NCBI RefSeq assembly: GCF_023746535.1
Contig: NZ_CP098747.1
Location: forward strand, 3,095,001 to 3,159,000
Direction: 5' to 3'
From: Sneathiella marina
GTDB lineage: Bacteria > Pseudomonadota > Alphaproteobacteria > Sneathiellales > Sneathiellaceae
DNA: 64,000 nucleotides
The translations under genes were made by a program, and so were the position numbers. Below, one piece after another: positions 1 to 64,000 of this stretch (positions within the stretch are counted from its first letter, which is position 1; every line of letters starts with the position of its first letter). Under the pieces are notes generated by a model that searched no databases, was not told where the DNA came from, and saw only the letters and a program-made list of their open reading frames with translations.

Positions 1-825
1 CGAGAAGGACTGAAACCGGATATCGTCTGCGGTACCTCAATCGGCGCCCTGGTCGGCGGCATGTATCTGGCGGGCCAGATGGATGCCCTTGAAGAATGGG
101 CCCGTGATCTGGGAAAATCCAGCCTGTTCCGGTTTCTTGATATCCGCCTCTCCGGTGGCGGCCTTATATCAGGCAACAAGTTATTCTCGCTTTTGGAAGA
201 TAATATCGGCGATACCCTGATTGAAGACCTTCCCGTACCTTTCTCCGCCATAACCACAGAACTGGGGACCGGGCATGAAATATGGATCCAGGAGGGAAAT
301 CTCGCCAAGGCGATCACGGCGTCCTATGCTCTGCCCGGATTATTCTCTCCGCAGCAAATCGACGACCGCTGGCTCATTGACGGTGCGCTAACAAATCCGG
401 TTCCGGTTTCAGTCTGCCGAGCCCTCGGCGCCCGCCTGGTTATTGCCGTCAATTTGAACGCCGATGTTTTCGGAATGTCGAATATTGGAGAAAATGAAGA
501 AAATCTTGTATCGGAAGAAAATGGCGGGAAACTTAAGGCACTTCACGCGCGCTCCCCTTTGAACCTGATGAAGCACCGCTTTTTCGACAAGTCGGGCGCG
601 GAACCCAGCATATTCGGCGTCATGATGTCCGCCCTCAACATCGTCCAGGATCGCCTAAGTCGCTCCCGCCTTGCCGGAGATCCCCCGGATATCACCATAG
701 CCCCGCGCCTCGCTCAACATGGCTTGTTGGATTTCGACAAAGCTCAAGAAATGATTGCAGAAGGCGAAGCATCTGCCGAACGCGCCCTTCCCTTCCTGGC
801 AAGGGCCATGGAAATATTGTCTTAG
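1..825 (+). CDS. Patatin-like phospholipase (5' end outside window)
   Basis: The reading frame is open from base 1, so the gene begins upstream of the window and the first ATG at 61 is internal. Bases 31-45 encode GTSIG, the GxSxG nucleophile elbow of patatin-like serine hydrolases (Ser codon 37-39). The second dyad residue is the Asp of IDGALTNPVP (Asp codon 379-381), matching the family DGG/A motif. The product would hydrolyse acyl ester bonds of lipids, and the family includes bacterial RssA/YchK-like proteins of roughly 300 residues; about 274 residues are visible here. Substrate and location cannot be inferred. It converges on the CBS-domain gene. Confidence 0.88.
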   Translation, partial: REGLKPDIVCGTSIGALVGGMYLAGQMDALEEWARDLGKSSLFRFLDIRLSGGGLISGNKLFSLLEDNIGDTLIEDLPVPFSAITTELGTGHEIWIQEGNLAKAITASYALPGLFSPQQIDDRWLIDGALTNPVPVSVCRALGARLVIAVNLNADVFGMSNIGENEENLVSEENGGKLKALHARSPLNLMKHRFFDKSGAEPSIFGVMMSALNIVQDRLSRSRLAGDPPDITIAPRLAQHGLLDFDKAQEMIAEGEASAERALPFLARAMEILS

Positions 826-834
826 CGATTTTTG

Positions 835-1266
835 TCAGCCGGTGGCAATGTAATCACGCATTGCCGCGGCTTCACGCTCCACCTCATCCATGCGGCTTTT
901 AACGACATCGCCGATGGAAATAAATCCGCTCAAGCGCCCTTCATCCAAGACAGGCAAGTGACGAATTCGTTTTCCGGTCATGAGAGACATCACATTGTCA
1001 ATGGTCTCAGACGGTGTTGTCGTTATCAGGTCCGATGTCATGAGGTCTTCTGCAGTCTGGTCCAGGCAATCCGACCCGCATTCAGACAAGCCCCGGACAA
1101 TATCCCGCTCCGACACAACGCCGCGTAAATTTCCCGATCGATCCACAATCAAGACAGCGCCAATCTTGTTTGTTCCCAATATGTTAGAAATATCTGCAAT
1201 GCTATCTGAGGGGACTGCCGTAATCACATTGGCCCCTTTGGTTTTTAAAATACCGGCGACATTCAT
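835..1266 (-). CDS. CBS-domain pair protein
   Basis: A 143-residue protein made almost entirely of two CBS motifs (about residues 9-62 and 77-130), the Bateman module that binds adenine nucleotides or SAM. Segments such as GAVLIVDRSGNLRGVVSERDI and IRHLPVLDEGRLSGFISIGD are typical of stand-alone alphaproteobacterial CBS proteins. The open frame extends upstream to 1359, but the ATG at 1266 is preceded by AAGGAGA at good spacing and begins directly at the domain, so I use it. The regulated partner is unknown. No catalytic domain is attached. Confidence 0.88.
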   Translation of the reverse strand: MNVAGILKTKGANVITAVPSDSIADISNILGTNKIGAVLIVDRSGNLRGVVSERDIVRGLSECGSDCLDQTAEDLMTSDLITTTPSETIDNVMSLMTGKRIRHLPVLDEGRLSGFISIGDVVKSRMDEVEREAAAMRDYIATG

Positions 1267-1394
1267 ACAAATTCTCCTTCCGAATATGGCTTTCGGGAAA
1301 GCGCTACAAGAGGGTATTTTCAATTTTACTAATTTACCAGAATTACTGGCGAATTTCAACTCTCTTGCGAATTCCCGTCACGCAACAGCACGTC

Positions 1395-2147
1395 TTAAGG
1401 AATCATATTGTTAATGTCATCCTCCTGTTCAATAGGGGCTTCTTCCCGTTCTGGCGGCCCTATGACGATGGTCACTTCTCCCTTGATTTTCTTGTCCTGA
1501 AAATATGTGACAAGCTCCTCTATCCTCTGTCGATGAATATTTTCGAATTTTTTCGTCAATTCAATGCAGACAGCCGCCTCCCTGTTCCCAAGGCATTCAA
1601 GGGCAATCTTCAGAATTTTAGCAACCCGAAACGGCGATTCAAAAAAAACAAGGGTTGTTGGCGCCTCTGCGAAGGCCTTAAAAACCTTACGCTGCCGCCC
1701 CGGCCGGCGCGGAAGAAATCCCAAAAATGAAAACGCGGGGACCGGCAAACCGGAAACCATTAAGGCTGTTATGACGGCACTTGGTCCAGGCAGGGCATCC
1801 ACTTTGTATCCGTTTTCAATGGCCGCCGCAGCTGCTCTCTGTCCCGGATCGCTCACCCCGGGCGCGCCCGCGTCTGATGTCAGCCCAACAGATTTACCAT
1901 CCCGCAACAGAGACAAAATCCGGCCAACGGCCCGATCTTCATTATGCGCATGGCAGGCAAAAACAATTGGCGGACTATCCAGTTGATGGCGCTCGAATAT
2001 CTTTCGCGTGTGTCGCGTATCCTCACATGCCAAAGCATCCACAGATTGAAGGACCCGCATTGCGCGCAAGGATATGTCTTCCAAATTGCCAATGGGCGTT
2101 GGGATAAGAAACAGCGTTGGTTCAATCGGATCATCATTTTCAGTCAT
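1395..2147 (-). CDS. rsmI: 16S rRNA (cytidine-1402-2'-O)-methyltransferase RsmI
   Basis: 250 residues, somewhat short of the usual 280 or so, of the SAM-dependent tetrapyrrole-methylase fold. It shows the RsmI signatures LFLIPTPIGNLEDISLRA at the N terminus, CEDTRHTRKI, GLTSDAGAPGVSDPG and LPGPSAVITALMVSGLP in order. The enzyme 2'-O-methylates C1402 in the decoding centre of 16S rRNA, together with RsmH. The C-terminal acidic tail is probably variable. The upstream Shine-Dalgarno is weak. Its neighbours (LysR upstream, CBS protein downstream) do not suggest an operon with a related function. Confidence 0.93.
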   Translation of the reverse strand: MTENDDPIEPTLFLIPTPIGNLEDISLRAMRVLQSVDALACEDTRHTRKIFERHQLDSPPIVFACHAHNEDRAVGRILSLLRDGKSVGLTSDAGAPGVSDPGQRAAAAAIENGYKVDALPGPSAVITALMVSGLPVPAFSFLGFLPRRPGRQRKVFKAFAEAPTTLVFFESPFRVAKILKIALECLGNREAAVCIELTKKFENIHRQRIEELVTYFQDKKIKGEVTIVIGPPEREEAPIEQEDDINNMIP

Positions 2148-2201
2148 GTTAGGGGACTAACCATATATTGGGAGGATGTGCAACGCCCACGACCTTCCTG
2201 G

Positions 2202-3092
2202 TCACGCCACGGCTTCCAGAATTAGATCCCGAAGCCACAGGGTCGTCTTAGCTTGTGCGGTGGATTTATGCCAATATAAATAAAAATCCAGATTGGGTAC
2301 CGCCAGCGGCAAGGAAAATACATGACAGTTATACATTCGGGTAAGCTGTAAAGGCGCAGTCAGTGCAAGATCGGTTCGTTGCACTAAATGGAAAGCTGCC
2401 TGGTAATGCTGGAACCGAACCATTATATTCCGGGTCGGCCCCAAATTTCCAAGCTCAATATCGACAGCCCCGCTACCTCTTTGACGCGACGATACAAGTA
2501 TGTGAGATAGCGCAAGATAGGCCTCCAGCGAAAGGCTGCTCTTTTTTGCCAGCGGATGGGATGGTCCGACAACACAAACCTGCTTGTCTGACATGAGCAG
2601 GCGATTTTGCAGCTCCGGGTTTGGTGGCAACGGGATATCGACAGCGAAATCAATTTCACCCAATGCCAGCTTTTTCGCAATGGATCTGCGGGGGACGTGA
2701 AACGCCTGCACCTTCATGAGAGGTGCGAACCGGTGAAGGCGCTCAACCAGCTTCGGCAGTAAAATTGTTTCACCGATATCGCCAATCCCGATCCGAACCA
2801 CTTTATCAGATGTCTGCGGGTTGAACTTGTCTTCCTCTTCAATGCCCGCTTGCAATAATCTCAAAGCCTGCCGGGTCGGCCCGATCATTTTCTGGGCCAG
2901 AGGTGTGGGGTTCATTTTACGGCCTGCATGAACGAACAACGGATCGTTAAATCGATCCCGCAGGCGGGCCAAGGAGTTACTGACAGCCGGTTGTGTGACA
3001 TTCAAAGCGCTCGCAGCCAGTGTCAGGTTGCGATGTGTATATACGGCATCGAATGTCACAAAAAGATTAAGGTCTAGATTTTTAAGCTTCAT
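2202..3092 (-). CDS. LysR-family transcriptional regulator (NodD/PcpR-like)
   Basis: 296 residues with an N-terminal winged HTH (about residues 6-65; MKLKNLDLNLFVTFDAVY and the helix region ALNVTQPAVSNSLARLRDRF) and a C-terminal substrate-binding-like effector domain. The N terminus resembles the NodD/LinR/PcpR branch of LysR regulators, often activators of aromatic or fatty acid genes. It is divergent from the acyl-CoA dehydrogenase gene, with an LTTR-type inverted repeat at 3109-3129 in the shared promoter, so control of the dehydrogenase/thioesterase pair is the natural inference. The inducer is unknown. Confidence 0.9.
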   Translation of the reverse strand: MKLKNLDLNLFVTFDAVYTHRNLTLAASALNVTQPAVSNSLARLRDRFNDPLFVHAGRKMNPTPLAQKMIGPTRQALRLLQAGIEEEDKFNPQTSDKVVRIGIGDIGETILLPKLVERLHRFAPLMKVQAFHVPRRSIAKKLALGEIDFAVDIPLPPNPELQNRLLMSDKQVCVVGPSHPLAKKSSLSLEAYLALSHILVSSRQRGSGAVDIELGNLGPTRNIMVRFQHYQAAFHLVQRTDLALTAPLQLTRMYNCHVFSLPLAVPNLDFYLYWHKSTAQAKTTLWLRDLILEAVA

Positions 3093-3108
3093 CTTATCAT
3101 CACCAATA

Positions 3109-3129
3109 TTTATGACTTGATATCATAAA
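3109..3129. promoter_or_regulatory. Inverted repeat, likely LysR operator
   Basis: TTTATGA-N7-TCATAAA is a perfect 7-bp inverted repeat between the divergent lysR (start 3092) and acyl-CoA dehydrogenase (start 3201) genes. The A+T-rich dyad with T-N11-A geometry is what LysR-type regulators usually bind. Binding by the adjacent regulator is inference. Confidence 0.5.
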
Positions 3130-3200
3130 AATAAATTTTAATGATTACAAGAGCGCCTTTATACTGCCGCCAGATATCCATAGATAAGAGAGCCAGCGCA

Positions 3201-4412
3201 ATGAAATTTTCGTATTCTGATAAAACTGATAGCCTTGTAGCCCGTGTAGAAGCATTTATGAGCGATAACGTATATCCTGCGGAACAGGAATATCATGACT
3301 ATATTGAGAGCTCGAGCACCCGCTGGGTTATTCCCCCTGTCATGGAAGAGCTGAAAAGCAAAGCAAAAGAAGCGGGCTTATGGAATCTGTTTCTGGCTGA
3401 TTTCGAAGATTATGGCGCCGGTTTGTCTAACCTGGAATATGCCCCGTTATCTGAAATAATGGGCCGTTCCATGATCGGTTCTGAGGCCTTTAACTGCAGT
3501 GCGCCCGATACCGGCAATATGGAAGTTTTGGCGCGGTACGGCACGCAGGCACAAAAGGATGAATGGCTGGTACCGCTTCTCAACGGTGAAATCCGCTCGG
3601 CTTTTGCCATGACTGAACCAGCTGTCGCCTCCTCGGATGCAACCAATATTCAAAGCACAATCCGCCGCGAGGGAAATGAGTATGTCATCAATGGCCGCAA
3701 ATGGTGGACATCAGGCGCCCCGGATCCACGCTGTAAAATAATGATTTTCATGGGAAAAACAGATGTGAATGCGTCGCGACATACACAGCAGTCGCAAATC
3801 CTTGTCCCTATGGATACGCCTGGCGTGAAATTAATTCGTCCTTTGAAAGTATTCGGCTCTGACGATGCGCCTCATGGCCATGCGGAGATGCTTTTTGAAA
3901 ATGTGCGCGTCCCAATCTCCAATATTATCGGAGGAGAAGGAGAAGGGTTTGCTATTGCACAAGGCCGGTTGGGCCCTGGTCGCATTCATCATTGCATGCG
4001 GCTTATCGGATGCGCGCAACGCGCCATTGAACTCATGTGCGACCGGGTGGAAAACCGGGTGGCTTTTGGCAAGAAACTCAGTGAACAAGGATCTATTCGC
4101 GAAGATATTGCAAAATCCATTTGCGAAGTAGAGCAAGCCCGATTACTGACATTGAAAGCTGCAGAACGTATGGATCTGGTGTCCTACAAGGAAGCCCGTG
4201 ATCTCATTGCCATGATCAAGGTCGTGGCTCCCTCCATGGCGCAAACCGTTATTGACCGGGCCATTCAGGCTCACGGTGCCATGGGACTTAGTCAGGACAC
4301 CTTCCTGCCCGAAGCCTTTGCTTATGCAAGAACGGTGCGGCTGGCCGATGGTCCGGATCAGGTTCATATGTCGTCGCTTGGAAAGCAAATTATACGGCGC
4401 TATGCCAGCTGA
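3201..4412 (+). CDS. Acyl-CoA dehydrogenase family protein
   Basis: 403 residues from the ATG at 3201, chosen over an upstream frame extension to 3141 because it starts at the conserved region and follows AAGAGAG. The FAD-dependent acyl-CoA dehydrogenase fold is visible: [16 protein letters not shown] (flavin/substrate loop), [11 protein letters not shown], the [13 protein letters not shown] segment, [14 protein letters not shown] and [34 protein letters not shown] at the C terminus. It would oxidise an acyl-CoA to the 2-enoyl-CoA and reduce ETF. It resembles the ACAD10/11-like or medium/long-chain group; the substrate is unknown. The thioesterase gene follows after 46 bp, likely in one transcript. 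Confidence 0.9.
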
Positions 4413-4458
4413 GCAATAAAGGGAACTTATCAATAGCACAGGAAAACAGGAGCGACTT

Positions 4459-4884
4459 ATGACGACAGAGACTGATTTTACACGACCCTCGCAATTCTTG
4501 CATCTTCAACCGTTTGCCAATACCTATGGTGTCACGGTTGTTGACGAAAAACCGGGCTCTGTCGTCCTTGAAGCGCCATACCTGGAATCCCTTTCTACCC
4601 TACCAGATCTCTTCCCAACATCTTCGATCGGAGCGGTCGGTGATATGGCGGCAATCAGTTCATGCATGTCTATGCTGCCCAAGGGGTGGGCCTGCGCAAC
4701 TTTGGATTTTACGGTCAAAATGACCGGGCAGGCCCGCGGCGAGAAACTCATTGCTCGCGGTCGTGTGTTACAGGCAGGAAAATCATTCTCTGTCGGATCC
4801 GCAGACGTTTATACTGTCTGTGATGGCAAAGAAACCTTGTGCGGTGTCGTTATGGCCACGGGCCGCAATTTTCCGTTAAAGTAA
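4459..4884 (+). CDS. PaaI-like hotdog-fold thioesterase
   Basis: 141-residue single hotdog-domain protein. The segments TSSIGAVGDMAAISSCMSML, CATLDFTVKMTGQARGEKLI and GRVLQAGKSFSVGSADVY match the PaaI/YbgC-like acyl-CoA thioesterase pattern, with the acid residue in the GAVGDMA helix in the catalytic position. It would hydrolyse a CoA thioester, perhaps relieving CoA sequestration beside the upstream acyl-CoA dehydrogenase. It has a CAGGAG ribosome site. It converges on the MaoC gene with a 15-bp gap. Confidence 0.82.
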   Translation: MTTETDFTRPSQFLHLQPFANTYGVTVVDEKPGSVVLEAPYLESLSTLPDLFPTSSIGAVGDMAAISSCMSMLPKGWACATLDFTVKMTGQARGEKLIARGRVLQAGKSFSVGSADVYTVCDGKETLCGVVMATGRNFPLK

Positions 4885-4899
4885 ATGCATATCTTGGCC

Positions 4900-5376
4900 T
4901 CAGGGCCGTTTCTTCACGAGATATCGTTGCTCCCCTTCCAGAACCAGCTCTTTCCGTTGATTGTGAACGGTCGACCGCACGGTGACTATGCCGGTTGAAT
5001 TCTGTGCTTTCAGGTCTGTGATAACCAGCTCCGGATACACAGTATCGCCATAGTAAACTGGTCCCAGAAACTTGGACGACTGATCAATAAACGCAATTAG
5101 AGATTCCCCTACAACATGGGGAAAGATACCGGCGCCGGCCGCTGTCTGAATCACCACCTGGAATCCATGCGCTAAAAGTTCAGGATGGCCCTGGGATTTA
5201 CAATATTCAACATCATAGTGAATTGGATGATTATCGCCGGAGGCGGCCTGAAACGCTGAAAAATTGGCGTCTCGCAATGTTCGCGATGGGATGTAAAACC
5301 GCTGGCCAATCGATAGGTCTTCGAAATAACTGGCTTCAGCAAATTTATGGTTTTCCGGTATGAATTCCTTGCTCAT
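4900..5376 (-). CDS. MaoC-family dehydratase
   Basis: 158 residues of the hotdog hydratase-2 type. YFEDLSIGQRF near the N terminus and the catalytic segment ASGDNHPIHYDVEYCKSQG (Asp and His of the hydratase dyad, D-x4-H type) are followed by LLAHGFQVVIQTAAGAG, the usual MaoC order. It should hydrate an enoyl-CoA or dehydrate a 3-hydroxyacyl-CoA. The gene is transcribed toward the dehydrogenase/thioesterase pair, so it is not in their operon although it may act on the same acyl-CoA class. Starts after a CAGGAA ribosome site. Confidence 0.88.
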   Translation of the reverse strand: MSKEFIPENHKFAEASYFEDLSIGQRFYIPSRTLRDANFSAFQAASGDNHPIHYDVEYCKSQGHPELLAHGFQVVIQTAAGAGIFPHVVGESLIAFIDQSSKFLGPVYYGDTVYPELVITDLKAQNSTGIVTVRSTVHNQRKELVLEGEQRYLVKKRP

Positions 5377-5546
5377 AATAAGTTCCTGCTTGTTTTCAAG
5401 TCTTGTTTTTAAGTCTCAACTATAGTCTAAAAAAAATTTCAGACAACTAACGTATGACACCCCAATTATCGACAGACTTATGTTTATTTAAAAGTCATTT
5501 CCTGCCATATTGTAGGCTGCAGCAAAACGAAAAAGGAATACTCGCG

Positions 5547-6014
5547 ATGAAAGGCAACGCCACAATCATTAAACATCTCAATGTTATCTTGAAAAACGAA
5601 CTTACCGCGATTAATCAGTATTTCCTGCATTCCCGGATATTGGAAGACTGGGGACTAGAAGAATTGGGAGAGAAGGAATATCACGAGTCAATTGACGAAA
5701 TGAAACATGCGGACAAGCTTATCAAGCGAATCCTTTTCTTGGAAGGCCTGCCTAATCTCCAGGATCTTGGTAAGTTGATGATCGGCGAGGATACAAAAGA
5801 GATCCTCGAATGTGATTTAAAGATGGAGCATGCCGGCCATATCGACTTGAAAGCAGCCATTAAGGATTGCGAATCCGAACAAGACTATGTTTCCCGGGAT
5901 TTGCTTGTCGACATCATGGAATCCGAGGAAGAGCATATCGATTGGCTGGAAACCCAATTAGGTTTGGTGGATAAAATGGGCATTGAAAACTATATTCAGT
6001 CTCAGACTTCCTAA
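5547..6014 (+). CDS. bfr: Bacterioferritin
   Basis: 155 residues from the ATG at 5547, which follows AAAAGGAA; the longer frame from 5454 lacks support. The 24-meric iron-storage cage protein is shown by [21 protein letters not shown] with ferroxidase Glu ligands, the [21 protein letters not shown] segment holding the haem-ligand Met and diiron Glu/His, and [16 protein letters not shown] with the last ferroxidase ligands. It oxidises Fe(II) and stores the mineral core. The next gene encodes Bfd, the ferredoxin that releases the iron; the two are separated by 121 bp containing iron-responsive boxes. Confidence 0.96.
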
Positions 6015-6067
6015 CCGATTGAGAGATATCCTCGAAGCGTATTAGGCCTTCGCTGCTAATTTAATAT

Positions 6068-6111
6068 TGACAATCATTCGCAATTTACTAAGTTATTGAG
6101 AATGATTGTCA
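6068..6111 (+). promoter_or_regulatory. Paired Fur/RirA-like iron boxes before bfd
   Basis: Two 15-bp boxes of the 7-1-7 Fur type stand in the bfr-bfd gap: 6068-6082 (TGACAATCATTCGCA) and 6097-6111 (TGAGAATGATTGTCA). The second also fits the RirA/IRO pattern TGA-N9-TCA. Their outer 12 bases, 6068-6079 and 6100-6111, are perfect reverse complements. The first box overlaps a consensus TTGACA at 6067-6072, as expected for repression of bfd when iron is plentiful. Which regulator binds cannot be told from sequence. Confidence 0.7.
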
Positions 6112-6135
6112 GTGTTAATAGACGGAAGCTTTAGA

Positions 6136-6327
6136 ATGTATGTTTGCCTATGTAATGGATTTACCGATCGCGATGTAAAATCGGCGATCGCGGATGGTGC
6201 GCAAGGTGTTGCAAATATATATGATAGTTTGGGAGCGCCGCCCCAATGTGCCAAATGCTCAATCCATATTCGTGAAATTATCCGCGAGGAAGCAACTGTA
6301 CAGTCAGTAGAGCAAATTAGAAAATAA
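6136..6327 (+). CDS. bfd: Bacterioferritin-associated ferredoxin Bfd
   Basis: 63 residues from the ATG at 6136, preceded by CGGAAG; the frame from 6106 would run through the iron box. The four Cys of the Bfd [2Fe-2S] cluster are at YVCLCN (C-x-C) and PPQCAKCSIHI (C-x2-C), the diagnostic arrangement. Bfd reduces the ferric core of bacterioferritin so stored iron is released during starvation. It lies just downstream of bfr on the same strand but has its own iron-regulated promoter region, consistent with opposite demand for storage and release. Confidence 0.95.
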   Translation: MYVCLCNGFTDRDVKSAIADGAQGVANIYDSLGAPPQCAKCSIHIREIIREEATVQSVEQIRK

Positions 6328-6363
6328 GCGCAATATCAGACAAGTTTTTCAATGAAAAATATT

Positions 6364-6386
6364 CCCCCGCCTTAGCCAGACGAGGG
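6364..6386. terminator. Bidirectional terminator between bfd and nitronate monooxygenase gene
   Basis: CCCCCG (6364-6369) pairs with CGAGGG (6381-6386) around an 11-base loop, including one G-U pair in the minus-strand RNA. On the minus strand it is followed by GAATATTTTTC, which suits the end of the nitronate monooxygenase transcript. The plus-strand side is less T-rich. Confidence 0.5.
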
Positions 6387-6394
6387 AGTTTAAG

Positions 6395-7366
6395 TTAAAG
6401 GGCCTTATTATTCATTTCTACCTTGGCCTCGGCATACTGTTCTTTTAATCGATCAACATAATCTGCAACTGTCGGGATGTCGTTTACACTTCCGATACCT
6501 TGTCCGGATCCCCAGATATCTTTCCAGGCTTTGGCTTTTGAAATCCCGCCGCTGCCAAAGTTCATTCGACTTTTATCAGCACCGGGCAAATTCTCCGGAT
6601 CCAGGCCTGCCCGTGTTATGCTCGGGCTCAAATAGTTCCCGTGAACGCCGGTGAACGTGTTCGTGTAGACAATATCTTCGCCCCTACTCTCAACGATCAT
6701 TTCCTTATAGCCATCAACTGCATTGGCTTCCTGCGTCGCGATAAATGCACTTCCCATATAAGCGAGATCTGCGCCAAGTGCCTGCGCCGACAAAATTGAA
6801 TGCCCATTGGCAATCGCGCCGGACAACGCAATTGGACCGTCGAAGAACTGACGAATTTCCGAAACCAGTGCAAACGGGCTTAATTTACCCGCATGCCCAC
6901 CTGCCCCGGCGCAGACAAGGATCAGTCCGTCCACACCTGCTTCAATAGCTTTTTCGGCATGGCGAATATTAGTCACGTCGTGTAAAATGATCCCACCGTA
7001 GGAGTGGATTGCCTCGACAATCTCGTTGGGCGCTCGCAGGCTGGTTATGATGATTGGCACTTCATGTTTCACACATAGCGCAACATCTTCCATGAGGCGC
7101 GAATTGGAGGCGTGTACGATTTGATTGACGGCAAAGGGCGCGACCTTTTTGTCCGGGTTTGCCTCGGCATATTCTGCAAGTTCGGCTTTAATTTGATATA
7201 GCCATTCATCCAACTGCTCTATCGGCCGGGCATTAAGTGCGGGAAACGAACCAACGATGCCTTCTTTACACTGAGCAATTACAAGCTCGGGTCCAGATAC
7301 AATAAACATAGGTGATGCAATTACGGGAAGAGACAGGCGTCCCTCCAATACCGACGGCATTGTCAT
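6395..7366 (-). CDS. Nitronate monooxygenase (2-nitropropane dioxygenase family)
   Basis: 323-residue FMN-dependent TIM-barrel enzyme. The class I signature GAGGHAGKLSPF carries the catalytic His; LPVIASPMFIVSGPELV is the usual N-terminal strand, and VDGLILVCAGAGGHAG and GADLAYMGSAFIAT match FMN-phosphate binding regions. It oxidises alkyl nitronates to carbonyl compounds and nitrite, and the family includes propionate-3-nitronate detoxifying enzymes. AGGAG stands ten bases before the ATG at 7366. The upstream region contains three 33-bp repeats and a perfect palindrome, which may be part of its control. Confidence 0.9.
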   Translation of the reverse strand: MTMPSVLEGRLSLPVIASPMFIVSGPELVIAQCKEGIVGSFPALNARPIEQLDEWLYQIKAELAEYAEANPDKKVAPFAVNQIVHASNSRLMEDVALCVKHEVPIIITSLRAPNEIVEAIHSYGGIILHDVTNIRHAEKAIEAGVDGLILVCAGAGGHAGKLSPFALVSEIRQFFDGPIALSGAIANGHSILSAQALGADLAYMGSAFIATQEANAVDGYKEMIVESRGEDIVYTNTFTGVHGNYLSPSITRAGLDPENLPGADKSRMNFGSGGISKAKAWKDIWGSGQGIGSVNDIPTVADYVDRLKEQYAEAKVEMNNKAL

Positions 7367-7399
7367 TCGCAGTATACTCCTGGGAAATGAAATGAATTA

Positions 7400-7530
7400 G
7401 CCAGGCCCGGATCTTGCGCCCAGTTACCTGGCTTGAGTTATTTTAAACTGGACTCGGATCTTGCGCCCAATATCCTGCGAAAATAAGTAATTTTTTAGCC
7501 AGGCCCAGATCTTGCGCCCAGTTACCCGGC
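7400..7530. repeat. Three 33-bp direct repeats with hairpin ends
   Basis: Copies at 7400-7432, 7447-7479 and 7498-7530, spaced 47 and 51 bp start to start. The conserved core is GATCTTGCGCCCA, preceded by C(G/A). Copies 1 and 3 begin GCCAGGCCC and end in CCTGGC or CCCGGC, so copy 1 forms a 7-bp stem (AGCCAGG/CCTGGCT) around the core; copy 2 is the most diverged. They lie 34-164 bp upstream of the nitronate monooxygenase start. Function unknown: iterated operator or RNA hairpin series are both possible. Confidence 0.75.
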
Positions 7531-8012
7531 TTGCGACGATTATTAGCAGCTTTTTTTAAAGATGACAAATTGTCATTTTTGACAAAATTTCATTTTTAAT
7601 GTTCGCAACTGCAGCATTATTGCGAAAATATGTTATGAAACATGCCATTAATTACAAATAGTATTTTTTAAAAAAAATTTTGATGTTGCGATGCAGCATG
7701 GAAAAATACAATGTCCGGTACATTGTATGGGTATCAATGATGGAAATTAGAACATCAAAATTAACCATATTTCCAAATAAGATTCGTAAATTCTCAGACT
7801 GTTTTCCCACTTATCATCATCCAGTCAAATTTTTGCCGACCGGCAAAAACATCCTGCCTGGCCGACCAGGAAAGGACTTAACAATTCGCTTTTAAAACGC
7901 TCTTAACACCTTAATTTCCGCCAGTTACCGACATTAAGCCAGCCGCCCCTGCATCTGGCATGAAGGCTGCATCATGTGGTTTAGAAATTCAATTATTGTT
8001 CAGGAGAAACAA
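7531..8012. other. A+T-rich intergenic region
   Basis: No convincing gene. A 71-codon frame at 7680-7895 has no family resemblance and no clear ribosome site. The one notable element is the perfect 15-bp palindrome at 7562-7576, listed separately. The promoter for the PilZ gene is presumably in the right-hand part. Confidence 0.5.
7562..7576. promoter_or_regulatory. Perfect 15-bp palindrome, possible operator
   Basis: ATGACAA-A-TTGTCAT has 7-1-7 geometry and stands 196 bp upstream of the nitronate monooxygenase start, followed by a degenerate second copy (TTGACAAAATTTCAT). It resembles a homodimer operator; the binding protein is unknown. Confidence 0.4.
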
Positions 8013-8372
8013 GTGCTGCAGACAGACATAAACCATATGGACAACGATTCCTCTCCAAGCCGATTCGAAAGAAGAGATGCTTTTCGGGTTTCCAATCCAA
8101 TTCTCAGTGTCGAAATTATGGGAAAAAAATATTCAACTGAAAATTGGTCATTAAGCGGTTTGCTTCTCAATGGTGTCCCGCCGGGATATGAACCAGACAT
8201 GCCAATTGAAGGAATTTTCGGGCCTGTGGGTTCCGCTGAGATGTGCAGATTCAATGGGCATATCGTTCGTCTCAGTAAAAATATGATGACAACCGCCATT
8301 GAGCTAGATGAAAAAAGCGCGGATGTTGCTGCGTTATTGCCCTTATGGGTGCTTAAATATGGCAGCCGTTAA
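8013..8372 (+). CDS. PilZ-domain protein, putative c-di-GMP receptor
   Basis: 119 residues if started at the GTG at 8013, which has AGGAG at six-base spacing; an in-frame ATG at 7974 would add 13 residues and an ATG at 8037 would shorten it by eight. The single PilZ domain shows the RxxxR c-di-GMP motif in ERRDAFRV and the second motif in NWSLSGLLL (N-x-S-x-x-G). It would bind cyclic di-GMP in the cytoplasm, possibly linked to motility since the window holds a flagellar cluster, but nothing local ties it to a target. Confidence 0.8.
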   Translation: MLQTDINHMDNDSSPSRFERRDAFRVSNPILSVEIMGKKYSTENWSLSGLLLNGVPPGYEPDMPIEGIFGPVGSAEMCRFNGHIVRLSKNMMTTAIELDEKSADVAALLPLWVLKYGSR

Positions 8373-8535
8373 ACAAGAGTGGCGACGGTAAAGTAAATAT
8401 GGTCGCCTGCGGTGCGGCGGGATAACCGGATTGCCGTATTGTGGACATCCGTGTAAAGGAAACTTGACAGGTGTCCGGCTAAGTTGTCTATGGTTCGCTT
8501 CGATATCGAAACTGTTATGTTATACCTTTATCTAC

Positions 8536-8718
8536 CCTGCGGGAGAGACTGGTTATACCAGCGCCGAAGGAGCAACCGCCCCGGAAACTCTCAGGCAAAA
8601 AGTACCGTTGGGTGGGAAGGCTCTGGAGAGTATGTGCGGATATAAATCCTGCACGTCACCGAAGAGGTAAAGCAGACATAAGTCTGCTGCAATCTTTCAG
8701 GTACCCGGACAGAGGGGG
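8536..8718 (+). ncRNA. Tandem glycine riboswitch
   Basis: Two consecutive glycine aptamers. Aptamer 1 (about 8539-8630) carries GGGAGAGACT, GCGCCGAAGGAGCAA and AACTCTCAGGCAAAAA. Aptamer 2 (about 8631-8718) carries GTCACCGAAGAGGTAA, CAATCTTTCAGGTAC and CGGACAGAGGGGG. These are the conserved blocks of the class, including the CCGAAG loops and the CAGG(C/T) junctions. It leads into the L-serine dehydratase gene 53 bp downstream. Glycine riboswitches are usually turned on by glycine. The hairpin at 8733-8750 could be the expression platform. Confidence 0.95.
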
Positions 8719-8732
8719 CATCGTTTAGCGGG

Positions 8733-8750
8733 CTGGTCGGTTATGACCAG
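8733..8750 (+). promoter_or_regulatory. Hairpin between riboswitch and sdaA ribosome site
   Basis: CTGGTC-GGTTAT-GACCAG forms a 6-bp stem that ends four bases before the AAGAAGG ribosome site (8754-8760). There is no T-tract, so if it belongs to the riboswitch expression platform it would act on translation rather than termination. Inferred. Confidence 0.4.
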
Positions 8751-8770
8751 ACGAAGAAGGGGTGCCAAAA

Positions 8771-10243
8771 ATGAATGATTTACCTAAAAGCCGTCTTGGA
8801 AACGTCACTCCGGTGGTGCCATCCAGACCATCTGGTCCGGCCAATCCAACATCGCAGCTTGATGTGAATATCAGTGTCACAGATCTTTATACAATCGGTA
8901 TTGGCCCGTCCAGTTCTCACACCGTCGGTCCCATGCGGGCCGCAAAGCGCTTTGTTGAGCAACTGGCGACACAATCGCATATGAATAATACCAATCGGAT
9001 CCTTGTCCAGCTGTACGGTTCTCTCGCCCTCACGGGTCAGGGCCATGCGACGGATCACGCGGTATTGCTCGGTCTCAGCGGGGCCCGTCCCTCCGGAATA
9101 GATCCCGAAGACGTCTTGCCTTTGATAGCCGAAATTCGGGAATTCAATAAAATACTGTTAAATGGTCATCATGAAATCCCATTTTACGAAGAAGATAACC
9201 TCCTTTTCCTGAAAGATGAGGTTCTGCCGGAACATGCAAACGGGATGCGGTTTTCTGCTTTTTCTGCTGAAGGAGAATTGCTTCTTGAAAAAGAATATTT
9301 CTCGGTGGGAGGTGGATATGTCGTTTCCCAGGATGAAGGTGACCGAGCGGAAACACGCGGCCACAACATTCAACTGCCCTACCCTTTTACATCTGCCGCA
9401 GAGCTGCTCGCGTTAGGTCAGGATACGGGATTGACGATTGCCGAGATTATGCTTGCCAACGAATCCTGCTGGCGTGAAGAAACAGAGACAATTGAATTTC
9501 TGGATCAGGTCAATGATGCCATGATTAATTGCATTAGACGAGGCTGCGAAACAGAGGGCATTCTGCCCGGCGGCCTCAAAGTAAAACGCCGTGCCCATCA
9601 ACTTTTCAAGGATTTAATGGAGAACCCAGAGCGGGCGTCCCGCGATCCCTTGACCGTCCTCGATTGGGTTAATCTATATGCTTTGGCGGTCAACGAGGAG
9701 AATGCGGCGGGTGGTCGTGTTGTTACGGCACCAACAAATGGTGCGGCCGGTGTCATTCCTGCCGTTCTCAAATATTACCAACGCTTTTGTCCGGGTGCGA
9801 CAGAGAAAGGCAGTCGAGACTTTCTCCTGACAGCGTCCGCAATTGGTTCAATTTATAAAAAGCGCGCCTCTATTTCTGCAGCGGAAATGGGATGCCAAGG
9901 CGAAGTTGGTGTGGCCTGTTCCATGGCTGCAGGTGCCCTGACCGCAGTCCTCGGCGGCACCAATGAGCAGGTTGAAAATGCTGCAGAGATCGGTATGGAG
10001 CATAATCTGGGCTTAACCTGTGATCCGATTGGCGGGCTGGTTCAAATACCTTGTATCGAGCGAAATACAATGGGGGCGATGAAAGCCATCAATGCGGCAC
10101 GACTTGCTTTGTCCGGCGACGGTACCCACGTGGTTTCCCTGGATGAAGTTATCGAGACCATGCGGCAAACCGGTATTGATATGCTCAGCAAGTATAAAGA
10201 AACTTCACAAGGTGGGCTGGCCGTCAATGTCGTCGAATGCTGA
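8771..10243 (+). CDS. sdaA: L-serine ammonia-lyase (iron-sulfur type)
   Basis: 490 residues from the ATG at 8771, chosen because AAGAAGG lies ten bases upstream, whereas the GTG at 8762 is too close. It is a single-chain L-serine dehydratase with beta domain ([15 protein letters not shown]) and alpha domain ([23 protein letters not shown]). The [4Fe-4S] Cys lie in [16 protein letters not shown] and IPCIERN, and the protein ends in VVEC, the C-terminal Cys that caps the cluster in this family. It deaminates serine to pyruvate and ammonia. Control by the glycine riboswitch suggests disposal of glycine-derived serine. Confidence 0.94.
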
Positions 10244-10244
10244 T

Positions 10245-11099
10245 CTAGGCAATATCCTTCGTCAGCATCCTTTGAATATGTAATGGTAAGGAAAATGCCG
10301 CTTGATGCACTTCTGGTGTATAATAATCGGTGTCTATTCCAGCTTCAACATAACGGTTTGTAAGCCCTAGCAAGGGTGATTTGCGAAGAGTTGTATCATT
10401 TGTCGCCCAACCGAAAGCCATCGAACCTCCCACGTAACTTGGGATGGCCGCAAGATAAAAACTCACATCCGAGAACAATGATTTCAGGCGATCGTAACTT
10501 GAGCGAAGCTCTGTTTCCTGAACGAACGGCACACCGTTCTGTGTGACAATGATGCCCCCATCCGAAAGGCACGCCTTACAATCAGCGTAAAACTCTTCCG
10601 TATATAACACTTCTCCCGGGCCATGCGGATCCGTACTATCAACGATAATCACATCCCATTTTTCCGCTGTGTTCTTGACGTATTGACACCCGTCCGCAAT
10701 GACAATGTCCAGTCGCGGATCTTCAAAGGCTCCGCCTGAAATGCTCGGCATAAATTTCTGACTGAGCTCAATCACTGTTCGATCAATATCGACCAGCGTA
10801 ACCTCAATGCCGTCATGCTTCATAAGCTGCCGCGCTGCGCCGCCATCTCCCCCACCGATAATTAATGCGTTCCTGACATTTCCATGAGCGAAAACCGGTA
10901 CATGAACGAACATCTCATGATAAATAAATTCGTCTTTTTCTGTGGTTTGAACGGCACCATCCAACGACATGACACGACCGAATTGGCTATTTTCGAAGAT
11001 CATCAGATCTTGCAAATCCGTTTTCTCGCGGTAGAGGATCTTTTCTACATTCAATGCCAAATTAACACCTGAATGTAACCCTTCATCAAACAGCTCCAT
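10245..11099 (-). CDS. speE: Spermidine synthase (polyamine aminopropyltransferase)
   Basis: 284 residues from the ATG at 11099; an upstream TTG at 11102 is less likely. The Rossmann-fold aminopropyltransferase motifs are clear: NALIIGGGDGGAARQLMKHD (decarboxy-SAM site), VTLVDIDRTVIELS, and DVIIVDSTDPHGPGEVLYTEEFY with the catalytic Asp region. It transfers the aminopropyl group from decarboxylated SAM to putrescine. The stop of speD and the start of speE share one base (TGATG), so the two are translated as an operon. It converges on sdaA. Confidence 0.95.
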   Translation of the reverse strand: MELFDEGLHSGVNLALNVEKILYREKTDLQDLMIFENSQFGRVMSLDGAVQTTEKDEFIYHEMFVHVPVFAHGNVRNALIIGGGDGGAARQLMKHDGIEVTLVDIDRTVIELSQKFMPSISGGAFEDPRLDIVIADGCQYVKNTAEKWDVIIVDSTDPHGPGEVLYTEEFYADCKACLSDGGIIVTQNGVPFVQETELRSSYDRLKSLFSDVSFYLAAIPSYVGGSMAFGWATNDTTLRKSPLLGLTNRYVEAGIDTDYYTPEVHQAAFSLPLHIQRMLTKDIA

Positions 11100-11521
11100 C
11101 AATTTACTATTCCCCGCTTCAATTCATTCAGCTGCATCGTCTCCGGCGCAAACGCATTTTTTAAAACTGGGATTGCTTTATGAGGATCGGTTTGCCCACA
11201 CATGAAAATGTCCAAAGCCATAAACGCTCGTTCCGGCCAGCTATGAAAGCTAATATGACTTTCTGCGAGGACCAGGACACCTGACAGTCCGTCCGGTTCG
11301 AAAGCATGCATATGAAAATGCAGGACGGTTGCGCCAGCTATGTCGGCACAGCTTCGCAACGTGGTTTCGATCAGTTCAGGATCGTTGAGGCCTTTAGCCC
11401 CCCATAAATCGACTATAAGATGCGTGCCAGCAAAAACCAGCCCGTCTTTATGGACAAAATAGTCCAGGCGCTCTTCTGCCTGCTCGTCGATCTCATCAAT
11501 TTTATCGAGAGTATCACTCAT
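11099..11521 (-). CDS. speD: S-adenosylmethionine decarboxylase proenzyme
   Basis: 140 residues from the ATG at 11521, which follows GGGCGGA; an open frame extends to 11641 but the added 40 residues are not typical of the class. The autocleavage segment LAESHISFHSWPE (cleavage before the Ser of ESH, giving the pyruvoyl group) and the catalytic HFHMHAFEP region mark the prokaryotic small-form SpeD. It makes the aminopropyl donor used by SpeE, with which it overlaps by one base. Confidence 0.93.
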   Translation of the reverse strand: MSDTLDKIDEIDEQAEERLDYFVHKDGLVFAGTHLIVDLWGAKGLNDPELIETTLRSCADIAGATVLHFHMHAFEPDGLSGVLVLAESHISFHSWPERAFMALDIFMCGQTDPHKAIPVLKNAFAPETMQLNELKRGIVN

Positions 11522-11697
11522 CAAATCCGCCCAACAGCTTGTAATATCCGCCCGTATCCTCAGGTGCCGCGTTATGCGGGAGATGCCAGATTCATGCAAG
11601 AAAAAAGTGCGATCTTTGAATGAGTATTCTCGGTGTATCATCGTAAAGAACTTCGGGCGGAAACCGGCCGAAGTTCTTTACCTTGAGTAAGGAAAGT

Positions 11698-12513
11698 CTA
11701 GTTTTTTGTAACCACAACTTCCGCATATTCAGCGGGAACAATCATCGTTCCATCTGTCGCAACATTGAACGTCTCCACAAGTTCAGTAATATCTCTGGAG
11801 AGCGCTTCCTGTCCTGTTTCGTCTAGAGCGGCAAATGCTTTATGAACCGGACCATAAAGGTTACGGAAAACATCCATGAAATGCTCCGTTGAACGATATC
11901 TGAAGTTAAACATGCGAGTTGTCATTTCTATGGTCGTTGCTTTATCAGCAAACATTTCAGACAAACGGTCTTTTGTTCCCCAAAGAGCCGGCGATTGAAC
12001 ACCCGCTGGTGGCGGGACATGCTTCCCAATCGTTTTGAAAAGATGTCCAATAAAGCTTTCCGGTGTCCAATTAGCCATACCTATTTTTCCGCCCGAACGA
12101 CACACCCGAGCCATCTCTGAAGCGGATTGCATCTGATTAGGTGTGAACATTACGCCAAAAGTCGACATCACTGCGTCAAAGCTGCCTGTTTCAAACGGAA
12201 GTTCTTCAGCGTCAGCCTGTTGGAAAGTGACATCCAACCGATCCGCGTCCGCCCTTTCCTTGCCACGTTCCAACAGAGATTCAACATAATCCGTCGATGT
12301 GACATTGCACCAGCGCCGGGCGGCTGCAAGAGTGGCATTGCCATTGCCCGCAGCGACATCCAAAACAGTTTGATTGGCATGCAGATCCATGGCCTCACAA
12401 AGCTGCTCGCCAACAATGTTGAGTGTGGTTCCCACGGTGGCGTAATCGCCAGAGCCCCAGGTTGCTTGTTGCTTGGTTTTAATCGCAGTGTAATCCGGTT
12501 GGGTCGCAGTCAT
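11698..12513 (-). CDS. Class I SAM-dependent methyltransferase
   Basis: 271 residues from the ATG at 12513 (ATGGAGA upstream); the longer frame to 12609 is not supported. Motif I is VLDVAAGNGNATLAAARR, followed by DAEELPFETGSFDAVMSTFGVMF (motifs II-IV, Methyltransf_11/UbiE-like) and CRSGGKIGMANWTPESFIG. The substrate is unknown. It resembles small-molecule methyltransferases with a C-terminal cap. No functional link to its neighbours is evident. Confidence 0.87.
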   Translation of the reverse strand: MTATQPDYTAIKTKQQATWGSGDYATVGTTLNIVGEQLCEAMDLHANQTVLDVAAGNGNATLAAARRWCNVTSTDYVESLLERGKERADADRLDVTFQQADAEELPFETGSFDAVMSTFGVMFTPNQMQSASEMARVCRSGGKIGMANWTPESFIGHLFKTIGKHVPPPAGVQSPALWGTKDRLSEMFADKATTIEMTTRMFNFRYRSTEHFMDVFRNLYGPVHKAFAALDETGQEALSRDITELVETFNVATDGTMIVPAEYAEVVVTKN

Positions 12514-12651
12514 GATACATTCTCCATCTAAAGTTTTCCTGTAACTAGAGGTAAACTTAAGCAGGCCATGTTGCAGCTTGTTGTCTGCAAACCGGAAATC
12601 AAATTTCATTTGTTTCAGGTATGTATGACAATTGTAACAATCCCCTTGAAG

Positions 12652-13929
12652 CTAATCTCGGAGCGTCTTGCCCGCCGTTTCGGATATAGAAAATATGGCA
12701 ACCAGGCTGAGGATAGCCAATCCCATTAAATAGTATACGGGTGAAAAATCATCGTCAGTGCGATTAACCAGATAGAGTGCGACAATTGGTGCAGTGCCGC
12801 CGAAAATCGACAGGGTCAGGTTATACGAAACAGATAATGCACTAATTCTAACCTTGTGAGGAAGAATTTCGGGCATTACTGCGGCATTGACGGAAAACAC
12901 CATCGCAAACAGAACAGCAAACCCAAACTGCCCGAAAAACACGTAAACAATATTATGATGATCCATGAGCCAAAAAAGCGGCCAGGAGAAAAGTAATATT
13001 CCAAATGTACCGACATAAAGTACCGGTTTACGCCCAACTTTATCACTGAGGATCGCGAAACCCAGCAAAAATACCGCGACAAATATCAGACAAACAGTAT
13101 TGATCGTCATTGCCGCAACATTGGACAAATGCACTTTGTTTGTGAGAAACGTAATTGCATAAACAAACATCAGATAAAATCCGACATTCACTGTGACAGT
13201 CAGTCCCGCTATTCGCAGCATATCCCGCCAGTGATCGCGCAGCGCGACAACTAACGGGATTCCATCAACAACGGTTTTATCTTTAACGCTTTCGGGCTCA
13301 TCTATGCGAGATCTAAAGTAAAAAGCGACAATGCCGATAAAACCGCCACCGATGAACGGAAGGCGCCAAGCCCCTTCGGTCAACGTCGCTTGATCGATAA
13401 AACTGGTGAATAATGTGGCAACGGCAGAGCCCAGAAGAAATCCGAAAAAACTACCGCTGAATATCCAGCTTGCATAGAAACCACGTCTTTCCGGTGGGGA
13501 ATGCTCCACAATAAACGCTGACGCTCCTGTATATTCTCCCCCCACCGACAAGCCTTGAAAAATACGTAAACACACAAGCATAACAGCAGCAGAAGCGCCG
13601 ATCTGCTCAGTGGTCGGTAAGAGTCCGACCCCCGCGGTCGCTCCGCCCATGACAATTACCGAAAGAATCAATACTGGCTTTCGGCCAATTTTGTCACCGA
13701 TATGACCAAAAACAATCGCCCCCAATGGCCGGGAAATATATCCTGCCGCAAATGTCCCGAAAGTCGCCATAAGGGAAATAAAAGCATCGTCTGACGGGAA
13801 AAACAGATTGCTCAGAACTGGAGCCAGATATGCATAAACAGCAAAATCATACCATTCCATAACGTTGCCGATGGATCCGGAAAAGGCCGTTCTCCTCACG
13901 TATTCAATATTATGTGACGCAACCGTCAT
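12652..13929 (-). CDS. MFS transporter, metabolite:H+ symporter (MHS/ProP-like), copy 1
   Basis: 425 residues and about 12 membrane spans. GNVMEWYDFAVYAYLAPVLS and SRPLGAIVFGHIGDKIGRKPVL are hallmarks of the metabolite:H+ symporter family (ProP, KgtP, ShiA). GLSVGGEYTGASAFIVEHSPPERRG is the conserved mid-region. It imports a dicarboxylate, osmolyte or aromatic acid with protons; the substrate is unknown. It is the same length as, and close in sequence to, the next transporter upstream, so the pair arose by tandem duplication. It lies next to the benzoate island. Confidence 0.88.
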   Translation of the reverse strand: MTVASHNIEYVRRTAFSGSIGNVMEWYDFAVYAYLAPVLSNLFFPSDDAFISLMATFGTFAAGYISRPLGAIVFGHIGDKIGRKPVLILSVIVMGGATAGVGLLPTTEQIGASAAVMLVCLRIFQGLSVGGEYTGASAFIVEHSPPERRGFYASWIFSGSFFGFLLGSAVATLFTSFIDQATLTEGAWRLPFIGGGFIGIVAFYFRSRIDEPESVKDKTVVDGIPLVVALRDHWRDMLRIAGLTVTVNVGFYLMFVYAITFLTNKVHLSNVAAMTINTVCLIFVAVFLLGFAILSDKVGRKPVLYVGTFGILLFSWPLFWLMDHHNIVYVFFGQFGFAVLFAMVFSVNAAVMPEILPHKVRISALSVSYNLTLSIFGGTAPIVALYLVNRTDDDFSPVYYLMGLAILSLVAIFSISETAGKTLRD

Positions 13930-14011
13930 TCGTCATTTCCCTATAAAATTCACTTATTCAACGCGCATAGCTTGCCATTTGATTTTTGTCAGAATTAGCG
14001 AGCGAAGCAAA

Positions 14012-15289
14012 CTAGTCACGCAGTTTTTTACCACCTGTCTCTGGTATGGAAAAAATTGCCAGCAAGCTTATTACCGCCAGGCCCATCAAATAATAAACCG
14101 GTGAGAAGGTGCTTTCCGTCCAGGTTACCAGAAACAACGCAACCAGTGGCGCCGTCCCGCCGAACAGGGTTAAGGTCAAGTTATACGCTACCGATAAAGT
14201 ACTGATCCGGATCTCGTGCGGAAGTATTTCAGCCATTACAGCCGGGTTCACGGAGAAGATCATTGAAAAGATGACTGCAAATCCGAATAAACCCAAAAAG
14301 ACAAAATACAGGTTTTGGTGATCCAGCAGCCAAAAGAGAGGCCAAGACAACAACAAAATGCTGATGGTTCCGAATAATAAAATCGGCTTGCGGCCAATTT
14401 TATCACTCAAGACAGAAAAGCACAGAGGGAAAAGAGCAATTGCGACCAGGCAAAGCGTATTGATCCCCATCACCGATGTCGGAGACAGATGAACGTTCGT
14501 CGTCAGAAATGTTATTGCGTAAACGAACATGAGGTAAAAACCGGCATTTACCGTCAAGGCAAGCCCCCCGACCCGTAGCATATCAAGCCAATGGTCCTGA
14601 AACGCTGCAAGCAAGGGGCTTCCTTTCTCGTCGGCAATTGCCCTGTCTGGACGTTTCTCATCGATACCCGATCGAAAATAATAGGCAATAATTGCAATAA
14701 CACCGCCCGCCAAAAACGGAATTCTCCATCCCCAATCCGCCAGTTCTTCAGGGCCCAGCAAATAAGCTGTAAGGACCGCTGACGCAGAGCCGATAAGAAA
14801 CCCTATTCCGCTACCGCTTACAATCCAGCTGCCAAAGAAACCGCGCCTTTTTGGAGGAGAAAGCTCAACGATGAAGGCAGTGGAGCCTGAAAATTCACCG
14901 CCTACTGAAAAACCCTGAAAGATGCGAAGCACTATAAGAGCAATAACAGCGGTTGGGCCAAGTTGATCGAAAGTGGGTAATAGGCCAACGCAAAAAGTTG
15001 CTCCCCCCATCATGGCAACGGAGAGAATTAGGACAGGTTTTCGGCCCATACAGTCGCCGACATGTCCATAAACAATGGCACCAAAGGGGCGTGATATAAA
15101 ACCGAAAGCAAATATTGCATAAGTAGCTGTCAGTGATCCGAACGAATCCTTGGAGGGAAAGAAGACGCTACTGATAACTGGGGCAAGATAAACAAAAATT
15201 GCGAAATCATACCACTCCATGACGCTTCCAATGGCACCGGAAAGTGCCGTCCGTCGCGCATAATTGACATTGAAGGACGGGTATTTCAT
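14012..15289 (-). CDS. MFS transporter, metabolite:H+ symporter (MHS/ProP-like), copy 2
   Basis: 425 residues from the ATG at 15289, preceded by CTAGGATC; the frame open to 15373 would overlap the divergent GST gene. It carries the same MHS signatures as copy 1: GSVMEWYDFAIFVYLAPVIS, SRPFGAIVYGHVGDCMGRKPVL and GFSVGGEFSGSTAFIVELSPPKRRG. Cytoplasmic loop and C-terminal sequences differ enough to suggest separate substrates or regulation. An 82-bp gap separates the two copies. It may serve uptake for the nearby aromatic pathway, which is inference. Confidence 0.88.
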   Translation of the reverse strand: MKYPSFNVNYARRTALSGAIGSVMEWYDFAIFVYLAPVISSVFFPSKDSFGSLTATYAIFAFGFISRPFGAIVYGHVGDCMGRKPVLILSVAMMGGATFCVGLLPTFDQLGPTAVIALIVLRIFQGFSVGGEFSGSTAFIVELSPPKRRGFFGSWIVSGSGIGFLIGSASAVLTAYLLGPEELADWGWRIPFLAGGVIAIIAYYFRSGIDEKRPDRAIADEKGSPLLAAFQDHWLDMLRVGGLALTVNAGFYLMFVYAITFLTTNVHLSPTSVMGINTLCLVAIALFPLCFSVLSDKIGRKPILLFGTISILLLSWPLFWLLDHQNLYFVFLGLFGFAVIFSMIFSVNPAVMAEILPHEIRISTLSVAYNLTLTLFGGTAPLVALFLVTWTESTFSPVYYLMGLAVISLLAIFSIPETGGKKLRD

Positions 15290-15356
15290 ATTTGATCCTA
15301 GATCCAAGACTAATCGAATTTGTAGACGACCGATAAAAACTTGGTGAAGGATTACA

Positions 15357-15986
15357 GTGCTAAAATTATACAATTATCATAGAAGCGCATACGGTCGGAT
15401 CGTCGTCATTATATTGACGGAAAAGGCGCTCAACTGTGAATATGAGGAAATTGATCCCTTTGCAGGTAATCTTTCATCCCAATATCTCAAGCTTCACCCT
15501 TTTAAACGTGTTCCCGTTCTAAAGCACAATGATCTTGTTCTTTATGAAACCCGCGCAATCACGGAATATTTGGAAGAGCAATTCCCAAATCCGACTTTGA
15601 TGCCCACCGATATTGTCGGGCGGGCCAGAGTGCGGCAAATTGTGGCAATGATTGACAATTATGGATATTTGCCCCTTGTTTGGCAGGTATATGTTGAAAG
15701 TATAGAAAAGCAGTCTACTGAAGAGGGGCCGGACAGTGAAATATTACAAGAAGGGTTACTAAACTCAGCCCGTTTCCTCGGCGCAATAGAAGAGCTGGCA
15801 AGCGGCGGCAAGTTCCTAGTGGGAAATGCCTATTCTCTCGCCGATGCACATCTCATCCCGATGATTGATTGTTTTACAGTAACGAAGCAAGGGCGGGCAA
15901 TGCTACCGGACTACCCCAAATTGTCCCAATGGTGGAGCAGCATTAGGAAACGCGACAGCACAGTAACATCCAGGCCTAAATATTAG
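15357..15986 (+). CDS. Glutathione S-transferase family protein
   Basis: 209 residues from a GTG at 15357 with GAAGG six bases upstream. The N-terminal thioredoxin-fold domain shows LKLYNYHRSAYGRIVVIILTEK, HPFKRVPVLKHNDLVLYETRAITEYLEE (cis-Pro and the glutathione-binding E-T/S segment), followed by an all-helical C-terminal domain with GNAYSLADAHLIPMID. The subclass resembles bacterial phi/beta-like GSTs. Its role could be detoxification of electrophiles such as epoxides made in the box pathway, but that is inference. Confidence 0.87.
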   Translation: MLKLYNYHRSAYGRIVVIILTEKALNCEYEEIDPFAGNLSSQYLKLHPFKRVPVLKHNDLVLYETRAITEYLEEQFPNPTLMPTDIVGRARVRQIVAMIDNYGYLPLVWQVYVESIEKQSTEEGPDSEILQEGLLNSARFLGAIEELASGGKFLVGNAYSLADAHLIPMIDCFTVTKQGRAMLPDYPKLSQWWSSIRKRDSTVTSRPKY

Positions 15987-15988
15987 AA

Positions 15989-16543
15989 TTATTGATCGCC
16001 AGCTTTCGGTTCAATAAAATCGTAACTGGAAATACAATAAACAAAATCCCGCTCAGATCCGGACGGGAATTCCAACCCAACTGGCAAATTGCCGACACGT
16101 GTCATACCCAACCGTTCCATAAGTTTCCAGGATCTTGAATTATCCTTATCCACGGTCGCCCATATTTGCAGCAATCCAAGTTCCAAAAAGCTGTATTGAA
16201 GAACACGCTGGACAGCCTCTGTCATATAGCCGTTTCCTTGCCGGGCGAGGTTCATGGCATAGCCTATATCAGCAAATCGTTTCTCTTCGTCAAAAACACC
16301 CAGTCGGATTGTCCCCAATATCTTGTCATCCGTAGTTAAAGCCACGGCAAAAGTCACCCTGGACTTCGATTGTTGTTCCTGGTCAGCCATTCGCTCATCA
16401 AAAAACAATCGAAGGGTTTCCTCCGTTTGCTCCTCAACAGGGAGATACTGATAAAAATTCGGGTCGGTTCCATACGCCAGAATATCCGAATAATCGGTTT
16501 CACGAAATGGGCGCAAACGGAGCCTGCTTGTTTCAAGAATCAT
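15989..16543 (-). CDS. GNAT-family N-acetyltransferase (RimJ/RimL-like)
   Basis: 184-residue GNAT domain of the RimJ/RimL type: ETSRLRLRPFRETDYSDILAY at the N terminus, IGYAMNLARQGNGYMTEAVQRVL with the acetyl-CoA pyrophosphate loop (R-x-x-G-x-G/Y), and LLQIWATVDKDNSRSWKLMERLGM. It would acetylate an amine or protein N terminus from acetyl-CoA; the acceptor is unknown. It converges with the GST gene and is divergent from the cupin gene. Confidence 0.85.
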   Translation of the reverse strand: MILETSRLRLRPFRETDYSDILAYGTDPNFYQYLPVEEQTEETLRLFFDERMADQEQQSKSRVTFAVALTTDDKILGTIRLGVFDEEKRFADIGYAMNLARQGNGYMTEAVQRVLQYSFLELGLLQIWATVDKDNSRSWKLMERLGMTRVGNLPVGLEFPSGSERDFVYCISSYDFIEPKAGDQ

Positions 16544-16645
16544 GTCAAATTTTCTCAGGCAAATCGGACAAATTAGAAAAACTCAATTGTCCTAAAATGA
16601 ATTACATCATATCAAATAGGAAGATGATGAAAAAGGAAAACGGAC

Positions 16646-16957
16646 ATGCGTGTCATAAATCCAAAAGACTTTATTGGCGCCAAAGCCTGGGATGCCCTGG
16701 ACATCGAAAAAATAAAGAATGCCTCAATCCGATTACACTGGACGAACGAGCCCTATATTTGGCACGTCAATGACGGCCCGGAAGTGTTTGTCGTGCTTGA
16801 GGGGGCTGTCGATATGCATGTTCGAGATGCATCGGGTGATAAAGTATTTTCCTTACAAGCAGGCGACATTTTTCACGCCGAAACCGGCGACGAACATAAA
16901 GCCGTCCCCATAGGTGCCGCCCGAATACTGGTTATTGAAACGGACGGCAGTATCTGA
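16646..16957 (+). CDS. Small cupin-domain protein
   Basis: 103-residue single cupin barrel. Motif 1 is weak (the metal-binding His/Glu positions fall near WHVNDGPEVFVVLEGAVDM), and motif 2 is represented by LQAGDIFHAETGDEHKA. AAAGGAAAA precedes the ATG. Such mini-cupins are often metal-binding or regulatory proteins of unknown function. It is the only plus-strand gene between the GNAT and boxB genes and converges on boxB with an 11-bp gap. Confidence 0.75.
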   Translation: MRVINPKDFIGAKAWDALDIEKIKNASIRLHWTNEPYIWHVNDGPEVFVVLEGAVDMHVRDASGDKVFSLQAGDIFHAETGDEHKAVPIGAARILVIETDGSI

Positions 16958-16968
16958 TCAGTCGCAAG

Positions 16969-18393
16969 TTATTGTAAATTCACATACTCATAATCAATGG
17001 GCAAACTATTGATACCGCGATCCGGAGCGGCAATCCATCCTGCCATTTTCCCAGGTTCCGTTACCTGCTGCATCAGGCTTTGAACATATGCCCGATCTTC
17101 ATCCGATGGCAAAAACTCATCATGCCGCCTGTGGTACTCTTCTTCTGACAAGAAATTTCCTTCCGGCGTGACGGTCTGGCCTGCCCAGGCCCCTATATTC
17201 CTGCGAAAGCGACTAGAGGGCAGCGTAATTTCGAAATCAAACCCTGCTTTCTTGATAAGCCGGTTCCAGCGGGTAACGCCGACCTGACAGTCTTTGATAT
17301 ACGCATTCCGCACCTGGTCATTGACAGCACTGCGCACGGCAATCTCTTCCAGCCGTATACCCCCTTTTTCATCGGGAACCTCAAGCTCCAGACTAGTGTC
17401 TTTTGCAATATGGTCTTCATATTGTTTCTCGTCCGGTCTTCCTTTTATGCCATTTGCAAAGCTTATCGCCGCATTTGATGAAACCTCCGCGCCAAACAAA
17501 TCCATACAGGAAGAAAACCAGAAATTCACGTAGCGCTGAAGAAGGGGCAAATCGACAACCCCGGCTTTACGTAAAGTGGCTGGATCATCGGTTTTAAGCT
17601 CGGACATTTTATCGATTGTACGTTTAACAACGCGGCTAATCCCGGTTTCACCGACATACATATGATGGGCTTCCTCCGTCAGCATGAAACGGCATGTACG
17701 CGCCAACGGATCGAAAGAGGATTCTGCCAGGCATTTTAACTGATATTTTCCATCACGATCCGTAAAATACGTGAACATAAAAAACGATAGCCAGTCACTG
17801 ATGGGCTCGTTAAAGGTACCCAAAATACGAGGATTATCTTCGCTGCCGGAATGCCGCATTAACAGGTCTTCGGCTTCTTCCCGGCCATCCCTGCCGAAAT
17901 ACGCATGTAGCAAATAAACCATCGCCCAAAGATGCCGCCCCTCTTCTACATTCACTTGAAACAAATTACGCAGATCAAACAAGGAAGGGCATGTGAGGCC
18001 CAGCAATCGTTGTTGCTCAACTGAGGCCGGCTCCGTATCGCCTTGTGTCACAATGAGCCGGCGTAATATCGATCGGTACTCGCCCGGCACCTGTTGCCAG
18101 ACCGGTTTTCCAAAATCATCGCCAAATCCAATGGACCGGTCCTGAATTTGATCGGCGAGGAAAATGCCCCAACGATAATCCGGCATTTTGACGGCCCCGA
18201 AAGTCGCCCAGCCCTTTGCATCTACGGATGTTGCCGTTCTGAGATAGACGTCTTTCGTCTGGAACCCCTCAGGTCCAAGCTCCTGCCACCAATCCAGAAA
18301 TCTCGGTTGCCAATGCTCTAGAGCACGCTGCAAACGGCGATCATTTCCTAAATCAACGTTGTTTGGAATTCTTTCCTGATAATTGATCGCCAT
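16969..18393 (-). CDS. boxB: Benzoyl-CoA 2,3-epoxidase subunit BoxB
   Basis: 474 residues, the usual BoxB length. The class I diiron epoxidase has carboxylate/His ligands visible in NVEEGRHLWAMVYLLH (E-x2-H around 151-154) and MLTEEAHHMYVGE (around 240-244). It converts benzoyl-CoA and O2 to the 2,3-epoxide and normally takes electrons from the reductase BoxA. Its start overlaps the boxC stop (TAATG) and its ribosome site GGAGGAG lies in the boxC end, so boxC-boxB are translationally coupled. BoxA is not encoded in the window. Confidence 0.95.
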   Translation of the reverse strand: MAINYQERIPNNVDLGNDRRLQRALEHWQPRFLDWWQELGPEGFQTKDVYLRTATSVDAKGWATFGAVKMPDYRWGIFLADQIQDRSIGFGDDFGKPVWQQVPGEYRSILRRLIVTQGDTEPASVEQQRLLGLTCPSLFDLRNLFQVNVEEGRHLWAMVYLLHAYFGRDGREEAEDLLMRHSGSEDNPRILGTFNEPISDWLSFFMFTYFTDRDGKYQLKCLAESSFDPLARTCRFMLTEEAHHMYVGETGISRVVKRTIDKMSELKTDDPATLRKAGVVDLPLLQRYVNFWFSSCMDLFGAEVSSNAAISFANGIKGRPDEKQYEDHIAKDTSLELEVPDEKGGIRLEEIAVRSAVNDQVRNAYIKDCQVGVTRWNRLIKKAGFDFEITLPSSRFRRNIGAWAGQTVTPEGNFLSEEEYHRRHDEFLPSDEDRAYVQSLMQQVTEPGKMAGWIAAPDRGINSLPIDYEYVNLQ

Positions 18394-20036
18394 TATACTC
18401 TCCTCCGGTCAAATTCTGCTTTCGTGCCACTACCAAACAATTTCAAGGCGCCTTTTTCTCCGACAGCATTTGGCCGATTAAAGATCCAATTTTGCCAGGC
18501 TGACAGTCGGCCAAAGATTTTAGTCGCGGCGTTTTCTGTGCCTCCAAATCTGAGGTTAGCCTCCATACCTGTCAGCGCGTCAGGAGACAAACTCGCCCGC
18601 TCCTCTACCAAAAGCCGTATTTCTTCTTCCCAATCAATGTCATCGGGAATGAAAGTCACGAGCCCTTTTTCCTCGGCGTCAATTGCATCGAGCTCAACGC
18701 CAACCTGCTGCTTGAGGACACCAAGTATATTCTCATCATCATAAAAGCGGTTTCCAAGCCGGGTCCGGCCATTGACCATTTCCAGACCACCAAAGTTCAT
18801 TTCACTAAGAGAAATATTTGTTGGCTCACCCTCTTCTTGTGCGATATCCAACATGTAAATGCGATCGGCGGAAAGTGCCAATTCATAGAGAGATCCGGCG
18901 AAGCAGGAGTTTTCCTCCACCAATGCAAACAAGCTACGCGAAGAGACATCCAGGCGGGCAAATGTCCGCCGCATCATGCCAATGACTTCCCGGACAAACC
19001 AATCTGATTGATGTTGAGAAAGCACCGCATCAGCTGCGAGAACTTTTTTAGGGTCACCCGCCGTCTTGAGCAATATCGTGCCTATTTCCTCATTATTCGT
19101 TCGAAGCAACAAAATGGCATCATCAAGTTCACGAGCCATTGCGAGAGGCCACCAGTTTGCACCGGCAGAGTGGATATCCTCAATGCTGTCCGCAATATCC
19201 ACTTTTGGCGCGTCGACGGTAATTGTTGCCGTACGCCCCTGCTTATCTATATCAGCTCTCACATGCGAATACCGATAACCTGCATCATCAATTTTACGGT
19301 CCAGGGGCGTTAATGAAATGCCGCTGGCTTTCGCTGGACGAGAACTTTCCGCACAGAGTTCTTCAGCTCTCGCCCTAACTTTTTCATTGAACGCATTTTT
19401 GGGAACGACCTCATCAACGAATTTCCATTCCTTGGCACGCCGTCCTCTCACCCCATCCGGATTAGTACAAAATACATCGGCCAAATCCCGCCTGACTTTT
19501 CTTTTTTCCGTAATTCGCGTCAGGCCGCCTGTGCCAGGCAATACGCCCAGCAACGGAACTTCGGGTAAACTAACGGCACTGGATCGGTCATCGATCAGGA
19601 AAATTTCGTCGCAGGCCAAAGCCAGCTCATACCCACCGCCGGCTGTCGTTCCATTACAGGCTGCCAAAAATTTGATTCCGGATTTCTCACTACTGTCTTC
19701 CATGCTGTTTCGGGTTTCGTTGGTGAATTTGCAAAAATTCACTTTCCAGCCATGAGAAGAGGTTCCCAGCATATAAATATTCGCACCGGCGCAGAACATT
19801 TTGTCCATTCCGCTGGTCACAATTACGGTACGGACAGTGGGGTATTCGAATCGAATCCGCTGCAGAGCATCATGCAGTTCAATATCAACTCCCAAGTCAT
19901 AGGAATTCAGTTTTAACTGATATCCCGGTACGAGACCTGCATCTTCATCTACTTCCAGGATCAAACGGGCAATAGGACCGTCAACTTTCAATGTCCAGTG
20001 ACGATAGTGATCTGGATGTGTGTCGAATGTAATCAT
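18393..20036 (-). CDS. boxC: 2,3-epoxybenzoyl-CoA dihydrolase BoxC
   Basis: 547 residues from the ATG at 20036 (a TTG two codons upstream is possible). It has two crotonase-like halves: the first contains SGMDKMFCAGANIYMLG and AACNGTTAGGGYELALACDE, the second FALVEENSCFAGSLYELALSADRIYMLD. This double-domain architecture is characteristic of BoxC, which opens the epoxide ring of 2,3-epoxybenzoyl-CoA and releases formate, giving 3,4-dehydroadipyl-CoA semialdehyde. It is first in the boxCB operon, 62 bp downstream of the regulator gene, with a TGCA-containing operator candidate in that gap. Confidence 0.95.
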   Translation of the reverse strand: MITFDTHPDHYRHWTLKVDGPIARLILEVDEDAGLVPGYQLKLNSYDLGVDIELHDALQRIRFEYPTVRTVIVTSGMDKMFCAGANIYMLGTSSHGWKVNFCKFTNETRNSMEDSSEKSGIKFLAACNGTTAGGGYELALACDEIFLIDDRSSAVSLPEVPLLGVLPGTGGLTRITEKRKVRRDLADVFCTNPDGVRGRRAKEWKFVDEVVPKNAFNEKVRARAEELCAESSRPAKASGISLTPLDRKIDDAGYRYSHVRADIDKQGRTATITVDAPKVDIADSIEDIHSAGANWWPLAMARELDDAILLLRTNNEEIGTILLKTAGDPKKVLAADAVLSQHQSDWFVREVIGMMRRTFARLDVSSRSLFALVEENSCFAGSLYELALSADRIYMLDIAQEEGEPTNISLSEMNFGGLEMVNGRTRLGNRFYDDENILGVLKQQVGVELDAIDAEEKGLVTFIPDDIDWEEEIRLLVEERASLSPDALTGMEANLRFGGTENAATKIFGRLSAWQNWIFNRPNAVGEKGALKLFGSGTKAEFDRRRV

Positions 20037-20078
20037 GGTCAAGATTTCCCGTTCTTCGGAATTATAATTCCACTACAT

Positions 20079-20096
20079 AAAGTGCACTTTAGTGCA
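20079..20096. promoter_or_regulatory. Putative BoxR/BzdR operator before boxC
   Basis: The perfect 12-bp palindrome AAAGTGCACTTT (20079-20090) is followed by AGTGCA, giving two TGCA elements exactly 10 bp apart (20083-20086 and 20093-20096). BzdR, the regulator this family is named after, recognises repeated TGCA elements. The site lies 43 bp upstream of the boxC start. Binding is inferred. Confidence 0.6.
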
Positions 20097-20098
20097 TG

Positions 20099-21022
20099 TC
20101 AAGGCGATTGATCAGAATTGGCTGCGAGCAGCCCTTCTGCAATTTCGAGTAAATTCTGCGCAGTTTCATCGATGGCGCGCCCAGATGTATTACAAACTTC
20201 GTCAGCACGCCCATAAAGCGGTTCACGCGCAGATAAAATTTGCTTCAAGTCAGCCATGGCTTCCTGGCTGCCCGCCATCGGCCGCAAATCCCCCTGCTCG
20301 ACAACCCGAGACATATGCTCGCCTGGTGTCGCCTGCAGCCAAATTACATGGGTATGTTGCACAAGAAGAGAAAAGGTTTTCTCGTCAGCTACGATACTGC
20401 CACCGGTGGAAATCACGATTTCATCATGGCTTTCTATAATGTCTTGCAGACAGCGGCGTTCGAACCGTCGAAAGGATGGCTGCCCTGCCAACGAGAAAAT
20501 TTCCGCAAGCGTTGCCCCAAATTCTTGTTCAATTTGTTTGTTTAACTCGATAAATCCAAACCCCAGTTTTTCCGATAAAATAGGCCCAAGTGTTGACTTG
20601 CCCGCCCCCCTCAACCCGATCAACGAAATCCGTTTTGCTTTTGCCCGGCCCGTCTTGTGGCCTAAAGCCTCCTTCAAAATCGAGTTCGCTTGCGCCAATT
20701 CTTGTTCCGTCATTTGACGGGCTAGCTGATATAGAGACTGCATTTGCGGGCTCAATTGCTCACCCACCGAGACAAGATCCAGCATTCTCATATCCATGGC
20801 ATCCGCTATTTGACGAAGAACCAGAACAGAGATATTTCCTTCACCGGTTTCGAGCTTTGCCAAATAGCGTTCTGATACGCCAGAATCATGGGCAAGTATT
20901 TTACGCGTCATTCCGCGCCGTGCGCGCGCCGCGCGGACCCGGGCGCCAAGCTCAGTCAAATAATCAACTGCCGACGCATCTTCACGGCGCGATGGATCTG
21001 TTGCTTGTTTAGGGGCCGCCAT
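20099..21022 (-). CDS. boxR: BoxR/BzdR-type regulator (XRE HTH fused to shikimate-kinase-like domain)
   Basis: 307 residues. The N-terminal HTH_3 domain (about residues 25-85) contains MTRKILAHDSGVSERYLAKLETGEGNIS. After a linker, a shikimate-kinase-like domain begins with SLIGLRGAGKSTLGPILSEKLGF (Walker A) and ends near residue 300. This fusion defines the BzdR/BoxR family, transcriptional repressors that sense benzoyl-CoA through the kinase-like domain. It stands upstream of boxCB and divergent from the flavodoxin/benzoate-CoA ligase genes, so it probably controls both sides. Confidence 0.94.
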   Translation of the reverse strand: MAAPKQATDPSRREDASAVDYLTELGARVRAARARRGMTRKILAHDSGVSERYLAKLETGEGNISVLVLRQIADAMDMRMLDLVSVGEQLSPQMQSLYQLARQMTEQELAQANSILKEALGHKTGRAKAKRISLIGLRGAGKSTLGPILSEKLGFGFIELNKQIEQEFGATLAEIFSLAGQPSFRRFERRCLQDIIESHDEIVISTGGSIVADEKTFSLLVQHTHVIWLQATPGEHMSRVVEQGDLRPMAGSQEAMADLKQILSAREPLYGRADEVCNTSGRAIDETAQNLLEIAEGLLAANSDQSP

Positions 21023-21056
21023 ATATTCCCACTCTCTTCATAAAATACTGGACAAG

Positions 21057-21062
21057 ATGCAT
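21057..21062. promoter_or_regulatory. ATGCAT element in the boxR/flavodoxin divergent promoter
   Basis: A single TGCA within ATGCAT stands in the 85-bp divergent region between boxR (start 21022) and the flavodoxin gene (start 21108). It may be a half-site for BoxR autoregulation. One short match is weak evidence. Confidence 0.3.
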
Positions 21063-21107
21063 TATATTTCCTATTTCCTGACTTGAGTAGTATTTTTTTG
21101 GAGAAAA

Positions 21108-21575
21108 ATGGCATTGGTCGACAGTATTAAAATTCTTGTTAGCACTATGACTGGCACAGCTGAGCTCGTTGCCGATGAAATTGCCGACGCCCTTAATGCA
21201 AAAGGCAAAAACACCGAAATATTGCTCATGGATGATCTTGCCGCTGACGTTTTTGAGGCCGGAGCCGCGTATGTTATTTGCACGTCAACCTATGGGCAGG
21301 GCGATGTGCCGGATAACGGCCAGGCATTCATGGATGATCTTGAATCGGCGGAAATGGATTTGGGCAACATTAAGTACGGTGTATTTGCACTTGGCGACAT
21401 CACATATGATCAGACTTTTTGCAATGCTGGCGTTCTCTTTGATGAGACCCTCGGAAAATTTGGCGCCAAACGGATCGGCGACATCATGAAACATGACGCC
21501 TCTTCCGGAGAGTTGCCTGAAGACCAGGCTGGTGAATGGGCGGAGGAATGGCTGGAAAAGCTGCATAGCATGTGA
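21108..21575 (+). CDS. Flavodoxin (MioC/sulfite-reductase-like FMN domain)
   Basis: 155 residues, a single flavodoxin domain. The phosphate loop is STMTGTAELVADEIADAL, the first FMN-stacking loop is TSTYGQGDVPDN, and the second is LGDITYDQTFCNAG, which fits the short-chain MioC/CPR-like branch. It would carry one or two electrons from a reductase to an acceptor. GGAG precedes the ATG. It is divergent from boxR and 117 bp upstream of the benzoate-CoA ligase gene, so co-expression with the box pathway is likely. An electron donor role for BoxB is inference. Confidence 0.9.
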   Translation: MALVDSIKILVSTMTGTAELVADEIADALNAKGKNTEILLMDDLAADVFEAGAAYVICTSTYGQGDVPDNGQAFMDDLESAEMDLGNIKYGVFALGDITYDQTFCNAGVLFDETLGKFGAKRIGDIMKHDASSGELPEDQAGEWAEEWLEKLHSM

Positions 21576-21692
21576 GGGCTGCTTTCATTTACTTGCTGAT
21601 AAAACAAATGTAACGATAAAGTTCTAAGCGGGCGCGCGGCAAGCCAGACGGAAACCAATAACCTGAGGCTTAAGGACTACTGGGAGAGTAAA

Positions 21693-23243
21693 ATGCCAAA
21701 TAGCGACGATGGATCAACTCTGTACTTTAATGCTGCAGTTGACTTGATCGATCATAATATTCAGGCTGGCCGTGGCGGTAAAACGGCGGTCATAGATTCC
21801 CGCGGCTCCCATACGTACCAGGATTTGAGCGACAATGTTAATCGCTTCGCCAATGCATTAAAAGATATGGGCATCGAACCGGAGCAACGTATTGTTCTCT
21901 GCCTCAATGATACAATTGATCTGCCTGTCGCCTTTTTAGGAGCGATTAAAGCGGGGGTTATTCCTGTTCCCATCAACACCCGGCTCACGGAAAAAGACTA
22001 CAAGTATATAATAAATGATAGCCGCGCCACGGCGCTCTTTGTTTCAGATGATCTATTCTCGCTCTTCGAAGGCCATGTAAATGACCATCAAAGCCTAAAA
22101 GCGATCGTTATTTCCGGAAAAAAAGGGAATGTGGAGAATAATCTCTCAGCACTATTAGAAGCCGAAAGTACGGAATTTTCTGCGGCTCAGACCCGCCATG
22201 ATGATATGTGCTTTTGGCTATATACTTCCGGTACAACCGGTATGCCGAAGGGCACTGTTCATTTGCACGGTAATTTACGGGCGACTGCAGATTTATATGC
22301 CAAGCAGACACTTGGTGTCCGTGAAGACGATATTATGTTTTCAGCCGCGAAGCTTTTTTTCGCGTATGGTTTGGGAAATGGGCTGACATTCCCGTTTTCC
22401 ATCGGCGCCACGGTTATTCTTCTGGAGGGCCCGCCAACTCCGGACGCTGTTTGTCAAATTCTCCGAGACCATTCGCCGACAGTCTTTTACGGTGTTCCCA
22501 CACTTTTCGGCATGCTTTTGGCAAGTAATGTCTTACCGAAGGCCGGCGAACATCACCTCAGGGTTTGCACATCAGCCGGAGAAGCACTGCCCGCGGATCT
22601 GTTGTCGAGATGGCAGCGTCATGTCGGCGTCGATATTCTGGATGGAATTGGCAGCACGGAAATGCTGCATATTTTCATCTCAAATAGACCTGGAGACGTC
22701 AGACCCGGTGCGACAGGAAAGGCGGTGGAAGGGTATGACATACGCCTGACAGGAGATGACGGACAGGTTGTTTCACAAGGTGAAATGGGCGCGCTGGAGA
22801 TTTCCGGCCCCTCCAGCGGCCTTATGTATTGGAACCAGAGGACAAAGAGCCTTGATACTTTTCAAGGGCCTTGGACACGCGCCGGCGACAAGTACCGCCA
22901 AGACGAAGAGGGATACTACATTTATTGTGGTCGAACCGACGATATGTTGAAAGTTGGTGGCATTTACGTTTCACCATTCGAAGTTGAAGGAGCTATGATA
23001 GAGCATGATGACGTCCTGGAAGTGGCTGTCATAGGCAAAGCCGATGCCGACGATCTCATAAAACCCAAAGCCGTGATTGTCCTGAAAGATGCGAGCATTG
23101 ATCAAAACAAAATGCGAGAGGACCTTCAGGAATATGCAAAATCCAAGCTAGCTGCGTATAAGTATCCGCGGTGGATAGATTTTGTTGACGAACTGCCGAA
23201 AACAGCAACGGGAAAAATTCAGCGGTACAAGTTACGTGATTGA
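21693..23243 (+). CDS. Benzoate-CoA ligase
   Basis: 516 residues of the ANL adenylating family. The P-loop is LYTSGTTGMPKGTVHLHGNL, A5 is GIGSTEMLHIFISN, and the C-terminal lysine motif is LPKTATGKIQRYKLRD. Features such as FSAAKLFFAYGLGNGLTFP, GVPTLFGMLLAS and VCTSAGEALPADLLSRW are those of the benzoate/4-hydroxybenzoate-CoA ligase group. It activates benzoate (or a close analogue) with ATP and CoA, feeding BoxB. GGGAGAG precedes the ATG. The symbol bclA or badA would fit, but the substrate is inferred from context. Confidence 0.92.
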   Translation: MPNSDDGSTLYFNAAVDLIDHNIQAGRGGKTAVIDSRGSHTYQDLSDNVNRFANALKDMGIEPEQRIVLCLNDTIDLPVAFLGAIKAGVIPVPINTRLTEKDYKYIINDSRATALFVSDDLFSLFEGHVNDHQSLKAIVISGKKGNVENNLSALLEAESTEFSAAQTRHDDMCFWLYTSGTTGMPKGTVHLHGNLRATADLYAKQTLGVREDDIMFSAAKLFFAYGLGNGLTFPFSIGATVILLEGPPTPDAVCQILRDHSPTVFYGVPTLFGMLLASNVLPKAGEHHLRVCTSAGEALPADLLSRWQRHVGVDILDGIGSTEMLHIFISNRPGDVRPGATGKAVEGYDIRLTGDDGQVVSQGEMGALEISGPSSGLMYWNQRTKSLDTFQGPWTRAGDKYRQDEEGYYIYCGRTDDMLKVGGIYVSPFEVEGAMIEHDDVLEVAVIGKADADDLIKPKAVIVLKDASIDQNKMREDLQEYAKSKLAAYKYPRWIDFVDELPKTATGKIQRYKLRD

Positions 23244-23290
23244 TATTTTGCGTTTTCCTCAAATCCCTCATCGCCAATAGATCCCGGACA

Positions 23291-24514
23291 ATGGTGGCAA
23301 TTTCTCCTCAAAAAAAATGGCAGGCTGTTAGTCTGTTAGCGATTTGCCAGGTTCTTGCCTTATCTCTTTGGTTTTCGGCGACCGCCCTAATTCCTGTGCT
23401 AAAAGCCGAGTTTGGTTTGGGCGGATTTCACGCGTCTCTCTTTTCCAGCAGTGTCGCCATTGGGTTCGTTGCCGGTACACTTCTAAGTGCCATGTTCAGC
23501 CTGGCGGATCGCATGCCGCCAAAGTTCTTTTTCGCCATATCAACTTTGATCGCGGCACTGGCAAACGCTTCGATTGTTTTTCTGGATCCTTTGTCAACTG
23601 AAGTGATCCTTTTGAGGTTGCTTACCGGCATCTGCATGGCGGGCATTTATCCCATCGGTATGAAGATGGTGTCAACCTGGGCAAAAAATGATACGGGTCT
23701 GCTGGTCGGTCTGCTGGTCGGTGCGTTAACACTTGGCAGTGCGTTCCCCCATATTCTCAATTTGCTGGACACGTCCGGTTTTGACTGGCGAATTCCTTTA
23801 ATTGCCGGCAGCGGTCTCGCCCTCATCTCTGCGTTTTTAATCCGGTTTGTATCCCTTGGTCACGATATTCCAAAAGCGCCGCCCCTCGATTTGTCATTGG
23901 CCTTATATGCCTGGAAATACAAACCCTTGCGATTGGCTAATTTCGGGTATTTCGGCCATATGTGGGAACTGTATGCTATGTGGGCATGGATAGGTGTCTT
24001 TCTTTACGAAAGCTTCCAGATCATAAATCTGGCTGATGCCCGTTTTGACGCCAATCTGGCAACATTTGCAACAATCGCTGTTGGAGGTTTGGGAAGTCTG
24101 GTGGCCGGTATTGCCGCAGATCGCCTTGGCCGAACGACGATCACCATATTAGCCATGGTAATCAGTGGCTCCTGCGCGCTAATTGTCGGGCTTTTCTTTG
24201 GCGGCAATCCTGTTTTCCTTATCATTATCTGCCTGATCTGGGGAATATCGGTGATCGCAGATTCAGCTCAGTTCTCGACCTGCATCATAGAATTAAGCCC
24301 GAAAAACATGCTGGGGACGATGCTGACAATCCAAACCTGTGTTGGATTTCTAATTAGTCTCTCCACTATCCATCTCGTTCCGTTATTTGTTGATATCGTG
24401 ACCTGGAAATATGCATTTGCGCCGCTCGCAATCGGTCCGATGCTGGGTGTCCTTGCGATGATACGGTTACGGCAGCTACCTGAAGCCAGGTCTTTGGCAA
24501 ACGGAAACCGATAG
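23291..24514 (+). CDS. MFS transporter, possibly aromatic acid uptake
   Basis: 407 residues from the ATG at 23291; the open frame begins at a TTG at 23240 that overlaps the ligase stop. About 12 hydrophobic spans. ALSLWFSATALIPVLKAEFGL and the AMFSLADRMPPKFFF loop are of the CynX/NarK-like MFS type, and the second-half loop AGIAADRLGRTTITIL matches the MFS signature. It is immediately downstream of benzoate-CoA ligase on the same strand, so import of benzoate or a related acid is the likely role. The ribosome site is weak. Confidence 0.83.
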   Translation: MVAISPQKKWQAVSLLAICQVLALSLWFSATALIPVLKAEFGLGGFHASLFSSSVAIGFVAGTLLSAMFSLADRMPPKFFFAISTLIAALANASIVFLDPLSTEVILLRLLTGICMAGIYPIGMKMVSTWAKNDTGLLVGLLVGALTLGSAFPHILNLLDTSGFDWRIPLIAGSGLALISAFLIRFVSLGHDIPKAPPLDLSLALYAWKYKPLRLANFGYFGHMWELYAMWAWIGVFLYESFQIINLADARFDANLATFATIAVGGLGSLVAGIAADRLGRTTITILAMVISGSCALIVGLFFGGNPVFLIIICLIWGISVIADSAQFSTCIIELSPKNMLGTMLTIQTCVGFLISLSTIHLVPLFVDIVTWKYAFAPLAIGPMLGVLAMIRLRQLPEARSLANGNR

Positions 24515-24601
24515 GGATTTAAATTTTTCTCTTGATTTAACCGCCTATACGCTCAACTGTCTAATAATAGCGTGGGCGCGCATTATAAAAAGGAAAAGAC
24601 G

Positions 24602-25084
24602 ATGATTAAAGGGTTGCATCACAACGCGTATAGATGTCGTGATTCCGAAGAAACACGTAAATTCTACGAGGATTTTTTAGGATTACCCCTCGCTGATGCT
24701 CTTTCTATCGGATCAACGAAAACAGGCCGGCAGACAGAAGCTCTTCATACTTTCTATCGAATGGATGATGGATCGTTTCTTGCGTTTTTTGAAGTTCCTG
24801 AGCAGTCATTTGAATTTATTGACCAACATGACTACGACCTTCACATTGCCTTGGAAGTAGATATGGACAGTCTGCATGCCATGTTTGCCAAGGGAAAAGA
24901 ATTGGGAATGGAAACACGGGGCATCTCTGACCATCATGCCATCCATTCCATTTACTTCAGAGATCCAAATGGCTATGTGATTGAACTAACAGCTAAAGTA
25001 CCTGAAAAAACAAGTGACGACGAAACTGCTGCGACTAATGCACGGAAAATGCTCACGGAATGGACAGCGGCACACCAAGCTTAA
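24602..25084 (+). CDS. VOC-superfamily protein (glyoxalase/dioxygenase fold)
   Basis: 160 residues from the ATG at 24602, following AAAAGGAAAA. The vicinal-oxygen-chelate repeats begin with IKGLHHNAYRCRDSEETRKFYEDFLG and end with HHAIHSIYFRDPNGYVIELTAK; the His and C-terminal Glu positions are where the metal is bound. The family covers glyoxalase I, extradiol dioxygenases and isomerases, and the exact reaction cannot be told. It lies 87 bp after the MFS gene on the same strand and may belong to the aromatic island. Confidence 0.82.
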   Translation: MIKGLHHNAYRCRDSEETRKFYEDFLGLPLADALSIGSTKTGRQTEALHTFYRMDDGSFLAFFEVPEQSFEFIDQHDYDLHIALEVDMDSLHAMFAKGKELGMETRGISDHHAIHSIYFRDPNGYVIELTAKVPEKTSDDETAATNARKMLTEWTAAHQA

Positions 25085-25184
25085 ATTTTGTAAAGTATCT
25101 TGACCCCGCTTTTCAGCTTTGTATCTGCGCAATTTTACTTTTATGCTAGCGAATGTTTTTTCAAATTTATGGGGATAGCTGTAA

Positions 25185-25703
25185 ATGCTACTGAATTCTT
25201 GCGGCCGGATTATTTTTGGCGGGCTTTTAGTATTTCTAACTTTTTATACCGGCGTCGCTTCGGCGAAAACAGATCGCTACGTCGGGTACTATTATCCGCA
25301 GCCGGCTATTATTGAAACCTATTGCGCGCGGGTCCCCCAGCTTCCCAATATGGATAAGCGTCGGCGAATAGGGTTTGTTATTGGCATTAAAGAAGGTATG
25401 GCCAACAAGCCTTATGATTCCCCTTATGCTGTTTTTGCAAAAGGCGGCGATTCACGAAAATTAATTATTGTTGCAAAAACTGAGGGCCATCTCCAGACCA
25501 TCTATCGGGTCCGGGCCTTGTTGGCGGATTTGACGACAAGTGCCCGTACTACGCCGATTTTTGAAGAAAGCGGCATGCCGGAAAATTTGACTTTTTTGGA
25601 TTTGTTGACCTTGCTGGGATTTGAAACCGTCACATTAAGTGACGGAGATCGTTTTTCACATCAGATCCGGATGAAGCTCAGCAAAAACGGCGTTTGTGAG
25701 TAG
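25185..25703 (+). CDS. Secreted protein of unknown function
   Basis: 172 residues. The first 27 residues are a signal peptide (hydrophobic core IIFGGLLVFLTFYTG, cleavage likely after VASA). The mature part begins KTDRYVGYYYPQPAIIETYCA, is mixed alpha/beta and has no recognised motif. GGGGA precedes the ATG. It is followed after 43 bp by the ferredoxin and its reductase on the same strand, a context I cannot explain because the predicted location is the periplasm while the ferredoxin is cytoplasmic. Confidence 0.7.
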   Translation: MLLNSCGRIIFGGLLVFLTFYTGVASAKTDRYVGYYYPQPAIIETYCARVPQLPNMDKRRRIGFVIGIKEGMANKPYDSPYAVFAKGGDSRKLIIVAKTEGHLQTIYRVRALLADLTTSARTTPIFEESGMPENLTFLDLLTLLGFETVTLSDGDRFSHQIRMKLSKNGVCE

Positions 25704-25746
25704 AATTTTCTGCAAGGATATCTGGCGAAGGAATGATTGAGAAATA

Positions 25747-26070
25747 ATGGTAAAAGTTACATATATTAGTACGGACGGAACCGAAACGGATATGGATGTG
25801 GCTGAGGGAACCAGCCTAATGCAAGCCGCCGTTTCAAGTGGCCTTGATGGTGTCATTGGCGAATGTGGCGGGTCGGCAATGTGTGCGACTTGCCATGTAT
25901 ATGTTGACGCTTCTTTCCTCGAAAAACTACCTGCAATCGATGATATGGAAGAAGAGATGCTGGAATGCACATCGTCAGACAGGCGCCCGACAAGCCGTCT
26001 AAGCTGTCAAATTGAGTCCAATTCCGACATAGATGGCATAAGAGTAACGTTCCCAGAAACACAAGTTTAA
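25747..26070 (+). CDS. [2Fe-2S] ferredoxin (adrenodoxin/putidaredoxin type)
   Basis: 107 residues. Cluster ligands are in GECGGSAMCATCHVY (C-x5-C-x2-C) and in the later RLSCQI, the vertebrate/bacterial adrenodoxin-type spacing. It begins VKVTYISTDGTETDMDVAEG, as in P450- and oxygenase-linked ferredoxins. It passes electrons from a flavoprotein reductase to an oxygenase. Its stop overlaps the start of the reductase gene (TAATG). No P450 or Rieske oxygenase gene is visible in the window; BoxB is the only nearby oxygenase. Confidence 0.94.
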   Translation: MVKVTYISTDGTETDMDVAEGTSLMQAAVSSGLDGVIGECGGSAMCATCHVYVDASFLEKLPAIDDMEEEMLECTSSDRRPTSRLSCQIESNSDIDGIRVTFPETQV

Positions 26071-27293
26071 TGCCCGAACCTGTCGTCATCATTGGCGCAG
26101 GCCAGGCCGGTGTCCAAACGGCATTCAGTCTCCGCGATATGGACTATTCAGGAGAGATCACCCTTTTAAATGGGGAAAATTTCCTGCCCTACCAGCGACC
26201 CCCATTATCAAAATCCTATTTAAAAAACTCGGTCACCGACAGCAGCCTGATATTTCGAAATGAACAGCTTTACGAAAGCAAGCAGATCGAGATCATGCAG
26301 GCTTCAACAGCCATAAAAATCAATCGACAAACTAAATCAGTTTCGCTCACAACGGGAGAGGAACTGCCCTACGGGAAACTGGTAATTGCAACAGGTGCGC
26401 GCAATCGCATTTTACCCTTTGATGGCGGAGAGTTAAAAAACGTTTTCCAGTTGCGGGGCCTGGAGGACGCCAAGCGGCTTCGCCTGGAACTTCAGAAGAA
26501 GCCTAAAATTGCGGTTATCGGTGGCGGATTTATCGGGCTCGAATTCGCATCAATAGCGAAAGAATTAGGGGCTCAGGTGACGATCGTTGAAGCCGCATCA
26601 AGGGTGATGGCGAGAGCGGTCTGCCCGACCCTCTCGGACTATGTTCAAAAGGTCCATTTGGCAAGGGGTATAGAAATCCTATTGGCGCAAAAAATTGTTG
26701 CCATAAACAGCAGCAGTGATTTTGCTACCGACTTGCAAATGCACGATGGCAGCAAGCTGCCCTGTGAGCTGGTTCTTGTTTCAGTTGGAATTATCCCAAA
26801 CTCGGAACTCGCCGAGGCGGCGGGCCTAACCGTCAGCAATGGTATTCAGGTCGATGCGACACTCCATACGTCAGATCCAGATATTTTTGCTATTGGCGAT
26901 TGCGCTTGTTTTCCGTCAGATTTCTCAGGCCGGAATATCCGGCTTGAATCAGTTCAGAACGCAGTGGATCAGGCGAAAACGGTTGCTGAAAACATTTGCG
27001 GAACCTCTACGGAGTATGGTTCCATACCCTGGTTCTGGAGTGATCAATCGGACTTAAAAATACAAATCGCCGGCCTTACCTCCAATGCGGATACAACTGT
27101 TGTTTCCGGTGATCCGGCGACCGGAAAGTTTTCTGTTTGCTGTTTTACAAATAACCGGTTTGTCGGCGTAGAAAGCATTAATCATCCTGCCGATCATATG
27201 GCCGCCCGAAGGCTGCTTGCCGCGGGTCGTAAAATCACGGTACAAGATATTAGTCACCCCGGAGCAACGCTCAAGTCCCTGGCGAAATCCTAG
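26070..27293 (+). CDS. Ferredoxin reductase (FAD/NAD-binding, putidaredoxin-reductase-like)
   Basis: 407 residues. FAD-binding VVIIGAGQAGVQTAFSLRD (GxGxxG) at the N terminus, NAD-binding IAVIGGGFIGLEFASIAKELG in the middle, and TSDPDIFAIGDCACFPS near residue 270 for the second FAD contact. The C-terminal dimer-like domain has IPWFWSDQSDLKIQIAG, a feature of NAD(P)H:ferredoxin reductases that serve oxygenases. It overlaps the ferredoxin gene by one base, so the pair forms a two-component electron supply. The oxygenase served is not identified. Confidence 0.92.
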   Translation: MPEPVVIIGAGQAGVQTAFSLRDMDYSGEITLLNGENFLPYQRPPLSKSYLKNSVTDSSLIFRNEQLYESKQIEIMQASTAIKINRQTKSVSLTTGEELPYGKLVIATGARNRILPFDGGELKNVFQLRGLEDAKRLRLELQKKPKIAVIGGGFIGLEFASIAKELGAQVTIVEAASRVMARAVCPTLSDYVQKVHLARGIEILLAQKIVAINSSSDFATDLQMHDGSKLPCELVLVSVGIIPNSELAEAAGLTVSNGIQVDATLHTSDPDIFAIGDCACFPSDFSGRNIRLESVQNAVDQAKTVAENICGTSTEYGSIPWFWSDQSDLKIQIAGLTSNADTTVVSGDPATGKFSVCCFTNNRFVGVESINHPADHMAARRLLAAGRKITVQDISHPGATLKSLAKS

Positions 27294-27643
27294 TAATCCG
27301 AGATATCCTCGATTTCGCAGTCACCCGTCGTGTAGAGAGTATCAATCTGACATGTTTGAGAGAGTTTGACGACCAGATTGCCTTTGCAGTTTTTAAAGCT
27401 CACCCACCCCTCCAGGCTTTCGCCGGCATCGGATTCGAATGAATCAGAGCTTTGAACGATATAGCGCACTTTATCTACGTCCAATATGCCAAGTTTAAGC
27501 GAGGTTAATTCCTCCTCCACCACACCGGCACAGCCTGTCACCCGCCAATCACTTCCCCGATTGTCCGCAAGCGCATCCACCGCGATCATACCCACAGATA
27601 CCGCAATGCCCAGACCAAGGCCGCATATTGCTTTTACTGTCAT
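27290..27643 (-). CDS. Small secreted protein of unknown function
   Basis: 117 residues from the ATG at 27643, which has GAAGGAAG upstream. A signal peptide is evident (TVKAICGLGLGIAVSVGMI, cleavage about residue 26 after DALA). The mature protein is Cys-containing (Cys near VTGCAG, KNCKGN, QTCQID, GDCEI), suggesting one or two disulfides in the periplasm. Its ATG overlaps the stop of the CoA-transferase gene (ATGA), an unusual coupling between a cytoplasmic enzyme and an exported protein. It converges on the ferredoxin reductase gene with four bases of overlap. Confidence 0.72.
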   Translation of the reverse strand: MTVKAICGLGLGIAVSVGMIAVDALADNRGSDWRVTGCAGVVEEELTSLKLGILDVDKVRYIVQSSDSFESDAGESLEGWVSFKNCKGNLVVKLSQTCQIDTLYTTGDCEIEDISDY

Positions 27644-28860
27644 GCTTTTTTCTTCCTTCGTTCCTTGGCATCGGTCTGCCAAGCTGCGCCAGATGTTTCG
27701 AATTGCAAAATCTGCGTATCATTAAAACCGATTTCCGCCAATATCTCTCGTGTATGATCCCCATAAATCGGGGCACCATATCTGTATTCATTTTGACTTA
27801 CTGAAAATTCGGCCGGTTGCCGGGTCTGACGAACGAGACCCGCTTCTGGATGTTCATTCTCGACAACTATGCCATTGGCAACGACTTGTGGATGAGTTCG
27901 CATTTCTGTCCTGTTAAGAACCGGTGCGCAGGGCACATCTTGATCCTCCAGTCTCTGCATCAACTCTGCTGTCGTATGGGGACGCATTTTTTCCTGCATT
28001 AAGCGGGTGCGAGCGTCTTTATTAACCTCTCTTGCGGTGGGTGTTGAAAACCGCTCATCCTCCAGCAAATCAGGGCATTCGACGGCCACCGTAAATCCTT
28101 TCCAATGCTTATCAAGCATGACCGCTACAGATATATAGCTGTCTTTCGTCTCGTAAATCAGGTCGATAAAGGACTGCGCTGCTTCAGACGAAGATTCCCG
28201 CCCAACAAAGGTATGTCCCCCCATATCCGAGCTCCATAGAAAAGAGACAACCGTATCCAGCATGGATAATCGTACATGCTGCCCTTCACCGCTCCGTTCC
28301 CGCGCGAATAGCGCCGCAGAGATCGCTTGAGATGCCTGGATTGCAGTCAATTTGTCCGGCAAAATTGTCCTGACAAGTCTTGGGCGCTCTTCATCGGACC
28401 CACCCTGTACGGTTGTCAGTCCGGAAACCGCCTGAATCAACGGGTCAAACACCGGCTTTTGGGCATAGGGGCCGTCAAAGCCAAATCCGCAAATTGAAAC
28501 ATAGACAATTGACGGGTTAATTTCACGTATATGGTCTTCGCCAAGACCCATGCGATCCGCCACGCCGGGTCTGAAATTCTGGACAAACACATCGGCTTCA
28601 GAAACCATTTGTTCAATGATTTCAAGCCCCTCCGGTTTTTTCAAATCGACGACAACCGACCGCTTGTTTCGATTGTTATTAACGAAGGACGCCGAGAATC
28701 CATGCCGCCGGGTCGCAACATGCCGCGCATAATCGCCGCCACCGGGCTGTTCAACTTTTATGACATCAGCTCCCTGATCTGCCAAAGTCATTGTTGCCAA
28801 TGGTCCGGAAATCATGGTTGTCAGGTCAATTATTCGAATTCCGGTGAAAGGGCCGGCCAT
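27640..28860 (-). CDS. CaiB/BaiF family CoA-transferase
   Basis: 406 residues of the type III (family III) CoA-transferase. GIRIIDLTTMISGPLATMTLADQGADVIKVE at the N terminus, NRNKRSVVVDLKKPEGLEI, and the catalytic Asp likely in the LSMLDTVVSFLWSS segment are the family pattern. It would swap CoA between two carboxylates, for example succinyl-CoA and a catabolic acid. AAAAGGAGA precedes the ATG. The 3' end overlaps the small secreted protein gene. The substrate is unknown. Confidence 0.9.
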   Translation of the reverse strand: MAGPFTGIRIIDLTTMISGPLATMTLADQGADVIKVEQPGGGDYARHVATRRHGFSASFVNNNRNKRSVVVDLKKPEGLEIIEQMVSEADVFVQNFRPGVADRMGLGEDHIREINPSIVYVSICGFGFDGPYAQKPVFDPLIQAVSGLTTVQGGSDEERPRLVRTILPDKLTAIQASQAISAALFARERSGEGQHVRLSMLDTVVSFLWSSDMGGHTFVGRESSSEAAQSFIDLIYETKDSYISVAVMLDKHWKGFTVAVECPDLLEDERFSTPTAREVNKDARTRLMQEKMRPHTTAELMQRLEDQDVPCAPVLNRTEMRTHPQVVANGIVVENEHPEAGLVRQTRQPAEFSVSQNEYRYGAPIYGDHTREILAEIGFNDTQILQFETSGAAWQTDAKERRKKKA

Positions 28861-28920
28861 TAGTATTCTCCTTTTATTCGTAACATAATTCGACCCCGGC
28901 TTTAGTATCGCTGCAAAAGG

Positions 28921-29715
28921 TCAAGGATGCCAGAATTTTTGATCATGCGCCGCAAAAACCAATCCAAATTTATCGCGAAGGCAAGCGTAATATTCTTGTT
29001 CATCTTCAAACGTAATTTCCTGCGTCTGCCGATTTTCCTTTGTTTCAGAAAACTGCTTTCCCCGAATTGTCCGGCGACCATCCGTTAGCGCAAGTGTCGC
29101 CATCGGTTGCGTCGTAAATACCGAATTCGGAGATGTTTGCTGGAAATGACAGCGGTCGGAAAAATCCTCTAGCCGGCGGGGTGTTGGGTCAACGACGAAT
29201 TTAACGCTCCAGTTTGACGCATTTCCATCACAGCATTCCAGCGCAAACTGCCCCTCAAATTCACCAATTCGATACTTTTTCCCCTCCGGTGTCATATGTA
29301 TCTCGTCGCGTTGCAAATTCATGGGAATGCGGACAGACTCGCCATTACCGACATCAACCAGGAACACCGACTTTTCGATCGTAACCAACAACACCATATG
29401 TTCAAACGGTGGCAGCAAAATATCATTCTTCATCATTTGAGCCGAGCATATAGCGGCATCAAATCCAATCTGGCTGATGAGTTGGTGAAAAAGAAAATTG
29501 CATTCATAACAGAACCCCCCGCGACGTTGTTGTACAATTTTCTCTTCTGCAGCGCCGTCAAACAATTTGATTTCCCGAGGGATATGCACATCGATATTCT
29601 CAAATGGAACAGACAGCAAAAATGCGGTTTTCAAATCCTGTAAAACCTTCAAGGAAACGTCGATGCGTCCAGCGTAACCTAAGCGCAGTAAAAGACTTTC
29701 TACGTCAACAGACAT
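28921..29715 (-). CDS. Arylamine N-acetyltransferase
   Basis: 264 residues from the ATG at 29715, preceded by AAGAGG; the frame open to 29928 would run past the divergent ABM gene start and adds non-homologous sequence. The Cys-His-Asp triad of the NAT family is present: Cys in QRRGGFCYECN, His in PPFEHMVLLV, Asp in LVDVGNGES, in order. It acetylates arylamines or hydrazines from acetyl-CoA, and close relatives transfer other acyl-CoA groups. It is a bacterial-length NAT near acyl-CoA catabolic genes. Confidence 0.93.
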   Translation of the reverse strand: MSVDVESLLLRLGYAGRIDVSLKVLQDLKTAFLLSVPFENIDVHIPREIKLFDGAAEEKIVQQRRGGFCYECNFLFHQLISQIGFDAAICSAQMMKNDILLPPFEHMVLLVTIEKSVFLVDVGNGESVRIPMNLQRDEIHMTPEGKKYRIGEFEGQFALECCDGNASNWSVKFVVDPTPRRLEDFSDRCHFQQTSPNSVFTTQPMATLALTDGRRTIRGKQFSETKENRQTQEITFEDEQEYYACLRDKFGLVFAAHDQKFWHP

Positions 29716-29823
29716 TCCAAACCTCTTCCAGATAATGGGCTGTAATTGATAATAATTATGGTCAACCGCCAGAGTAATGCTGTAGGATTTTAGCGAAATC
29801 AATAAAACTAAAAAGGAAAAAAA

Positions 29824-30138
29824 ATGCAGACCGTAAATGTAATCGCCATGATCGAAACAAAACCCGGCATGAGAGACGAAGTCCTGGGCATGTTTAAGGC
29901 AAATGTTCCTGCCGTTCTTGCTGAACAAGGGTGTATTGAATATGGCGCCGTTATTGACATGGAAGGCGTCGGCGGTTTTCAGGCAAAAATTGGCGAGAAT
30001 AGCTTTGCTGTCATCGAAAAATGGGAAAGTATGGATGCTTTAATGGCCCATGCTGTTTCTGATCATATGAAAGCCTATGGTGCCAAAACGAAAGATATGC
30101 TGGCCAATCGGGCAATCCATATCCTGTCGGAAGCCTAA
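29824..30138 (+). CDS. ABM-domain protein (putative quinol monooxygenase/YgiN-like)
   Basis: 104 residues, a ferredoxin-like alpha/beta ABM domain. NVIAMIETKPGMRDEVLGMFK, CIEYGAVIDM and AVIEKWESMDALMAHAVSDHMKAYG are typical. Members are cofactor-free monooxygenases acting on quinols, or haem-degrading enzymes; the exact reaction is unknown. GGAAAAAA stands before the ATG. It is divergent from the arylamine N-acetyltransferase gene. A 12-bp inverted repeat follows the stop codon. Confidence 0.82.
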   Translation: MQTVNVIAMIETKPGMRDEVLGMFKANVPAVLAEQGCIEYGAVIDMEGVGGFQAKIGENSFAVIEKWESMDALMAHAVSDHMKAYGAKTKDMLANRAIHILSEA

Positions 30139-30146
30139 TTAAGTCG

Positions 30147-30185
30147 CGAAATGCGTTTTCGCAACCGACACGGAAACGCATTTCG
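30147..30185. repeat. Perfect 12-bp inverted repeat after the ABM gene
   Basis: CGAAATGCGTTT (30147-30158) and AAACGCATTTCG (30174-30185) pair perfectly around a 15-base loop, starting nine bases after the ABM stop. No T-tract follows, so it is not a standard rho-independent terminator. It could be a transcript-stabilising hairpin or an operator for the TPR gene 44 bp downstream. Confidence 0.6.
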
Positions 30186-30229
30186 AAAGCGTACTGGCAA
30201 CCAGGTGGGGGTGATAAGGAATTTACTCT

Positions 30230-32299
30230 ATGGGCTCAAAGAACTTGCTGAGAACGCGTACTATCCAGCTTCTCGTCACAACATTATGTTTATTTCAGGT
30301 TGCCAGCGCGTCCACCGCCCCTGCTCAAACAGCTGAACCTGCTCCAAAACAATTTAATGTTTTTGATATGCCTAATATGTCAGAGCGGCTTGCTTTCGTA
30401 TTTGGCGCTCTAAAGGCAGGCAGATTTGAGGTTGCGGAAAAGGCGCTGCTAAAGGTGGTCAAAAAATATCCGGATCGGGCGCAAAATTACTTTCTTATCG
30501 CAACAGTTTTTGCCTCTCAGAACAAACAAAAAGAAGCGCTTGATGCCCTGGAAAATGCGATAAATAAAGGCTTCAATAACTCCGAAAGGCTGCAAAGGGA
30601 TCCAAATCTAAAATCCATTCGCTCCACGGCCCGGTTTAAAGACCTGGCAGAGAAAATTATTAAGCTTAATGCGACAGAAGGCAAAACTGAAAAACGCAAG
30701 ATAGAGCCCTATTTCGTTGAAGGGACTAACGCCCTTGTAAGCGCAGCCAATACGACCTGGAACGGACGATTTGGTGTCTTGCTCAGTCGATTTGAATTCA
30801 ATTCACGCCGTGCATCTCCGGTGACCGTACAAAAAGATGCTAATGACCCCGTCGCCAAACAATTAAATGGGTGGTTCAGACGCGGTTTTGCTGCCGGGAA
30901 TAGTGGTGATCTTTATGACAATCGGGATCATCAACACTCCTCCCTCAGCAAAGAAACCTTCCCACAATTTGGGTTTGTCGAATATAGCCCGGAAGCAAAA
31001 AATGCCGGCATCGATTACGGCCTGAATACGAAAATTGTTTTCAACGCTCCTACTATTGGCAATTCATCCACCGGCATCATTGGCCTGCATAGCCAGGCAA
31101 GCCTGGCTTATGTTTTGCCCTTCGCTATGCAAAAATTATACTTACAATATGTTCAAAATCACCTGTATGTTTATCCGGCTGTGCATGACTATTCCGAGAA
31201 AAATGGAGATGTTTTATCTGCTACCACACCGTACCTGGTTATTTCTCAAGGAAGGTCCGGTTCTGACAAACCTTTTCTTAAAGCATTAGCAAGCATTCTT
31301 GCAGCCTTCGATCCCGGCGTGAAAGATGAGCTAGTCAAAAGGAACCTTCTCATGCCCACGGTTCAGATGATCCTGCGGGAAGGTCAGTTATCCTCAGAAA
31401 AAGCCGAAGATTATTTGACCTATAAAGCGCATCCACCGGTGTTTGACAGTAAAAATCTTGATGTCATCCGCATGATTGTAATGGCGCAGGAAATGGAGCT
31501 GGACAAAGTTCCTCCCATGGTGTCGCTTGCGATTGTCGAGGAAAGCACACCAAGGAAAGGGATCGATAACTTTAGCAGGTTTTTACCGGAAACGCTTTTT
31601 AAGACACCTGGGGCGATCGCCCGCGTTGTTCGATCATCCGCAAAAAATACAACACTTGTGGTTAGCGCTGAAAAGACAAAAGTGCCTGCGGATCAAAAAC
31701 TGACATATCATTGGGTGGTGCTGCGCGGGGATTCCAGGAAAATAAAAATAACCCCGAAAAATGCAGAAGGAAGCGTGGCGGAAATCACGGTTCCCTGGCA
31801 TGATGGATTTCCGGCACCGGAAAGGCCTGACTTTCAGACCCACAGGGTCGAAATTGGCGTATTTGTCAATAATGGAACCTACTATTCTGCCCCTGCATTC
31901 GTTAGCTTCCTGTTTCCTGCCAATCAAATTCGAAGCTACAACAAGGACAATCAAATAGCGTCTATCGACCACCGACCTGGCAAGGGGACAAAACCTTATG
32001 TAGATCCGCAAGTATTTGCGAGCCGCGACTGGCGCGACGACTTTTCATATGATGAACAAGGGTTCCTCACCGGATGGCAGAGAACAAGAGGCGACAAAAT
32101 TGACGAATACACTGCAGATGGTTTCAAGGTTGTGACGCGAGATAAATTTGGGCGGCCCTTGCAAGTTGAAAAAGTCGAATATGATGCCAAGCAGCAAAAT
32201 CCCCGCCAGCGCTTCTTTATAGAACGCGCTACCGGGGAATTTACAACATATGAATATAAAAATGATACGGATAAAGTGGGCGCCCCTAATAGGAACTAG
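30230..32299 (+). CDS. Large secreted TPR-containing protein of unknown function
   Basis: 689 residues. Signal peptide at residues 1-32 (TIQLLVTTLCLFQVASA). Residues about 55-130 hold TPR-like repeats (LKAGRFEVAEKALLKVVKKYP and FLIATVFASQNKQKEALDALE). The remainder has a long central domain (YSPEAKNAGIDYGLNTK, STGIIGLHSQASLAYVLPF) and a C-terminal part with beta-rich character (DFSYDEQGFLTGWQRTRGDK). I do not recognise the family. ATAAGGA precedes the ATG. The stop overlaps the convergent SDR stop (CTAGTAG). Confidence 0.75.
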   Translation: MGSKNLLRTRTIQLLVTTLCLFQVASASTAPAQTAEPAPKQFNVFDMPNMSERLAFVFGALKAGRFEVAEKALLKVVKKYPDRAQNYFLIATVFASQNKQKEALDALENAINKGFNNSERLQRDPNLKSIRSTARFKDLAEKIIKLNATEGKTEKRKIEPYFVEGTNALVSAANTTWNGRFGVLLSRFEFNSRRASPVTVQKDANDPVAKQLNGWFRRGFAAGNSGDLYDNRDHQHSSLSKETFPQFGFVEYSPEAKNAGIDYGLNTKIVFNAPTIGNSSTGIIGLHSQASLAYVLPFAMQKLYLQYVQNHLYVYPAVHDYSEKNGDVLSATTPYLVISQGRSGSDKPFLKALASILAAFDPGVKDELVKRNLLMPTVQMILREGQLSSEKAEDYLTYKAHPPVFDSKNLDVIRMIVMAQEMELDKVPPMVSLAIVEESTPRKGIDNFSRFLPETLFKTPGAIARVVRSSAKNTTLVVSAEKTKVPADQKLTYHWVVLRGDSRKIKITPKNAEGSVAEITVPWHDGFPAPERPDFQTHRVEIGVFVNNGTYYSAPAFVSFLFPANQIRSYNKDNQIASIDHRPGKGTKPYVDPQVFASRDWRDDFSYDEQGFLTGWQRTRGDKIDEYTADGFKVVTRDKFGRPLQVEKVEYDAKQQNPRQRFFIERATGEFTTYEYKNDTDKVGAPNRN

Positions 32300-33069
32300 T
32301 AGCCGATATGCGCCCCACCATCGATCGAAAGATGCTGGCCTGTAACATAACTTGAGGCTTCCGAAAGTAGGTAACAGACGCTTTTGGAAACTTCTTCAGG
32401 TGTTGAAAAGCGCTGTAAAACAATTTGTGCCATATAGCCATCGCGAAACTTTTCGGACCGGACTGTTTCGGTCATTTCCGTCTCAACTACCCCGAAGCAT
32501 GCACTATTCACCCGGATACCATAGCGGCCCCATTCCTTTGCAGCACTCATGGTGATGCCGAGGACACCTGCTTTTGCCGCGCCATAATTTATCTGGCCAA
32601 TCGTACCACGGCGGCCCGCAATGGATGAAATATTAACAATAGAGCCTGGTGTTTTATCGCCATCCTTGGCGCGTTCAATCATATGTCGACCAACGGCTTG
32701 CAGGCATAAATATACGCCCGTAAGATTGACGTCGATCACCTGTTGCCAGGTTTCAAAAGGCATTTTATTGATCATCGCCGCACGGACAATGCCTGCATTA
32801 TTGACAAGACCGTGAATGGCTCCGTTTTTTGTTATGGCGTTCGCCACCATATCCTGCACAAAACCGGGTTCTGCGACGCTGCCCACATGGACTTCAGAAT
32901 TTTCTGCGCCAAGCTTGTCCCCAAGTGCTTGCACCTTGTCAGCCTGCATATCGACGAGAATTGCTCGTCCGCCAAGGGAAACGACCAGCTCCGCGGCGGC
33001 TTCGCCGACGCCTTGCCCGGCTCCGGTGACGATAATATTGCGCCCTTCCAGGCTCATTGGATTAATCAT
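32296..33069 (-). CDS. Short-chain dehydrogenase/reductase (SDR)
   Basis: 257 residues of the classical SDR fold: NIIVTGAGQGVGEAAAELV (TGxxxGxG), LVNNAGIVRAAMI (NNAG), SIVNISSIAGRRGTIGQINYGAAKAGVLG (catalytic Ser, Tyr-x3-Lys) and the C-terminal SYVTGQHLSIDGG. It would oxidise or reduce a hydroxyacyl-CoA or similar using NAD(P). AAGGAAAG stands before the ATG. It is third in the thiolase-DUF35-SDR operon, consistent with a 3-hydroxyacyl-CoA dehydrogenase role, which is inference. Confidence 0.92.
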   Translation of the reverse strand: MINPMSLEGRNIIVTGAGQGVGEAAAELVVSLGGRAILVDMQADKVQALGDKLGAENSEVHVGSVAEPGFVQDMVANAITKNGAIHGLVNNAGIVRAAMINKMPFETWQQVIDVNLTGVYLCLQAVGRHMIERAKDGDKTPGSIVNISSIAGRRGTIGQINYGAAKAGVLGITMSAAKEWGRYGIRVNSACFGVVETEMTETVRSEKFRDGYMAQIVLQRFSTPEEVSKSVCYLLSEASSYVTGQHLSIDGGAHIGY

Positions 33070-33092
33070 GTTCTTTCCTTCTTTTCTTGATT

Positions 33093-33488
33093 TTAAGCTG
33101 GCTCAAACATTGGAACAGACACGCCTGCCGTTTGTGTTTCAACAAAGGTCACCTTGACCGCTTGCCCGATTTCCAGCGCATCAAAATCGCAATTGATGAT
33201 ATTGGTCATCATTTTGATTTCCATGTCTTCCACCGTTACATACGCGATTGCAAAATTGGGTTGCACCCGGCGCATTACGCTGAATGAATAGATGACACCT
33301 TTGCCGTTGGATTCCGTGTAATAGGTATCGTCACTGCCGCAATGTGGGCATATGGTTCGGGGGTAATGATGTGCAGCGCCGCAACTTCGGCATTTCTTGA
33401 CCATCAATTTACCGGCGCTTGCGCCATCCCAATAGTCCCGTGTTTCCTCATCTATATGAGGTGTGGGTATTTCACGATTATCGGTCAT
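33093..33488 (-). CDS. DUF35 OB-fold/zinc-ribbon partner protein
   Basis: 131 residues from the ATG at 33488, eight bases after AAAGG. The zinc ribbon is CRSCGAAHHYPRTICPHCGS (two CxxC pairs), followed by the OB-fold with GVIYSFSVMRRVQPNFAIAYV. DUF35 proteins form complexes with thiolase-like or Ltp2-type proteins, carry acyl-CoA binding surfaces, and are needed for activity. Its start lies just past the stop of the thiolase-like gene (two bases between), as expected for such a pair. Confidence 0.92.
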   Translation of the reverse strand: MTDNREIPTPHIDEETRDYWDGASAGKLMVKKCRSCGAAHHYPRTICPHCGSDDTYYTESNGKGVIYSFSVMRRVQPNFAIAYVTVEDMEIKMMTNIINCDFDALEIGQAVKVTFVETQTAGVSVPMFEPA

Positions 33489-33490
33489 TT

Positions 33491-34660
33491 TCATACCCTT
33501 TCCATAATAAGTGTTGCAGCGCCATGACGCGTTCCCAATGAACCACCTGTGCCATGCGCCAATGCCAGGTCGCAATTTGGTACCTGAACCGCCGGATGCG
33601 CTTCACCGCGCAATTGGCGAACGGCCTCAAGGACCTTGGTCATCCCCCCGCGATTTGCCGGATGGTTATTGCACAAGCCCCCGCCGTCTGTGTTGAAGGG
33701 GAGTTTGCCGGTGCCGGAAATCAGGTTACCGTCCGCAACGAATTTACCGCCTTCTCCTTTTTCACAAAAACCGAGATCTTCAAGCTGGATCAAGACGGAA
33801 ATCGTGAAGCTGTCATAAATGGACGCATATTTGATGTCAGCGGGCGTGACGCCTGCTTCTTCAAAGGCAATCGGACCCGAGCGTACTGCCCCGGAATAAG
33901 TGAGATCTACCCGCCCGCCCATTTGATGTTTCGGTGATTCTCCGGCGCCGCGCAGTTTGATCAAGGGCCGATTTAATTCCCGCGCAATTTCCGGGGCAAC
34001 AACGATCAATGCCCCGCCGCCATCACTGATCACACAGCAATCCAGACGGTGCAACGGATCAGAAATCATTGGCGAGTTCACCACATCTTCAACAGTCACC
34101 ACATTCCGTAGCATGGCATCGGGATTATGTTGGGCGTGGTGCGACGCGGCAACCTTGATCCAGGCCAGTTGCTCGCTTGTCGTGCCATACTCATACATAT
34201 GTCGTTTGGCACACATGGCATACATGTTGGCAATGACGGGCCCATAGGGAAATTCGAAGGGCACATCCGGTAGACCGTCGCCATAAATTCTGGGTTTGGT
34301 GCCGGTTGCCATGCCTTCTGCACGCGGTTTCCCGGCCAGGGTTACGAGGGCAATCTTACATTTACCCGCCTTGATCGCCTGCGCGGCATGCCCCACATGC
34401 AACAGATATGACGAGCCACCTGTTTCTGAACTGTCCATATGGCGCAAGTTGAGGCCCATATAATCGGCCATCGTCAAGCCACCTAAACCCGGTGCATCGC
34501 CGGCACAGAAATATCCGTCAACGTCATCCTTGGTTAAACCGGCATCTTCCAAGGCGCCCTTGGCCACTTCGGCATGTAGTTGCGCAAGGGATTTACCAAC
34601 AGCCTTTCGCGTTGGATGCTCGAACGCACCCGCGATATAGGCGTCTCCGTTAATTGTCAT
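33491..34660 (-). CDS. Thiolase-superfamily protein (SCP-2/Ltp2-like), lacks the usual nucleophile Cys
   Basis: 389 residues with thiolase fold segments: AGLTKDDVDGYFCAGDAPG, the C-terminal GGGLCNNHPANRGGMTKVLEAV (conserved NxHP His) and ALAHGTGGSLGTRHGAATLI. At the position of the active-site Cys near residue 80 the sequence is DSSETGGSSYLLH without Cys, and the C-terminal Cys is also missing (AHGTGGSLG). Proteins of this kind paired with DUF35 (Ltp2) act as retro-aldolases in sterol side-chain cleavage, so a classical thiolase reaction is doubtful. Confidence 0.88.
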   Translation of the reverse strand: MTINGDAYIAGAFEHPTRKAVGKSLAQLHAEVAKGALEDAGLTKDDVDGYFCAGDAPGLGGLTMADYMGLNLRHMDSSETGGSSYLLHVGHAAQAIKAGKCKIALVTLAGKPRAEGMATGTKPRIYGDGLPDVPFEFPYGPVIANMYAMCAKRHMYEYGTTSEQLAWIKVAASHHAQHNPDAMLRNVVTVEDVVNSPMISDPLHRLDCCVISDGGGALIVVAPEIARELNRPLIKLRGAGESPKHQMGGRVDLTYSGAVRSGPIAFEEAGVTPADIKYASIYDSFTISVLIQLEDLGFCEKGEGGKFVADGNLISGTGKLPFNTDGGGLCNNHPANRGGMTKVLEAVRQLRGEAHPAVQVPNCDLALAHGTGGSLGTRHGAATLIMERV

Positions 34661-34685
34661 TGAATGATGTACCTCTTTTATTTTT

Positions 34686-34699
34686 ATTCATACGTGAAT
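34686..34699. promoter_or_regulatory. Palindrome in thiolase-operon promoter
   Basis: ATTCA-TACG-TGAAT is a perfect 5-bp inverted repeat 25 bp upstream of the thiolase-like gene start (minus strand). Its form resembles operators of TetR-type regulators of fatty acid and acyl-CoA genes. No regulator gene is adjacent. Confidence 0.35.
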
Positions 34700-34856
34700 G
34701 TATGTTTATGAAAGCCACCCTAGCAAAGCTGATGGAATGTTTCAATTACCTTCTCCATATGACTATAAATGAGACAGTCGGCGCCCGTAGATCCGGGTAT
34801 CCAGCCCCCCCCCTTTCACAAATCGCCGACATTTCCTGCATTGCAGGTATATGGCG

Positions 34857-36350
34857 TCAATTTTCCGCTGGGGATACCTGTAACTGGGCGCGGCGATAGA
34901 CGGTATAATAAAGATATATATTGAAAACATAATCGACGGTTTCCCGCCCGATATCCTTGGCGGCAACATATTCCACATTCTGGAACCACTGATCAGGATC
35001 AAGCTTTTGCGCTTCCGCTCTTTTACGAAGTTTTCGGATGCGTGAGGGCCCCGCATTATAGGACGCCAGCGCCAGGAGCTGTTGATTAAACGGGTCAACT
35101 GCCGCATGGCTGATATACTGATCCATAATAAATCTGAGATACTTGCCGCCTGCATGGATATTGTTTTTCGCCGTCGAAATATCCGGGATATTTACATTTG
35201 GATCCGCCGCCGTTGAGGGCAGCAACTGCATGATACCAATTGCCCCCGCTTTACTTTTTGCCTTTTGATTGAGACCTGATTCTTGATATCCTTGCGCCAG
35301 CAAAAGCAGCCAGTCGAGATCGTATTTTTCCGCCGCCTGCTGGAAAAGCGCGGTATTCTTGTAGACTTTATCAAGCTCGCTGGGGTCCAGCGCCTGGCTA
35401 ATCACACTGGTGGATTTCAAATATCGATTAATGATCACATTGCCAAATAACGTGCCCTCCTTTGATTTCTTGACGAAGCTGTTTATGGCCTTTGCGAGAA
35501 GCGGGCTGTTCTTACGAAATGCCCACCCGATTTTTCCGCCATCCCGCACAACAACTTTCGGGTGGATCTGTAGATTCTTGTAAATCTGGACCCATAGATC
35601 AGCTTTATGCTTATCAACGATTAAAGCCGGGACAAGCTTGCTATTCATCATAGCCATCAGGTCTTCATCTTCGAGATAGTCCTCGACCATTATCAATTTG
35701 ACGGGGCGTTTTCCGGCTTTCTTGAGCGCGGCATTGGCCTTTTCGAGACTATTGAAATAGCTACTTGAACGCCGGACATGAACCGTTTTTCCGGCGAGGT
35801 CATCGATGGATTGAAAAGAACCGGCCGACTTATGGGTGACCAGTATCTCCTGTATATTTGTCATCACCGGTGCGCCGAAATCAACCTGTTTCAGTCGTTC
35901 CGGTGTTATGGTCAAATTACCCGCCGCGATGTCACCAATCCCGTTGATTAACCCTGGCAGCAACTGATCCCGAGGTGTGGGAATAATCGCCACCCGCATC
36001 CTCAGCGCCTTTTTCTTTCTCCCTTTATTCAGCGCCCCCTCAAATGATTTTAGCCACTCATAGGTTAGCCCTTTACGATCCGGGCCATCAAAAAAGAAAA
36101 AAGTCTTGCTGTAAGGAACAAGAACCCGAAGAACGCGTTTCTTCTCAATCACATCAAAGTCGCCCGTATACGGCTCAAATTTTGGACTTTTGTCCTCCTC
36201 CGCCGCAACCGTTTGCTTTTGTGTTGCATCCGGTGTCGCGGAGGTATCGGCATCCCCGTTCATTGCAAAAAGCAGGGCACCGGCAAGAAGGACGGCGCCG
36301 ACCGCAATGAGCCCTATGCTGTATCTCAGAGAAAACCGAGCATTCTTCAT
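34857..36350 (-). CDS. Membrane-bound lytic transglycosylase, MltF-like
   Basis: 497 residues. An N-terminal membrane anchor (YSIGLIAVGAVLLAGALLFAM, about residues 10-30) is followed by a periplasmic solute-binding-like domain (about 70-310; GDIAAGNLTITPERLKQVDFG) and a C-terminal SLT domain with the catalytic Glu in AQGYQESGLNQKAKSKAGAI and MQLLPSTA, LASYNAGPSRI. This is the MltF two-domain layout; it cleaves peptidoglycan glycan strands with anhydro-muropeptide formation. No lipobox is obvious, so it is anchored by a transmembrane segment. Confidence 0.9.
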   Translation of the reverse strand: MKNARFSLRYSIGLIAVGAVLLAGALLFAMNGDADTSATPDATQKQTVAAEEDKSPKFEPYTGDFDVIEKKRVLRVLVPYSKTFFFFDGPDRKGLTYEWLKSFEGALNKGRKKKALRMRVAIIPTPRDQLLPGLINGIGDIAAGNLTITPERLKQVDFGAPVMTNIQEILVTHKSAGSFQSIDDLAGKTVHVRRSSSYFNSLEKANAALKKAGKRPVKLIMVEDYLEDEDLMAMMNSKLVPALIVDKHKADLWVQIYKNLQIHPKVVVRDGGKIGWAFRKNSPLLAKAINSFVKKSKEGTLFGNVIINRYLKSTSVISQALDPSELDKVYKNTALFQQAAEKYDLDWLLLLAQGYQESGLNQKAKSKAGAIGIMQLLPSTAADPNVNIPDISTAKNNIHAGGKYLRFIMDQYISHAAVDPFNQQLLALASYNAGPSRIRKLRKRAEAQKLDPDQWFQNVEYVAAKDIGRETVDYVFNIYLYYTVYRRAQLQVSPAEN

Positions 36351-36882
36351 AAGCCTGATTGTTACTCAATCCTGTTACGGGTCAAGTTAATTCAGCATTA
36401 ATAGAGTAAGCGACCGGGAATCCTGCGATTAATTACCGTCCCCGTTTGGCTGCACCTCCCCTCGTTCTCAATTTGTTAAACACGGCATCCTGCCCTCGAT
36501 CTTCCACAATCCTAAACAAGTGAATGCCGGCATGCCTCTATTTGTGCCCACTCCTGCACCCCTTTCTGAGCAGGATCATGGCAGGCACTGGCAAACCGCG
36601 CCCTGCCGCTTACCATCTCTTTAAAATCCTGAACAGGCAGCCCCCAAAAGCTCATCCAAAATTTTGCCATTGACTGATACAGGGATCTTATATGTGTAGG
36701 CGACCGGTGTTTTTGTAGCATTACATTGTAATAACTGCCCTGACATGGGAGAAATTCAGGTAAAAAGCGGGGTTGGGCGCTGATGTAACGCGTCAATAAA
36801 TTCTGCCGTCAGGGGCAAAAACCAAGGCTTCAGAAGCGGCCTGGGAAATGATTGCAATGATCATTGTATGTCAAAGGGGTAA
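36351..36882. other. Gap between mltF-like gene and tRNA-Met
   Basis: About 530 bp with no confident gene. It holds the doubtful frame at 36512-36796 and, just downstream of the tRNA, the 12-bp palindrome CAATGATCATTG (36855-36866). The tRNA-side end could carry its transcription stop but no T-tract hairpin is evident. Confidence 0.5.
36512..36796 (-). CDS. Doubtful small ORF
   Basis: 94 codons starting at a TTG (36796) with no clear ribosome site; an internal ATG at 36721 would leave 69 codons. The product (FWMSFWGLPVQDFKEMVSGR in the centre) is hydrophilic with a short aromatic stretch and vaguely recalls short phasin-like proteins, but I see no family motif. It could be a decayed gene or chance frame in the 530-bp space between the mltF-like gene and the tRNA. 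Confidence 0.25.
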   Translation of the reverse strand: MTRYISAQPRFLPEFLPCQGSYYNVMLQKHRSPTHIRSLYQSMAKFWMSFWGLPVQDFKEMVSGRARFASACHDPAQKGVQEWAQIEACRHSLV

Positions 36883-36959
36883 TGGTGGCTCCTCCCAGAC
36901 TCGAACTGGGGACACATGGATTATGATTCCATTGCTCTAACCGACTGAGCTAAGGAGCC
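36883..36959 (-). tRNA. tRNA-Met (anticodon CAU)
   Basis: 77 nt including an encoded CCA. The acceptor stem GGCTCCT pairs with AGGAGCC; the D-arm is AGCTCAGTCGGTTAGAGC; the anticodon arm has stem ATGGA/TCCAT and loop ATCATAA with anticodon CAT; the T-arm contains CAGTTCGAGTCTG. The GGAATCATAATCC region is that of alphaproteobacterial elongator tRNA-Met; an Ile2 (lysidine) tRNA cannot be excluded by anticodon alone. No initiator features (C1-A72 mismatch) are present. Confidence 0.95.
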
Positions 36960-37061
36960 GCGAGGCGCCCACCTTACCAACAAAAAACACGCAAGGGGGC
37001 GTTTCGAAGCCCGGTTTTTAGGGTTTTTCCGCTGCGCTGTCAAGCGAGGAAATAAGAATAT

Positions 37062-38207
37062 TTACGCCTGCAGAGCCGTATCAGCTGCAATTGTTATGGG
37101 CGCTTCGGTGCCGGCAATCCAGCCTCCGCCCAGCAAGCGGTCTTTTTCATACATGACGCAGGCTTGCCCCGGCGAGACGCCCCCTTCCGGATTTTTCAAG
37201 TGAACTTCCGCCCAGCCTTTTTGCGCCCCATAAACAATTGCGTTCATGGGTGTCTGGGTCGAGCGTACCTTGACTAAAACTTCTGTTCCGTCAGTGTTGA
37301 GCGGTGTATCACCGATCCAGTTCATGTCACGCAAGGTCAGTTTCGACACCAACAGGGCCTCTGCCGGGCCAACAACAACCCGGTTTTGATCCGGATCTAT
37401 GCGCGTCACATAAAGCGGGCTTCCCGTCGCCACCCCCAGACCGCGGCGTTGTCCGACCGTATAGTTGATAATGCCCGTATGCCGGCCCAGAACCTGCCCC
37501 TGTAAATCAACAATATCGCCGGCAACGCCGGCACCCGGGCGCATCCGTTCGATCACTTGTGCATAATTTCCATTGGGCACGAAACAGATATCCTGGCTTT
37601 CAGGTTTTGCCGCCACCTCCAGATTGTATTTTTCGGCCAGGGCGCGCGTTTCCTCTTTCGTTAAATCACCCAGCGGGAACCGCAAGTAATCCGCCTGGTC
37701 CTGAGTTGTCGCAAAAAGGAAATAGCTCTGGTCCTTGACCGCATTCCGGCCCCGATACAGGCGCGCCGATCCGTTGACATCATCGCGCCGGATATAGTGG
37801 CCTGTCGCCAGCGCCACCGCCCCGAGATCCTGTGATGTTTCCAGCAAGTCGCGAAACTTTACCGTTTGATTACAGCGGACACAGGGGACAGGGGTTTCAC
37901 CGCGAAGGTAACTATCGGCGAATTCCTCCATAACACTGTCCTGAAATCGATTTTCGTAATCCAGAACATAGTGCGGAATGCCGATGGCCTCCGCCACACG
38001 CCGAGCATCATGAATATCCTGCCCGGCGCAACAGGCCCCTTTTTTCTGCACAGCCACACCATGATCGTAAAGCTGCAGGGTAATGCCGACAACATCGTAT
38101 CCCTGATCTTTCAACAGCGCAGCCGTCACCGAACTATCGACCCCGCCAGACATGGCGACAACGATACGGGTGTCTTCGGGTGCTGTATCAAAACCTAATG
38201 AATTCAT
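37062..38207 (-). CDS. mnmA: tRNA-specific 2-thiouridylase MnmA
   Basis: 381 residues from the ATG at 38207. The PP-loop is [21 protein letters not shown], the catalytic Cys pair lies in [13 protein letters not shown] and [13 protein letters not shown], and [18 protein letters not shown] is in the C-terminal beta-barrel domain. The enzyme thiolates U34 of Lys, Glu and Gln tRNAs using ATP and sulfur relayed from IscS. It lies between the tRNA-Met gene and flgL on the same strand. The order suggests a housekeeping block joined to the flagellar cluster. Confidence 0.96.
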
Positions 38208-38314
38208 GGCGCGCAATATAGGCGCCGCCGGTGATTATGCAAGTATTTCGGCAAAATCACCGAAAAGCAGTGCAAATCAAGACAGGCCTTTTCGGCCCCC
38301 GCTGGACCCTAACC

Positions 38315-39274
38315 CTAGATGAAGTTGAGCAGGCTCAACCGGTTAATCTGACTTAACACATTGTAGGACGCTTCCAGGGCAAAGTTTTTCTGATTCAGAT
38401 TGGTGATGGCTTCCGCAGAATCGACGTCTTCAATACTACTGATCAAGCCTTTCGCCTGGTTAATCTGCAAGGAGAGAACTTCCTGGGCGTCCTCGATGGT
38501 TTTCTGGTTCAAACCATTATCCCCCCGAAACGAGCTTATATTGTCAATTAGCTGTTCGATATTGGCTATTTCCCCGATCAGGAAATCCTGATCTTCCGTC
38601 GTGAGAGGCGTTGCAAAATTTCCTGACGGACCCGTCGGGACCGGGGCGGTCGTTGGGACAATACCGTTCTGCCACATGGCCATCCGCTGGAAAGCTGTCA
38701 TGATTTCAAGACCCAGGTCTTCGGCAAGGACACCCACTTCCAATGTCCTGTTTTCATCGATCCTGACAGCCGATTTAAGATCATTATTCTGGAAAATATC
38801 CGTGGGTGGTTCCGCGGCCAGAAGAAGGTCATCGATTGATGAAATATTTACCGGGGCAACATCGCGGTTGGTGCCGGCAAACAGGTAGCCTTCCGTATTC
38901 TGACTATTGAGGAAGTTCAGAACATTATCAAAGGCGCCTTCGATTGTTGAGTAAAGTCCCTGAGTTGAGGCCGTATTGATGGCCGACATAACGGCGCCTT
39001 TCATATCGCTTCCCGAGCTTTCGATGCCGGCCATGGCCTGATCATAGCTGGACAGCCGGTTCAGGATCAGGCCGTTATTGGCTTCATGCTGATCCAGTCT
39101 CGCCATCAGGGATTTAGCGCCCGCGAGGCTCGTGACATCCATGTGGATGTCTTTATAAAATTCGGCGACATGGCCGGTTGTAACCTGGCGTTGCGCGTCG
39201 GCCACCTGTTTCTGACTGGCCATCATGTCAGTGATGCGCATCTGGCTTTGCTGTGCTGTTGAAATTCGGGTCAT
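38315..39274 (-). CDS. flgL: Flagellar hook-filament junction protein FlgL (HAP3)
   Basis: 319 residues. The N-terminal flagellin-like coiled-coil (TRISTAQQSQMRITDMMASQ, QRQVTTG) and C-terminal helix (NLNQKNFALEASYNVLSQINRLSLLNFI) bracket a variable middle containing LNFLNSQNTEGYLFAGTN, as in HAP3. It caps the hook together with FlgK and joins the filament. AGGAG precedes the ATG. It is eleven bases downstream of flgK on the same strand, so flgKL form an operon. Confidence 0.94.
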   Translation of the reverse strand: MTRISTAQQSQMRITDMMASQKQVADAQRQVTTGHVAEFYKDIHMDVTSLAGAKSLMARLDQHEANNGLILNRLSSYDQAMAGIESSGSDMKGAVMSAINTASTQGLYSTIEGAFDNVLNFLNSQNTEGYLFAGTNRDVAPVNISSIDDLLLAAEPPTDIFQNNDLKSAVRIDENRTLEVGVLAEDLGLEIMTAFQRMAMWQNGIVPTTAPVPTGPSGNFATPLTTEDQDFLIGEIANIEQLIDNISSFRGDNGLNQKTIEDAQEVLSLQINQAKGLISSIEDVDSAEAITNLNQKNFALEASYNVLSQINRLSLLNFI

Positions 39275-39284
39275 TTATTTTCTC

Positions 39285-41381
39285 CTAAACCATGGTCAGC
39301 AAAACGTCATACATTTCGCGCGCTGTTGTGATAAGCCGGGCCGACGCGTTATAGGCGTTCTGGTAAACAATAAGATTGGCCAGCTCTTCATCCATATTGA
39401 CACCGGACACTTCCTGCATGCGGCTGTTCAGAGCCCCGGACAGTGCCGTTCTATCGGACTGCAAACTGTCAGCACGTGCCGCATCCAATCCAGCCTTGGC
39501 AAGGATTTGAGCTGCAAAATCTGCCACTGTCACGGTTGACCCGACAAGGCCGCCGACCGTATCGAAAGACATGGCCGTTGTCGCAAGGTCCTGAAACGCC
39601 AAGGCCCCGCGGTTATCGGCGAGTGTGATGGCCGGAGTGCCGGTTGGATCAATCTTTGCCAATGCCAGCAATTCCGGATTTTCACCAATGTTTGACATCA
39701 CACTGTAATCAAGACCGGCGTCGCTGGGGTATCGGACGCCAACGCCGAACATTTCAGGGAAACTCGTCCCCGTTCCAGCCCGATCCGTACTGTCTGTTAC
39801 AACATTGATGGAATAGTTATCAAAACCGGATCCGTTGGAAAATTTGAGCGCGCCATTGGCGTCAAGGGACGCTGTTGTATAGGGGGAAAGTCCAGCGTTG
39901 AGCGCTGTCACAACGTCGCCCATGGTGCCACCGATTGCGCCGAAGTCCACTGTCACCGATATGGGCTCCTGCCCGTCCGGCCCCCTGAAAACAAGCTCGG
40001 AGACGCCCGTAAAACCGTGGGCGTCGGTAGCACTCAAACCCGTGTCGAACGAGGTGTCGATCTTGGCGGCGATCAAGTTATTCATCCCGAAGAAATGTGA
40101 GAAACCCCGGCCACCACGCGCCGACGGACTGGCTGCATCCTGCGCGATGCCGACCCCTGTCGCCCCGCCTTGTGCCGCCATCGTCAGGACGCCGTTGGTG
40201 AGCGATAAGGTTCCCGCACCAAGGGCACCATTTACCTCGGTCAATACGTCGGCCATCGTTGATGTACCCGGATTATCGAAGTCTACAGTGTAGGAAGATT
40301 GAATATTGTTATTGGCATCAAAGCTGTAAAAGGTTGCCTGCCCCGTGAAACCATGGGCATCACCAGCGACAACGCCGGAACTCCGGCCGGTCAAACTGGC
40401 CGGCGGCGGTACGGAGATATTGTCGTTATGAACGGCGTTGAATTGCTCCGCCACCCCCGAGGCCAGAGCCCCTATCTGAGCGGCCATATTGGGAAGCTCG
40501 ATGTTACGCATATCAAGCCAGCCGCGCATGGAACCACTTTGCAGTTCCGGATCGAGCGGTTGGCCCGTCGCGGCAACGGTTTTGGTTGTCACGTCATAGA
40601 CATTCAAGGAGATCTGTTCGAACTGTGTCTCCGCCGTCACAATGGCTGCGGGTGAATAGACCAGCTGCCTGGGCTGGAAGTCGAGAAGCTGCTGCCCGGC
40701 CTCGGTGACAACGGCAATGGCGCCATCATTCATCGGATATGTTTTGATATCCATGATTTTTGAGATGTCCGTAAGCGCCTTGTCGCGCTGATCCAGCAAT
40801 TCTCCAACGGGCTGACCACTCAATGTTGCAGATTTGATTTCCAGATTCAGATCATAAATTCTCAGAATTGCCTGGTTCACAACCTCAACTTCTTCTGCGA
40901 TATGCGAATCTGCCTCTTTACGCAGTTCCTGCACTTGCGTCAGCAACCGGTTTGCCTCAATGCCGAAATCCTCGATTTGCGATAGGGCGGCTGAACGGGC
41001 TATGGACATGGTCGGATCGACAGATAGCGCTGCAAACGCTGCATTCATGCTGTCCAGTTTGCCGGTAAGGGATTTATTGTCTGCGGGATCACCAAGCAGG
41101 GATTGCAACTGTGAATGTATTTCCGACATGGCTTTATATTGTTCGGACCCTGCGGTCGCCAGACGAAGTTCCTTCGCAATAAATTCATCGGTGACCCGGC
41201 GCACTTCCGATATCTCCACGCCTGCGCCAATACCATCGACGACAATCGCCCCGTAATCCACAACCTTGCGGGCGTATCCTTCTGTCTGAACATTGGCGAC
41301 GTTATTTGCCGTCACATTGAGTGCAGCCTGGTGACTCAGCATCCCCGTCACACCTGCATTTAAAATGGCATTCAAGCTCAT
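39285..41381 (-). CDS. flgK: Flagellar hook-associated protein FlgK (HAP1)
   Basis: 698 residues. The N-terminal rod/hook motif is AALNVTANNVANVQTEGYARK and the C-terminal motif is GVNMDEELANLIVYQNAYNASARLITTAREMYDVL. Internal regions include ADNKSLTGKLDSMNAAFAAL and the GQPVGELLDQRDKALTDIS region. It is the first junction protein between hook and filament. It is longer than the enterobacterial form owing to the middle domain. A sigma-54-like promoter candidate lies 110 bp upstream. Confidence 0.95.
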   Translation of the reverse strand: MSLNAILNAGVTGMLSHQAALNVTANNVANVQTEGYARKVVDYGAIVVDGIGAGVEISEVRRVTDEFIAKELRLATAGSEQYKAMSEIHSQLQSLLGDPADNKSLTGKLDSMNAAFAALSVDPTMSIARSAALSQIEDFGIEANRLLTQVQELRKEADSHIAEEVEVVNQAILRIYDLNLEIKSATLSGQPVGELLDQRDKALTDISKIMDIKTYPMNDGAIAVVTEAGQQLLDFQPRQLVYSPAAIVTAETQFEQISLNVYDVTTKTVAATGQPLDPELQSGSMRGWLDMRNIELPNMAAQIGALASGVAEQFNAVHNDNISVPPPASLTGRSSGVVAGDAHGFTGQATFYSFDANNNIQSSYTVDFDNPGTSTMADVLTEVNGALGAGTLSLTNGVLTMAAQGGATGVGIAQDAASPSARGGRGFSHFFGMNNLIAAKIDTSFDTGLSATDAHGFTGVSELVFRGPDGQEPISVTVDFGAIGGTMGDVVTALNAGLSPYTTASLDANGALKFSNGSGFDNYSINVVTDSTDRAGTGTSFPEMFGVGVRYPSDAGLDYSVMSNIGENPELLALAKIDPTGTPAITLADNRGALAFQDLATTAMSFDTVGGLVGSTVTVADFAAQILAKAGLDAARADSLQSDRTALSGALNSRMQEVSGVNMDEELANLIVYQNAYNASARLITTAREMYDVLLTMV

Positions 41382-41852
41382 ATCATTTACCCTTCAACTG
41401 CCATGAAAATTCGATCGGCCAACGGCAATTTCAACCCATACAGGGTAATTGCTACCTGTTCCGGCTTCTTTTCCTGGGCAGGGTTTTTGTCTGCAAAAAT
41501 ATACCCAACTCGTTGTTCTATTTCATATTTCATCAATTTTACCGACTTCTATCGCACTTTTATTGGCTCCATTTGAGAGCCTTTCCCCCCTTCAATAAGC
41601 AATATCGATGCCAACTTATGATGCCAGTGCCGGCCGATAGGGTAGAGCCCGACCGAAAACGACACTTCTATATAGAGGATGTGTGACAAAGGGCCTTTTG
41701 TCGGCCCAGCGACCGTCCTGTCAATTTGCGGCGGCAAAAATGACTACACCTATCGGAATATCTTGCCGGACCGGGCTGTTTTTACCCGCATACCTGATTT
41801 TCAAATATCCATAATCCGTTGTTTTTATTGATATTATTTTAAATCTCAAAAC
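41382..41852. other. Divergent flgK/fliK regulatory gap, left part
   Basis: About 470 bp between flgK and the fliK promoter with no plausible gene. Apart from a possible sigma-54 site on the minus strand at 41492-41507, no other element is recognised. Confidence 0.5.
41492..41507 (-). promoter_or_regulatory. Possible sigma-54 promoter for flgKL
   Basis: On the minus strand TGGGTATATTTTTGCA has the invariant GG and GC dinucleotides with ten bases between, and a TTGCA -12 element; the -24 element (TGGGTAT) is poor outside GG. It stands 110 bp upstream of flgK. Confidence 0.4.
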
Positions 41853-41868
41853 TGGCCCGGACTTTGCT
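41853..41868 (+). promoter_or_regulatory. Sigma-54 promoter for fliK-flgD-flgE
   Basis: TGGCCCGGACTTTGCT matches the consensus TGGCACG-N4-TTGCW at every conserved position except one (C for A). GG and GC are separated by ten bases as required. It lies 55 bp upstream of the fliK ATG, and FlbD, a sigma-54 activator, is encoded in the same cluster. Confidence 0.8.
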
Positions 41869-41923
41869 TAGTAAAAGGCGAGCCACATTTAGGCACAGTT
41901 GCGAGAAAAGAAGAGTTTATATA

Positions 41924-43444
41924 ATGGACGTAGGGCAAATAATTGGAGCGACTTCTACCGCCAACCGGCATGGTCCGGATCTGCGGGAAGAAGATCATGA
42001 TGATTTTTCAAATTACCTGGAAGATCGGGCCGCGCCGTATGAAGCACCCGTGAAACCGGCTGCCGCAACGGATAAGGCACCTCAATCATCGACCGCGGAC
42101 CCGGCTGCAAAGGGCGAAGACCCTGTCACTGAGGGAGAAAATGTTCGCGCCGTAAAATCCGAGCCGGCTCCAGTAGAAGATCAGCCCGCCAAGCCTGAGA
42201 TGGCAACTGAAAGCCCTGCCAAGGAAACCTCATCAGCAGCGGTGAATGCCGCTTCCGGAAAAACGACAACACCCCTTCATGCTCCGCAGGCAGTCCTCCC
42301 GGTCAGCCCTGCTGAAGCAACAGCCAATCCCGCAATCGTTCCTGCCGGCACGGCGCCACAAACCGGAGTACCGGCAAACGAAAGTGCCAGCGTCAAGAAG
42401 GATCAGCAGGCACCGGTTGCCGCCGAGAAATCACCTTTGCTCTCACCGGCCAAAGATAATGTGGCAGCTCAAGCAGCCAACCAGACTGCTAACCAAGTCG
42501 CTGCCCCGGTCGTGGCACAAGCAACGTCATCTACAAAAAAGACGGGGCCTTCTACGGACGGCAACAAGGTAACACCCAGCGCGGCATCTGAAAATGTCGC
42601 AACGGTTAAACCCGCCCCGACAGACGCGCTGGAGAAAATCAGAACCGAGGCGACCAATAGAATGTCTGAAAAAGATATCCTGTCGTCTAAAGTTGCGGAA
42701 TTGCTGCAGGAAGGAAAAGGTAAAATTTCCCTTGCATCAAATGGTGCGGCCAAATCATTTCAGTCGACATTGGCTTCCAGTACGAATTTGGTAACTGCCG
42801 CAACCGCAGATGCGACGACCACCCCTTTCGGAATGACCGTACAGACAGGCGCCGTTAATGGTGAAATTCCGCTCGCTCAGACAGTCGCGGGGACGTCGCA
42901 GGTTCAGGCGGCGATGCCTGGCGATACCGCCCAGAGCCTGTCACCGACACCTCCCGCTGCGGCGGTTCAGGGTGTTGATGCAACCGCAATCAATTCGACA
43001 AGCCAGGCAAGCAATGCTGCCCGGATCGCCGGACAAACTCCGGTTGCCGAGCAGGTTTCCCTGCAAATCAGTAATGCGGTCAAGGAAGGTGTCGATCGGA
43101 TCAAGATTAGCCTCCATCCCTCTGAATTGGGTCGTGTCGACGTGAAACTTGAAATTGGTCAGGATGGACGCGTCCTTGCAGCCATCGCGGTGGATAAGCA
43201 AGAAACTCTGGATTTGTTGCAGCGAGATTCCCGCAGTCTTGAAAAAGCACTGCAGGACGCCGGCTTCGAAACCGGATCGGGGAGCTTGAATTTCGGACTA
43301 AGCAAGGACGGTCAGGAACAACCCATGGACTTCGCCGGAAGTGACCCCTCTCTCCCGCAATTAATGGAAAGTGATGATCTTCCGCCCGTAGCTCCGTCAC
43401 GAATGACGGCGGACGGTAACGGTAATCTGGATATTCAGGTGTAG
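41924..43444 (+). CDS. fliK: Flagellar hook-length control protein FliK
   Basis: 506 residues from the ATG at 41924 (AAGAAGAG upstream); the frame open to 41864 would span the sigma-54 promoter. The first 380 residues or so are Ala/Pro/Thr-rich and low in complexity, as in the ruler part. The C-terminal Flg_hook domain (about 395-480) contains QVSLQISNAVKEGVDRIKIS, LHPSELGRVDVKLEIGQDG and LQDAGFETGSGSLNFGLS. It measures hook length and switches export specificity. It is first in a fliK-flgD-flgE run. Confidence 0.9.
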   Translation: MDVGQIIGATSTANRHGPDLREEDHDDFSNYLEDRAAPYEAPVKPAAATDKAPQSSTADPAAKGEDPVTEGENVRAVKSEPAPVEDQPAKPEMATESPAKETSSAAVNAASGKTTTPLHAPQAVLPVSPAEATANPAIVPAGTAPQTGVPANESASVKKDQQAPVAAEKSPLLSPAKDNVAAQAANQTANQVAAPVVAQATSSTKKTGPSTDGNKVTPSAASENVATVKPAPTDALEKIRTEATNRMSEKDILSSKVAELLQEGKGKISLASNGAAKSFQSTLASSTNLVTAATADATTTPFGMTVQTGAVNGEIPLAQTVAGTSQVQAAMPGDTAQSLSPTPPAAAVQGVDATAINSTSQASNAARIAGQTPVAEQVSLQISNAVKEGVDRIKISLHPSELGRVDVKLEIGQDGRVLAAIAVDKQETLDLLQRDSRSLEKALQDAGFETGSGSLNFGLSKDGQEQPMDFAGSDPSLPQLMESDDLPPVAPSRMTADGNGNLDIQV

Positions 43445-43488
43445 GTGAAACCCATGAAAAAACGATTTTACGACATGAGGATAGGCTG

Positions 43489-44187
43489 ATGACAATAGCA
43501 GAAATAAATGCCGGACTGGGGCTTGTTGACAGTGCCGCAAACACGGCTTCGACAAATCTTGCCAGCAATTTTGATGATTTTCTGACATTGCTGACGACGC
43601 AATTGACGAACCAGGATCCTCTCAATCCGACGGATTCAAATGAATTTACCAATCAGTTGGTGAATTTCACCAATGTCGAACAGAACATCGCGACAAACCA
43701 GAATCTGGAAGCCCTGCTGCAGCTACAACAGCTCAATCAGCAGAACGGTACGGCATCCGCCATGATCAACTATCTTGGCAAGACGGTTGGCTCTTATCTG
43801 AACGTTGCCGCACTTGATAGCACGGGAGCCTCCTGGAATATCGATCTCGCTGGCAGTGCCGCGACTGTTGAATATGAAATCTACGATGTGAACGGCACGA
43901 AAGTTTATTCAGAAGAAGCCGACGGCGCTTCCGCCGGTGCGCAGGTCTTTTCCTGGGATGGCGAGAAGACGGACGGATCCACCGCTGATGACGGACAATA
44001 CTACCTTGTCGTCAAAGCAGAATCGGCTGGCGGCAATTCCGTCGATGTCTCTTATGATTTTGTAGGCGAAGCCGAAAGTATGGAAACCATAAACGGCACA
44101 CCAGTTCTGAAAGTTGGTGGCGTTTACCTCACGCTTGATCAAATAACGACCGTTAGTGTCACAAACAATAACAATCCAGCCGCATAA
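43489..44187 (+). CDS. flgD: Flagellar hook assembly (cap) protein FlgD
   Basis: 232 residues. The N-terminal FlgD signature is FLTLLTTQLTNQDPLNPTDS followed by NEFTNQLVNFTNVEQNIATN. The C-terminal half has the FlgD Ig/tudor-like core, with SWDGEKTDGSTADDGQYYL resembling the FlgD FnIII-like repeat. It is the hook cap scaffold needed for FlgE polymerisation. It starts 44 bp after fliK with an AGGATAGG ribosome site. Confidence 0.94.
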   Translation: MTIAEINAGLGLVDSAANTASTNLASNFDDFLTLLTTQLTNQDPLNPTDSNEFTNQLVNFTNVEQNIATNQNLEALLQLQQLNQQNGTASAMINYLGKTVGSYLNVAALDSTGASWNIDLAGSAATVEYEIYDVNGTKVYSEEADGASAGAQVFSWDGEKTDGSTADDGQYYLVVKAESAGGNSVDVSYDFVGEAESMETINGTPVLKVGGVYLTLDQITTVSVTNNNNPAA

Positions 44188-44248
44188 CTGCGGACAACGA
44201 ATACGCTTTTGCCTCATTTAAGGCAGGCGCTATATAAGGAGTAATAAA

Positions 44249-45571
44249 ATGAGTCTTACAGCAGCAATGTTTTCCGGTGTTTCCGGGCTGGCCGCACAAT
44301 CGACAGCAATGGCCATGATATCCGACAATATCTCGAATACGAATACCATTGGGTATAAGGGAACCAACGCGATCTTTTCGACGCTGGTTACAGAAAGCGC
44401 CACAGACACGTCCTACTCTGCCGGAGGTGTTCTGGTGCATCCACGGGCACAAGTTGACCAGCAAGGCCTGATCACAGCTTCAGACTCGACAACTCACATG
44501 GCTGTTGCCGGTGATGGTTTCTTTGTCGTGAATACTGTTCCCGATCCGACAACAACCGGAGGCAATTATACATATACTCGCGCAGGAACGTTTGAGCCAG
44601 ATGCCAATGGCCTCCTACGGAATGCACAAGGCTATTACCTCCAGGGCTGGGAAATTGATCCCAACGGGAATATCCCGGCGAACCAATCGGACCTGGCCGC
44701 ATTAAGTCCTGTTAATATCACAGGGCTGACGGGTAACGCCGAGGCGACATCTACCATTAACCTGAAAGCAAACCTGTCATCAGATCAGGCGACATTTGGC
44801 GCGGGTTATGTTTCCGGCGATATGGCAAACGGTACAACAACACCGCATTTTGTTCGGTCTTTCCAAGTTTACGATAGTATGGGATCGGCGCATGCGATTA
44901 CGTTTAACTTCTTGAGAACCGGTTCTGGCGGCACACCCAATGAATGGACGGTTGAAATCACCGCCGATACAGATGGGGATGGCAACGAAGATGTTCTCGC
45001 GTCGCAAATTGCCGCGTTTAATTCAGATGGTACACTTGACCTGGCTGGCTCCACATTGAGCAACACGGTTACGATACCATGGGCTGCCTCCTTGGGTATT
45101 GATACGCCGCAAGTTGTCACCCTGAATTTTGGCACGGACGGACAGTCCGATGGCTTTACGCAATTCGCGTCAAACTCAGAGCTGGTTTCCTCGGACGTAA
45201 ACGGCGCCCTTTTCGGCGCGTTCAATTCCGTTTTCATTAACGAAGAAGGGACCGTTATCGCCAAATTCGACAATGGCACATCAAAAGAGATTTATAAAAT
45301 CCCGGTGGCGACATTTGCCAATCCCAATGGCATGCGAAACCAGGATGGTAATTCCTATGACGAAACGCCTGACTCTGGAACTTTCACTTTAAGGGAAGCA
45401 ACGTTTGGCGGTGCCGGTAAGATAATTTCATCTGCCACAGAAGCATCGACCGTTGATATTGCCGAAGAGTTTACTCGAATGATCATTACGCAGCGATCTT
45501 ATTCTGCCGCCGGTAAAATCATCACGACAGCAGATGAAATGCTGGAAGAACTCATTCGTCTGAAACGATAA
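44249..45571 (+). CDS. flgE: Flagellar hook protein FlgE
   Basis: 440 residues. N-terminal MFSGVSGLAAQSTAMAMISDN-ISNTNTIGYKG is the rod/hook/HAP motif; the middle contains the FlgE-type VAGDGFFVVN segment; the C-terminal helix motif is EFTRMIITQRSYSAAGKIITTADEMLEELIRLKR. It is the structural subunit of the hook. AAGGAG precedes the ATG. A perfect 14-bp inverted repeat follows 22 bp after the stop. Confidence 0.95.
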   Translation: MSLTAAMFSGVSGLAAQSTAMAMISDNISNTNTIGYKGTNAIFSTLVTESATDTSYSAGGVLVHPRAQVDQQGLITASDSTTHMAVAGDGFFVVNTVPDPTTTGGNYTYTRAGTFEPDANGLLRNAQGYYLQGWEIDPNGNIPANQSDLAALSPVNITGLTGNAEATSTINLKANLSSDQATFGAGYVSGDMANGTTTPHFVRSFQVYDSMGSAHAITFNFLRTGSGGTPNEWTVEITADTDGDGNEDVLASQIAAFNSDGTLDLAGSTLSNTVTIPWAASLGIDTPQVVTLNFGTDGQSDGFTQFASNSELVSSDVNGALFGAFNSVFINEEGTVIAKFDNGTSKEIYKIPVATFANPNGMRNQDGNSYDETPDSGTFTLREATFGGAGKIISSATEASTVDIAEEFTRMIITQRSYSAAGKIITTADEMLEELIRLKR

Positions 45572-45593
45572 GTCTCCTAGTCTTGCTCCTTTG

Positions 45594-45630
45594 GTCTTCA
45601 TGGCAAATTACCCTCTTTTGCCATGAAGAC
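45594..45630. repeat. Perfect 14-bp inverted repeat after flgE
   Basis: GTCTTCATGGCAAA (45594-45607) and TTTGCCATGAAGAC (45617-45630) are perfect reverse complements around a 9-base loop. There is no T-tract. The right arm end ATGAAGACAAAAT recurs as a direct repeat at 45685-45697, just upstream of sciP. It could be the flgE transcript end, an operator, or both. Confidence 0.7.
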
Positions 45631-45647
45631 AAAATTAACCAACCAAG

Positions 45648-45662
45648 TTAGCGGTTTGTTAA
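45648..45662 (+). promoter_or_regulatory. Near-consensus CtrA box before sciP
   Basis: TTAG-N7-TTAA departs from TTAA-N7-TTAA by one base. It stands 52 bp upstream of the sciP start, where CtrA control of its own inhibitor would make a feedback loop. Inferred from motif only. Confidence 0.45.
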
Positions 45663-45713
45663 AACGATGCAGCTACTATCCGTAATGAAGACAAAATGTT
45701 GTAACGAGGTAAA

Positions 45714-46019
45714 ATGCAAATGCAGTCGCATATTGACCGCAAAGTAAACCGGATAATCGGCTTGGACGGCCAGCCCATGACTATTCATGATCTGCCACCG
45801 CCCAACACGAAGAGATGGGTCATCAGGCGTAAGGCAGAAGTCGTAGCTGCCGTGAGAGGCGGACTAATCAGCCTCGACGATGCCTGCAGACGCTATACGC
45901 TCTCTGTTGAGGAATTTCTTTCTTGGCAGAAGGCCATTGATCGGCACGGCCTGCCCGGACTGCGCACGACGCGGACACAAGAGTATCGTCCTGGCGATGT
46001 TATGCTGGATGACGATTGA
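45714..46019 (+). CDS. sciP: SciP-like CtrA inhibitor (DUF1153)
   Basis: 101 residues, DUF1153, with a trp-repressor-like HTH: DLPPPNTKRWVIRRKAEVVAAVRGG, LISLDDACRRYTLSVEEFLSWQKAI. In Caulobacter the DUF1153 protein SciP binds CtrA and blocks its activation of target promoters, and its gene lies in the same flagellar neighbourhood. GAGG stands before the ATG at 45714. It sits between flgE and fliF and is followed by a clear terminator. Assignment rests on family and context. Confidence 0.9.
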   Translation: MQMQSHIDRKVNRIIGLDGQPMTIHDLPPPNTKRWVIRRKAEVVAAVRGGLISLDDACRRYTLSVEEFLSWQKAIDRHGLPGLRTTRTQEYRPGDVMLDDD

Positions 46020-46049
46020 TTAAATTTATTTGTTAAATAATTTGTTCTG

Positions 46050-46079
46050 GCCCGGCCCTTCTAGGTGCCGGGCTTTTTT
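46050..46079 (+). terminator. Rho-independent terminator after sciP
   Basis: GCCCGGC (46050-46056) and GCCGGGC (46067-46073) form a 7-bp G+C stem around a 10-base loop, followed directly by TTTTTT. It lies 30 bp after the sciP stop. Confidence 0.9.
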
Positions 46080-46215
46080 ATTTTCCGTTATTCGGGAGTA
46101 GGCTCCTTCGTACCTTAATCTACCCGCTCATTATTGGCAGTTTTAATCAATCCTTCAGCGCCCTGATCTCCTACTAGGAAAAAAATTCCCATAACTGGGC
46201 AATTTTTGCCGCCTG

Positions 46216-46230
46216 TTAACTTCTTGTTTA
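46216..46230 (+). promoter_or_regulatory. Near-consensus CtrA box before fliF
   Basis: TTAA-N7-TTTA has one mismatch to TTAA-N7-TTAA and lies 63 bp upstream of fliF. CtrA control of the fliF operon is established in Caulobacter. The rest of the gap between the terminator and fliF is A+T-rich; a sigma-54-like TGGGCAATTTTTGCC at 46196-46210 has the wrong GG-GC spacing by one base. Confidence 0.45.
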
Positions 46231-46292
46231 TCTAGTCCGCGTATTTTCTTTCATAGAAATAATATTTTACGCGTATTTTATATAAACATTGG

Positions 46293-48005
46293 ATGCTCGA
46301 CGTGAACGGAATAAGCCAACTTCTCCAAAGTTTGGGATCAGTAAGAATAATCATTCTCGGCGTTGTTGCCGTCGGATTGATCGGCCTCATCATGCTAATG
46401 GCGAACAGAATTACGACGCCGGATTATGCTCTTCTATATGGCGGACTGGAGCCATCGGACTCATCATCGATCGTAAGCAGGCTGGAAGCCGATAAAATTC
46501 CATTTCAAATTAAGAACAATGGACGCGATATCTTAATCCCGCAGGATCAGGTTGCGCGCATGCGACTTGGAATGGCGGAAGTCGGATTACCCAACGGCGG
46601 CTCTGTCGGCTATGAAATATTCGACAGCTCCGATACATTTGGCACCACGAGCTTCGTCCAGAATGTCAATTTCATCAGAGCGCTTGAAGGAGAGCTTGCG
46701 CGAACTATCCGCGCTTTAAATAACGTATCCGCGGCCCGGGTTCACCTCGTCTTGCCAAAACGTGAAGTCTTTAGCCGTGATAAACGTGAAGCCAGCGCCT
46801 CCATCGTTCTCAAACTGAAAGGCCGTGGCCGGCTGTCTGACGATCAGGTTTCGGCAATCCAGCATCTTGCAGCAGCCGCTGTTCCTTCACTAACACCAAC
46901 TCATATTTCGATTGTAGATGAAAACGGAAACCTGCTCGCCCGCGGCGATGGACAAGATGCCCCTGGGACAGGTGGCGGCAGCCAAACCGATTTCATGCGC
47001 ATTACGTATGAAACACGGTTGAAGGAACAAATCGAGACGCTGTTGGAAAAGACCTTGGGTGCCGGCAATGTTCGCGCGGAGGTCAGCGCCATTATGGACT
47101 TCGATCAGCGGACCGTTCACTCAGAATCCTACGATCCCGACAGCCAGGTTGTCCGCTCCACCCAGTTGGTGGAAGAAACGAGTTCCTCGAATGAAGGTCT
47201 CGCTGGGGACCAGGCCGTAACTGTCGCCAATAATCTGCCGGAAGCTGAAGCAGATACAGGAGATGGCAGCAATTCAGAAAGTGCGGCCTCGCGGACGGAA
47301 GAAACCGTAAATTATGAAATTTCAAAAACCATCACGACGGAAGTCAGAGAGTCAGGTCTTGTGCGTCGATTGACGGTTGCCGTTCTGGTCAATGGCATTT
47401 CAGAAACGGGAGCGGATGGCAATACCACATATACCGCACTGGAAGAAAATGCCCTTTTGCAAGTAAGCCGATTAGTTAAGTCAGCCATTGGTTTTGATGA
47501 AGAACGCGGCGACGTTGTCGAAGTCGTGAATATGCAGTTCGCGCAGAAGATCGAAGATTTTTCAGACGAAGAACCCGTAACTGACGAAATATTCATGGGC
47601 CTCACCAAAGCAGACCTCTTTAAAATGGGAGAGATGGGCGTTCTCGTAATTGTTGCCCTATTGGCTTTACTTCTTGTTGTTCGCCCCCTTCTAAACCGCG
47701 CCCTCGCAGTCGGCGGCGCAACGCCGGCATTGGCGGGTCCGGCCGGTGCCGCAATGGCACTGCCGGGTGCAAATAATGCGGCCTATGATACGGCCGCTTC
47801 AGGAACAGCCGCCATTGGTCATTCCGGTGCTGAGGGTGGTGGAGACAATCCCGAAACATTAAGCGAAATCAATAGTATGATTGATATTGATAAAGTTGAT
47901 GGTCAGGTCAAGACATCAACCCTGAATAAGGTAAGCGAAATTGTTGATAAACATCCGGATGAGGCGATCTCCATCCTGCGCAACTGGCTCTATCACGACG
48001 CGTAA
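46293..48005 (+). CDS. fliF: Flagellar MS-ring protein FliF
   Basis: 570 residues with transmembrane spans near residues 17-38 and 442-463. YALLYGGLEPSDSSSIVSRLEADKIPFQI and VHLVLPKREVFSRDKREASASIVLKL are the YscJ/FliF motifs. The C-terminal cytoplasmic tail that binds FliG ends PDEAISILRNWLYHDA, as in other FliF. It forms the MS ring and export-gate housing. No good ribosome site is seen at 46293. It heads the long basal-body/regulation transcript. Confidence 0.95.
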   Translation: MLDVNGISQLLQSLGSVRIIILGVVAVGLIGLIMLMANRITTPDYALLYGGLEPSDSSSIVSRLEADKIPFQIKNNGRDILIPQDQVARMRLGMAEVGLPNGGSVGYEIFDSSDTFGTTSFVQNVNFIRALEGELARTIRALNNVSAARVHLVLPKREVFSRDKREASASIVLKLKGRGRLSDDQVSAIQHLAAAAVPSLTPTHISIVDENGNLLARGDGQDAPGTGGGSQTDFMRITYETRLKEQIETLLEKTLGAGNVRAEVSAIMDFDQRTVHSESYDPDSQVVRSTQLVEETSSSNEGLAGDQAVTVANNLPEAEADTGDGSNSESAASRTEETVNYEISKTITTEVRESGLVRRLTVAVLVNGISETGADGNTTYTALEENALLQVSRLVKSAIGFDEERGDVVEVVNMQFAQKIEDFSDEEPVTDEIFMGLTKADLFKMGEMGVLVIVALLALLLVVRPLLNRALAVGGATPALAGPAGAAMALPGANNAAYDTAASGTAAIGHSGAEGGGDNPETLSEINSMIDIDKVDGQVKTSTLNKVSEIVDKHPDEAISILRNWLYHDA

Positions 48006-48020
48006 GGGAGGAGCAAAAAC

Positions 48021-49034
48021 ATGAACATAACTGACTCAAAATACCTAAGCGGGCCCGATAAGGCAGCGGTGATGATGCTGGCACTTGGGGAGGAGCACAC
48101 CAAAGAATTATGGTCGCGGCTTGATGAAGAGGAAATCAAGGAAATCTCACAGGCCATGTCTAACCTGGGGTCTATTTCATCCGATGCAATGGAATCTCTG
48201 TTCGTTGAATTTGCAGGAAAGATTTCGTCAACCGGCAACATCGTCGGCAGCTACGAAGCGACAGAGCGTTTGCTCATGAAGGCTCTGTCCGGCGATAAAG
48301 TTGAAGGCATTATGGAGGAAATCCGCGGCCCAGCCGGCCGCACCATGTGGGACAAACTGGCCAACGTTAATGAGCAGGTGCTGTCAAATTACCTGAAAAA
48401 CGAATACCCACAGACCGTTGCTGTTGTCATGAGCAAGATTAACCCTGGCCATGCGGCAAAAGTTCTTTCCACATTACCTGAGGATTTCTCACTCGAGGTT
48501 GTCAATAGAATGCTGCAAATGGAAGCTGTGCAAAAAGAAGTCCTTGATAAAATTGAAGACACACTTCGCAGCGAGTTTATGAGCAATCTGGCGAAAACCA
48601 ATAAGCGTGACAGTCATGAAATGATGGCTGAGATCTTCAATAATTTCGATCGGAATACCGAAGGTCGCTTTATTTCAGCTTTAGAGGAAAGAAACAGAGA
48701 TTCCGCTGAAAAGATCAAGGCCCTGATGTTTACCTTTGAAGATCTTCTCAAGCTCGACCCTGCCGGCGTTCAAACTTTACTTCGAAATGTCGACAAGGAA
48801 CGCCTTGGAATTTGCCTGAAAGGGGCGTCCGACAGTCTCCGGGATTTATTCTTTACGAACATGTCGGAACGTGCCGCAAAAATATTGCGTGAAGACATGG
48901 ATGCAATGGGTCCTGTTCGGCTGAAAGATGTTGATGAAGCACAAATGGAAATAGTGAATACGGCCAAGGATCTGGCTGACAATGGAGACATCCTGCTCGC
49001 AGATGGCGGCGGCGATGATGAATTGGTCTACTAG
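48021..49034 (+). CDS. fliG: Flagellar motor switch protein FliG
   Basis: 337 residues. N-terminal FliF-binding domain ([23 protein letters not shown] type sequence begins at residue 8), middle domain with [20 protein letters not shown] and [14 protein letters not shown], and C-terminal motor domain with [22 protein letters not shown], whose charged residues contact the stator. It forms the rotor C ring with FliM and FliN; fliM is not in the window. GGGAGGAG precedes the ATG. Confidence 0.95.
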
Positions 49035-49035
49035 G

Positions 49036-49731
49036 ATGAACGCTTCTATGAACACAAGCACCCGATTTCTATTCGACAGGGAATTCAGCGATGACGGCGC
49101 GTCGGCAAACGGTGCCAAGGGCGCCTCGGAAGGCGTCGCCATCTACACGGAACAGGATCTTGCCACCCAAAAACAGGAAGCTTTTGCAGAGGGCGTAAAA
49201 TCCGGGCAGGACCAGGCAACGCAAACTCTTGAAAGCATGCTTGCCTCCTCTCTTGACACCGTCGCGATGCAGCTTCAGCAATTACTGACTAGCCAGGTTT
49301 CGCAGCTTCAATCAATCAAGCAAGATGCCGCGTCCCTTGCGTTGGCCGCAGCGAGCAAACTAGCGCCGGCATTAATTCAGCAATCTCCACACAGCGAAAT
49401 TGAACAGGTCATCAAGGACTGCCTTTCGGAACTTCCCGAAGAACCCAGGATTGTTGTCCGGGCGGCGGAGCAGACATGTGATTTCCTGAAAGGAAAAGTT
49501 GATGAACTGTCTGCGCAATCTGGATTTCAAGGCAACATCATTCTCCTGCCCGAAGAGGAAATGCAACCGAGTGAATGCCGGGTGGAGTGGGCCGATGGCG
49601 GTGTTGAGCGCGATATCCAGAAAATTGAAAACAAGCTAACCGCCATAATAAATGAATTTGTTGGTGGCAATACTGACCCGAGTAATTTGGATAGTGAGGA
49701 ACAGCTGGTTCCCTCATTTGACGAGAAGTAA
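49036..49731 (+). CDS. fliH: Flagellar assembly protein FliH
   Basis: 231 residues from the ATG at 49036, two bases past the fliG stop; an ATG at 49048 with AGGA upstream is an alternative. The sequence has an acidic, Gln/Ala-rich helical region (FAEGVKSGQDQATQTLESML) and a conserved C-terminal half with AASKLAPALIQQSPHSEIEQ and the GNIILLPEEEMQPSECRVEW segment, where FliH members carry the E-C-R-V/I-E-W motif. It regulates the FliI ATPase in export. Overall similarity is low but context is strong. Confidence 0.87.
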   Translation: MNASMNTSTRFLFDREFSDDGASANGAKGASEGVAIYTEQDLATQKQEAFAEGVKSGQDQATQTLESMLASSLDTVAMQLQQLLTSQVSQLQSIKQDAASLALAAASKLAPALIQQSPHSEIEQVIKDCLSELPEEPRIVVRAAEQTCDFLKGKVDELSAQSGFQGNIILLPEEEMQPSECRVEWADGGVERDIQKIENKLTAIINEFVGGNTDPSNLDSEEQLVPSFDEK

Positions 49732-49742
49732 GGAGTAAGAAC

Positions 49743-50129
49743 GTGGCTGAAGAAGAAGATTTAAATCTTGAGGATCTGGGAGGCGCTGCAGACACCGCAG
49801 GTGACGTAGCCGTCAACGAAACACCCGCCTCCACAGAAGTGGCAGAGCAGCCGGCACAAGAAGATACCGAGCTGTCACGAACCGCTACCGATCTTGAAGC
49901 TGTTTTCGATATTCCGGTGAACGTAACGGCGGTCCTGGGAAAATCAAGAATGCAGGTAAGCCAGCTTTTGAAGCTTGGTCGGGGGGCTGTTGTCGAGCTT
50001 GACCGCAAAGTTGGCGAAGCAATTGACATCTATGTCAACAACCGCCTTGTCGCACGCGGCGAAGTGGTGGTTGTTGAAGACCGTCTCGGTGTCACGATGA
50101 CGGAAATTATCAAGTCAGATCGACGTTAG
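49743..50129 (+). CDS. fliN: Flagellar motor switch protein FliN
   Basis: 128 residues from a GTG at 49743 with AAGGAG upstream. The acidic N-terminal tail (about 45 residues) is followed by the SpoA domain: VFDIPVNVTAVLGKSRMQVS, LLKLGRGAVVELDRKVGEAI and VYVNNRLVARGEVVVVEDRLG-like segments that end in TEIIKSD. It is a C-ring component that docks FliH/FliI. It lies between fliH and the motA-like gene. Confidence 0.95.
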   Translation: MAEEEDLNLEDLGGAADTAGDVAVNETPASTEVAEQPAQEDTELSRTATDLEAVFDIPVNVTAVLGKSRMQVSQLLKLGRGAVVELDRKVGEAIDIYVNNRLVARGEVVVVEDRLGVTMTEIIKSDRR

Positions 50130-50146
50130 TAGAGACAGGTTTAGTC

Positions 50147-50923
50147 GTGCATAAAATAGATTACGCAACAATTATCGGCCTTTTCGGCAGTTTTACGCTG
50201 ATCACCGCCGCAGTATTGATCGGCGGCTCGATGAGTTCGTTTTTCAATCTGCCCGCCGTCTTAATCGTATTGGGTGGAACCTATCTGGTGACAACGATCA
50301 GTTTTTCCATGAGCGAAGTCATTCGCGCCCAGAAACTTATCGGCCTGACCTTATTCGGGCGCAGTGTACAGCCCAATTATGCGGCTTACGCAATGCTTGA
50401 ACTGGCCGAAAAATGCCGCGGCAAGGGTGTTTTGCATCTACAGCAGCATATGCAGGCCCTGGAAGAAGACAGCTTTCAACGCAAATCACTGCAACTGGTT
50501 GTTGACGGCCTGCCTGCCGATGAGGTGAACCGGATTTTGCAGAATGATTTAAATGGAATGGTTGCCCGGCATAATTCAAGCTCTGGTGTGTTACGCAAAG
50601 CCGCTGAGGTTGCGCCTGCCATGGGCCTTATTGGAACATTGGTTGGGCTGGTCCAAATGCTCAGCAATCTGAATGATCCGACAACAATCGGCCCGGCTAT
50701 GGCTGTTGCCTTGCTGACGACATTCTATGGGGCGGTTCTTGCCAACATGTTTTTTAGTCCGCTGGCGACCAAGCTCGAACGGAATTCATCAAACGAAGTT
50801 CTTCTCAACCGCGTCTTTATGTTAGGCGCTGCGTCCATTGGACGACAGGAAAATCCCCGTCGTCTGGAAATGTTACTCAATACCCTGCTGCCGCCGTCAA
50901 ACCGTGTGCAATATTTTAGTTAA
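50147..50923 (+). CDS. motA: MotA/PomA-like flagellar stator protein
   Basis: 258 residues from a GTG at 50147 (ACAGGT upstream), PomA-sized. Four membrane helices are visible: about 7-27, 33-53, 150-170 and 182-203. VLIVLGGTYLVTTISFSMSEV and AAEVAPAMGLIGTLVGLVQML, with GPAMAVALLTTFYGAVLANM, are the MotA/TolQ/ExbB proton-channel signature. The partner MotB gene is not adjacent or present in the window, so a stator role depends on a distant motB. It sits between fliN and flbD. Confidence 0.87.
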   Translation: MHKIDYATIIGLFGSFTLITAAVLIGGSMSSFFNLPAVLIVLGGTYLVTTISFSMSEVIRAQKLIGLTLFGRSVQPNYAAYAMLELAEKCRGKGVLHLQQHMQALEEDSFQRKSLQLVVDGLPADEVNRILQNDLNGMVARHNSSSGVLRKAAEVAPAMGLIGTLVGLVQMLSNLNDPTTIGPAMAVALLTTFYGAVLANMFFSPLATKLERNSSNEVLLNRVFMLGAASIGRQENPRRLEMLLNTLLPPSNRVQYFS

Positions 50924-50944
50924 GATTATTAGGAGAGTGAGCAA

Positions 50945-52321
50945 ATGAGGTTGCTTATAATTGGTTCCCTGAACGGGCAAATCGGCGCAGCAAGTCAGAT
51001 TGCAATGTCCCGCGGCGCGAAAGTGAGCCAAGTTGACGATATAGAAATGGCCCTTGGCTCTTTGCGGTCCGGTAAAGGCGCGGATATGGCGATGATTGAT
51101 GTAAATCTTGCCATTAAATCCTTGGTCGACAGTCTTGCAAATGAGCGGATAAATCTGCCGATAATTGCCTGTGGCGTGAACACGGATGCCACGGCAGCGG
51201 CAAACGCAATCCGGGCTGGTGCGAAGGAGTTTTTGCCACTGCCACCCGATCCCGTTCTTATTGCGGCTGTTCTGGAAGCCGTTGCGCAGGAAGACAGCCG
51301 GTTGGTATTTGCCGATCCTGCCATGAAAAATGTTGTTGATCTGGCTGAACAGATCGCCCCCTCTTCCGCCTCGGTCCTCATCAATGGTGAAACCGGGACC
51401 GGTAAAGAAGTAATGGCGAGTTATCTTCATTCCCACAGTAATCGCTCGGATAAACCTTTCGTCTGCGTCAATTGCGCGGCCATCCCGGAAAACCTCCTGG
51501 AATCGGAATTATTCGGCCATGAAAAGGGAGCTTTCACGGGCGCCATTGCCCGGCGGATCGGAAAATTCGAAGAAGCCAATGGCGGCACATTGCTGTTGGA
51601 TGAAATCAGCGAAATGGATATTCAGCTGCAAGCAAAACTTTTGCGCGCCATTCAGGAAAAGGTAATTGACCGCGTCGGCGGCACGAAACCGGTCCCTGTT
51701 GATATTCGAATTATCGCCACGTCAAACCGCGATCTGGCGGAAGCCGTTGCGGAAAAAACCTTTCGGGAAGATCTTTTGTTCCGGTTGAATGTCGTGACAT
51801 TGAAAATCCCGCCGCTCCGGGCGCGTAAAATTGACATCGACGTGCTTTCCAAGCATTTCGCCAAGAAATATTCCGAAGCCAATGGATTGGAACCACGCAT
51901 GGTCACTGATGAAGCCATGGCGAAATTGCAGCTGAACCCGTGGAAAGGCAATGTACGGGAGCTCGAAAATACCATGCATCGCGCCGTGTTGCTGTGTCAG
52001 GGCGACGCAATTACTGCTGAAGCAATTCTAATGCCTGACGGATCAAGCACTCCGGACACTGCAAATGGTTCCGCTGGTCAATCAAGCACCGCGTCAGACC
52101 GAAATGCCGGTGATGCCGGTCTGGTCGGCCGTAGAGTAGCAGATGTCGAAAAGGATCTTATTTTGAACACGCTGGATCATTGCCTGGGGAATCGCACACA
52201 TGCAGCGAATATTCTGGGGATTTCAATCCGCACGCTTCGCAACAAGCTGAAACTTTACTCTGGCGAGGGCGCTACCGTGCCCATGGCCGGATCCGAGTAT
52301 CGCTACACCGCACAAGTTTGA
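50945..52321 (+). CDS. flbD: Sigma-54-dependent flagellar regulator FlbD
   Basis: 458 residues. The receiver-like domain (1-115) keeps an Asp in MAMIDVNLA but lacks the paired acidic residues (LLIIGSLNG) and the usual Lys (FLPLPPDP). The AAA+ domain has GETGTGKEVMASYLH (Walker A), the GAFTGA loop in HEKGAFTGAIARR, and LLLDEISEMD (Walker B); a Fis-type HTH with ANILGISIRTLRNKLKLY ends the protein. It activates sigma-54 flagellar promoters. In Caulobacter FlbD answers to FliX rather than phosphorylation. Confidence 0.95.
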   Translation: MRLLIIGSLNGQIGAASQIAMSRGAKVSQVDDIEMALGSLRSGKGADMAMIDVNLAIKSLVDSLANERINLPIIACGVNTDATAAANAIRAGAKEFLPLPPDPVLIAAVLEAVAQEDSRLVFADPAMKNVVDLAEQIAPSSASVLINGETGTGKEVMASYLHSHSNRSDKPFVCVNCAAIPENLLESELFGHEKGAFTGAIARRIGKFEEANGGTLLLDEISEMDIQLQAKLLRAIQEKVIDRVGGTKPVPVDIRIIATSNRDLAEAVAEKTFREDLLFRLNVVTLKIPPLRARKIDIDVLSKHFAKKYSEANGLEPRMVTDEAMAKLQLNPWKGNVRELENTMHRAVLLCQGDAITAEAILMPDGSSTPDTANGSAGQSSTASDRNAGDAGLVGRRVADVEKDLILNTLDHCLGNRTHAANILGISIRTLRNKLKLYSGEGATVPMAGSEYRYTAQV

Positions 52322-52351
52322 ACAAGACGAAGACCTGAGGACAAAACGTAA

Positions 52352-54466
52352 ATGAGTAATATCCAAGAATCAGAGGGTGCAACCGGTTCGGGAGGCGATT
52401 TTCTAGGACGGATGAATGCGGTTTTAGGGCGCGGTGATATTGGCCTTGCACTCGGTGTGGTCTGTATTCTGGTCGTTCTGATCTTGCCGATGCCGAGTTG
52501 GCTTCTGGACTTTAGTCTGGCCATATCCATTACATTTTCAGTCGTCATTCTGATGACCTGCTTGTTTATCTCGAAGCCTCTTGATTTCAGTTCCTTTCCG
52601 ACGGTCCTGCTTATTGCGACGATGCTACGTCTCTCGCTCAATCTCGCCTCAACCCGGTTAATCCTGTCGGAGGGGCATACCGGTCCGGATGCCGCCGGTC
52701 ATGTGATTGAAGCGTTCGGCAGTTTTGTCATGGGCGGGAATTTCGTTATCGGAATCATTGTCTTCTCCATTCTGGTGCTTGTGAACTTTGTCGTTATTAC
52801 CAAAGGTTCCGGCCGTATCGCTGAGGTCGCGGCCCGGTTTTCACTGGATGCCATGCCCGGTAAACAGATGGCCATTGATGCTGATCTTTCCGCGGGTATG
52901 ATTAACGAAGATGTTGCCCGCACGCGCCGAAAAGATCTTGAAGATGAAAGCAGCTTTTTCGGTGCCATGGACGGTGCCTCTAAATTTGTGCGTGGCGATG
53001 CCATTGCCGGCTTGCTCATTACCTTCATTAATATCATCGGTGGAATCATAATTGGCGTCGCTCAAGAAGGCCTGACATTCGCCGATGCCGCCAACAGTTA
53101 CACATTGCTGACAGTTGGCGATGGCCTTGTAAGCCAGGTCCCCGCCTTAATCGTTTCTGTTGCCGCCGGCCTGCTTGTTTCGCGTGGCGGTGTGACCGGA
53201 ACGGCGGACAAGGCGTTGCTCGGCCAGCTCGGCGGCTATCCCCGCGCGCTTGGTATGAGCTCGTTTTTGCTGATTGGCTTGTCATTGCTTCCCGGCGTTC
53301 CCATGATCCCGTTTCTGGTACTTGCGGGCGGAACCGGTTATGCAGCCTATTCCCTCACCAAACGACAAGTTGCGGAGAAAGTGGAAGAAGAGCAGCTGAT
53401 GATCGAAAGCCAAAAGGCCGCGGTCCCGGCCGAGGAGCCGATCGCGTCCGCCTTGCTGATCGATGATTTGCGGCTTGAGCTGGGCTATGGCCTTCTGACG
53501 TTGATCAATGATAACGAAGGCTATCGCCTGACAGATCAAATCAAGGCCTTGCGCCGGCAAATCGCCAGCGAAATGGGCTTCATCATGCCAAGTGTCCGTA
53601 TCCTGGATAACATGCAATTACCCGCCAACAATTATTTACTACGGGTGAAAGAGGTCGAAGCCGGATCCGGAGATGTTCGGCCCAACAACATGCTGGTCAT
53701 GGATCCGCAAGGGTTGCCAATTGACCTGCCAGGTGAAGAAACAACCGAGCCAACCTTTGGCCTGCCTGCCGTATGGGTGGATGAAGGCCAGCGTGAAGAA
53801 GCGTCTTTCCGCGGTTATACTGTTGTCGATCCGGCAACAGTGATCACAACCCATCTGACAGAAATCCTGAAAGACCATATGCCGGACCTGTTGTCATATG
53901 CAGAAACCCAAAAATTGCTCGACGACTTACCGGCCCAGCATCAAAAACTTGTTGCAGATCTTATCCCCAATCAGATTTCGGTTAGTGGTGTTCAGCGGAT
54001 CCTGCAAAGCCTTCTTTCCGAGCGCGTCTCTATTCGGGATTTACCGACAATCCTCGAAGGGATTTCCGAAGCAACCGGTTACACACAGAACATAAACATG
54101 ATCACGGAACATGTACGGGCCCGTTTGTCGCGGCAGATTTCCGCCATCAACTCCGCGGATGATGGCTACATCCCTTTGATCACGCTAACCCCGCAATGGG
54201 AGCAGAATTTTGCCGAGGCCATCATTGGCCAAGGTGAAGAACGACAGCTGTCCATGGCGCCCAGCCTGTTACAGGAATTTATTGCCACCGTGCGGCAGAA
54301 TTTCGATACATTGGCGAGCCAGGGACATAATCCCGTTATGCTCACCAGCCCAGCAATTCGTCCTTATGTGAGATCAATCGTCGAGCGGTTCCGGCCAACG
54401 ACTGTGGTCATGTCACAGAACGAAATCCATCCTAAAGCCAAACTTAAAACCTTGGCGCAAGTTTAA
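52352..54466 (+). CDS. flhA: Flagellar export-gate protein FlhA
   Basis: 704 residues. About eight N-terminal membrane helices (for example LALGVVCILVVLILPMPSWL and VLLIATMLRLSLNLASTRLI), the conserved FHIPEP loop counterpart in KGSGRIAEVAARFSLDAMPG-KQMAIDAD, and a large cytoplasmic domain (about 350-704) with VRILDNMQLPANNYLLRVKE and YVRSIVERFRPTTVVMSQNE. It is the largest subunit of the flagellar type III export gate. GAGGACA lies upstream of the ATG. Confidence 0.96.
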   Translation: MSNIQESEGATGSGGDFLGRMNAVLGRGDIGLALGVVCILVVLILPMPSWLLDFSLAISITFSVVILMTCLFISKPLDFSSFPTVLLIATMLRLSLNLASTRLILSEGHTGPDAAGHVIEAFGSFVMGGNFVIGIIVFSILVLVNFVVITKGSGRIAEVAARFSLDAMPGKQMAIDADLSAGMINEDVARTRRKDLEDESSFFGAMDGASKFVRGDAIAGLLITFINIIGGIIIGVAQEGLTFADAANSYTLLTVGDGLVSQVPALIVSVAAGLLVSRGGVTGTADKALLGQLGGYPRALGMSSFLLIGLSLLPGVPMIPFLVLAGGTGYAAYSLTKRQVAEKVEEEQLMIESQKAAVPAEEPIASALLIDDLRLELGYGLLTLINDNEGYRLTDQIKALRRQIASEMGFIMPSVRILDNMQLPANNYLLRVKEVEAGSGDVRPNNMLVMDPQGLPIDLPGEETTEPTFGLPAVWVDEGQREEASFRGYTVVDPATVITTHLTEILKDHMPDLLSYAETQKLLDDLPAQHQKLVADLIPNQISVSGVQRILQSLLSERVSIRDLPTILEGISEATGYTQNINMITEHVRARLSRQISAINSADDGYIPLITLTPQWEQNFAEAIIGQGEERQLSMAPSLLQEFIATVRQNFDTLASQGHNPVMLTSPAIRPYVRSIVERFRPTTVVMSQNEIHPKAKLKTLAQV

Positions 54467-54478
54467 GGCTCACACTGA

Positions 54479-55570
54479 ATGCGGATAAAGACATATACGG
54501 CCGCCACTATGGAAAAGGCTATGAACCAGGTACGCCTTGAAATGGGGGCCGAGGCCATCATTCTATCGACCCAGGAAACCGATGCGGGCAGTGTCCAGCT
54601 AACGGCAGCTGTGGAACAACCGGAAATGCCTCTCACACAACCAAACCCCTCTGACTGGGCGGCGAATTGGGATGATGACTGGAAGGCGGAAGCCAAACAG
54701 GTTCAGAAGAAACCGGCAAGCCCGCTGATGGCGAAAAAACCGGCAGCAGCGCCAAAAAAGGCCGTGCCGAGTTCTGCCAAGATGGATGTCCTGATACAAT
54801 CCATGGCATATCACGGTATCCCGACAAGCCTGGCAGAGCGCATTTGCCGAACCGCCCTTGCCGTTGAAACCGACGATGTGACAATTGCCCTCGCCGCGTC
54901 GCTTGACAATCATTTTCGCTATTCAACGCGTATGAACGCGGGCAAGTTTCCACTCATTCTCGTTGGCCCGCCCGGTGTAGGCAAGACCCTCGCTATCGCT
55001 AAATTTGCGGCGGCAGCGAAAATGGACGATCGACGGATTCATGTCATTACCTCAGACACAAGCCGAACCGGGGCTGTCGATCAATTACAGGCCTATACCG
55101 ATATTCTGGGCATCAAGTTATGGGTTGCGGAAACCGCTGCGGATCTCGCCGAGATACGGGACAAACCGGAGCTCAAGGATGGCGGTGATATTCTCATTGA
55201 TACAGGAGGAATCAACACCTACGACACCGCGGAAATCGAGGAGCTCACACTTAAAATCGTCTCGGCAAAAGCGGAACCCGTCGTTGTCCTGGCTGCCGGA
55301 ACAGATACCGCGGAAATGAGCGATATGGCACAAACCTTTGCCGCCCTGGGCGCCAAGCGCATGATAGCAACCCGTCTTGATACGACGCGTCGTTATGGCG
55401 GCCTTTTTACGGCGGCTGATAGCGCAAATTTAAGTTTTTCCTATACCAGTGTCTCGGCTTCCGTCGCCACCGGTTTACATACTCTTAATCCCGTAAATCT
55501 TGCCCGGCTTGTCCTCAGGGACCCAACAAAAGCCGGTCTACATAATGAATTTAACAAGGTACTCGCATGA
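54479..55570 (+). CDS. flhF: Flagellar GTPase FlhF
   Basis: 363 residues. Begins with the FlhF N-terminal MRIKTYTAATMEKAMNQVRL, followed by a Lys/Pro/Ala-rich linker. The SRP-type NG domain has ILVGPPGVGKTLAIAKFAAA (G1), HVITSDTSRTGAVDQLQAYT (G2/G3), DILIDTGGI and the GTP-base ATRLDTTRRYGG. It sets the site and number of polar flagella with FlhG. It overlaps flhG by four bases. Confidence 0.94.
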   Translation: MRIKTYTAATMEKAMNQVRLEMGAEAIILSTQETDAGSVQLTAAVEQPEMPLTQPNPSDWAANWDDDWKAEAKQVQKKPASPLMAKKPAAAPKKAVPSSAKMDVLIQSMAYHGIPTSLAERICRTALAVETDDVTIALAASLDNHFRYSTRMNAGKFPLILVGPPGVGKTLAIAKFAAAAKMDDRRIHVITSDTSRTGAVDQLQAYTDILGIKLWVAETAADLAEIRDKPELKDGGDILIDTGGINTYDTAEIEELTLKIVSAKAEPVVVLAAGTDTAEMSDMAQTFAALGAKRMIATRLDTTRRYGGLFTAADSANLSFSYTSVSASVATGLHTLNPVNLARLVLRDPTKAGLHNEFNKVLA

Positions 55571-56376
55571 TGCAAACAGAAAGCCCCCTTCGCAATCGAC
55601 CTACGGCGCATCCAGCCACGCTTGCTGTCGGCCAGAACCTCATCACCATCGCCTCCGGCAAGGGCGGCGTTGGAAAAACCGTTTTGGCGGTAAGCATCAG
55701 CCACGCGTTAGCCAATGCCGGCAAAAAGGTTCTCCTTTTTGACGGTGATGTTGGTATGGCCAATGTCGATATTCAGCTCGGCGTCATGCCATCCAAGGAT
55801 CTCGCGACGGTGATTTCAGGTGAGCTTTCCATGACAGATGTGGCTTTCAAAATCGAAGAGGGCGGCTTCGATGTCATTGCCGGCCGTTCCGGCTCCGGAT
55901 CTTTGGGCTCCTTGCATAAAAGCGAATTGACGCAAATCCGGGACGATATCGTCCGGCTCAGCGAAACCTACGATTACGTTATCCTCGATCTTGGCGCCGG
56001 TATCGATGAGGCTGTTCAGACCTTATCGTCTGGCAATGGTCCCAAATTGGTTGTCACAACAGGCGATCCGACGGCCCTTACGGATGCCTACGCCTATATG
56101 AAAATCATGCAGCAGAAATCTCCCGGCAGCGCAATGGAAGTTGTTGTCAATATGGCGAAATCTATGGATGAGGGCGAGAAGATCTACGAAAAGCTCAAGA
56201 ATGCCTGCAGTAATTTCCTGGGTATCGAGCCCCCCCTTGCCGGGATTGTTTTACAAGATGACAAGGTTGCCTCCTCGATCCGGGCGCAATCAGGGTTACT
56301 AACACGTTATCCAACCAGTGATGTCGCGCAAAATGTTGAAGACATCGCGGCGTCAATCATGAAGGGAGCTGCGTAA
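55567..56376 (+). CDS. flhG: MinD-like ATPase FlhG (FleN/YlxH)
   Basis: 269 residues. The deviant Walker A is ASGKGGVGKTVLAVSISHAL, followed by VLLFDGDVGMANVDIQLGVMP, YVILDLGAGIDEAVQTLSSG and VTTGDPTALTDAYAYMKIM, all as in FlhG/FleN. It controls flagellar number by restraining FlhF (and in some species the master regulator). The start overlaps the flhF stop, and the conserved order flhA-flhF-flhG supports the call. Confidence 0.94.
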   Translation: MMQTESPLRNRPTAHPATLAVGQNLITIASGKGGVGKTVLAVSISHALANAGKKVLLFDGDVGMANVDIQLGVMPSKDLATVISGELSMTDVAFKIEEGGFDVIAGRSGSGSLGSLHKSELTQIRDDIVRLSETYDYVILDLGAGIDEAVQTLSSGNGPKLVVTTGDPTALTDAYAYMKIMQQKSPGSAMEVVVNMAKSMDEGEKIYEKLKNACSNFLGIEPPLAGIVLQDDKVASSIRAQSGLLTRYPTSDVAQNVEDIAASIMKGAA

Positions 56377-56394
56377 GATATGCAGCACTAGTAT

Positions 56395-58167
56395 ATGAGT
56401 GGTATTCGTTCCACATCCGGCGTTCCGCCCGCTGTCTCAAGTTCCGGGCAAGCGTCTACATCAGGTCCGGACCAGGTAACGCCGGTAAGTCCGGCGCAAC
56501 CCGCTGGCGGGCAGACCGGCTTGCCCGTTTCCTCGGCGCCGCCAACGGGATCTCATTCACTTGAAGCGACGTTGATTACGGCTATTGTCACCGCGAAGAC
56601 ATCTGGCGAAAGCGTTATCCTGCATTCCGAGTTTGGGAATTTCAGGCTGACGACAACGGTACCGCTTGCGGTTGGAAGCCAGATCACCTTCGAAATTGAT
56701 GCTGTCGAAGACATCATACTGGCGCGGCTGATCTCGAAAGACGGCAAACCCTTTTCATCGCCCATCGACGTTAGGTTACTGCCGATTGTCAACGCGACTA
56801 CTCCCGGTCCGGAAAATTACATTCGGGCGGGGCAACTTCATCCATTGGAGCTTAAAGCCGGCTTGCAAAACCTGACAACGAGCCTGCCTGCACCGGAACT
56901 GAAGACGGCCGCGCCGCCATCGAAAGTCTCCTCAACGCCGGCGCCGACCGTTGTACCTTCTGCTATTGACCGACCGGCGCCGTCCGTGACGGGCGGGATC
57001 TCCCCGGCTGCCATACCGGAAGTACCGGCCCGGCTCAGTAACCTGCTGGCCTATGTAAACGCCCAGCCGCCACGGGCAGCCGATCCGTCTTTCACCGCGT
57101 CAACAACAGCAGCAACGCAAAACAGTAGTGCCCGCATGTATCATATGGTATCGGCGGAGCTCATGCCGTCGCTGGACAAGGCCGCGGCTGTGACCCGGCC
57201 AGAGGGGCTCTCCCCTATAAAACTGCAAAAAATTGACCTGGTCATCCGCTCGGAACAGGCGATGACAAATCCTGTAAATCGGCCGGATATCCTGCGGGCT
57301 ACGGTGATTTCCGTTCAAGCGCCGCCGGCAGCCGGCGAAAAGCAGCAGGTTCATCTCGCCACACCGCTGGGCGTCATTTCCTACAGCAGCAAATCACCCC
57401 CGGCAGTTGGCAAGACCATGGAATTTGCCGTTGCCGACAAAATCATGGCGTTCCCACTGGCCTATACGGATATCCAGCAACCGGGGGCCCGCGAGCCGCT
57501 GATGCGGGTCATGGGCGACTGGCAGAACCTGCGGCAAGCCATGAACGTTGTTGCAGTACAGGATCCGGTCTTGGCGCAATCGGTAATCAATGCGGTTATC
57601 CCGCAGGCCAACAGCCAGCTTTCTTCGGGTTTGTTATTCTTTATGGCGGCCCTGAAACTCGGCTCGGTCGAGAAATGGCTGGGACAGGATTTCAAGATGG
57701 CTCTGGAAGCCAGCGGCAGAACTGCTCTGCTCCGTGGGTTGGAAGAAGATTTCGGCACCTTCTCACGCCTGCAGAGCGATTCCGGTGGGCAAGACTGGAA
57801 AAGCCTGAACTTCCCGTTTTTTGACGGGCAGAACCTGCGCCAGATCCGCATGTTCCACCGCCAGAACCATGCACAGGACGGAACGGACGACGACACGTCC
57901 TCCACCCGTTTCGTGATTGAGCTCAGCCTGACACAATCGGGCCCGTTACAGCTTGATGGTATTTTCTCGCCGCGCCAGTTTGATTTGATCTTGCGCAGCG
58001 AACAGGAAATCCCGTCCCCCATGAAGCAACATATCCTGTCGCTATTTACGGAGAATATGGAAATCTCGGGCTTGCGCGGACAGCTCGTCTTCAAGAAGAT
58101 TTCGCCCTTTCCGATCGATCCACTGGCCGAATGGGAAACCGGTGTCAGCACGGGCGACACGGGTTAG
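56395..58167 (+). CDS. Second FliK-like flagellar protein (Pro/Ala-rich, Flg_hook-like C terminus)
   Basis: 590 residues starting 18 bp after flhG with no obvious ribosome site. Residues 1-55 are Ser/Pro/Gly-rich, and residues 170-250 are again Pro/Ala-rich. A central region (about 60-130) starts LEATLITAIVTAKTSGESVI. The C-terminal 80 residues (STRFVIELSLTQSGPLQLDG and GLRGQLVFKKISP) resemble the Flg_hook fold of FliK. fliK itself lies 13 kb upstream, so this is a paralogue or an unrelated export substrate. Function not established. Confidence 0.7.
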   Translation: MSGIRSTSGVPPAVSSSGQASTSGPDQVTPVSPAQPAGGQTGLPVSSAPPTGSHSLEATLITAIVTAKTSGESVILHSEFGNFRLTTTVPLAVGSQITFEIDAVEDIILARLISKDGKPFSSPIDVRLLPIVNATTPGPENYIRAGQLHPLELKAGLQNLTTSLPAPELKTAAPPSKVSSTPAPTVVPSAIDRPAPSVTGGISPAAIPEVPARLSNLLAYVNAQPPRAADPSFTASTTAATQNSSARMYHMVSAELMPSLDKAAAVTRPEGLSPIKLQKIDLVIRSEQAMTNPVNRPDILRATVISVQAPPAAGEKQQVHLATPLGVISYSSKSPPAVGKTMEFAVADKIMAFPLAYTDIQQPGAREPLMRVMGDWQNLRQAMNVVAVQDPVLAQSVINAVIPQANSQLSSGLLFFMAALKLGSVEKWLGQDFKMALEASGRTALLRGLEEDFGTFSRLQSDSGGQDWKSLNFPFFDGQNLRQIRMFHRQNHAQDGTDDDTSSTRFVIELSLTQSGPLQLDGIFSPRQFDLILRSEQEIPSPMKQHILSLFTENMEISGLRGQLVFKKISPFPIDPLAEWETGVSTGDTG

Positions 58168-58517
58168 ATCCCGAGATCCTTTCGCATCGCTTTTGTCAGC
58201 TTGGTCGAGACGATGGCATAGGCCTCCTGGATATAGGCGCGGATATCCTCGTCAGTCATGGCCTCGCCCGACGTCAGCTGCACCCATTTCGCCCGGGCCA
58301 GATACGGGGCCGGCACAATATGTGCCTGCTCACAAAGTATGCGGTAGGACAAATCGGAGCATTTAAAGCTGATTTTCTGTTCCTCGCCTTTCCCCCAATG
58401 GGAGCAGATGGCGAATATCTTGCCGCCAATTTTCCAGACCGATGCGTTCCCCCATTGCACTACATTGCTGACCGCCGGCAGGCCCTGGCAATATTCATCA
58501 AACTCGTCCCGCGTCAT
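58164..58517 (-). CDS. MmcQ/YjbR-family protein
   Basis: 117 residues of the YjbR/CyaY-like fold. VVQWGNASVWKIGGKIFAIC and ISFKCSDLSYRILCEQAHIVPAPYLARAKWVQL are the family signature. Members are small DNA-binding-like proteins of uncertain role. GGGCGGAGAC precedes the ATG. It converges with the flagellar cluster, overlapping its last gene's end by four bases. Confidence 0.87.
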   Translation of the reverse strand: MTRDEFDEYCQGLPAVSNVVQWGNASVWKIGGKIFAICSHWGKGEEQKISFKCSDLSYRILCEQAHIVPAPYLARAKWVQLTSGEAMTDEDIRAYIQEAYAIVSTKLTKAMRKDLGI

Positions 58518-58629
58518 GTCTCCGCCCTCTTCCTGATTTTAGTCACCAGCGCCATTATGCCACACTTGAAGCGCGGAAGATGCTGGGCCATATTCCCCGT
58601 CACGCACCCTAGACCATAGAAAGCGCATT

Positions 58630-59538
58630 ATGTTTGTTGTCGCGGCCCTTTATAAATTTGTCGCCCTGCCCGATTATAAGGAGTTACAGCCGGTTCTGCT
58701 AACCCTTTGTAAGGAAAATGATATTCAGGGAACTTTGCTGCTGGCGGAAGAAGGAATTAACGGCACCGTCTCCGGCTCGCGGGAGGCCATCGACAGATTA
58801 CTGGCCTTTTTAAAAGCTGACGAACGATTCGCACAATTGCAGCATAAAGAGGCCCTCAACGAGCAACAGCCCTTCTATCGCATGAAAGTCCGGTTGAAAA
58901 AAGAGATTGTCACCCTGGGCGCGCCCGGTGTTGATCCGCGCCATACGGTGGGTAATTATGTCAAACCGAAAGACTGGAATGCACTCACTGCGGATCCGGA
59001 CGTCTTGCTGATCGATACGCGCAACGACTATGAGGTGGAAGTCGGCACCTTCAAAGGCGCCGTCAATCCCGAGACCAAGACCTTTCGCGAGTTCACGCAA
59101 TTTGTCGACGAGAAGCTGGACCACAGCAGGCACAAGAAAGTGGCCATGTTCTGCACCGGCGGCATTCGCTGCGAAAAATCCACGTCTTACTTACTGTCGC
59201 AAGGCTTTGACGAAGTGTATCATCTGGAAGGCGGTATCTTGCAATATCTGGAGGATGTGCCAAGGGAAAACAGCACCTGGGAAGGTGAGTGTTTCGTCTT
59301 CGACCAGCGGGTTACCGTCGATCATGACCTGAACAAGGGCTCCTATGATCAATGTTATGCCTGCCGCTATCCGATCACGGAAGCGGACAAGAAATCAGCC
59401 CTGTATGAAAAAGGCGTCTCCTGCCCGCGCTGCCATGACAGCCTGACCGATGCGCAACAACAACGCTTCACCGAGCGGCAGAAGCAAATTGAGCTGGCCG
59501 CCGCCCGCAATGAAATCCATATCGGCAGTAAAGACTGA
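58630..59538 (+). CDS. trhO: tRNA uridine(34) hydroxylase TrhO (rhodanese)
   Basis: 302 residues. N-terminal acylphosphatase-like domain ([20 protein letters not shown]) and rhodanese domain with catalytic Cys in [21 protein letters not shown]-terminal Cys-rich motif [15 protein letters not shown] and [12 protein letters not shown]. TrhO (YceA) uses oxygen to make 5-hydroxyuridine at tRNA U34. It is monocistronic here as far as can be seen and follows the flagellar block. Confidence 0.95.
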
Positions 59539-59555
59539 CCTCCGGCACCCTTTCG

Positions 59556-59828
59556 CTATTTGAAAAACCGGCGGCGTTCAATGGCCAGAATCTCGTCGTC
59601 GGCCCGCGGCAGGCCCCGCCTGATTTCCCGCCGGGTCACACCGATATCCTTCAAGGTTCGGTCACTCGCCCGTAACAAGTGCCACTGTGCCGCCCGTGCC
59701 CGGCGCCAGCGATGAAATTTATCAATCAATCCAGCTGGAAAAACTGAAAACTGGCTGTTATCAGCTTTCTCACCATAAGCTGGGGAGGCACATTGCCCGC
59801 AATGCGTCTTTCCTAAAATGTCAGACAT
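59556..59828 (-). CDS. DUF1127-domain small protein
   Basis: 90 residues. The C-terminal part LLRASDRTLKDIGVTRREIRR is the DUF1127 signature (YjiS-like), a short helical region that in some alphaproteobacteria binds RNA and affects phosphate and carbon metabolism. An N-terminal CGQCASPAYG segment has two Cys. It converges with trhO. Its specific role is unknown. Confidence 0.85.
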   Translation of the reverse strand: MSDILGKTHCGQCASPAYGEKADNSQFSVFPAGLIDKFHRWRRARAAQWHLLRASDRTLKDIGVTRREIRRGLPRADDEILAIERRRFFK

Positions 59829-59947
59829 GACGTTTCTCCAATTTCCATAAGGAATGTTTTCCTGCCTGCTCCAATATTTGGGAAGAAAGATAATTCAATC
59901 AAACGAATAAATTTGACTCTATTGTTCAGTTTTTCTAAATTATCCCC

Positions 59948-60874
59948 ATGACCATACAACCCGACATATCCAAACAACCGCATTTGCCGTCGCTGGAAAT
60001 CGACGTTCTGAAAACCTTTGTTGCCATTATCGAGACCGGCAGTTTCTCAAAGGCGGCGGAGCGGGTGTTTCGCAGCCCGTCTGCTGTCTCCATGCAGATC
60101 AAAAAGCTGGAGGCAGTGCTTGAGCGCCCGTTATTTCAACGCGATACCCGCTCGCTGACCGTCACCGCAGACGGGGAGATGCTGTTAAGCTATGCCCGTC
60201 GCATCCTTTCGTTGAATGACGAGGTTGTCAGTCATTTCACCTTGCCGGACATGAGCGGTACGGTGCGTCTGGGAGCGGCCGAGGATTATGGCGCCCGGCT
60301 GCTGCCGGTCATTCTCCAGCGGTTCGCCAAAAGCCATCCGAACATTGCCGTTAATGTGGTCATGGAAAGCGCCAATGCCATGATGAAAAGTCTGGAAGAA
60401 GGCCAACTTGACGTGGTGATGATTACGACATCCCATCGCCAGCCCCCGATGCCGGGAAGCAAAATATTGCTAGAGGAAAAACTGGCCTGGGTCGGATTAA
60501 AAGGCGGATGCGCCTATGATCGCGACCCCCTGCCGGTTTCCCTGTGGGAAAAAGGCTGCGCCTGGCGGGACACGGCAGTTGGCGCGCTTGAGGCATCGGG
60601 CCGGGAATATCGCGTTGCCTATCAAAGCGCACAGACGCAGGCCCAGCGTGCCGCCATTCTTGCGGATCTGGCCATCGCCCCTTTCGCCGCTTCCCTGATC
60701 GAACCGCCCCTGGTCAAACTGGGGCCAGAGTGCGGCTTGCCGGAACTCGACAATTATCAGGTCCGGCTCATGGCAAATCCCACCCTTGATCCGGCGGCGC
60801 AAGCGGTGTTCAATCATGTGGTCGCCTGTTTCGAGGCGTTCAAGGCCGGGGAGCTGGAATGCATTCCGGGCTAA
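59948..60874 (+). CDS. LysR-family transcriptional regulator
   Basis: 308 residues. The HTH is in LEIDVLKTFVAIIETGSFSKAAERVFRSPSAVSMQIKKLEAVL (residues 16-58), followed by QRDTRSLTVTADGEMLLSYA. The effector domain begins with TVRLGAAEDYGARLLPVILQ. The regulated genes are not evident; the DUF1127 gene is divergent, and the PEP mutase-family gene downstream is convergent. It starts at ATG 59948. Confidence 0.92.
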   Translation: MTIQPDISKQPHLPSLEIDVLKTFVAIIETGSFSKAAERVFRSPSAVSMQIKKLEAVLERPLFQRDTRSLTVTADGEMLLSYARRILSLNDEVVSHFTLPDMSGTVRLGAAEDYGARLLPVILQRFAKSHPNIAVNVVMESANAMMKSLEEGQLDVVMITTSHRQPPMPGSKILLEEKLAWVGLKGGCAYDRDPLPVSLWEKGCAWRDTAVGALEASGREYRVAYQSAQTQAQRAAILADLAIAPFAASLIEPPLVKLGPECGLPELDNYQVRLMANPTLDPAAQAVFNHVVACFEAFKAGELECIPG

Positions 60875-60900
60875 CCCTGACCTTCTGATCCACCCCTGCT

Positions 60901-61737
60901 TTAGGCACCGCCGATCAGGTTCAGTTTGGCGAGTTTACCGAAGGATGCGGCGGGCTTGAAGCTTTCAAACGAACCGCTTTTCATGATATCCGCCATGGAA
61001 TCAACCAGCGCCCCGTAGGCCACCCGTGATAACGCCGATCCGGCGCTGACCCGTGTCACACCGGCCTCCTGCAACTCCTCCAGGGTGACACCGGGCAGAC
61101 CGATGCCCGCCACCACATTCACCGGTTTCGACACCTGACTGCAAACATGCCGAATGGTATCCAGATCCGGCAGGCCGGGCGCATAGAGCACATCGGCCCC
61201 GACCCGCTCATAGCCCTGAAGTCGGGCCAAGGTATCATCCAGATCAGGACGGCCATGCAGGTAATTCTCCGCCCGCGCCGTCAGCATAAAGGGCCGGTCC
61301 AGCCCCTGTACCACCTCCACCGCCGCCGCGATCCGCTCGATGGCAAAGTCCTGCTCATACAGCGGATTGTCAGGATCACTGGTGGTATCCTCGATGGTGC
61401 AACCGGCAAGGCCTATTTCAGCCGCCATGGCCACGGTTTTCGCCACTTCTTCAGGGGAATCACCATAGCCGTTTTCCAGATCCGCACTGACCGGCAGCGA
61501 GGTGGCGGCGATAATCTCGGCCGCATGGGCCAAGACCTCATCACGCATCACATCCCCGATGGCCAGCCCCTTGCCGCGGGAAAAGGAATAGCCGGCACTG
61601 GTCGTCGCCAATGCCTCCGCCCCCAGCGCCGCCACCATCTTCGCCGACCCCACATCCCACGGATTGGGCAAAAAGAACGCCGTCCCGCGCCCATGCAACG
61701 CCTTAAACGCCTCCGCCTTTGCAACAATATTCGACAT
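60901..61737 (-). CDS. Isocitrate lyase/PEP mutase family protein
   Basis: 278 residues of the PEP mutase-like TIM barrel. AFFLPNPWDVGSAKMVAALGAE, SADLENGYGDSPEEVAKTVA (active-site loop), CTIEDTTSDPDNPLYE and MLTARAENYLHGRPD are typical of the oxaloacetate decarboxylase/phosphonopyruvate hydrolase/carboxyphosphonoenolpyruvate subgroup. It binds Mg2+ and cleaves or rearranges a C-C or C-P bond of a 2-oxo or phosphoenol acid; substrate unknown. It converges with the LysR gene. Confidence 0.88.
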   Translation of the reverse strand: MSNIVAKAEAFKALHGRGTAFFLPNPWDVGSAKMVAALGAEALATTSAGYSFSRGKGLAIGDVMRDEVLAHAAEIIAATSLPVSADLENGYGDSPEEVAKTVAMAAEIGLAGCTIEDTTSDPDNPLYEQDFAIERIAAAVEVVQGLDRPFMLTARAENYLHGRPDLDDTLARLQGYERVGADVLYAPGLPDLDTIRHVCSQVSKPVNVVAGIGLPGVTLEELQEAGVTRVSAGSALSRVAYGALVDSMADIMKSGSFESFKPAASFGKLAKLNLIGGA

Positions 61738-61823
61738 GGCCCTGATCCTCTCGCCTATTTGTTCATGTTTTGTTCAGTATGAAGCGGGACGGAGAAACAC
61801 ACAAGAGGAAAAGGCAACTGTAA

Positions 61824-62252
61824 CTAGGAATTTTGGCTCTGCAGGCCGCGGCGGTAGAGGTCGATGGCCAGGTCGTCGATTTGTTTTTGCTCGGCCCGCT
61901 GTTCGGCGAGGCGGGCGCGTTTGTCGCGGACATCGAGGGCGACTTCATATTTCTTCAACTCGCGATAGCAAAAAGACACTTCGTCTTTCAGGACAATAAT
62001 TTTCTGCGAGATTTCCGAAATGCTGGTTTGCAGATTTTCCAGCCGCTCCTTGGCGGCGGTGGCATAGTTGGAATAGGCGAAGTTAATATCCGGATCCTCG
62101 GCGGCGATCTCCTGCTCGCGTTGTTGTTCGCGTTGCAGGTCGGTACGTTGCGCCATAAAGCTGTCGCGCATTTGCTCCATATCCGTGAGTTCCCGGCGTT
62201 TTTCGTCGAGTTTCCATTTATGTAGCCGGATGAGATTGCTGAGACCCTTCAT
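61824..62252 (-). CDS. fliJ: Flagellar export chaperone FliJ
   Basis: 142 residues, almost entirely coiled coil (charged heptads over residues 5-130), ending in a short tail. The sequence LIRLHKWKLDEKRRELTDME at the N terminus and IVLKDEVSFCYRELKKYEVA are consistent with FliJ, which binds FliI and FlhA and supports proton-driven export. It begins three bases after the fliI stop, the usual fliI-fliJ pair. Confidence 0.88.
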   Translation of the reverse strand: MKGLSNLIRLHKWKLDEKRRELTDMEQMRDSFMAQRTDLQREQQREQEIAAEDPDINFAYSNYATAAKERLENLQTSISEISQKIIVLKDEVSFCYRELKKYEVALDVRDKRARLAEQRAEQKQIDDLAIDLYRRGLQSQNS

Positions 62253-62255
62253 AAT

Positions 62256-63587
62256 CTATGCCGTTTCCAGTTGGGGGACCGTGTCCAGAATTTCCGCCAG
62301 TTGTCCGTAGCAATCGGCGAGGCTGGTGCGGTCGGTTTTTTGCTGGGTCATAAAAGTTTCCAGCAAAGGCTGATAGTGAATGGCTTCATCGACCAGGGGA
62401 TCCGTGCCTTTTCGATAGGCGCCCAGGCGGATCATCTCGGCCATATCTTCATATGTGGACAGATATTGCTTGGCCTTGGTGATAATCTGGTTTTCCCCGT
62501 CCGTATTACAGCCGGGCATGGTCCGCGAGATGGATTTCAGAACATTTACGGCCGGATAACGGCCGCGCTCGGCGATTTGTCGTTCCATGACAATATGACC
62601 GTCGAGAATACCGCGCACCGCATCGGCCACCGGTTCATTATGATCATCCCCCTCAACCAGCACGGTGAAAAGACCGGTAATGGTGCCCTTGCCGGCACCG
62701 GGTCCGGCCCGCTCCAGTAACTTGGGCAGTTCGCTGAACACGGTCGGCGTATAGCCCTTGGTTGCCGGCGGCTCACCGCCGGACAGGCCAATATCCCGCT
62801 GGGCCATGGCAAAGCGGGTGACACTATCCATCAGGCACAGCACATCCTGTTCCTGATCGCGGAAATATTCGGCCAGCGATAACGTCAGATACGCCGCCTG
62901 ACGGCGCATAAGAGCGCTTTCGTCTGACGTCGCGACCACCACGACACTGCGTTTCAAGCCTTCCTCGCCCAGGTCGTCTTCAATAAATTCCTGTACTTCG
63001 CGGCCCCGCTCACCGATCAGGCCGATGACGTTCACATCCGCCTCTGTATTGCGGGCGAGCATGGAGAAGAGAACCGACTTGCCGACACCGGAGCCTGAGA
63101 ATATCCCCATGCGTTGTCCGCGGCAGCAGCTGACAAAAGAGTTCAGGGCGCGAACCCCGAGATCGATTTTACTGCCGACCCGCTGGCGGGCATGGGCAGG
63201 CGGCGGTGTGTTTCTGAAGGGGATGCGAATTTTGCCCTGCTTCAAAGGCGGACCGCCATCGATGGGCTCGCCCATGGCATTGACAACCCGGCCAAGCCAG
63301 CTTTCATCTGGATAAATCACCGGATCCTGCTCGGCGACCTCGGCCTTGCAGCCGATACCGATACCATCCAGTGCCGCGAACGGCATCAGGAGACTGCGGT
63401 CATTGCGAAAGCCGACAACCTCGCATTTGACTTTCCCCCCGTCGCGGGCCAGCAGGTTAACCCGGCTGCCAATACTCAATTGACGCTGGATACCGCCCAC
63501 TTCCACCAGGAGACCCTGGATGGCGACAACCCGGCCGTAATATTGGATGGATGAGATCCGCTCGATTTCAGAAATAAGGCTCTGCAC
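62256..63587 (-). CDS. fliI: Flagellum-specific ATP synthase FliI
   Basis: 443 residues from a GTG at 63587 with GGAG upstream. RecA-type ATPase with Walker [20 protein letters not shown], conserved [21 protein letters not shown], Walker [21 protein letters not shown] and [19 protein letters not shown]. It energises flagellar protein export together with FliH and FliJ. It is divergent from ctrA, with 192 bp between them. Confidence 0.95.
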
Positions 63588-63723
63588 TTAAAAAGCACTC
63601 CGTGCTGCGTATAATCATTCTTTAATGTTCGTTGGTAACCTGCATTGTGAACAGGATCATTTAACGTTTGGTAAACACAGAAATATTTTAGTTAATAAAG
63701 ATAGTTAATTTTTGTCTTGGGCT

Positions 63724-63738
63724 TTAACCATTTGTTAA
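63724..63738 (+). promoter_or_regulatory. Perfect CtrA box in ctrA promoter
   Basis: TTAACCATTTGTTAA is an exact TTAA-N7-TTAA match and stands 41 bp upstream of the ctrA start. A second site at 63661-63675 (TTAA-N7-TAAA) has one mismatch. Autoregulation of ctrA through such boxes is established in Caulobacter. The divergent fliI promoter shares this region. Confidence 0.75.
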
Positions 63739-63779
63739 GTTAAGTTGTTAATAATATTCGGGTACAGGAGGTCCAGCTT

Positions 63780-64000
63780 ATGCGGGTTTTATTGATAGAA
63801 GATGATAGTTCCATGGCAAAAGGCATCGAATTGATGCTCAATGCCGAAGGGTTAAATGTTTACACCACAGATCTCGGCGAAGAAGGCGTAGATCTTGGGA
63901 AACTCTATGATTATGACATTATTATACTGGATTTGGGCTTGCCCGATATGTCCGGATATGACGTGTTGAAGAAGCTAAGAACAGCGAAAGTCACCACACC
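63780..64000 (+). CDS. ctrA: Cell-cycle response regulator CtrA (3' end outside window)
   Basis: 73 residues of the receiver domain are visible: [19 protein letters not shown], then [20 protein letters not shown] and [18 protein letters not shown], with the phosphoacceptor Asp in ILDLGLPD. The match to known alphaproteobacterial CtrA is nearly continuous. CtrA is the essential or conditional master regulator of cell cycle, motility and flagellar genes. AGGAGGT stands at ideal distance before the ATG. The C-terminal DNA-binding domain lies beyond the window. Confidence 0.97.

Follow-up and report, generated by a model that had tools for sequence, protein, structure and literature searches.

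A Cys-less thiolase-fold protein paired with DUF35 in Sneathiella marina, a candidate acyl-CoA aldolase with a proposed Tyr/His active site

The locus and its protein family

The window analysed here is a stretch of 64,000 nucleotides of Sneathiella marina DNA (contig NZ_CP098747.1, positions 3,095,001 to 3,159,000 of the forward strand). A string of three genes on its minus strand runs from a thiolase-like gene through a DUF35 gene to an SDR gene (Table 1), and it lies 2.4 kb away from mnmA. The DUF35 gene most likely starts at 33494, giving a protein of 133 aa and an ATGA overlap with the stop codon of the thiolase-like gene. A 160-aa TTG open reading frame (start 33575) was also considered as the DUF35 protein and was set aside as an over-long call in favour of the start with the ATGA overlap.

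Table 1. Features of the thiolase-DUF35-SDR locus and one further gene, in window coordinates
Feature	Position	Strand	Details
Thiolase-fold gene, catalytic subunit of the proposed acyl-CoA aldolase	33491..34660	(-)	389 aa; NF006010/PRK08142 family
Gly81-Gly82-Ser83-Ser84, where thiolases have their nucleophilic Cys (Gly82 is in its column)	34409..34420	(-)	Alignment
Tyr282-Asp283-Ser284-Phe285; Tyr282 is the proposed catalytic base	33806..33817	(-)	Alignment with Sal Y302-D-C304-Y and Ltp2 Y294-D-H296-F
Asn331-Asn332-His333-Pro334; His333 is the proposed general acid	33659..33670	(-)	Aligned with Ltp2 Tyr344 / Sal Gln352; low model confidence at 332-336
DUF35 gene (zinc ribbon + OB fold), putative partner	33093..33494	(-)	133 aa; 4-base overlap with the thiolase stop codon
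DUF35 C4 zinc-ribbon motif Cys35-x2-Cys38-x10-Cys49-x2-Cys52	33339..33392	(-)	Sequence
SDR dehydrogenase gene, probable pathway partner	32296..33069	(-)	257 aa; kept near the family gene within Sneathiella
Acyl-CoA dehydrogenase gene of the window	3141-4412		

We compared the three proteins with the Pfam and NCBIfam profiles. The thiolase-like protein matched Thiolase_C_1 (1.4e-50), and its match to Thiolase_N was weak (20.8 bits, below the cut-off of 26.4). The DUF35 protein matched zf-ChsH2 and OB_ChsH2_C, with no second domain, and the SDR protein matched adh_short_C2. The top NCBIfam scores of the SDR were to FabG-type ketoacyl reductases, all below their cut-offs, and its sequence suggests an NAD-type cofactor.

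The thiolase-like protein belongs to NCBIfam NF006010 (PRK08142), "thiolase domain-containing protein", which it matched with 747.4 bits over residues 1-388 (curated cut-off, 462). This family occurs in Proteobacteria, Actinobacteria and haloarchaea, and identity within it is at least 60% from haloarchaea to Proteobacteria. In the open-licence literature we found no paper on PRK08142 and no activity data for the NF006010/PRK08142 subfamily; a search for the structure 4U4E returned unrelated papers only.

Scanning genome contigs, we confirmed at least 587 relatives, the best 80 of which were 74-85% identical to the window protein. Plasmids were searched separately (72,556 records), and 39 of the 577 matching records were 60-80% identical, their carriers including Rhodococcus, Pseudonocardia, Mycobacterium and the haloarchaea Halomarina and Natrinema. 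Among the 60 of these 577 matches that were listed, spread over the set, identity dropped from 59% to 47% between adjacent rows. The NF006010 cut-off was passed by 24 of 398 genomes of the phylum, the window genome included, and by none of 14 controls. Within Sneathiella, 21 of 23 genus relatives carried a family copy, one of them split (genome G008), and the two relatives lacking a copy are genomes that are 65% and 70% complete.

Active-site residues, fold and phylogeny

We aligned 173 sequences, namely 117 family rows (at least 450 bits to the window protein) and 56 others that included five PDB anchors. At the nucleophile column, where the thiolase 7yvy has Cys (...AACASGG), the window protein has Gly82 (...SETGGSSY), and so did all 117 family rows. 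The second Cys, that of the HDCF motif of SCP2-type thiolases, is replaced by Ser284 (YDSF), and the GHP/NHP His of thiolases is retained as His333 of NNHP. The initial annotation had described a thiolase-like protein that lacks both the N-terminal nucleophile and the second Cys and keeps the NxHP His, and all three statements were borne out. We also looked for a Cys in the correct structural position and found none, since Gly82 occupies it and the Cys residues of the family lie elsewhere.

Tyr282, Asp283, Ser284 and His333 were each present in 116 of the 117 family rows. The one deviating row, L106, comes from a draft genome in which a frameshift splits the gene, and the Ser284/His333 pair was found in 116/116 family rows with Tyr. 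Given this conservation, together with the invariant Gly82, the loss of Cys is neither chance nor gene decay.

Across the whole alignment, a Cys at the nucleophile column was paired with the His of HDxF in 18/18 rows. Rows without this Cys had Tyr instead in 153 of 154 cases, the frameshifted fragment L106 again being the exception; the 7pxp row, with no residue at the nucleophile column, is outside the 154 and 18 rows. Cys-less Tyr types made up 37 of the 55 sampled non-family rows with both columns. At column 333 these 37 rows had His (20), Tyr (14) or Gln (3). The residues at columns 284/333 were A/H in nine rows, S/H in seven, C/H in three and P/H in one; H/Y in six, A/Y in four, C/Y in two, and N/Y and S/Y in one each; and C/Q in three, Gln at column 333 thus being accompanied by Cys at column 284 in 3/3 rows. 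From these patterns, the residues of the two columns may be interchangeable proton donors, with His333 the one proposed to be in use here.

An AlphaFold2 single-chain model of the thiolase-like protein, based on 80 alignment rows (the window protein and 79 of the 80 best loci), had a mean pLDDT of 82.9 and a pTM of 0.88, and residues 332-336, which form the His333 loop, had pLDDT values below 50. In VIA-align comparisons, in which Z differences below 1 are ties, the model scored Z 46.8 with Sal, 45.9 with 4u4e, 45.1 with Ltp2 and 42.7 with TbSLP. Cys thiolases followed with 42.5 (7yvy), 42.2 (6esq) and 40.0 (7pxp). The top ranks in Foldseek were 4u4e, Sal and Ltp2.

In a tree of 73 rows, 18 of them from the family, the family was monophyletic (18/18 sampled rows, support 100/99) and formed a 29-row clade with the 4u4e group (100/99). 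Sal, Ltp2, IpfD and the family rows were all on the Tyr side (54 rows) of a branch supported at 100/99, and the 18 Cys thiolases formed one clade (99/95) apart from the Tyr-side rows. One Cys-less protein with Tyr, L158, was placed beside the Cys thiolases. The residue classes at column 333 did not form one clade each, the non-family His rows requiring five changes, and several rows, Sal among them, had long branches.

Sal, which with the DUF35 protein Shy forms the bile acid side-chain aldolase of Comamonas testosteroni (PDB 9myr; PMC12329534), shares the thiolase fold with the window protein. Sal also resembles the window protein in having Gly in place of the nucleophilic Cys, a catalytic Tyr within YDxF/Y and a DUF35 partner. 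Its catalytic Tyr302 (YDCY) is matched by Tyr282 in 116/117 family rows, whereas its catalytic Cys304 is replaced by Ser284 in 116/117 rows and its Gln352 by His333. The DUF35 of Sal is fused to MaoC (as Shy) and has a C3H1 zinc site, whereas the DUF35 protein of the window is separate, 133 aa long and of C4 type.

The initial annotation had likened the pair to the Ltp2-DUF35 system, and it had proposed an alignment with Ltp2 for the catalytic Tyr and His. Ltp2, which acts with ChsH2(DUF35) as a steroid side-chain aldolase (PDB 6ok1), also shares the thiolase fold, lacks the Cys, has a DUF35 partner and carries a base, Tyr294 (YDHF), that aligns with Tyr282. The likeness therefore held for the fold, the position in the tree and the base, but not for the second catalytic residue: the general acid Tyr344 of Ltp2 is His333 in the window protein, in a loop three residues longer. 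In addition, His296 is Ser284. The gene arrangement differs as well. In the Ltp2 operon DUF35 is part of ChsH2, with ChsH1 adjoining, whereas the window operon is thiolase-DUF35-SDR, with a separate DUF35 protein and no ChsH1/MaoC gene.

The best PDB sequence match was 4u4e, a putative thiolase from Sphaerobacter thermophilus (304.6 bits), which shares the YDSF, GGSS, HP and HGTGG motifs and falls within the 29-row clade, but is 42-45% identical, has Ser for Cys330 and lies outside the NF006010 branch. IpfD/IpfE of ibuprofen degradation (pIBU218) are like the window pair in being Cys-less, with YDAF and a DUF35-type neighbour, but IpfD has Tyr at the position of His333, as in Ltp2, and is distant, with a long branch. 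According to PMC9195938, the ipfDE product is reported to release propionyl-CoA. The fold is further shared with the SCP2-type and archaeal thiolases 6hsj, 7yvy and 6esq and with benzoylsuccinyl-CoA thiolase (7pxp). Both 7yvy and 7pxp have the HP His, and 6esq has a DUF35 chain. Unlike the window protein, 7yvy has the nucleophilic Cys and HDxF; 7pxp likewise has HDxF, its Cys region being outside the alignment.

Gene neighbourhoods in Sneathiella and other phyla

We then compared the neighbourhoods of the best 80 relatives from the genome-contig scan, using neighbour probes at E 1e-8. DUF35 was directly downstream of the family gene in 79 of the 80 loci, the exception being L009, and 62 of these 79 DUF35 proteins had the C4 zinc pattern. 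The pairing with DUF35 put forward in the initial annotation was thus confirmed in the window and beyond it, and this adjacency leads us to predict a complex of the two proteins. The other probes matched in fewer loci (SDR 24, TTT 19, CaiB 17, ACAD 10, ZnADH 9, AcsADP 9 and the rest at most 8; these are lower bounds owing to short contigs). Besides DUF35, we found no general neighbour and no single pathway neighbourhood shared across phyla in the 80 loci.

Sneathiella has two paralogues, type A (81-89% identical to the window protein) and type B (72-76%). Type A is a two-gene unit with or without the SDR, which was beside 9 of 18 copies, absent from eight and reduced to a 36-residue remnant in one (L089). 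In five regions (L189-L192, L195), type A adjoins mnmA/flgL/flgK. Type B, found in nine genomes (L174, L176-L183), lies in a larger group with the order SDR-(IclR)-ACAD-family gene-DUF35-CaiB-MaoC-CitE-CaiB-ECH. The regulator aside, six genomes had every part (L174, L176, L177, L178, L179, L180). The group in L181 is cut by a contig end, L182 gave no matches for both CaiB and ECH, and L183 is without the SDR, the ACAD and the first CaiB gene. Only L174, L176, L180 and L181 had a close IclR within the group.

The SDR and CitE searches covered 16 of the 24 genus genomes. The SDR ortholog was present in all 16, in 17 copies (one each, two in G012), 14 of which were within about 2.3 kb of a family gene. 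The window SDR and its group B counterpart share 73% identity. Among genomes with type A only, the SDR was beside it in G000 (the window genome), G001, G003, G008, G014 and G021 and not in G009 and G015. Where both types occurred, it was beside type B in G018, G019 and G022, and G012 had one copy beside each. The three copies apart from any family gene were those of G009, G011 and G015, and in G011 and G015 the SDR was by the module ACAD (L206, L207). The SDR, which the initial annotation had proposed as a partner, therefore held up as one within Sneathiella as a whole, but its presence beside type A was patchy. Of the 398 genomes sampled from the phylum, four, the window genome among them, had the SDR ortholog at E 1e-70 or better. 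In one of these (G434) it was 82 bases from the family gene in a third, divergent arrangement, and two others (G246, G296) had no family gene over the cut-off. A Delftia locus (L120) also had this arrangement, with an SDR 55% identical to that of L174.

An ortholog of the group B CitE, at 70% identity or more, was found in 15 of the 16 genomes; in the remaining genome, G016, the group is cut by a contig end. The copies of G001 and G014 have one internal stop each. In the window genome, CitE lies at G000:C1:3296117-3297016, together with MaoC, IclR, ACAD and CaiB up to 3300755, with identities to group B of 77% (CitE), 85% (MaoC), 58% (IclR), 87% (ACAD) and 72% (CaiB). This module (G000:C1:3296117-3300755) has no aldolase of its own, and we infer that the aldolase copy of the window serves it in trans from its unlinked position. 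G015 and G023 had a CitE-MaoC-CaiB string whose Cys-less paralogue is a different one, of the Sal type (YDCF/Gln; L198, L204). A set similar to group B was seen on a Natrinema plasmid, where the family gene lies amid MaoC, CoA ester lyase, ECH and two CoA-transferases, and Variovorax WDL1 had a similar set in part.

As a separate observation from the phylum sample, 8 of the 18 genomes with CitE at E 1e-75 or better also passed the family cut-off, compared with 24 of 398 overall (the window genome is in both counts). Five of these eight belong to one genus, however, and the identity of CitE outside Sneathiella was only 45-50%, so we give this co-occurrence no weight.

The CaiB-type CoA-transferase of the window, suggested earlier as serving the pair, is probably not a partner. 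It was near the gene in only one of ten type-A genus regions probed (L193 of L185-L193 and L195) and shares 35% identity with the CoA-transferases of group B; the module described above offers better partner candidates. A steroid or bile-acid role, also raised earlier, found no support in the two genome searches that bear on it: the search with the window protein returned the query and two Cys-type relatives only (L002, L003), and the genome has only two matches to zf-ChsH2, the DUF35 zinc ribbon.

Enzymes of itaconate degradation were among the matches of CitE (RipC) and MaoC (RipB), and CitE also matched citrate lyase beta; none of these scores reached its cut-off. According to PMC6689899, a CitE-type lyase of this kind acts on several branched 3-hydroxyacyl-CoA esters. 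Taken together, the Rip-type scores and this activity make a branched or dicarboxylic acid the likely substrate class.

Proposed reaction and alternatives

With somewhat more confidence than doubt, we propose an acyl-CoA aldolase of two subunits, the thiolase-like protein and DUF35, that performs a retro-aldol reaction on a 3-hydroxyacyl-CoA. The enzyme would cleave, or in reverse make, the C2-C3 bond without passing through a covalent Cys intermediate. The products of cleavage would be acetyl-CoA or propionyl-CoA on one side and an aldehyde or ketone on the other. In this scheme, Tyr282 would deprotonate the 3-hydroxyl group, the CoA enolate would be protonated by His333 of the NHP loop as the general acid, in place of Sal Cys304 or Ltp2 Tyr344, and the shape of the substrate cleft would depend on DUF35. 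Its partner in Sneathiella would be the adjoining SDR, and further partners may come from a module of CoA-transferase, acyl-CoA dehydrogenase, MaoC hydratase and CitE-type lyase. The substrate would probably be a branched or dicarboxylic acid.

The direct basis of this proposal is sequence, family, fold match, residue conservation and gene neighbourhoods. We favour it because the fold comparisons ranked Sal, 4u4e and Ltp2 first, the tree placed the protein on the Tyr side and the Cys and Tyr motifs split cleanly, and because the second residues were complementary, DUF35 adjoined almost every copy and the SDR and module were associated with the gene. According to PMC12329534, the catalytic residues are Tyr302 and Cys304 in Sal and Tyr294 and Tyr344 in Ltp2, the two residues Tyr302 and Tyr294 being bases and Tyr344 a general acid. 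The same paper reports that the activity of the Sal variants C304A, C304S and C304H was not detectable. The window protein may represent a third active-site variant of the thiolase-fold, DUF35-linked acyl-CoA aldolases.

Several observations count against the aldolase reading. As Sal C304S was inactive, Ser284 would be no simple substitute for Cys304, and the burden would fall on His333, whose loop was modelled with low confidence. The residues at column 333 were scattered on the tree, and L158 sat beside the Cys thiolases. The adjoining SDR could equally point to a 3-ketoacyl-CoA substrate and is beside only 9 of 18 type-A copies, and DUF35 was the sole general neighbour in the 80 loci. The CoA-binding Arg216 and the oxyanion Gln161 of Sal are not conserved, aligning with Pro197 and Ala144. 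Moreover, the acyltransferase PhlC (PMC6392133) has Cys88, Tyr298 and His347 together (columns assigned by offset from the sequence alignment), so that Tyr at column 282 is no proof of an aldolase.

An unlikely alternative, though the best of those we weighed, is a Cys-independent retro-Claisen reaction. The SDR would oxidise a 3-hydroxyacyl-CoA to the 3-ketoacyl-CoA, which would then be cleaved or hydrolysed by water or CoA activated by His333 and without an acyl-enzyme; decarboxylation of a malonyl-type CoA ester would be another variant. The adjoining SDR could be compatible with a 3-ketoacyl-CoA as the substrate, given its FabG-type scores and its place near the gene in Sneathiella, and the thiolase His is retained in all but one family row. 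However, the tree and the Tyr/Cys split group the protein with the aldolases, and we know of no Cys-less retro-Claisen enzyme in the thiolase superfamily. As to decarboxylation, PMC12329534 reports weak malonyl-CoA decarboxylase activity for TbSLP and none detected for Sal.

Aldol reactions are reversible, and the protein might instead be a forward aldolase or Claisen-type synthase, joining an aldehyde or ketone to acetyl-CoA or propionyl-CoA, with the SDR reducing or oxidising the product. Because DUF35 was the sole probe matching nearby in many of the 80 loci, the two-gene unit often lies outside an obvious catabolic cluster, as this would allow. The clustered copies, however, have the kind of neighbours seen in degradation (CoA-transferases, acyl-CoA dehydrogenases, hydratases and ligases), and we regard a synthase as quite improbable.

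Even less probable is a displaced nucleophile that would make the protein a thiolase or acyltransferase. The candidates are Cys330, directly before NNHP (116/117 family rows, a gap in L106), Cys101 and Cys209 (117/117 each) and Cys208 (116/117). The thiolase nucleophile is located at the start of the central helix, and none of these residues falls in its column; position 330 is Ser in the close non-family relatives 4u4e and L125. Finally, a catalytically dead or purely structural pseudoenzyme, which the loss of both thiolase Cys residues would permit, is very improbable indeed, since 137 positions, among them Gly82, Tyr282, Ser284 and His333, are at least 97% identical over the 117 rows, haloarchaea and Actinobacteria included.

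Returning to the aldolase reading, we suggest, more tentatively than the reaction itself, that NF006010 is a third aldolase class, with a Tyr/His pair as opposed to Tyr/Cys in Sal and Tyr/Tyr in Ltp2, and that in Sneathiella it also catalyses one step of a CoA-transferase/CitE-type pathway, so far undescribed, acting on a branched or dicarboxylic acid, with a similar set on a haloarchaeal plasmid. The usual annotation of thiolase-fold proteins is thiolase or acetyl-CoA acetyltransferase. If the reading is true, many Cys-less Tyr-type proteins, NF006010 included, would be aldolases with interchangeable acid residues, and the automatic annotations of such proteins would be wrong. They would then be recognisable by a testable combination of residues, namely Tyr at the HDxF position, no nucleophilic Cys, and His, Tyr or Cys as the partner. 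The Sneathiella genes would provide a candidate pathway gene set, and the family would add new C-C bond enzymes for CoA esters.

DUF35 zinc site and damaged copies

A pattern search of the DUF35 partners failed to find the C4 zinc pattern in the matched stretch of 17 of 79, among them those at loci L005, L010, L016, L020 and L033. The thiolase partner was fully conserved in these cases. Some of these proteins may have lost the zinc site, and for others the explanation may simply be a short matched stretch.

Damaged copies were observed within Sneathiella. What is left of the SDR at L089 (G002:C91) is a 36-residue C-terminal piece immediately behind DUF35; it looks as though a deletion removed the bulk of the gene. 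At L106 (G008:C350), the family gene is broken into two frames; this genome is a fragmented draft, and the split may be a sequencing error. Internal stop codons in the CitE ortholog of the CoA-transferase/ACAD/MaoC/CitE module were seen in two Sneathiella genomes.

Coordinates of the features discussed
Feature	Location	Remark
Sal-type Cys-less thiolase-like gene (L198)	G015:C4:122176-123339	motif YDCF
Sal-type Cys-less thiolase-like gene (L204)	G023:C186:8607-9767	motif YDCF
IpfD candidate	L131:13228-14838 (pIBU218)	record annotation 'hypothetical protein'
Aerobic benzoyl-CoA (box) pathway genes	window 16969-23243	profile matches
Module CitE ortholog	G001:C13:40391-41275	one internal stop codon
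Module CitE ortholog	G014:C17:78644-79528	one internal stop codon

Neighbouring catabolic genes

The box genes of the window include matches to BoxB (775.7 bits against a cut-off of 499) and BoxC (903.8 against 712), together with a benzoate-catabolism regulator (NF006015) and a gene of the benzoate-CoA ligase family. They lie ~10 kb from the aldolase unit. Elsewhere, the tricarballylate utilisation genes tcuA/tcuB are close to the family gene on plasmids of Rhizobium leguminosarum (L114) and Cupriavidus necator (L118).

Other Cys-less aldolase types

Because dioxygenase and DUF35 genes adjoin it, the pIBU218 gene was named ipfD, and on this gene order its product is probably IpfD. Alignment placed the protein, which is Cys-less and carries YDAF and a Tyr at the Ltp2 Tyr344 position, in the Ltp2 type.

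By the same approach, the L198 and L204 proteins were found to have Gln at the column of Ltp2 Tyr344. At both loci, the Sal-type gene sits with DUF35 inside the CitE-MaoC-CaiB string. One aldolase type has apparently been exchanged for another within the same module.
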